This document shows positions 1 to 13,499 of a stretch of 13,499 nt of DNA, piece after piece. Where the stretch lies: NCBI GenBank assembly GCA_021731215.1, contig JAKFXU010000102.1, positions 1-13,499 on the forward strand, in the 5' to 3' direction. The notes under the pieces are model-generated. The model searched no databases. It was not told where the DNA came from and saw only the letters and a program-made list of their open reading frames with translations. How positions within the stretch are numbered: the first letter of the stretch is position 1; each line of letters opens with the position of its first letter. Made by a program: the position numbers and the translations under genes. Source of the stretch: Rhodoferax sp. (GTDB taxonomy: Bacteria > Pseudomonadota > Gammaproteobacteria > Burkholderiales > Burkholderiaceae_C).

Positions 1-3000
1 AAGGTGTCGCTGCGCGCGAAGAAGGCCTTGAACTGCTCGGCCAGCACCGGATTGAAGGTGATGGAGCGTGCCCAGCCAATGCCGGCGCCCAGCGTGTCAC
101 CGTAGCTGAAGCCGCCGCAGGCCACCACGCCCTGGAAATCGGCCAGCCTGGCTCTGCCTGCTTGCAGGTCGCTCATGTGCACGTCAAAGGCTTCAAAACC
201 GGCGGCAGTGAAGGCGTAGGCCATCTCGACATGCGAGTTGACGCCCTGCTCGCGCAGCACCGCCACTTTGGGGCGCGACAGCATCAGCGCGGGGCCAGGG
301 TGAGGGTTGAGCGCCGGCTCGAAACTCAGATGCTGGTGCAAACCGGGGTCCAAGGGGTCGCCCACGGCGGCGTGCTCCGCGTCGGCACCGGCCGGGTTGT
401 CGCGCTGCTGGCAGATCTTCCAGCTGGTGTTGTCCCAGACCTGCTGCAGGTCCTGCAGCTTGGCAGTGAACACGGCTTTGGCATCGCGCCAGACCTGGAC
501 CTCGCCGACACCGAGCGCCATGGCGGAGCCCGGCAAACGGGTTTTTCCGATGAAATGACTGTGTTTGCTCAGGCCGTGCTCGCGCAGGGTTTGCATGACG
601 TCATTGCGCTGCACTGTGCGCACCTGCAGCACCACGCCCAGCTCTTCGCTGAACAAGGCTTTGAGCGTGAGCTCCTCGCGCCGGACACTGACCTGGCCGG
701 CCCAGTTTTTGCTGTCGCCATGCTCGGCGCGGCTGTCGCTGATGCCGTCGCCCTCGGTGACCAGCAGGTCCACATTGAGCGCCACGCCGACCTGGCCGGC
801 GAACGCCATTTCGCAGACGGTGGCAAACAGGCCGCCGTCGCTGCGGTCGTGGTAGGCCAGAATCTGGCCCTGGGCGCGCATAGCGTTGACGGCCTTGACC
901 AGGTTCACCAGATCCTGCGGCTGGTCCAGATCGGGCACCTCGTCACCGAGCTGCCCCAGTGTTTGCGCCAGCATGCTGGCGCCCATGCGGTTCTGGCAGC
1001 GGCCCAGGTCAATCAGCAGCAGCGTGCTGTCCTCGGTCGCGTTGAGCTGCGGTGTCAGCGTGCCGCGCACATCGGCCAGTGTGGCGAAGGCGGTCACGAT
1101 CAGGGATACGGGCGAGGTCACTTTTTTGGCGCCCTGCCCGTCCTGCCACTGGGTGCGCATGGAGAGCGAATCCTTGCCCACCGGAATCGAAATCCCCAGC
1201 GCCGGGCACAGCTCCAGTCCCACCGCTTTCACGGTGGCATAGAGCGCGGCGTCTTCGCCCGGCTCGCCGCAGGCCGCCATCCAGTTGGCCGACAGTTTGA
1301 CGCGCGACAACTCGATCGGGGCCGCCAGCAAATTGGTGATCGCCTCCGCCACCGCCATGCGGCCAGACGCCGGCGCGTTGACGGTGGCCAGCGGCGTGCG
1401 CTCGCCCAGGCTCATGGCTTCACCGGCGAAACCCTTGAAGTCGGCCAGCGTCACGGCACAGTCGGCCACCGGCACCTGCCAGGGGCCCACCATCTGGTCG
1501 CGGTGGCTCAAACCGCCCACGCTGCGGTCGCCAATGGTGATGAGAAAGCGCTTGGACGCCACGGTCGGGCTGGCCAGCACGGCGATGCAGGCTTTCTGCA
1601 GATCGACGCCGGTCAGATCGACCGGCGCGAAGCTGCGCTGCACCGTGCTCACGTCGCGATGCATCTTGGGCGGCTTGCCCAGCAGCACGTTCATCGGCAT
1701 GTTGACCGGAGCCCCCACGCTTGTCGCTGCGCGTACTGCGCTGCCCCCCGAGGGGGCTGCGCTTGCTTCGGGCGGCCCGGCGCGGCGCGCGGCACCTTCA
1801 TCCGCCAGCACCAATTGACGTTCTTCGGTCGCCACGCCGACCACCGCAAACGGGCAGCGCTCGCGTTCGCACAGGGCCTGGAACAGCGCCAGCGACTCGG
1901 GCGCGATCGCCAGCACGTAGCGCTCCTGGCTTTCGTTGCACCAGATTTCCTTCGGTGCCATGCCGGACTCTTCCAGCGGCACGGCGCTCAGATCAAAGCG
2001 GGCACCGCGCCCGGCGTCGTTGCTCAGTTCGGGAAAGGCGTTGCTCAAGCCGCCCGCGCCGACGTCGTGGATCGCCAGAATGGGGTTGCCAGCGCCCTGA
2101 ATCCAGCACTGGTTGATGACCTCCTGCGCCCGGCGCTCCATCTCGGGGTTGCCGCGCTGGACCGAATCAAAGTCAAGTTCGGCCGCGTTGGCCCCGGTCG
2201 CCATCGAGCTGGCCGCGCTGCCGCCCATGCCAATGCGCATGCCGGGGCCGCCCAATTGAATCAGCAGGCTGCCAGCCGGAAACTCGATCTTGTGGGTCTG
2301 CGTGGCATCGATCACACCCAGGCCGCCGGCGATCATGATCGGTTTGTGGTAGCCGCGCTGCTCTTGCTTCGGCGCAGCCACTCCGGCCTTGTCGGTCACT
2401 GCGTAGCTCAGGCTCTGCTCGTATTCGCGGAAGTAACCCAGCAAATTGGGGCGCCCAAATTCATTATTGAACGCCGCACCGCCGAGCGGGCCTTCGACCA
2501 TGATCTGCAAGGGGCTGGCGATGTGCTCGGGTTTGCCGTAGCCCTGTGGCGCTGGATCAAAGCGCAGCGTGGACACGGTAAAGCCGGTCAACCCGGCCTT
2601 CGGTTTGGAGCCGCGCCCGGTGGCGCCTTCATCGCGAATCTCACCGCCGGCACCGGTGGCAGCACCCGGAAAAGGAGAGATGGCGGTCGGGTGGTTGTGG
2701 GTTTCCACCTTCATCAGAATATGGTTTATTTCGCTATGCTTTTCATAGCTTGCTGCGCTTATTCCATGTGGACCAGAGGCCGATTTGGCTACAAATCGTT
2801 CGACCCTCACACCTTCCATCACGGAGGCATTGTCCGAGTACGCCACCAGCATGTGCTGCGGGTTCGTCTGGTGCGTGTGGCGGATCATGCCAAACATGCT
2901 CTGGTCCTGCGCCACGCCGTCAATCGTGAAGCGGGCGTTGAAAATCTTGTGGCGGCAGTGCTCGCTGTTGGCCTGCGCAAACATCATCAGTTCCACATCG

Positions 3001-3632
3001 GTCGGGTTGCGCTGCAACTGGGTGAAGGCCTGTGCCAGGTAATCAATTTCGTCAGCTGCCAGCGCCAGTCCAAATTGGGTATTGGCCGTTTCCAGCGCCG
3101 CCTTGCCGCCGCCGAGCACGTCCACATGCGCCATCGGCATGGGTTGCAGCTCAGTGAACAGGCCGCTGGCGCTGGCGCGGTCAAACATCACGCTCTCGGT
3201 CATGCGGTCATGCAGCAGGGCGCCGATCTGCCCCAGTTGCAACTCCGACAGGCTGGCCTTCATGCCCAGCAATCCCGCTTTGAGGGTCAAACGATATTCA
3301 AGCACCCGCTCGACCCGGCGCACCGCGAGGCCGCAATTGTGGGCGATATCGGTTGCTTTGGAAGCCCAGGGCGACACCGTGCCCAAGCGCGGCGTGACCA
3401 CGATCAGGAGCCCGTCTGACGGACCGGCATAGGGCTCACCGTAGCTTAGCAAGGCCGTCAGTTGCTCTTTAAGGGCTGGCGGCGGCTCGCTATCAGACGT
3501 CACCAGATGCACAAACCGTGCGGCGACGCCGTTGATCTTGTCGTGCACGGCTTGCAGGCGCGGCAAAAGCTGCTGAATACGGAAACTGCTGAGAGCGCTG
3601 CCGCCCTCGAATTGGCTGATGTGCAGGGTCAC
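1..3632 (-). CDS. purL: Phosphoribosylformylglycinamidine (FGAM) synthase, large single-chain type; 3' end cut by window edge
   Basis: Catalyses the ATP- and glutamine-dependent conversion of FGAR to FGAM, step 4 of purine synthesis, in the cytoplasm. 1210 codons are visible and the frame stays open throughout. Landmarks: N-terminal domain with [16 protein letters not shown] (87-102); [19 protein letters not shown] (216-234); [14 protein letters not shown] starting at 308, followed by [55 protein letters not shown]; later [10 protein letters not shown] and [10 protein letters not shown]; then the start of the glutaminase domain ([25 protein letters not shown]). The coding sequence leaves the window a few residues before the expected GVCNGCQM nucleophile. 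The start is GTG at 3632 ([11 protein letters not shown]), where family N-termini begin; its ribosome binding site is weak. It lies 114 bp after the lipoprotein gene, on the same strand. Residues about 280-300 and 615-640 are encoded by repeat-like DNA (separate entries). Confidence 0.97.
1711..1790 (-). repeat. GC-rich repeat-like element inserted in frame in purL
   Basis: The plus strand has a hairpin: GCCCCC (1743-1748), a CGA loop and GGGGGC (1752-1757), extended after one T/T mismatch by GCGC on each side (1738-1741 and 1759-1762). It is followed by CTTGCTTCGGGCGGCCCGGC. From memory, this string is typical of a very common short repeat near gene ends in Comamonadaceae; I cannot search to confirm. 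In purL it encodes residues about 615-640, an Ala/Gly/Ser/Pro/Arg-rich stretch between [13 protein letters not shown] and [16 protein letters not shown]. coli PurL has about 12 residues between the equivalent anchors; this protein has about 35. The frame is kept on both sides. The boundaries given are approximate. Confidence 0.7.
2733..2795 (-). repeat. AT-richer repeat-like element inserted in frame in purL
   Basis: The plus strand starts with a perfect inverted repeat, GCTATG (2733-2738) and CATAGC (2744-2749), separated by CTTTT. It continues through TGCTGCGCTTATTCCATGTG and CCAGAGGCCGATTTGGCTAC to about 2795. The local base composition is clearly lower in GC than the surrounding purL sequence. 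From memory it matches a dispersed Comamonadaceae repeat with the core AGAGGCCGATTTGGCT; this needs a search. It encodes residues about 280-300 ([20 protein letters not shown] and the next Ser), between SVMEG and the conserved [14 protein letters not shown]. The stretch between those anchors is 29 residues here and 22 in E. coli, so it may replace a loop as well as lengthen it. Confidence 0.68.
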
Positions 3633-3718
3633 TTTGGAGGCCTGGATTGGGTGGCTGACTGGGTTGACGATAGCCCCAAGGCGCAGACGCTGACTGGGCC
3701 GGTCCGGGGAGACGCTGG

Positions 3719-3724
3719 ATTTTA
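3719..3724 (-). promoter_or_regulatory. Candidate -10 box for purL
   Basis: The minus strand reads TAAAAT here, in the 114-bp gap between the lipoprotein stop and the purL GTG start, about 87 bp upstream of the start. No convincing -35 hexamer lies 16-18 bp upstream. purL may instead be read through from rlmB and the lipoprotein gene, so this is only a possibility. Confidence 0.25.
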
Positions 3725-3746
3725 ACTGGGCCAGGACGGCAGCAGG

Positions 3747-4091
3747 TCAGCGCGGGCTCTCGAAGAACAGGTAATTCGAGCCGTAGTCGCTGATCTCGAA
3801 ATACACTTTTTTCTCGTCCGGATCGGCCACAAAATTCAGGTTTTCGTCCAGCACGCCGTAGCCAAAGCGGTAAGGCCGCGGCTTGTTGTCGTCGGTGCCC
3901 ATGGCGGTGCTGAGCTTGTCGATCTTCAGGAAGCGGCGCACCACTTTGTCGCCGGCATAGACTTCCAGCACGCCGTTGGTGCCAGTCCAGTTCTGGATGT
4001 TGCGGCTGATCTTGTTTTGCTGCTCCTGCGTGCAGCTAGCCGCTGCCAAGGCGGCACCGAGGGCTATTAAAAGTGCAGCAATACGGGTCAT
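3747..4091 (-). CDS. Small predicted lipoprotein of unknown function
   Basis: 114 residues. The N-terminus MTRIAALLIALGAALAAASC is a short signal peptide ending in a lipobox-like AASC, with Cys20 as the predicted lipidated residue, so the mature protein is probably membrane anchored on the periplasmic side. The mature part (TQEQQNKISRNIQNWTGTNG, then VLEVYAGDKVVRRF, KPRPYRFGYGVLDEN and KVYFEISDYGSNYLFFE) looks like a small beta-rich domain; I do not recognise the family. A longer reading frame opens at 4136, but the ATG at 4091 is preferred because it begins the signal peptide and has an AGGA ribosome binding site about 7 bases upstream. The gene starts 41 bp after the rlmB stop and precedes purL on the same strand, suggesting co-transcription. 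Function is not inferred. Confidence 0.82.
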   Translation of the reverse strand: MTRIAALLIALGAALAAASCTQEQQNKISRNIQNWTGTNGVLEVYAGDKVVRRFLKIDKLSTAMGTDDNKPRPYRFGYGVLDENLNFVADPDEKKVYFEISDYGSNYLFFESPR

Positions 4092-4132
4092 GCTGGTTCC
4101 TGCTTGATGAGGGGGTGCTGGGGCGTGCAGGC

Positions 4133-4900
4133 TCAACTGCGCTGACGCACGGCCTCAAACAGGCAGACGCCGCTGGCCACCGACACGTTCAGGCTCTCCA
4201 CCGCGCCGCGCATCGGAATGCTGACCAGCTCATCGCAAGTTTTGGCGGTAAGCTGGCGCATGCCGTCACCTTCAGCGCCCAGCACCAGTGCCACCGGGCC
4301 TGTGAGGTCGGCCTGGTAAATCGTCTTGGGCGCCACGTCGCTGGTGCCGATGATCCAGATATTGCGTTCCTTCAGTTCGTTCAGGGTGCGCGCCAGATTG
4401 GTCACCATGAAGTAAGGCACGGTCTCAGCCGCGCCGCTGGCCACCTTGGCGACGGTGGCGTTGATACCGGCGGCATGGTCTTTGGGCGCAATCACGGCGT
4501 TCACGCCGGCGCCATCGGCCACCCGCAGACAGGCCCCCAGGTTGTGCGGATCGGTGACGCCGTCGAGCACCAGAATCAGCAAGGCCTGGCGCTGGGCCAG
4601 CGGCCTGTCGGCCTGCGCGGCTTCATGCTGCTCCAGCAGTTCGTCCAGCGAATGCACCTGCGCCAGCTCCTGCACCCGCGCCGCCACACCCTGGTGCCCG
4701 TGGCCGCCACAGAGCTTGGCCAGCCGGATGCCGTCGGCCTCGATCAGGCGCGCGCCCGCCTCATTGGCTTTCTCCAGAAACTGGCGCATGCGCGCATCGC
4801 GGCGCGTCGGCTCGAAATAAATCTCGATGATGGATTGAGGCGCGGTCTTGAGGCGCACGCCGACGGCGTGAAAGCCGAATAAAACTTTGGGGGAAGACAT
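4133..4900 (-). CDS. rlmB: 23S rRNA (guanosine-2'-O)-methyltransferase RlmB
   Basis: 255 residues, the usual length. This SpoU-family SAM-dependent enzyme methylates the 2'-O of G2251 in the peptidyl-transferase P loop of 23S rRNA (E. coli numbering). The N-terminal substrate-binding domain starts FGFHAVGVRLK (8-18). The knotted SPOUT domain carries motif 1 DGVTDPHNLGACLRVADGAG (113-132; Asn120, Arg126), motif 2 VLGAEGDGMRQL (206-217; Glu210) and motif 3 SIPMRGAVESLNVSVASG (227-244; the SLNVS loop that binds SAM). All key residues are present. The frame remains open to 5116, but homology begins at the ATG at 4900; upstream residues are rich in Trp, Arg and Pro and look non-coding. No strong ribosome binding site is visible; GATAAT at 4907-4912 (minus strand) could be a -10 box giving a nearly leaderless transcript. 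Confidence 0.96.
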   Translation of the reverse strand: MSSPKVLFGFHAVGVRLKTAPQSIIEIYFEPTRRDARMRQFLEKANEAGARLIEADGIRLAKLCGGHGHQGVAARVQELAQVHSLDELLEQHEAAQADRPLAQRQALLILVLDGVTDPHNLGACLRVADGAGVNAVIAPKDHAAGINATVAKVASGAAETVPYFMVTNLARTLNELKERNIWIIGTSDVAPKTIYQADLTGPVALVLGAEGDGMRQLTAKTCDELVSIPMRGAVESLNVSVASGVCLFEAVRQRS

Positions 4901-5228
4901 GGGTCGATTATCGCGGGTTGCCAGACGCCTGCGGGTGGGCCAAGCTGGCGGACCGGGCATCTGTTCTCTGGTCCAACTCGCGGGCGGATGTTTCTGGGCA
5001 ACGGCGGTTGCTGCTTTAACGGCTGGGTTGACGGGCTTGCCCTGTGTCAACCACCAATGGGGTCGCCGCACGGACCACACAATCCACCAGCCCAACCGCG
5101 CGTGCCCGTTGGACACCTTGCGCGGTGTTGTGGTGTGCGTTTGTACGATCTGTCACAGCTCAAATTCCCACCTGTGCTGGGGCATAATGCGCAAAGTCAA
5201 TCGGGGTGAAACTTGCAAACCCCTTTAG
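4901..5228. other. Non-coding stretch upstream of rlmB
   Basis: No supportable gene here; open frames on both strands lack family resemblance. Two things are visible. One is an imperfect hairpin: GGTTGAC (5026-5032) pairs with GTCAACC (5046-5052), with GGGC/GCCC inside it. The other is a small inverted repeat, GGGGT (5203-5207) with ACCCC (5219-5223), followed by TTT, too short to call a terminator. Genes in many relatives place an RNase R gene near rlmB, but no trace of one is seen. Confidence 0.5.
5183..5188 (+). promoter_or_regulatory. Candidate -10 box (CATAAT) upstream of the VOC remnant
   Basis: CATAAT preceded by GCTGGGG. The spacing to any -35-like sequence is poor (TCAAAT at 5160-5165 with 17 bp). 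It faces the VOC remnant and could be the surviving promoter of the original gene. Weak evidence. Confidence 0.25.
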
Positions 5229-5531
5229 CCTGAACAGCCCGCAGTCCAACATGCTTTATCAGCCGCAGGAGGCGCTCTTGGTTTCTATCCGCATTGCAGC
5301 GCGGCAGATAAACGCTACTCATTAGGCCTCAGAGGAGGCATCACCATGATCGCTGCAAGTACCTCGGCATGCATAAGGCTCGCGGCAAAGGGCGTACAAG
5401 CAGTCATGCCACTTGAAGACCATCCGTGGGGCGATCGCGGATTCGCCGTTCAAGCTCCCAACGGGCTGACCGTTTATGTCTTCTCCAACTGCGAACCGAA
5501 CGAGGAGTTCAAGAAGTACTATCTATCATAG
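5229..5531 (+). pseudogene. Remnant of a VOC (glyoxalase/bleomycin-resistance/dioxygenase) family gene, C-terminal half only
   Basis: The last part of this frame reads LAAKGVQAVMPLEDHPWGDR then GFAVQAPNGLTVYVFS (ending near 5501), which is the typical second beta-alpha-beta-beta-beta module of VOC-fold proteins: the 'AKGV', 'PWGDRGF' and 'PNG' turns are characteristic. A complete VOC protein needs two such modules (about 120 residues), but only about 50-60 residues are recognisable. The frame is open back to a TAG at 5226-5228, yet the upstream residues are not convincingly VOC. Inside it an ATG at 5346 has an excellent ribosome binding site (AGAGGAGG at about 5331-5338, 7 bases upstream), giving a 61-residue product. 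So it is either a decayed gene or a short half-domain protein that is still translated. I favour a remnant. Confidence 0.6.
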
Positions 5532-5608
5532 TGGCCAGAGTACAGGCGTGTCCCAATTCCCGCCAATAAGGCCAAACCCCCTCGCTCAAACCGTTGGCGC
5601 CCGCTTAG

Positions 5609-5630
5609 CTCGTTAACGCGTTAATACGAG
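5609..5630. promoter_or_regulatory. Palindrome upstream of the sigma factor gene, possible operator
   Basis: A perfect 12-base palindrome, TTAACGCGTTAA (5613-5624), lies inside a longer imperfect one whose arms are CTCGT (5609-5613) and ACGAG (5626-5630). It sits 38 bp before the TTG start of the sigma factor gene, in an otherwise featureless 137-bp gap. There is no T run after it, so a terminator is unlikely; a dimeric-regulator binding site is the simplest reading. Which protein would bind it is unknown. Confidence 0.4.
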
Positions 5631-5668
5631 ACCATCCTACTTCAACTGCCAGTCTGAGGCAAAATCCG

Positions 5669-6235
5669 TTGGCAACTGAAAAAGAACTCTCTGATTTTCT
5701 GAAAAGCGTCGAAAAACGCGCCTTCAAACGATCTGTTTACCATGTGCGCAACGTAGAGTCAGCGCTGGACATCGTGCAGGACAGCATGATGAAATTGGCG
5801 GAGCACTACGGGCATAAGCCGGCGGCCGAGTTTCCGATGCTGTTCCAGCGCATTCTGTCCAACTGCACCCTCGACTGGTTTCGACGACAAAAGTCCCGCA
5901 ACGCCATTTTTTCAAACCTGAGCGATTTCGAGTCGGCTGGCGAGAACGAAGAATTTGATCTGCTGGAAACTTTAAACGTACAAAACCACTCAGACCAAAC
6001 AGAAAGTGCGGAGAGTTCTACACAACGGGCGCAAACCTTGCGTCAGATCGAGGCGGAAATTCAAGAATTGCCGAACCGTCAACGCGAAGCCTTCCTAATG
6101 CGTTACTGGGAAGAGTTGGACGTGGCGGAGACCGCTGCGGCCATGGGTTGCTCGCAAGGCAGTGTCAAAACACACTGCTCGCGGGCAATTCAGGCCCTTG
6201 GTAATGCACTGAGGGCGAAGGGAATGACACTATGA
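5669..6235 (+). CDS. RNA polymerase sigma factor, sigma-70 family (ECF-like)
   Basis: 188 residues. It directs RNA polymerase to a small set of promoters. Region 2 covers about residues 20-76 (SALDIVQDSMMKLAEHYG, then FPMLFQRILSNCTLDWFRRQ); region 4 covers about 128-184 (LPNRQREAFLMRYWEELDVA, then a helix-turn-helix ending GCSQGSVKTHCSRAIQAL). Regions 1 and 3 are absent, as in ECF factors. The linker (about 85-125) is acidic and Gln/Ser-rich. The start is TTG at 5669: it gives the expected N-terminus (xATEKELSDFLKSVEKRAF), and a GAGG lies 9 bases upstream; no ATG or GTG fits. A TTG start suggests modest expression. The stop overlaps the next start (ATGA), so it is translationally coupled to the DUF3619 gene. 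The sigma/DUF3619/DUF3106/RDD order is, as I recall, conserved in Burkholderiales; its regulon is unknown to me. Confidence 0.9.
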   Translation: MATEKELSDFLKSVEKRAFKRSVYHVRNVESALDIVQDSMMKLAEHYGHKPAAEFPMLFQRILSNCTLDWFRRQKSRNAIFSNLSDFESAGENEEFDLLETLNVQNHSDQTESAESSTQRAQTLRQIEAEIQELPNRQREAFLMRYWEELDVAETAAAMGCSQGSVKTHCSRAIQALGNALRAKGMTL

Positions 6236-6669
6236 CAAATTCAATTCAATACCAGAATCAGCTTGCTCAAGATCGTTTCGGCTTGCAGGTCGCGGCGCGC
6301 CTGTCTGACGCCGCTGACGAGCTCCCTTACGACATTTCAGAGCGTTTGCGCGCGGCCCGGGCGCAGGCATTGGGCAAGCGAAAGATAGCCGTCATGCAAA
6401 CAGCCACGAGCGTAGCCGCCTCTGGGAGCGCCGGAGTACTCACATTTGGCAATGAACCGCTCGGCTGGTGGGGTCGCGCCGCAGCGGCGCTTCCGCTAGT
6501 GGCCCTGGTTGTTGGCCTGATCACCATCGATACCATTCAAAATGACAGACGGGCCAACGAGTTGGCCGAAATTGACGCCGCTTTGCTGACAGACGACCTG
6601 CCCCCGGCTGCGTACACCGACCCGGGTTTTGCCCAATTCCTCAAGCTGCGCGCCGGACAGAATCAGTAG
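6232..6669 (+). CDS. DUF3619 family single-TM protein, possible anti-sigma-like partner
   Basis: 145 residues. The N-terminal part (1-80) is soluble, with QDRFGLQVAARLSDAADELP and ISERLRAARAQALGKRK (35-51) typical of DUF3619. One hydrophobic helix spans about 83-101 (AAAALPLVALVVGLITI), with a short C-terminal part ending LLTDDLPPAAYTDPGFAQFL (118-137). By charge, the N-terminus is probably cytoplasmic and the C-terminus periplasmic. The ATG overlaps the sigma factor stop by 4 bases. A small membrane protein coupled to an ECF-type sigma gene is the classic arrangement of an anti-sigma factor, but no recognised anti-sigma domain (for example a zinc HxxxCxxC motif) is present, so that role is inference only. 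Confidence 0.87.
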   Translation: MTNSIQYQNQLAQDRFGLQVAARLSDAADELPYDISERLRAARAQALGKRKIAVMQTATSVAASGSAGVLTFGNEPLGWWGRAAAALPLVALVVGLITIDTIQNDRRANELAEIDAALLTDDLPPAAYTDPGFAQFLKLRAGQNQ

Positions 6670-6676
6670 TCGGGCG

Positions 6677-7432
6677 ATGCTGATGTTCACGCGCAACGTT
6701 GCCCACCCCAAACCTGCGGTCATCGCCGGCGCACTGGCTTATGGCACGGCTTTTTGCATCTTGGCCGCTTTAAGCACCTCCGCCTCGCACACTTGGGCGC
6801 AAACGGTGATGGCAACACCTTTATTGACTCAATCTTCCGCGAAGTTGTCCAATTCAAACGCCCTGGCGACCAATTCGGACGCACTGAAAAGGACCTCCAA
6901 ACCGGCATGGCAAGACCTGACGCCGGCGCAAAAGGTGTCACTCAAGCCGTTGGCGGCCAACTGGAACACGCTGACAGAATCCCAAAAGCGCAAATGGATC
7001 GCCATCGCGGCCAATTATCCAAGCCTGGCGCCGACAGAGCAGGCCAAGCTGCACAACCGCATGACGGATTGGGTAGCTCTGAGCCAACAGCAGCGCGCTC
7101 AGGCACGATTGAATTTTGCCCAGAGCAAGCAACTCGACCGGACCGAAAAAACAGCCACCTGGCAAGCCTACCAGGCACTCAGCCCTGAAGAAAAACAAAA
7201 ATTGGCGGTTTCGGCCGTTCCCAAACCAGCCGGTGCCGCCGCAGCCACAAAACCGGTTCCTCCGCAAAAACTAACCGCCGTACCCGTGACCAGACACATA
7301 CCAAAGCAAACACCCAGAATAGCGACTGCAGACTCCGCGCTCGATCGCAATACCCTACTCCCGCGCTCACATGCGCTGGTTACGCCTGCACCCCCGCAGG
7401 AAAACTCAACGCTGCCGGTGTTGTCCGAATGA
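6677..7432 (+). CDS. DUF3106 domain protein, predicted exported
   Basis: 251 residues from the ATG at 6677 (a second ATG at 6683 is equally possible; ribosome binding site weak). The N-terminus has a basic stretch, then a hydrophobic segment (IAGALAYGTAFCILAALST) and a likely cleavage after HTWA (TWA-Q), so the product is probably periplasmic. The central DUF3106 region consists of short repeated helical units: WQDLTPAQKVSLKPLAANW, NTLTESQKRKWIAIAANY, PSLAPTEQAKLHNRMTDW, VALSQQQRAQARLNF and YQALSPEEKQKLA. Each has the pattern L(T/S)xx(Q/E)(K/R). The C-terminal 60-70 residues are Pro/Ala/Thr-rich and probably disordered. It starts 7 bp after the DUF3619 stop and overlaps the RDD start (ATGA), so all four genes form one unit. 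Molecular function is not known to me. Confidence 0.87.
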   Translation: MLMFTRNVAHPKPAVIAGALAYGTAFCILAALSTSASHTWAQTVMATPLLTQSSAKLSNSNALATNSDALKRTSKPAWQDLTPAQKVSLKPLAANWNTLTESQKRKWIAIAANYPSLAPTEQAKLHNRMTDWVALSQQQRAQARLNFAQSKQLDRTEKTATWQAYQALSPEEKQKLAVSAVPKPAGAAAATKPVPPQKLTAVPVTRHIPKQTPRIATADSALDRNTLLPRSHALVTPAPPQENSTLPVLSE

Positions 7433-7932
7433 ATCCCGAGTTGAAAACGCCCAGTCTCACCCGACGCATGGCCTGCTGGCTCTATGAAGGCCTGTTGATG
7501 TTCGGCGTGGTTTTCATCGCCGGCTATCTGTTTGGAACGCTCAGCCAAACCCGCAACGCGATGGACAACCGCCATGCCCTTCAGGCCTTCCTGTTCATCA
7601 TCTTCGGCATTTATTTCGTGTGGTTGTGGGCCAAGGGGCAAACCCTGGCCATGAAAACCTGGGACATCACCGTGGTGGATCGCTCGGGACACCCCATCAC
7701 ACAGGCCCGTGCTTTGCTTCGCTACCTGTTGAGCTGGCTCTGGTTCCTACCGGCCCTGGCGGCGGTCGCACCCTTCAAGCTGTCGGGCGCTGAATCGGTC
7801 GTCATCGTCCTCGGTTGGGTGGCCGTATGGGCCATCCTGAGCCGTTTTCACCCCCAACAACAGTTCTGGCACGATGCGCTGGCCGGCACCCGGCTCGTTT
7901 CAAAGCCGCGCCTGAGTCGACCGGGCGCCTGA
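7429..7932 (+). CDS. RDD family integral membrane protein
   Basis: 167 residues. RDD-family features: an Arg-rich start (LTRRMACWLYEGLLMF, 10-25), the GQTLAMKTWDITVVD segment after the second helix (70-84) and the C-terminal FWHDALAGTRLV (146-157). Four hydrophobic helices are seen at about 21-39, 50-68, 98-115 and 122-139. Family members are poorly characterised; some are implicated in ion transport or stress tolerance. The ATG overlaps the DUF3106 stop, making it the last gene of the sigma factor unit. Its stop is 10 bp from the stop of convergent glnB, and no obvious terminator lies between them. The canonical second Asp of the RDD signature is not evident near helix 1, where YE is found instead. 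Confidence 0.9.
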   Translation: MNPELKTPSLTRRMACWLYEGLLMFGVVFIAGYLFGTLSQTRNAMDNRHALQAFLFIIFGIYFVWLWAKGQTLAMKTWDITVVDRSGHPITQARALLRYLLSWLWFLPALAAVAPFKLSGAESVVIVLGWVAVWAILSRFHPQQQFWHDALAGTRLVSKPRLSRPGA

Positions 7933-7942
7933 ATCCGGCTTT

Positions 7943-8359
<417 letters not shown>

Positions 8360-10036
8360 TCACGCGCGAAAGCGATTGGTAATAGGATAACGCCAATCCT
8401 TGCCAAAGCTGCGGTGGGTGACCCGAATGCCCACGGGCGCCTGGCGGCGCTTGTATTCATTGATGGTGATCAGGCGCGTCACCTTTTCCACATCAGCGCG
8501 GGAGAAACCGGCGGCCATGATGTCTTCCAGACTCTGGTCGTTCTCCATGTAGCGCTCCAAAATCGCGTCGAGCACCTCGTAGGCGGGCAAACTGTCCTGG
8601 TCAGTCTGCTCCGGGCGCAATTCGGCGCTGGGCGGCCGGGTGATGATGCGCTGCGGAATCGGCTCGACTCCGGTTCCGTAGGGGTCGTTGGCGTTGCGCC
8701 AGCGCGCCAGCCTGAAAACCGTGGTCTTGGCCAGATCCTTGATCACGGCAAAGCCACCCGCCATATCGCCGTAGAGCGTGCAATAACCGGTTGCCATCTC
8801 GGACTTGTTGCCGGTGGTCAAGACAATACTGCCAAACTTGTTGGACAGCGCCATCAGCAGCGTGCCCCGAATGCGGGCCTGAATATTCTCCTCCGTGGTG
8901 TCCTGCGCCAGACCCTTGAACTCACCGGCCAAGGACGTCTTGAAGGCTTCAAATTCCGGCACGATGGAAATCTCGTCGTAGCGCACGCCCAGGCGCTGCG
9001 CCATGTCCCGCGCGTCAATCCAGCTGATATCAGCCGTGTAGGGCGAAGGCATCATCACGGTGCGAACCCGGTCTTTGCCCAGGGCATCCACCGCCACCGC
9101 CAGCACCAGTGCCGAGTCAATGCCGCCCGACAGACCCAAAATCACGCCGGGGAAGCCGTTCTTGCCAATGTAATCACGCACGCCCAGCACCAGCGCGTCC
9201 CACAGGTCAGCCTCGGGGGATCGCTGCGGTGCCACCAGTGCTTCCAAATGAAGCGCAGCTTGGGTCTGATTAACGTCCACCATGAACAGGTTCTCGACAA
9301 AACCGGGCGCGCGTCCGGCCAGCGCACCGTCCGCGTTGAGCGCAAACGAGTGGCCTTCAAACACCACTTCATCCTGGCCCCCGACCAGATGCGCATAGAC
9401 CAGCGGCAAACCACAGGCCTGGACCCGGGTGCGCATCATCTGCTCGCGCTCATCGCCCTTGCCGACGTGAAACGGCGACGCGTTAATGACGGCCAGCAGC
9501 TCGGCACCAGCCTGCTGGGTCAGCCGCGTGGGCTCTTCAAACCAGGCGTCCTCACAGATCAGCAGGCCCACTTTGACCTTGCTGCCGGCCACGCCGGCCT
9601 CGAACACGCACACGCCCTGGCCCGGCGTGAAATAGCGCCGTTCGTCGAACACCTGATAGTTGGGCAACTCCCGCTTGGCGTAGCTGGCCACCACGGCGCC
9701 CTCGCACAACACGCTGGCAGCGTTGTGGCGGTTTTGCACCGCCACCGAGCGGGTTCGGCTGTCACCCCCGCTCGGGTGCCCAATGACGACCGTCATGTCT
9801 TTTAACCCGGCCAGTTCGCGGGCCACTGCTTTCACGGCATCATCGCAGGCAGCAATAAAGGCCGGGCGCAGAAACAGGTCCTCCGCTGCGTAGCCACAAA
9901 TCGAGAGTTCGGGCGTCAGCAGTAGACGTACTCCATCGGCATAGGCCGAGCGCGCCGCGTCAATGATTTTTTTTGCGTTGCCGGCCAGGTCGCCCACTAC
10001 GAAATTGAGTTGGGCCACGCAGAGTTTGAGTGTCAT
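8360..10036 (-). CDS. nadE: Glutamine-dependent NAD+ synthetase
   Basis: 558 residues. It makes NAD+ from deamido-NAD+ using ATP (AMP and PPi released) and ammonia from glutamine; last step of NAD synthesis. The N-terminal nitrilase-type glutaminase domain (about 1-270) has the triad Glu43 (LLTPELSICGYA), Lys121 (YAKRELPNYQ) and Cys161 (LLICEDAWF). The C-terminal ATP-pyrophosphatase domain (about 275-558) has the P loop GLSGGIDSAL (301-310), then TTGNKSEMATGYCTLYGDMA and NEYKRRQAPVGIRVTHRSFG. All catalytic residues are intact. The ATG at 10036 fits the family start (MTLKLCVAQLNFVVGD); no clear ribosome binding site is seen. It is followed on the same strand by glnB, and is divergent from the acyltransferase-like gene, only 32 bp apart, so the two promoters must overlap coding sequence. 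Confidence 0.97.
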   Translation of the reverse strand: MTLKLCVAQLNFVVGDLAGNAKKIIDAARSAYADGVRLLLTPELSICGYAAEDLFLRPAFIAACDDAVKAVARELAGLKDMTVVIGHPSGGDSRTRSVAVQNRHNAASVLCEGAVVASYAKRELPNYQVFDERRYFTPGQGVCVFEAGVAGSKVKVGLLICEDAWFEEPTRLTQQAGAELLAVINASPFHVGKGDEREQMMRTRVQACGLPLVYAHLVGGQDEVVFEGHSFALNADGALAGRAPGFVENLFMVDVNQTQAALHLEALVAPQRSPEADLWDALVLGVRDYIGKNGFPGVILGLSGGIDSALVLAVAVDALGKDRVRTVMMPSPYTADISWIDARDMAQRLGVRYDEISIVPEFEAFKTSLAGEFKGLAQDTTEENIQARIRGTLLMALSNKFGSIVLTTGNKSEMATGYCTLYGDMAGGFAVIKDLAKTTVFRLARWRNANDPYGTGVEPIPQRIITRPPSAELRPEQTDQDSLPAYEVLDAILERYMENDQSLEDIMAAGFSRADVEKVTRLITINEYKRRQAPVGIRVTHRSFGKDWRYPITNRFRA

Positions 10037-10068
10037 GTAGCGCAGGTGTAAAAAGAAATGGGAAGCCA

Positions 10069-11280
10069 GTGAAGCAAGAGTCCGACAATTATGTCATCCG
10101 GGTCCTGAATTCACCTGATGAGGTGAAGGCCGCGCACTGGAACCAACTGTTGAGTTCGCAATCAGAAGCGACGCCCTTCATGCGCCATGAGTACCTGGCT
10201 GCGCTGCATCACAGTGGCAGTGCCAGACCCGAGACCGGTTGGACGCCGCGCTTCATCATGCTGGAACAAAACGGGACCTTGGTGGGCGCCTGTGCGCTCT
10301 ACCTCAAAGCCCATTCCCATGGCGAATACGTGTTCGACCACGCCTGGGCCCATGCCTACTTGCAGCATGGCCTGGTCTACTACCCCAAAGCGTTGGTGGC
10401 CGTGCCTTTCACACCGGTGCCGGGCACCCGATTAATGGCGCGCAACGCCGCCGACCGGGTCGCGCTGATCAAAGCCCTGATTGCATGGTGTGAGGCCCAG
10501 GGGCTGTCATCCCTGCACCTGCTGTTTGGCAGCGCCGACGACATCCAGGCGGGTGAGAGCGCGGGCATGATGCTGCGCCATGCGGTGCAGTTTCATTGGC
10601 GCAACAGCGCCCCCGCCTATGCTGACTTCGACAGCTTTCTGGCATCGCTGTCGCAGGAAAAGCGCAAAAAAATCCGCCAGGAGCGCCGCAAGGTGACTGA
10701 CGCCGGCGTCAGCTTCCGCTGGTCGCTGGGGCCATCCATCACGACCCCGGACTGGGATTTTTTCTACCGCTGCTACCAGCGCACCTACCTGGAGCACGGC
10801 CACACGCCCTACCTGAGTCGCGACTTCTTTCGCCGCATGGCCAGTAGCATGCCCGAGAACTGGCTGCTGTTTATAGCGCAGCGCCAGGGGCAAGCGATTG
10901 CTGCAAGTCTGATCGCCATCAGCGCCCATGACACGGCCGCCGAAGTCGAAAATTTCCCATCAAAAAGAGGGGGCGTTGCCTACGGTCGCTACTGGGGTGC
11001 GCTGGAGCGGGTGGACTGCCTGCACTTCGAGGCCTGCTACTACCAGCCGCTGGCCTGGTGCATTGAGCACGCCTACCAGAGTTTTGAGGGTGGCGCCCAG
11101 GGCGAGCACAAAATGGCGCGCGCCCTGCTGCCCGTCAAAACCGCCAGCGCCCACTGGCTGGCGCAAGCGGCGTTTGCCGATGCGGTGGGACGATTTCTGC
11201 AGCGCGAAGATCAGGGCATTGACCAGTACCTTGACGAGCTGAAACAGCGCAGCCCATTCAGAAGCACCGCAGGCACTTGA
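10069..11280 (+). CDS. COG3146-type (DUF482, FemAB/GNAT-like) protein
   Basis: 403 residues from GTG at 10069 (frame open back to GTG at 10030, which would overlap nadE; 10069 is preferred because GGGAAG precedes it and homology starts soon after). Family hallmarks: ATPFMRHEYLAALHHSGSA (48-66 of the longer frame), the basic segment LSQEKRKKIRQERRKV, YLEHGHTPYLSRDFFRRM, YGRYWGALERVDCLHFEACY and FEGGAQGEHKMARALLPV. These proteins resemble peptidoglycan-related FemAB acyltransferases with a GNAT fold, but the substrate is unknown. Between IAASLIAI and YGRYWG there are about 18-20 residues, including HDTAAEVENFPSKRGGVA; from memory, family members usually have about half that, so a segment may have been inserted. 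The gene is convergent with cheW, 32 bp apart, with no clear terminator. Confidence 0.9.
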   Translation: MKQESDNYVIRVLNSPDEVKAAHWNQLLSSQSEATPFMRHEYLAALHHSGSARPETGWTPRFIMLEQNGTLVGACALYLKAHSHGEYVFDHAWAHAYLQHGLVYYPKALVAVPFTPVPGTRLMARNAADRVALIKALIAWCEAQGLSSLHLLFGSADDIQAGESAGMMLRHAVQFHWRNSAPAYADFDSFLASLSQEKRKKIRQERRKVTDAGVSFRWSLGPSITTPDWDFFYRCYQRTYLEHGHTPYLSRDFFRRMASSMPENWLLFIAQRQGQAIAASLIAISAHDTAAEVENFPSKRGGVAYGRYWGALERVDCLHFEACYYQPLAWCIEHAYQSFEGGAQGEHKMARALLPVKTASAHWLAQAAFADAVGRFLQREDQGIDQYLDELKQRSPFRSTAGT

Positions 11281-11312
11281 AACGGCAGGCGCAACACAGC
11301 TCGCTGCACCGG

Positions 11313-11837
11313 TCACGACCGCGCCAAGCCTGTCACCATGCCCATTTCAGCATTGCTCAGCAAAGCTTCCATATTCATCACGATCAGCATGCGCTCGCCC
11401 AGGTTGGCCAAGCCCGTAATGAAGCGCGAATCGATGGCGGTTTCGAACTGGGGCGCCGGCTTGATGGACTGGGAAGTCAGGGTCACCACATCCGACACCG
11501 CGTCCACCACCGCCCCAATGACTGTTCCACGCACGTTCAAAATGATGACAACCGTGAATTCGTTGTACTCCACCTTGTCGATATTGAGCTTGAGACGCAG
11601 ATCGACAATCGGCACGATGACACCGCGCAAATTGATCACGCCCTTGATGAAGATCGGCGCATTGACCATGCGGGTGGGTTCTTCATAAGAGCGGATTTCC
11701 TGCACCCGCAAAATGTCGATGGCGTATTCTTCACCCCCAAGCCGCAACGTAAGATACTGACCGCCATCCACCCCGGATTGCGCTGCGGGAGCGCCGGTTT
11801 GAAAGCTGTTTGAGCTTCTTTTCTGCATCGTTTCCAT
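11313..11837 (-). CDS. cheW: Chemotaxis adaptor protein CheW
   Basis: 174 residues. It links chemoreceptors to the kinase CheA in the cytoplasm. After a variable, polar 35-residue N-terminus, the CheW SH3-like fold follows: QYLTLRLGGEEYAIDILRVQ, EIRSYEEPTRMVNAPIFIKG, VINLRGVIVPIVDLRLKL, then GAVVDAVSDVVTL and ITGLANLGERMLIVMNMEAL. The NLRG and DLR motifs typical of CheW are intact. The frame is open back to 11969, but the ATG at 11837 is chosen because an AAGGA lies 8-9 bases upstream and the extra residues look non-coding. No other chemotaxis gene is in the window, so it is an isolated copy, between ppa and the COG3146 gene. The terminator upstream separates it from ppa. Confidence 0.95.
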   Translation of the reverse strand: METMQKRSSNSFQTGAPAAQSGVDGGQYLTLRLGGEEYAIDILRVQEIRSYEEPTRMVNAPIFIKGVINLRGVIVPIVDLRLKLNIDKVEYNEFTVVIILNVRGTVIGAVVDAVSDVVTLTSQSIKPAPQFETAIDSRFITGLANLGERMLIVMNMEALLSNAEMGMVTGLARS

Positions 11838-11875
11838 GACTTCGATTCCTTTGCTGCGGGTGGTTCCTTCGGTGC

Positions 11876-11902
11876 ATGATACACAGGCAACGCGGATCCC
11901 AA
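11876..11902 (-). promoter_or_regulatory. Candidate cheW promoter
   Basis: On the minus strand, TATCAT (11876-11881) is a possible -10 box and TTGGGA (11897-11902) a possible -35 box, 15 bp apart, which is shorter than ideal. It lies about 40 bp upstream of the cheW ATG and downstream of the ppa terminator, the place where a separate cheW promoter would be expected. Confidence 0.3.
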
Positions 11903-11945
11903 TGCCAAAAGCCGGGTCTATCCAGGCGCGGAATTGCCGTCCAGC

Positions 11946-11983
11946 AAAAAAGCCTGCAGGTGGCGCCACCAGCAGGCTTTTTT
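11946..11983 (-). terminator. Strong bidirectional rho-independent terminator after ppa
   Basis: AAAAAAGCCTGC (11946-11957) pairs with GCAGGCTTTTTT (11972-11983). Inside, the perfect palindrome GGTGGCGCCACC (11959-11970) continues the stem after a single A/A mismatch. The A tract and T tract make it work in either direction. It lies about 53 bp after the ppa stop and about 110 bp before the cheW start, so it most likely ends ppa transcription. Confidence 0.85.
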
Positions 11984-12026
11984 AATAGCTGCGCACGCTC
12001 GTCCGATGCGCGCCAGCAACGCTGGC
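11984..12026. repeat. Small hairpins after ppa, possible decayed copy of the AT-richer repeat
   Basis: GCCAGC (12012-12017) and GCTGGC (12021-12026) form a perfect 6-bp hairpin with an AAC loop, 9 bp after the ppa stop. Beside it, AATAGCTGCGCACGCTCGTC (from 11984) resembles the start of the AT-richer repeat in purL (CATAGCTTGCTGCGCTTATT) if a 3-base gap is allowed. The match is short and gapped, so family membership is only suggested. Confidence 0.35.
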
Positions 12027-12035
12027 AAGCGTAGC

Positions 12036-12572
12036 TTATTCGTGCGCTTTGTTGTAGTTGGCGATGCCGTCCAGAATTTCCTTCTGCGCCGATTCAGCCC
12101 CTTCCCAACCCAGAATCTTGACCCACTTGCCTTCTTCCAGATCCTTGTAGTGCTCAAAGAAGTGAGCGATGGTTTTCAGGCGCAGCGGATTGAGGTCTTC
12201 GGGCTTTTTCCATTGCGAATAAATCGACAGAATTTTGTCGGTCGGCACCGCCAATATCTTGCCGTCCTCACCGGCTTCGTCCTCCATCTTCAGAATGCCA
12301 ATGGCGCGGCAGGTCACCACCACACCGGGGATCAAGGGCACCGGGGTCACCACCAGCACATCGACCGGGTCGCCGTCGCCTGAAATGGTCTTGGGCACAT
12401 AGCCGTAGTTGGTCGGATAGTGCATCGAGGTGCTCATGAAGCGGTCCACGAAGATGGCGCCCGTGGCCTTGTCCACCTCGTACTTGACGGGGTCGGCATT
12501 CATCGGGATTTCGATGATCACGTTGAAAGATTCGGGAACGTTATGGCCAGGGGTGACGTTATCAAGGGACAT
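12036..12572 (-). CDS. ppa: Inorganic pyrophosphatase, soluble family I
   Basis: 178 residues (E. coli Ppa has about 176). It hydrolyses cytosolic pyrophosphate to two phosphates, pulling biosynthetic reactions forward. Landmarks: [16 protein letters not shown] (29-44), [12 protein letters not shown] (51-62), the metal-binding signature DGDPVDVLV (66-74; Asp66, Asp68, Asp71), EDEAGEDGK (97-105; Asp98, Asp103, Lys105) and [16 protein letters not shown] (141-156). All active-site residues seen in the E. coli enzyme are present. The frame opens at 12608, but the ATG at 12572 ([20 protein letters not shown]) is the family start. The ribosome binding site is weak (AGAGAA). It is divergent from hppA across 228 bp and is followed by a strong terminator. 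Confidence 0.97.
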
Positions 12573-12701
12573 GGTGGGTTCTCTGGATTGAGTTAGATCA
12601 GTAAGCACTAAGGATTAACCCTGATTTTACTTACTCGCCCCTTGCCCGGCTCCGAAATCGACATTTTTCACGGTACAGTGCGCCGGTTGGCCAATCGCCG
12701 G

Positions 12702-12765
12702 CATCAATTCTCTGTTGATGTTGCGCGGCGAGGAAGCAACGCAGCGGTGGTGCCGATTGCGTTGC
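12702..12765. promoter_or_regulatory. Inverted repeats between ppa and hppA
   Basis: Two inverted repeats lie in the 228-bp divergent gap, nearer hppA. CATCAA (12702-12707) pairs with TTGATG (12715-12720) across 7 bases. GCAACGCA (12736-12743) pairs with TGCGTTGC (12758-12765) across 14 bases, ending 35 bp before the hppA ATG. They could be operator sites or 5'-leader structures controlling the membrane pyrophosphatase. I could not place convincing -35/-10 boxes for either gene. Nothing else is seen in the gap. Confidence 0.4.
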
Positions 12766-12800
12766 ACTACTACTCAGCGAAACAACGACAGGAGATTCAT

Positions 12801-13499
12801 ATGACAGGCAACTCAGCGCTTATTTTGGCGCTTGTTTGCGGGTTCATTGCCGTGGCTTACGGCTTTTGGGCACGCAGTTGGATTCTTTCCCAAGATGCTG
12901 GCAACGCGCGAATGCAGGAAATTGCAGCCGCCATTCAAACCGGCGCCGCCGCCTATCTGGCACGGCAGTACAAAACCATTGCCATCGTGGGCGTGGTGCT
13001 GACCATTCTGATCGGTCTTTTCCTTGACTCCGTCAGTGCCGTCGGCTTCGTCGTCGGCGCGGTGCTGTCCGGCGCTTGCGGCTTCATTGGCATGAATGTC
13101 TCGGTGCGCGCCAATGTACGCACCGCCCAGGCCGCCACCAAAGGCATTGGCCCGGCACTGGACGTGGCCTTTCGCGGCGGCGCCATCACCGGCATGCTGG
13201 TGGTCGGGCTTGGCCTGTTGGGTGTCACCGGTTTCTACTGGTTCCTGGTCGGCAACGGCAACCTCACACCCGATGCGAACCTGGCCACGCTGCTCAACCC
13301 GCTGATCGGCTTTGCCTTTGGCGCCTCGCTGATCTCGATCTTTGCGCGTCTGGGCGGCGGCATCTTCACCAAAGGCGCTGACGTCGGCGCCGACCTGGTG
13401 GGCAAGGTCGAGGCCGGCATTCCCGAGGACGATCCGCGCAACCCGGCGGTGATTGCCGACAACGTGGGCGACAACGTGGGCGACTGCGCCGGCATGGCG
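12801..13499 (+). CDS. hppA: Ion-translocating membrane pyrophosphatase (H+-PPase family), 3' end cut by window edge
   Basis: 233 codons visible of a protein that is usually 650-800 residues. It couples pyrophosphate hydrolysis to pumping of H+ (or Na+) across the inner membrane. The N-terminal membrane helix ([19 protein letters not shown], 6-24) is followed by [20 protein letters not shown] (40-59), helices at about 60-76 and 79-98, RANVRTAQ and two more helices (about 129-150 and 165-182). The catalytic loop then begins: [20 protein letters not shown] (185-204), with the substrate-binding [11 protein letters not shown] signature, and [20 protein letters not shown] (214-233). The residue that decides K+ dependence lies beyond the edge, so the subtype cannot be told. 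The ATG has a good AGGAG ribosome binding site 6 bases upstream. It is divergent from ppa. Confidence 0.97.

Follow-up and report, generated by a model that had tools for sequence, protein, structure and literature searches.

The segment at 2733-2796 of the window (the whole stretch of DNA analyzed, 13,499 nucleotides from Rhodoferax sp.) is an in-frame copy, within purL, of a palindromic repeat of the Comamonadaceae of about 64 bp. Taken as a whole, the observations are best explained by an old in-frame insertion into purL followed by a hold on the copy at the DNA level in repeat-rich genomes, a reading that we consider likely. The repeat family was described with a covariance model, R1, built from an alignment of 48 copies outside purL; L029, one of the 49 candidate copies, was omitted before model building (low score). 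The features of the window that are used below are the following.

1..3632, minus strand: purL, phosphoribosylformylglycinamidine synthase (open frame; 1218 bits to Salmonella PurL 1t3t)
243..404, minus strand: linker before the glutaminase domain, the second repeat site of relatives, empty in the window (no R1 match)
1707-1793, minus strand: GC-rich repeat-like insert, in frame, at about PurL residues 614-642
2682..2711, minus strand: conserved 10-residue PurL segment, 7 residues after the repeat (from the sequence)
2733..2749, no strand assigned: hairpin GCTATG-CTTTT-CATAGC, left end of the repeat (from the sequence; first stem of the family consensus)
2733..2796, plus strand (own orientation): copy of the dispersed palindromic repeat of about 64 bp (R1 cmsearch, 72.6 bits, E 1.2e-19)
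11976..12016, plus strand: weak partial intergenic match to the repeat family (16.3 bits, E 0.0022 within the window)

A preliminary description of this DNA had noted a GCTATG/CATAGC hairpin, a core and a lower GC content, and all three are present: the stem halves are at 2733-2738 and 2744-2749, the core AGAGGCCGATTTGGCT is at 2775-2790 and the GC content of the repeat is 0.47. At third codon positions, GC is 0.33 in the element compared to 0.81 in the remainder of the 943-codon PurL reading. PurL is truncated by the window edge at base 1 and was numbered from an assumed GTG start codon at 3632. Translated on the minus strand, the repeat corresponds to about PurL residues 280-300, located between VERF and a 14-residue stretch; it has no stop in the PurL frame (residues 279-300 by this numbering), in agreement with the in-frame position first proposed. 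These residues had also been placed shortly before a conserved segment, and the gap is indeed 7 residues; the columns of this segment (308-318) are invariant in 49 PurL sequences. In the alignment with 1t3t, the PurL of the window is 7 residues longer than Salmonella PurL at the repeat loop. An AlphaFold model of the N-terminal 443 residues, with a poor pLDDT of about 57-66 around the loop, was left unused as evidence. The R1 match in purL is full-length, with all 64 positions covered by a model that was built without purL copies.

The own genome, G000, is a draft of 3.18 Mb in 507 contigs with a completeness of 84.7%. A plain BLAST search and an exact pattern returned a single copy and suggested that the purL segment was unique in this genome. 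This was overturned by R1, which gave 30 matches at E<=0.05 and 18 at E<=0.01 (17 with stricter filters). The purL copy has the best score of the genome (72.6 bits) and the other 17 matches at E<=0.01 are weaker, up to 46.6 bits. The partial match at 11976-12016, which lies between two minus-strand ORFs, is absent from the own-genome matches at E<=0.05. Across the genus, at least one R1 match at E<=0.01 was observed in 84 of the 89 Rhodoferax genomes and 50 or more matches in 51 of them; counts were recorded up to 59 per genome, the top counts meaning at least 59, and many of these genomes are drafts. Genomes with an R1 count of 50 or more are hereafter called repeat-rich, and those with 24 or fewer repeat-poor. 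The repeat was also found in Comamonadaceae other than Rhodoferax. Of the 299 family genomes, 56 contained the core pattern, compared to one occurrence each in 8 genomes for a reversed-pattern control, which places the repeat family beyond chance. The dispersed Comamonadaceae repeat that the preliminary description had suggested is borne out; an absence of further copies had been named there as the contrary outcome, and copies exist in both the own genome and the family.

With the window DNA as the query, 18 of 60 genomes were matched, which corresponds to 18 of the 36 genus genomes and 0 of the 24 genomes of other families. Among 120 genomes from across the order, two had an R1 match at E<=1e-4, namely the own genome and another member of the family. 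The remaining 118 had no R1 match under stricter filters, with one same-family and 19 other-family genomes among the 20 of them listed. By PurL, Rhodoferax ferrireducens OTU1 is the closest relative with a name, and the genus is accordingly taken as Rhodoferax. No Rfam family matched the window or five loci carrying copies at the gathering score, and no published description of this repeat was recognised in the open-licence literature, in a search that covered few subscription journals.

The anatomy of the repeat was analyzed on 80 top-scoring copies, picked from 10 genomes. Information content is above background from about -3 to 67 and at background beyond, and the ends in the 80-copy profile are about TTGCTAT and TATAAATT. 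Conserved islands (CT, AGCT, CGC, G.GC, AGAGGCC and ATTT) are separated by free positions, and in 29 family-wide copies obtained by a search with the right-hand core alone, the left 41 columns were far from uniform decay (chi2 211, df 40). The hairpin stems are written in the consensus, with compensatory changes and covariation not above those of shuffles. According to our simple codon-score gene call, 68 of the 80 picked copies lie between ORFs, many of them at most 20 bases from a gene end, and the preferential insertion into purL that had been envisaged is therefore not supported. The 12 other copies interrupt ORFs, nine having the same orientation as in purL; three of the 12 fall within the first ~50 residues and may precede the true start. 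Three of the six frames were open in 30-36% of the 80 copies and the remaining three in 0-11%; as shuffled letters gave 21-26%, the repeat is not strongly built to code. Dispersed copies have no codon-position pattern. GTAG-tagged REPs are associated with RAYT (Y1_Tnp) transposases. By our count, Y1_Tnp matches occur in 79 of the 89 genus genomes and are absent from 3 of the 51 repeat-rich genomes and 7 of the 38 others; they are nearly ubiquitous in the genus and did not separate the classes.

Copies inside ORFs were observed in MoeA (two genomes, one site), in a ThiL-like protein (two genomes, one site), and in a CCA-adding-type nucleotidyltransferase, a DUF3418 (HrpA-type) protein, a PD-(D/E)XK protein and a DNA methylase, where ThiL, CCA-adding and HrpA are names that we presume to be those of the host proteins. 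With the repeat in frame in moeA, a thiL-like gene and other genes, the comparison with protein-coding palindromes drawn at the outset proved apt. A Pfam test of 10 of the 12 in-ORF copies found families in 8 of the 10 ORFs, and in 7 of the 10 the matched Pfam region extends across the repeat. In the nucleotidyltransferase at locus L337 (G328), the repeat starts at TINSIA beside RRDL, and the native codons and the start of the repeat seem to overlap.

A MoeA match was obtained in 81 of the 89 genus genomes, MoeA paralogues included. We analyzed 50 moeA loci, the 30 best by likeness to the filled query and 20 mostly with a split, empty-looking match; two of the 50 were left unparsed by the motif search. 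Among the 48 parsed loci, 28 were filled (21 with an intact and 7 with a decayed copy), 2 partial and 18 empty, proportions that are not those of a sample since the loci were selected for both states; 31 of the 81 genomes with a MoeA match lie outside the set. The moeA of the own genome is an empty site. The MoeA segment measures 44-55 residues in filled loci versus 23 (14 loci) or 26 (4 loci) in empty ones, and filled moeA reads the repeat in the same frame as the purL loop at residues 280-300, hereafter site 1. The preliminary description had looked to purL for a target site and its duplication. These are not derivable there because the insertion is old and common to many species; clean empty sites were found in moeA instead, where filled and empty sites have diverged too far for an exact junction.

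R1 was run on both strands of 73 genus purL loci and of 80 loci from named records. All the matches at site 1 are antisense to purL, and 53 loci have a position-weight score of at least 30 (50 without three duplicate genomes), with an identical phase in all of them. Thirteen of the loci scoring at least 30 are outside the genus set, and the non-genus carriers at site 1 include Polaromonas, Acidovorax temperans, A. facilis, an Ottowia MAG and Ramlibacter. Since the site and the phase are common to many genera, these sequences point to an old insertion in purL and indicate that it is not recent. Equal-length PurL in all relatives had been proposed as an argument against an insertion. The loop is of equal length in most of the genus relatives read, so this part of the expectation stood; the argument drawn from it did not, because the insertion is apparently shared. 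Many of the non-intact Rhodoferax loops retain the length and parts of the peptide (for example GISTGSYQK in L088). The PurL loops of Hydrogenophaga, Limnohabitans and Salmonella are shorter and without the repeat; some Burkholderia-type PurL loops are as long, yet unrelated to it. A quick PurL tree was computed without the loop, leaving out L171 and the duplicate genomes L094-L096; the intact status changes 17 times on it (shuffled mean of 41), a number in which recoding is included along with any gain or loss. The contrast between close relatives can be abrupt, L078 being recoded and L087 and L090 intact. At L200 (G407), an in-frame TAA lies just upstream of the repeat, for which an assembly error or a broken gene is possible.

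An intact purL copy was observed in 32 of 36 repeat-rich genomes versus 4 of 34 repeat-poor genomes, the genus purL loci L200 and L205 being omitted from the score table. The presence of an intact purL copy also correlated with the number of first-look candidates per Mb (Spearman 0.76). Using phylogenetically independent pairs (starred branches), we obtained 6 pairs, of which 2-4 were concordant and 0 opposite, a result that is not significant (p 0.125-0.5). The own genome is an exception, with few copies and an intact purL copy, and is one of the four poor-but-intact genomes. Conversely, four repeat-rich genomes are without an intact purL copy, among them G380, where 57 copies were counted and the purL and moeA copies are both recoded; in G379, the purL copy is intact and the moeA copy decayed. 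Most repeat-poor genomes have a purL copy that is either recoded or so decayed that it escapes scoring.

Conservation at the synonymous sites of coding copies was expressed as kappa, a codon-usage-corrected synonymous identity. The raw 4-fold identity in Rhodoferax, alike in element (0.587) and flank (0.585), was replaced by this measure because the flanks are GC-rich at third positions. Classes by intact score, which are circular for a synonymous test, were replaced by the classes of genome R1 count. For the 35 repeat-rich genomes with aligned loops, the kappa of the purL element was 0.46-0.50 in every flank-divergence bin (overall 0.48), and that of the purL flank went from 0.35 down to 0.05. 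For 32 repeat-poor genomes, the kappa of the element ranged from -0.13 to 0.17, under that of the flanks (0.04-0.34). Species-resampled differences between element and flank (30 draws) were 0.19 to 0.34 in repeat-rich genomes and -0.28 to -0.06 in repeat-poor genomes. In moeA, the comparison covered the 25 repeat-rich of the 28 filled genomes, and kappa was 0.53-0.59 (overall 0.56) compared to 0.10-0.31 in the flank. The kappa of the element is nearly flat across divergence for both purL and moeA in repeat-rich genomes. At the level of single codons, 22 of the 23 intact genus copies with Ile at residue 291 use ATA for it, compared to 17 of 1624 Ile codons in the flanks, and the tyrosine at residue 296 is encoded by TAT in 35 of 36 such copies, compared to 205 of 697 Tyr codons in the flanks.

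When the 53 intact loci were compared to dispersed copies, the match to the consensus was slightly higher at codon positions 1 and 2 and lower at position 3, which is the mark of a protein; position 3 is nevertheless far from free. In nine genomes, similarity at codon positions 1 and 2 was 0.802 between purL copies, versus 0.695 between purL and dispersed copies of the same genome and 0.678 with those of other genomes; at codon position 3, the corresponding values were 0.679, 0.666 and 0.650. Overall, the similarity of purL copies to dispersed copies was 0.685 within a genome and 0.668 across genomes, an excess equalled in 3 of 500 permutations, and the same-genome excess at codon position 3 was reached in 9 of 500 permutations for these 9 genomes.

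From these data, we infer that the repeat entered a tolerant purL loop ahead of the divergence of the Rhodoferax species, and probably close to the root of the family; it was presumably kept because it has no stop codon in this frame and the loop is tolerant. Protein function would since have held codon positions 1 and 2 of the purL copy. In repeat-rich genomes, the synonymous sites of coding copies would also be held to the family motif, and in repeat-poor genomes the purL copy is usually recoded toward host codon usage. The synonymous retention is a pattern in the data, from which we infer the mechanism. The most likely holder would be a sequence-specific constraint that acts on the repeat as DNA or as RNA, with repeated overwriting less likely; a position-specific constraint is modestly favoured because the conserved islands and the nearly flat kappa fit it. 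Tentatively, it is possible that the repeat functions in a sequence-specific manner, through a trans-acting factor that reads it, or that homogenisation across the genome maintains it, such that an active system imposes a second nucleic-acid code on host enzymes and the loss of this system frees the coding copies to drift to ordinary codons.

A somewhat unlikely alternative is that dispersed copies convert or replace the purL copy repeatedly in repeat-rich genomes, which would leave it always young-looking. The near-flatness of synonymous identity with divergence in purL and moeA is compatible with such overwriting, as are the same-genome excess in similarity and the abrupt difference between L078 and its neighbours L087 and L090. 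However, this excess is small, and there is no uniform donor, since copies are 73% identical within one genome and 70.5% between genomes. In addition, the purL copies share purL-specific bases, although protein constraint may explain a good part of these, many being first or second codon positions. We regard as unlikely that the repeat inserted independently, lineage by lineage, at one preferred purL site instead of once in an ancestor. The 17 state changes between intact and non-intact on the PurL tree could be read in this way, together with a moeA site that is filled in some genomes and empty in others and the gathering of different repeats in several purL loops. Against it, many of the non-intact Rhodoferax loops keep their length and a recognisable peptide, which is more in line with decay than with absence, and the phase is identical in 53 of the 53 loci scoring at least 30.

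Simple vertical inheritance from one old insertion, with no process at the DNA level and the repeat-like spelling as a leftover of ancestry, would account for the site and phase common to many genera and for the uncorrected 4-fold identities, which are alike in element and flank. It is already disfavoured and appears quite improbable to us: once corrected for codon usage, the element is conserved in two genes where the flanks are near saturation, and the rare codon ATA persists. Finally, it is extremely improbable that the dispersed repeat was born from purL and not inserted into it. The purL copy being the best-scoring one of the own genome would agree with such an origin, but the shorter, repeat-free loops of Hydrogenophaga, Limnohabitans and Salmonella (and the long but unrelated loops of some Burkholderia-type PurL), the empty and filled moeA sites, where the repeat comes and goes outside purL, and the dispersed copies, with no codon-position pattern, all argue against it.

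The linker before the glutaminase domain is a second site of the same repeat in relatives: 15 of 90 parsed linkers score at least 28, with one phase throughout that differs from that of site 1, so that another frame is translated. The linker of the window is short and without the repeat. Other repeat-like peptides were observed in the linkers of L118, L119, L177, L178, L180, L204, L208, L210, L211 and L213 (for example VIPAQAGIHGG..DSRLRGNDG, RAEPVEA..STSSGRTG and VIASEARQSM..), and from these peptides several repeat families appear to use the linker in frame. A purL loop near residue 362 has long in-frame inserts (NWGQIPIN.., VIARSEATRQS..) in the genus members L190, L204 and L208-L213. The GC-rich insert at 1707-1793 is longer than the loop of most parsed relatives, L067 having a related-looking insert there, and may be the published BRE of about 90 bp. 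With the repeat at two purL sites and other inserts in at least two more loops, the suggestion that purL loops tolerate such elements is supported.

Rickettsia and Wolbachia are the best-known carriers of palindromic repeats that are translated. The present repeat is a separate family, in free-living bacteria, that is in frame in several core enzymes. Because dozens of species present its sites in a filled, partial, decayed or empty state, insertion, retention and loss are traceable by comparison. The synonymous sites of its coding copies can further be used to ask if repeats of this kind are inert or actively constrained, for which intergenic copies, having no internal clock, are poorly suited. 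If a trans-acting or homogenising system does exist, purL and moeA would be recorders of its presence.

RPE, the Rickettsia palindromic elements, were reportedly described by Ogata et al. in 2000/2002. The hosts of the present repeat differ from theirs in being free-living betaproteobacteria; three frames are in use, and the synonymous sites of the coding copies are family-like. RPE measure 105-146 bp, form a long stem-loop and are bounded by 12-bp terminal inverted repeats (PMC2229807). Like them, the present repeat is a short palindromic element that is both intergenic and in frame in unrelated conserved genes; unlike them, it is about 64 bp long, with short internal stems only and no 12-bp terminal inverted repeats (PMC2229807). 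As described there, bacterial MITEs (NEMIS, ERIC, RUP) are also small, non-autonomous and dispersed, with some copies fused in frame, and the present repeat differs from them by having no terminal inverted repeats at its ends (PMC2229807). BRE (beta-proteobacterial repeat elements, published by Hot et al.) are about 90 bp long with 69% GC in Bordetella, have some copies inside coding sequences and are spread in Bordetella and in Comamonadaceae including Rhodoferax and Polaromonas (PMC3110155). The present repeat is likewise dispersed in Comamonadaceae with some copies within coding sequences; identity with BRE is unlikely as judged by length and composition (64 bp and 47% GC here; PMC3110155). 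Some GTAG/CGTC-tagged REPs are in frame in ORFs, with recB of two Xanthomonas species carrying one at about the same site, and Rhodoferax, Polaromonas, Acidovorax, Delftia and Comamonas are absent from the main text of that paper (PMC3733652). The present repeat resembles these tagged REPs as a small palindrome with some copies in frame, and differs from them in that no conserved GTAG or CGTC occurs at either end in 80 copies (PMC3733652). The repeat works like RPE and intragenic REPs but, because length and ends differ, we file it as neither.
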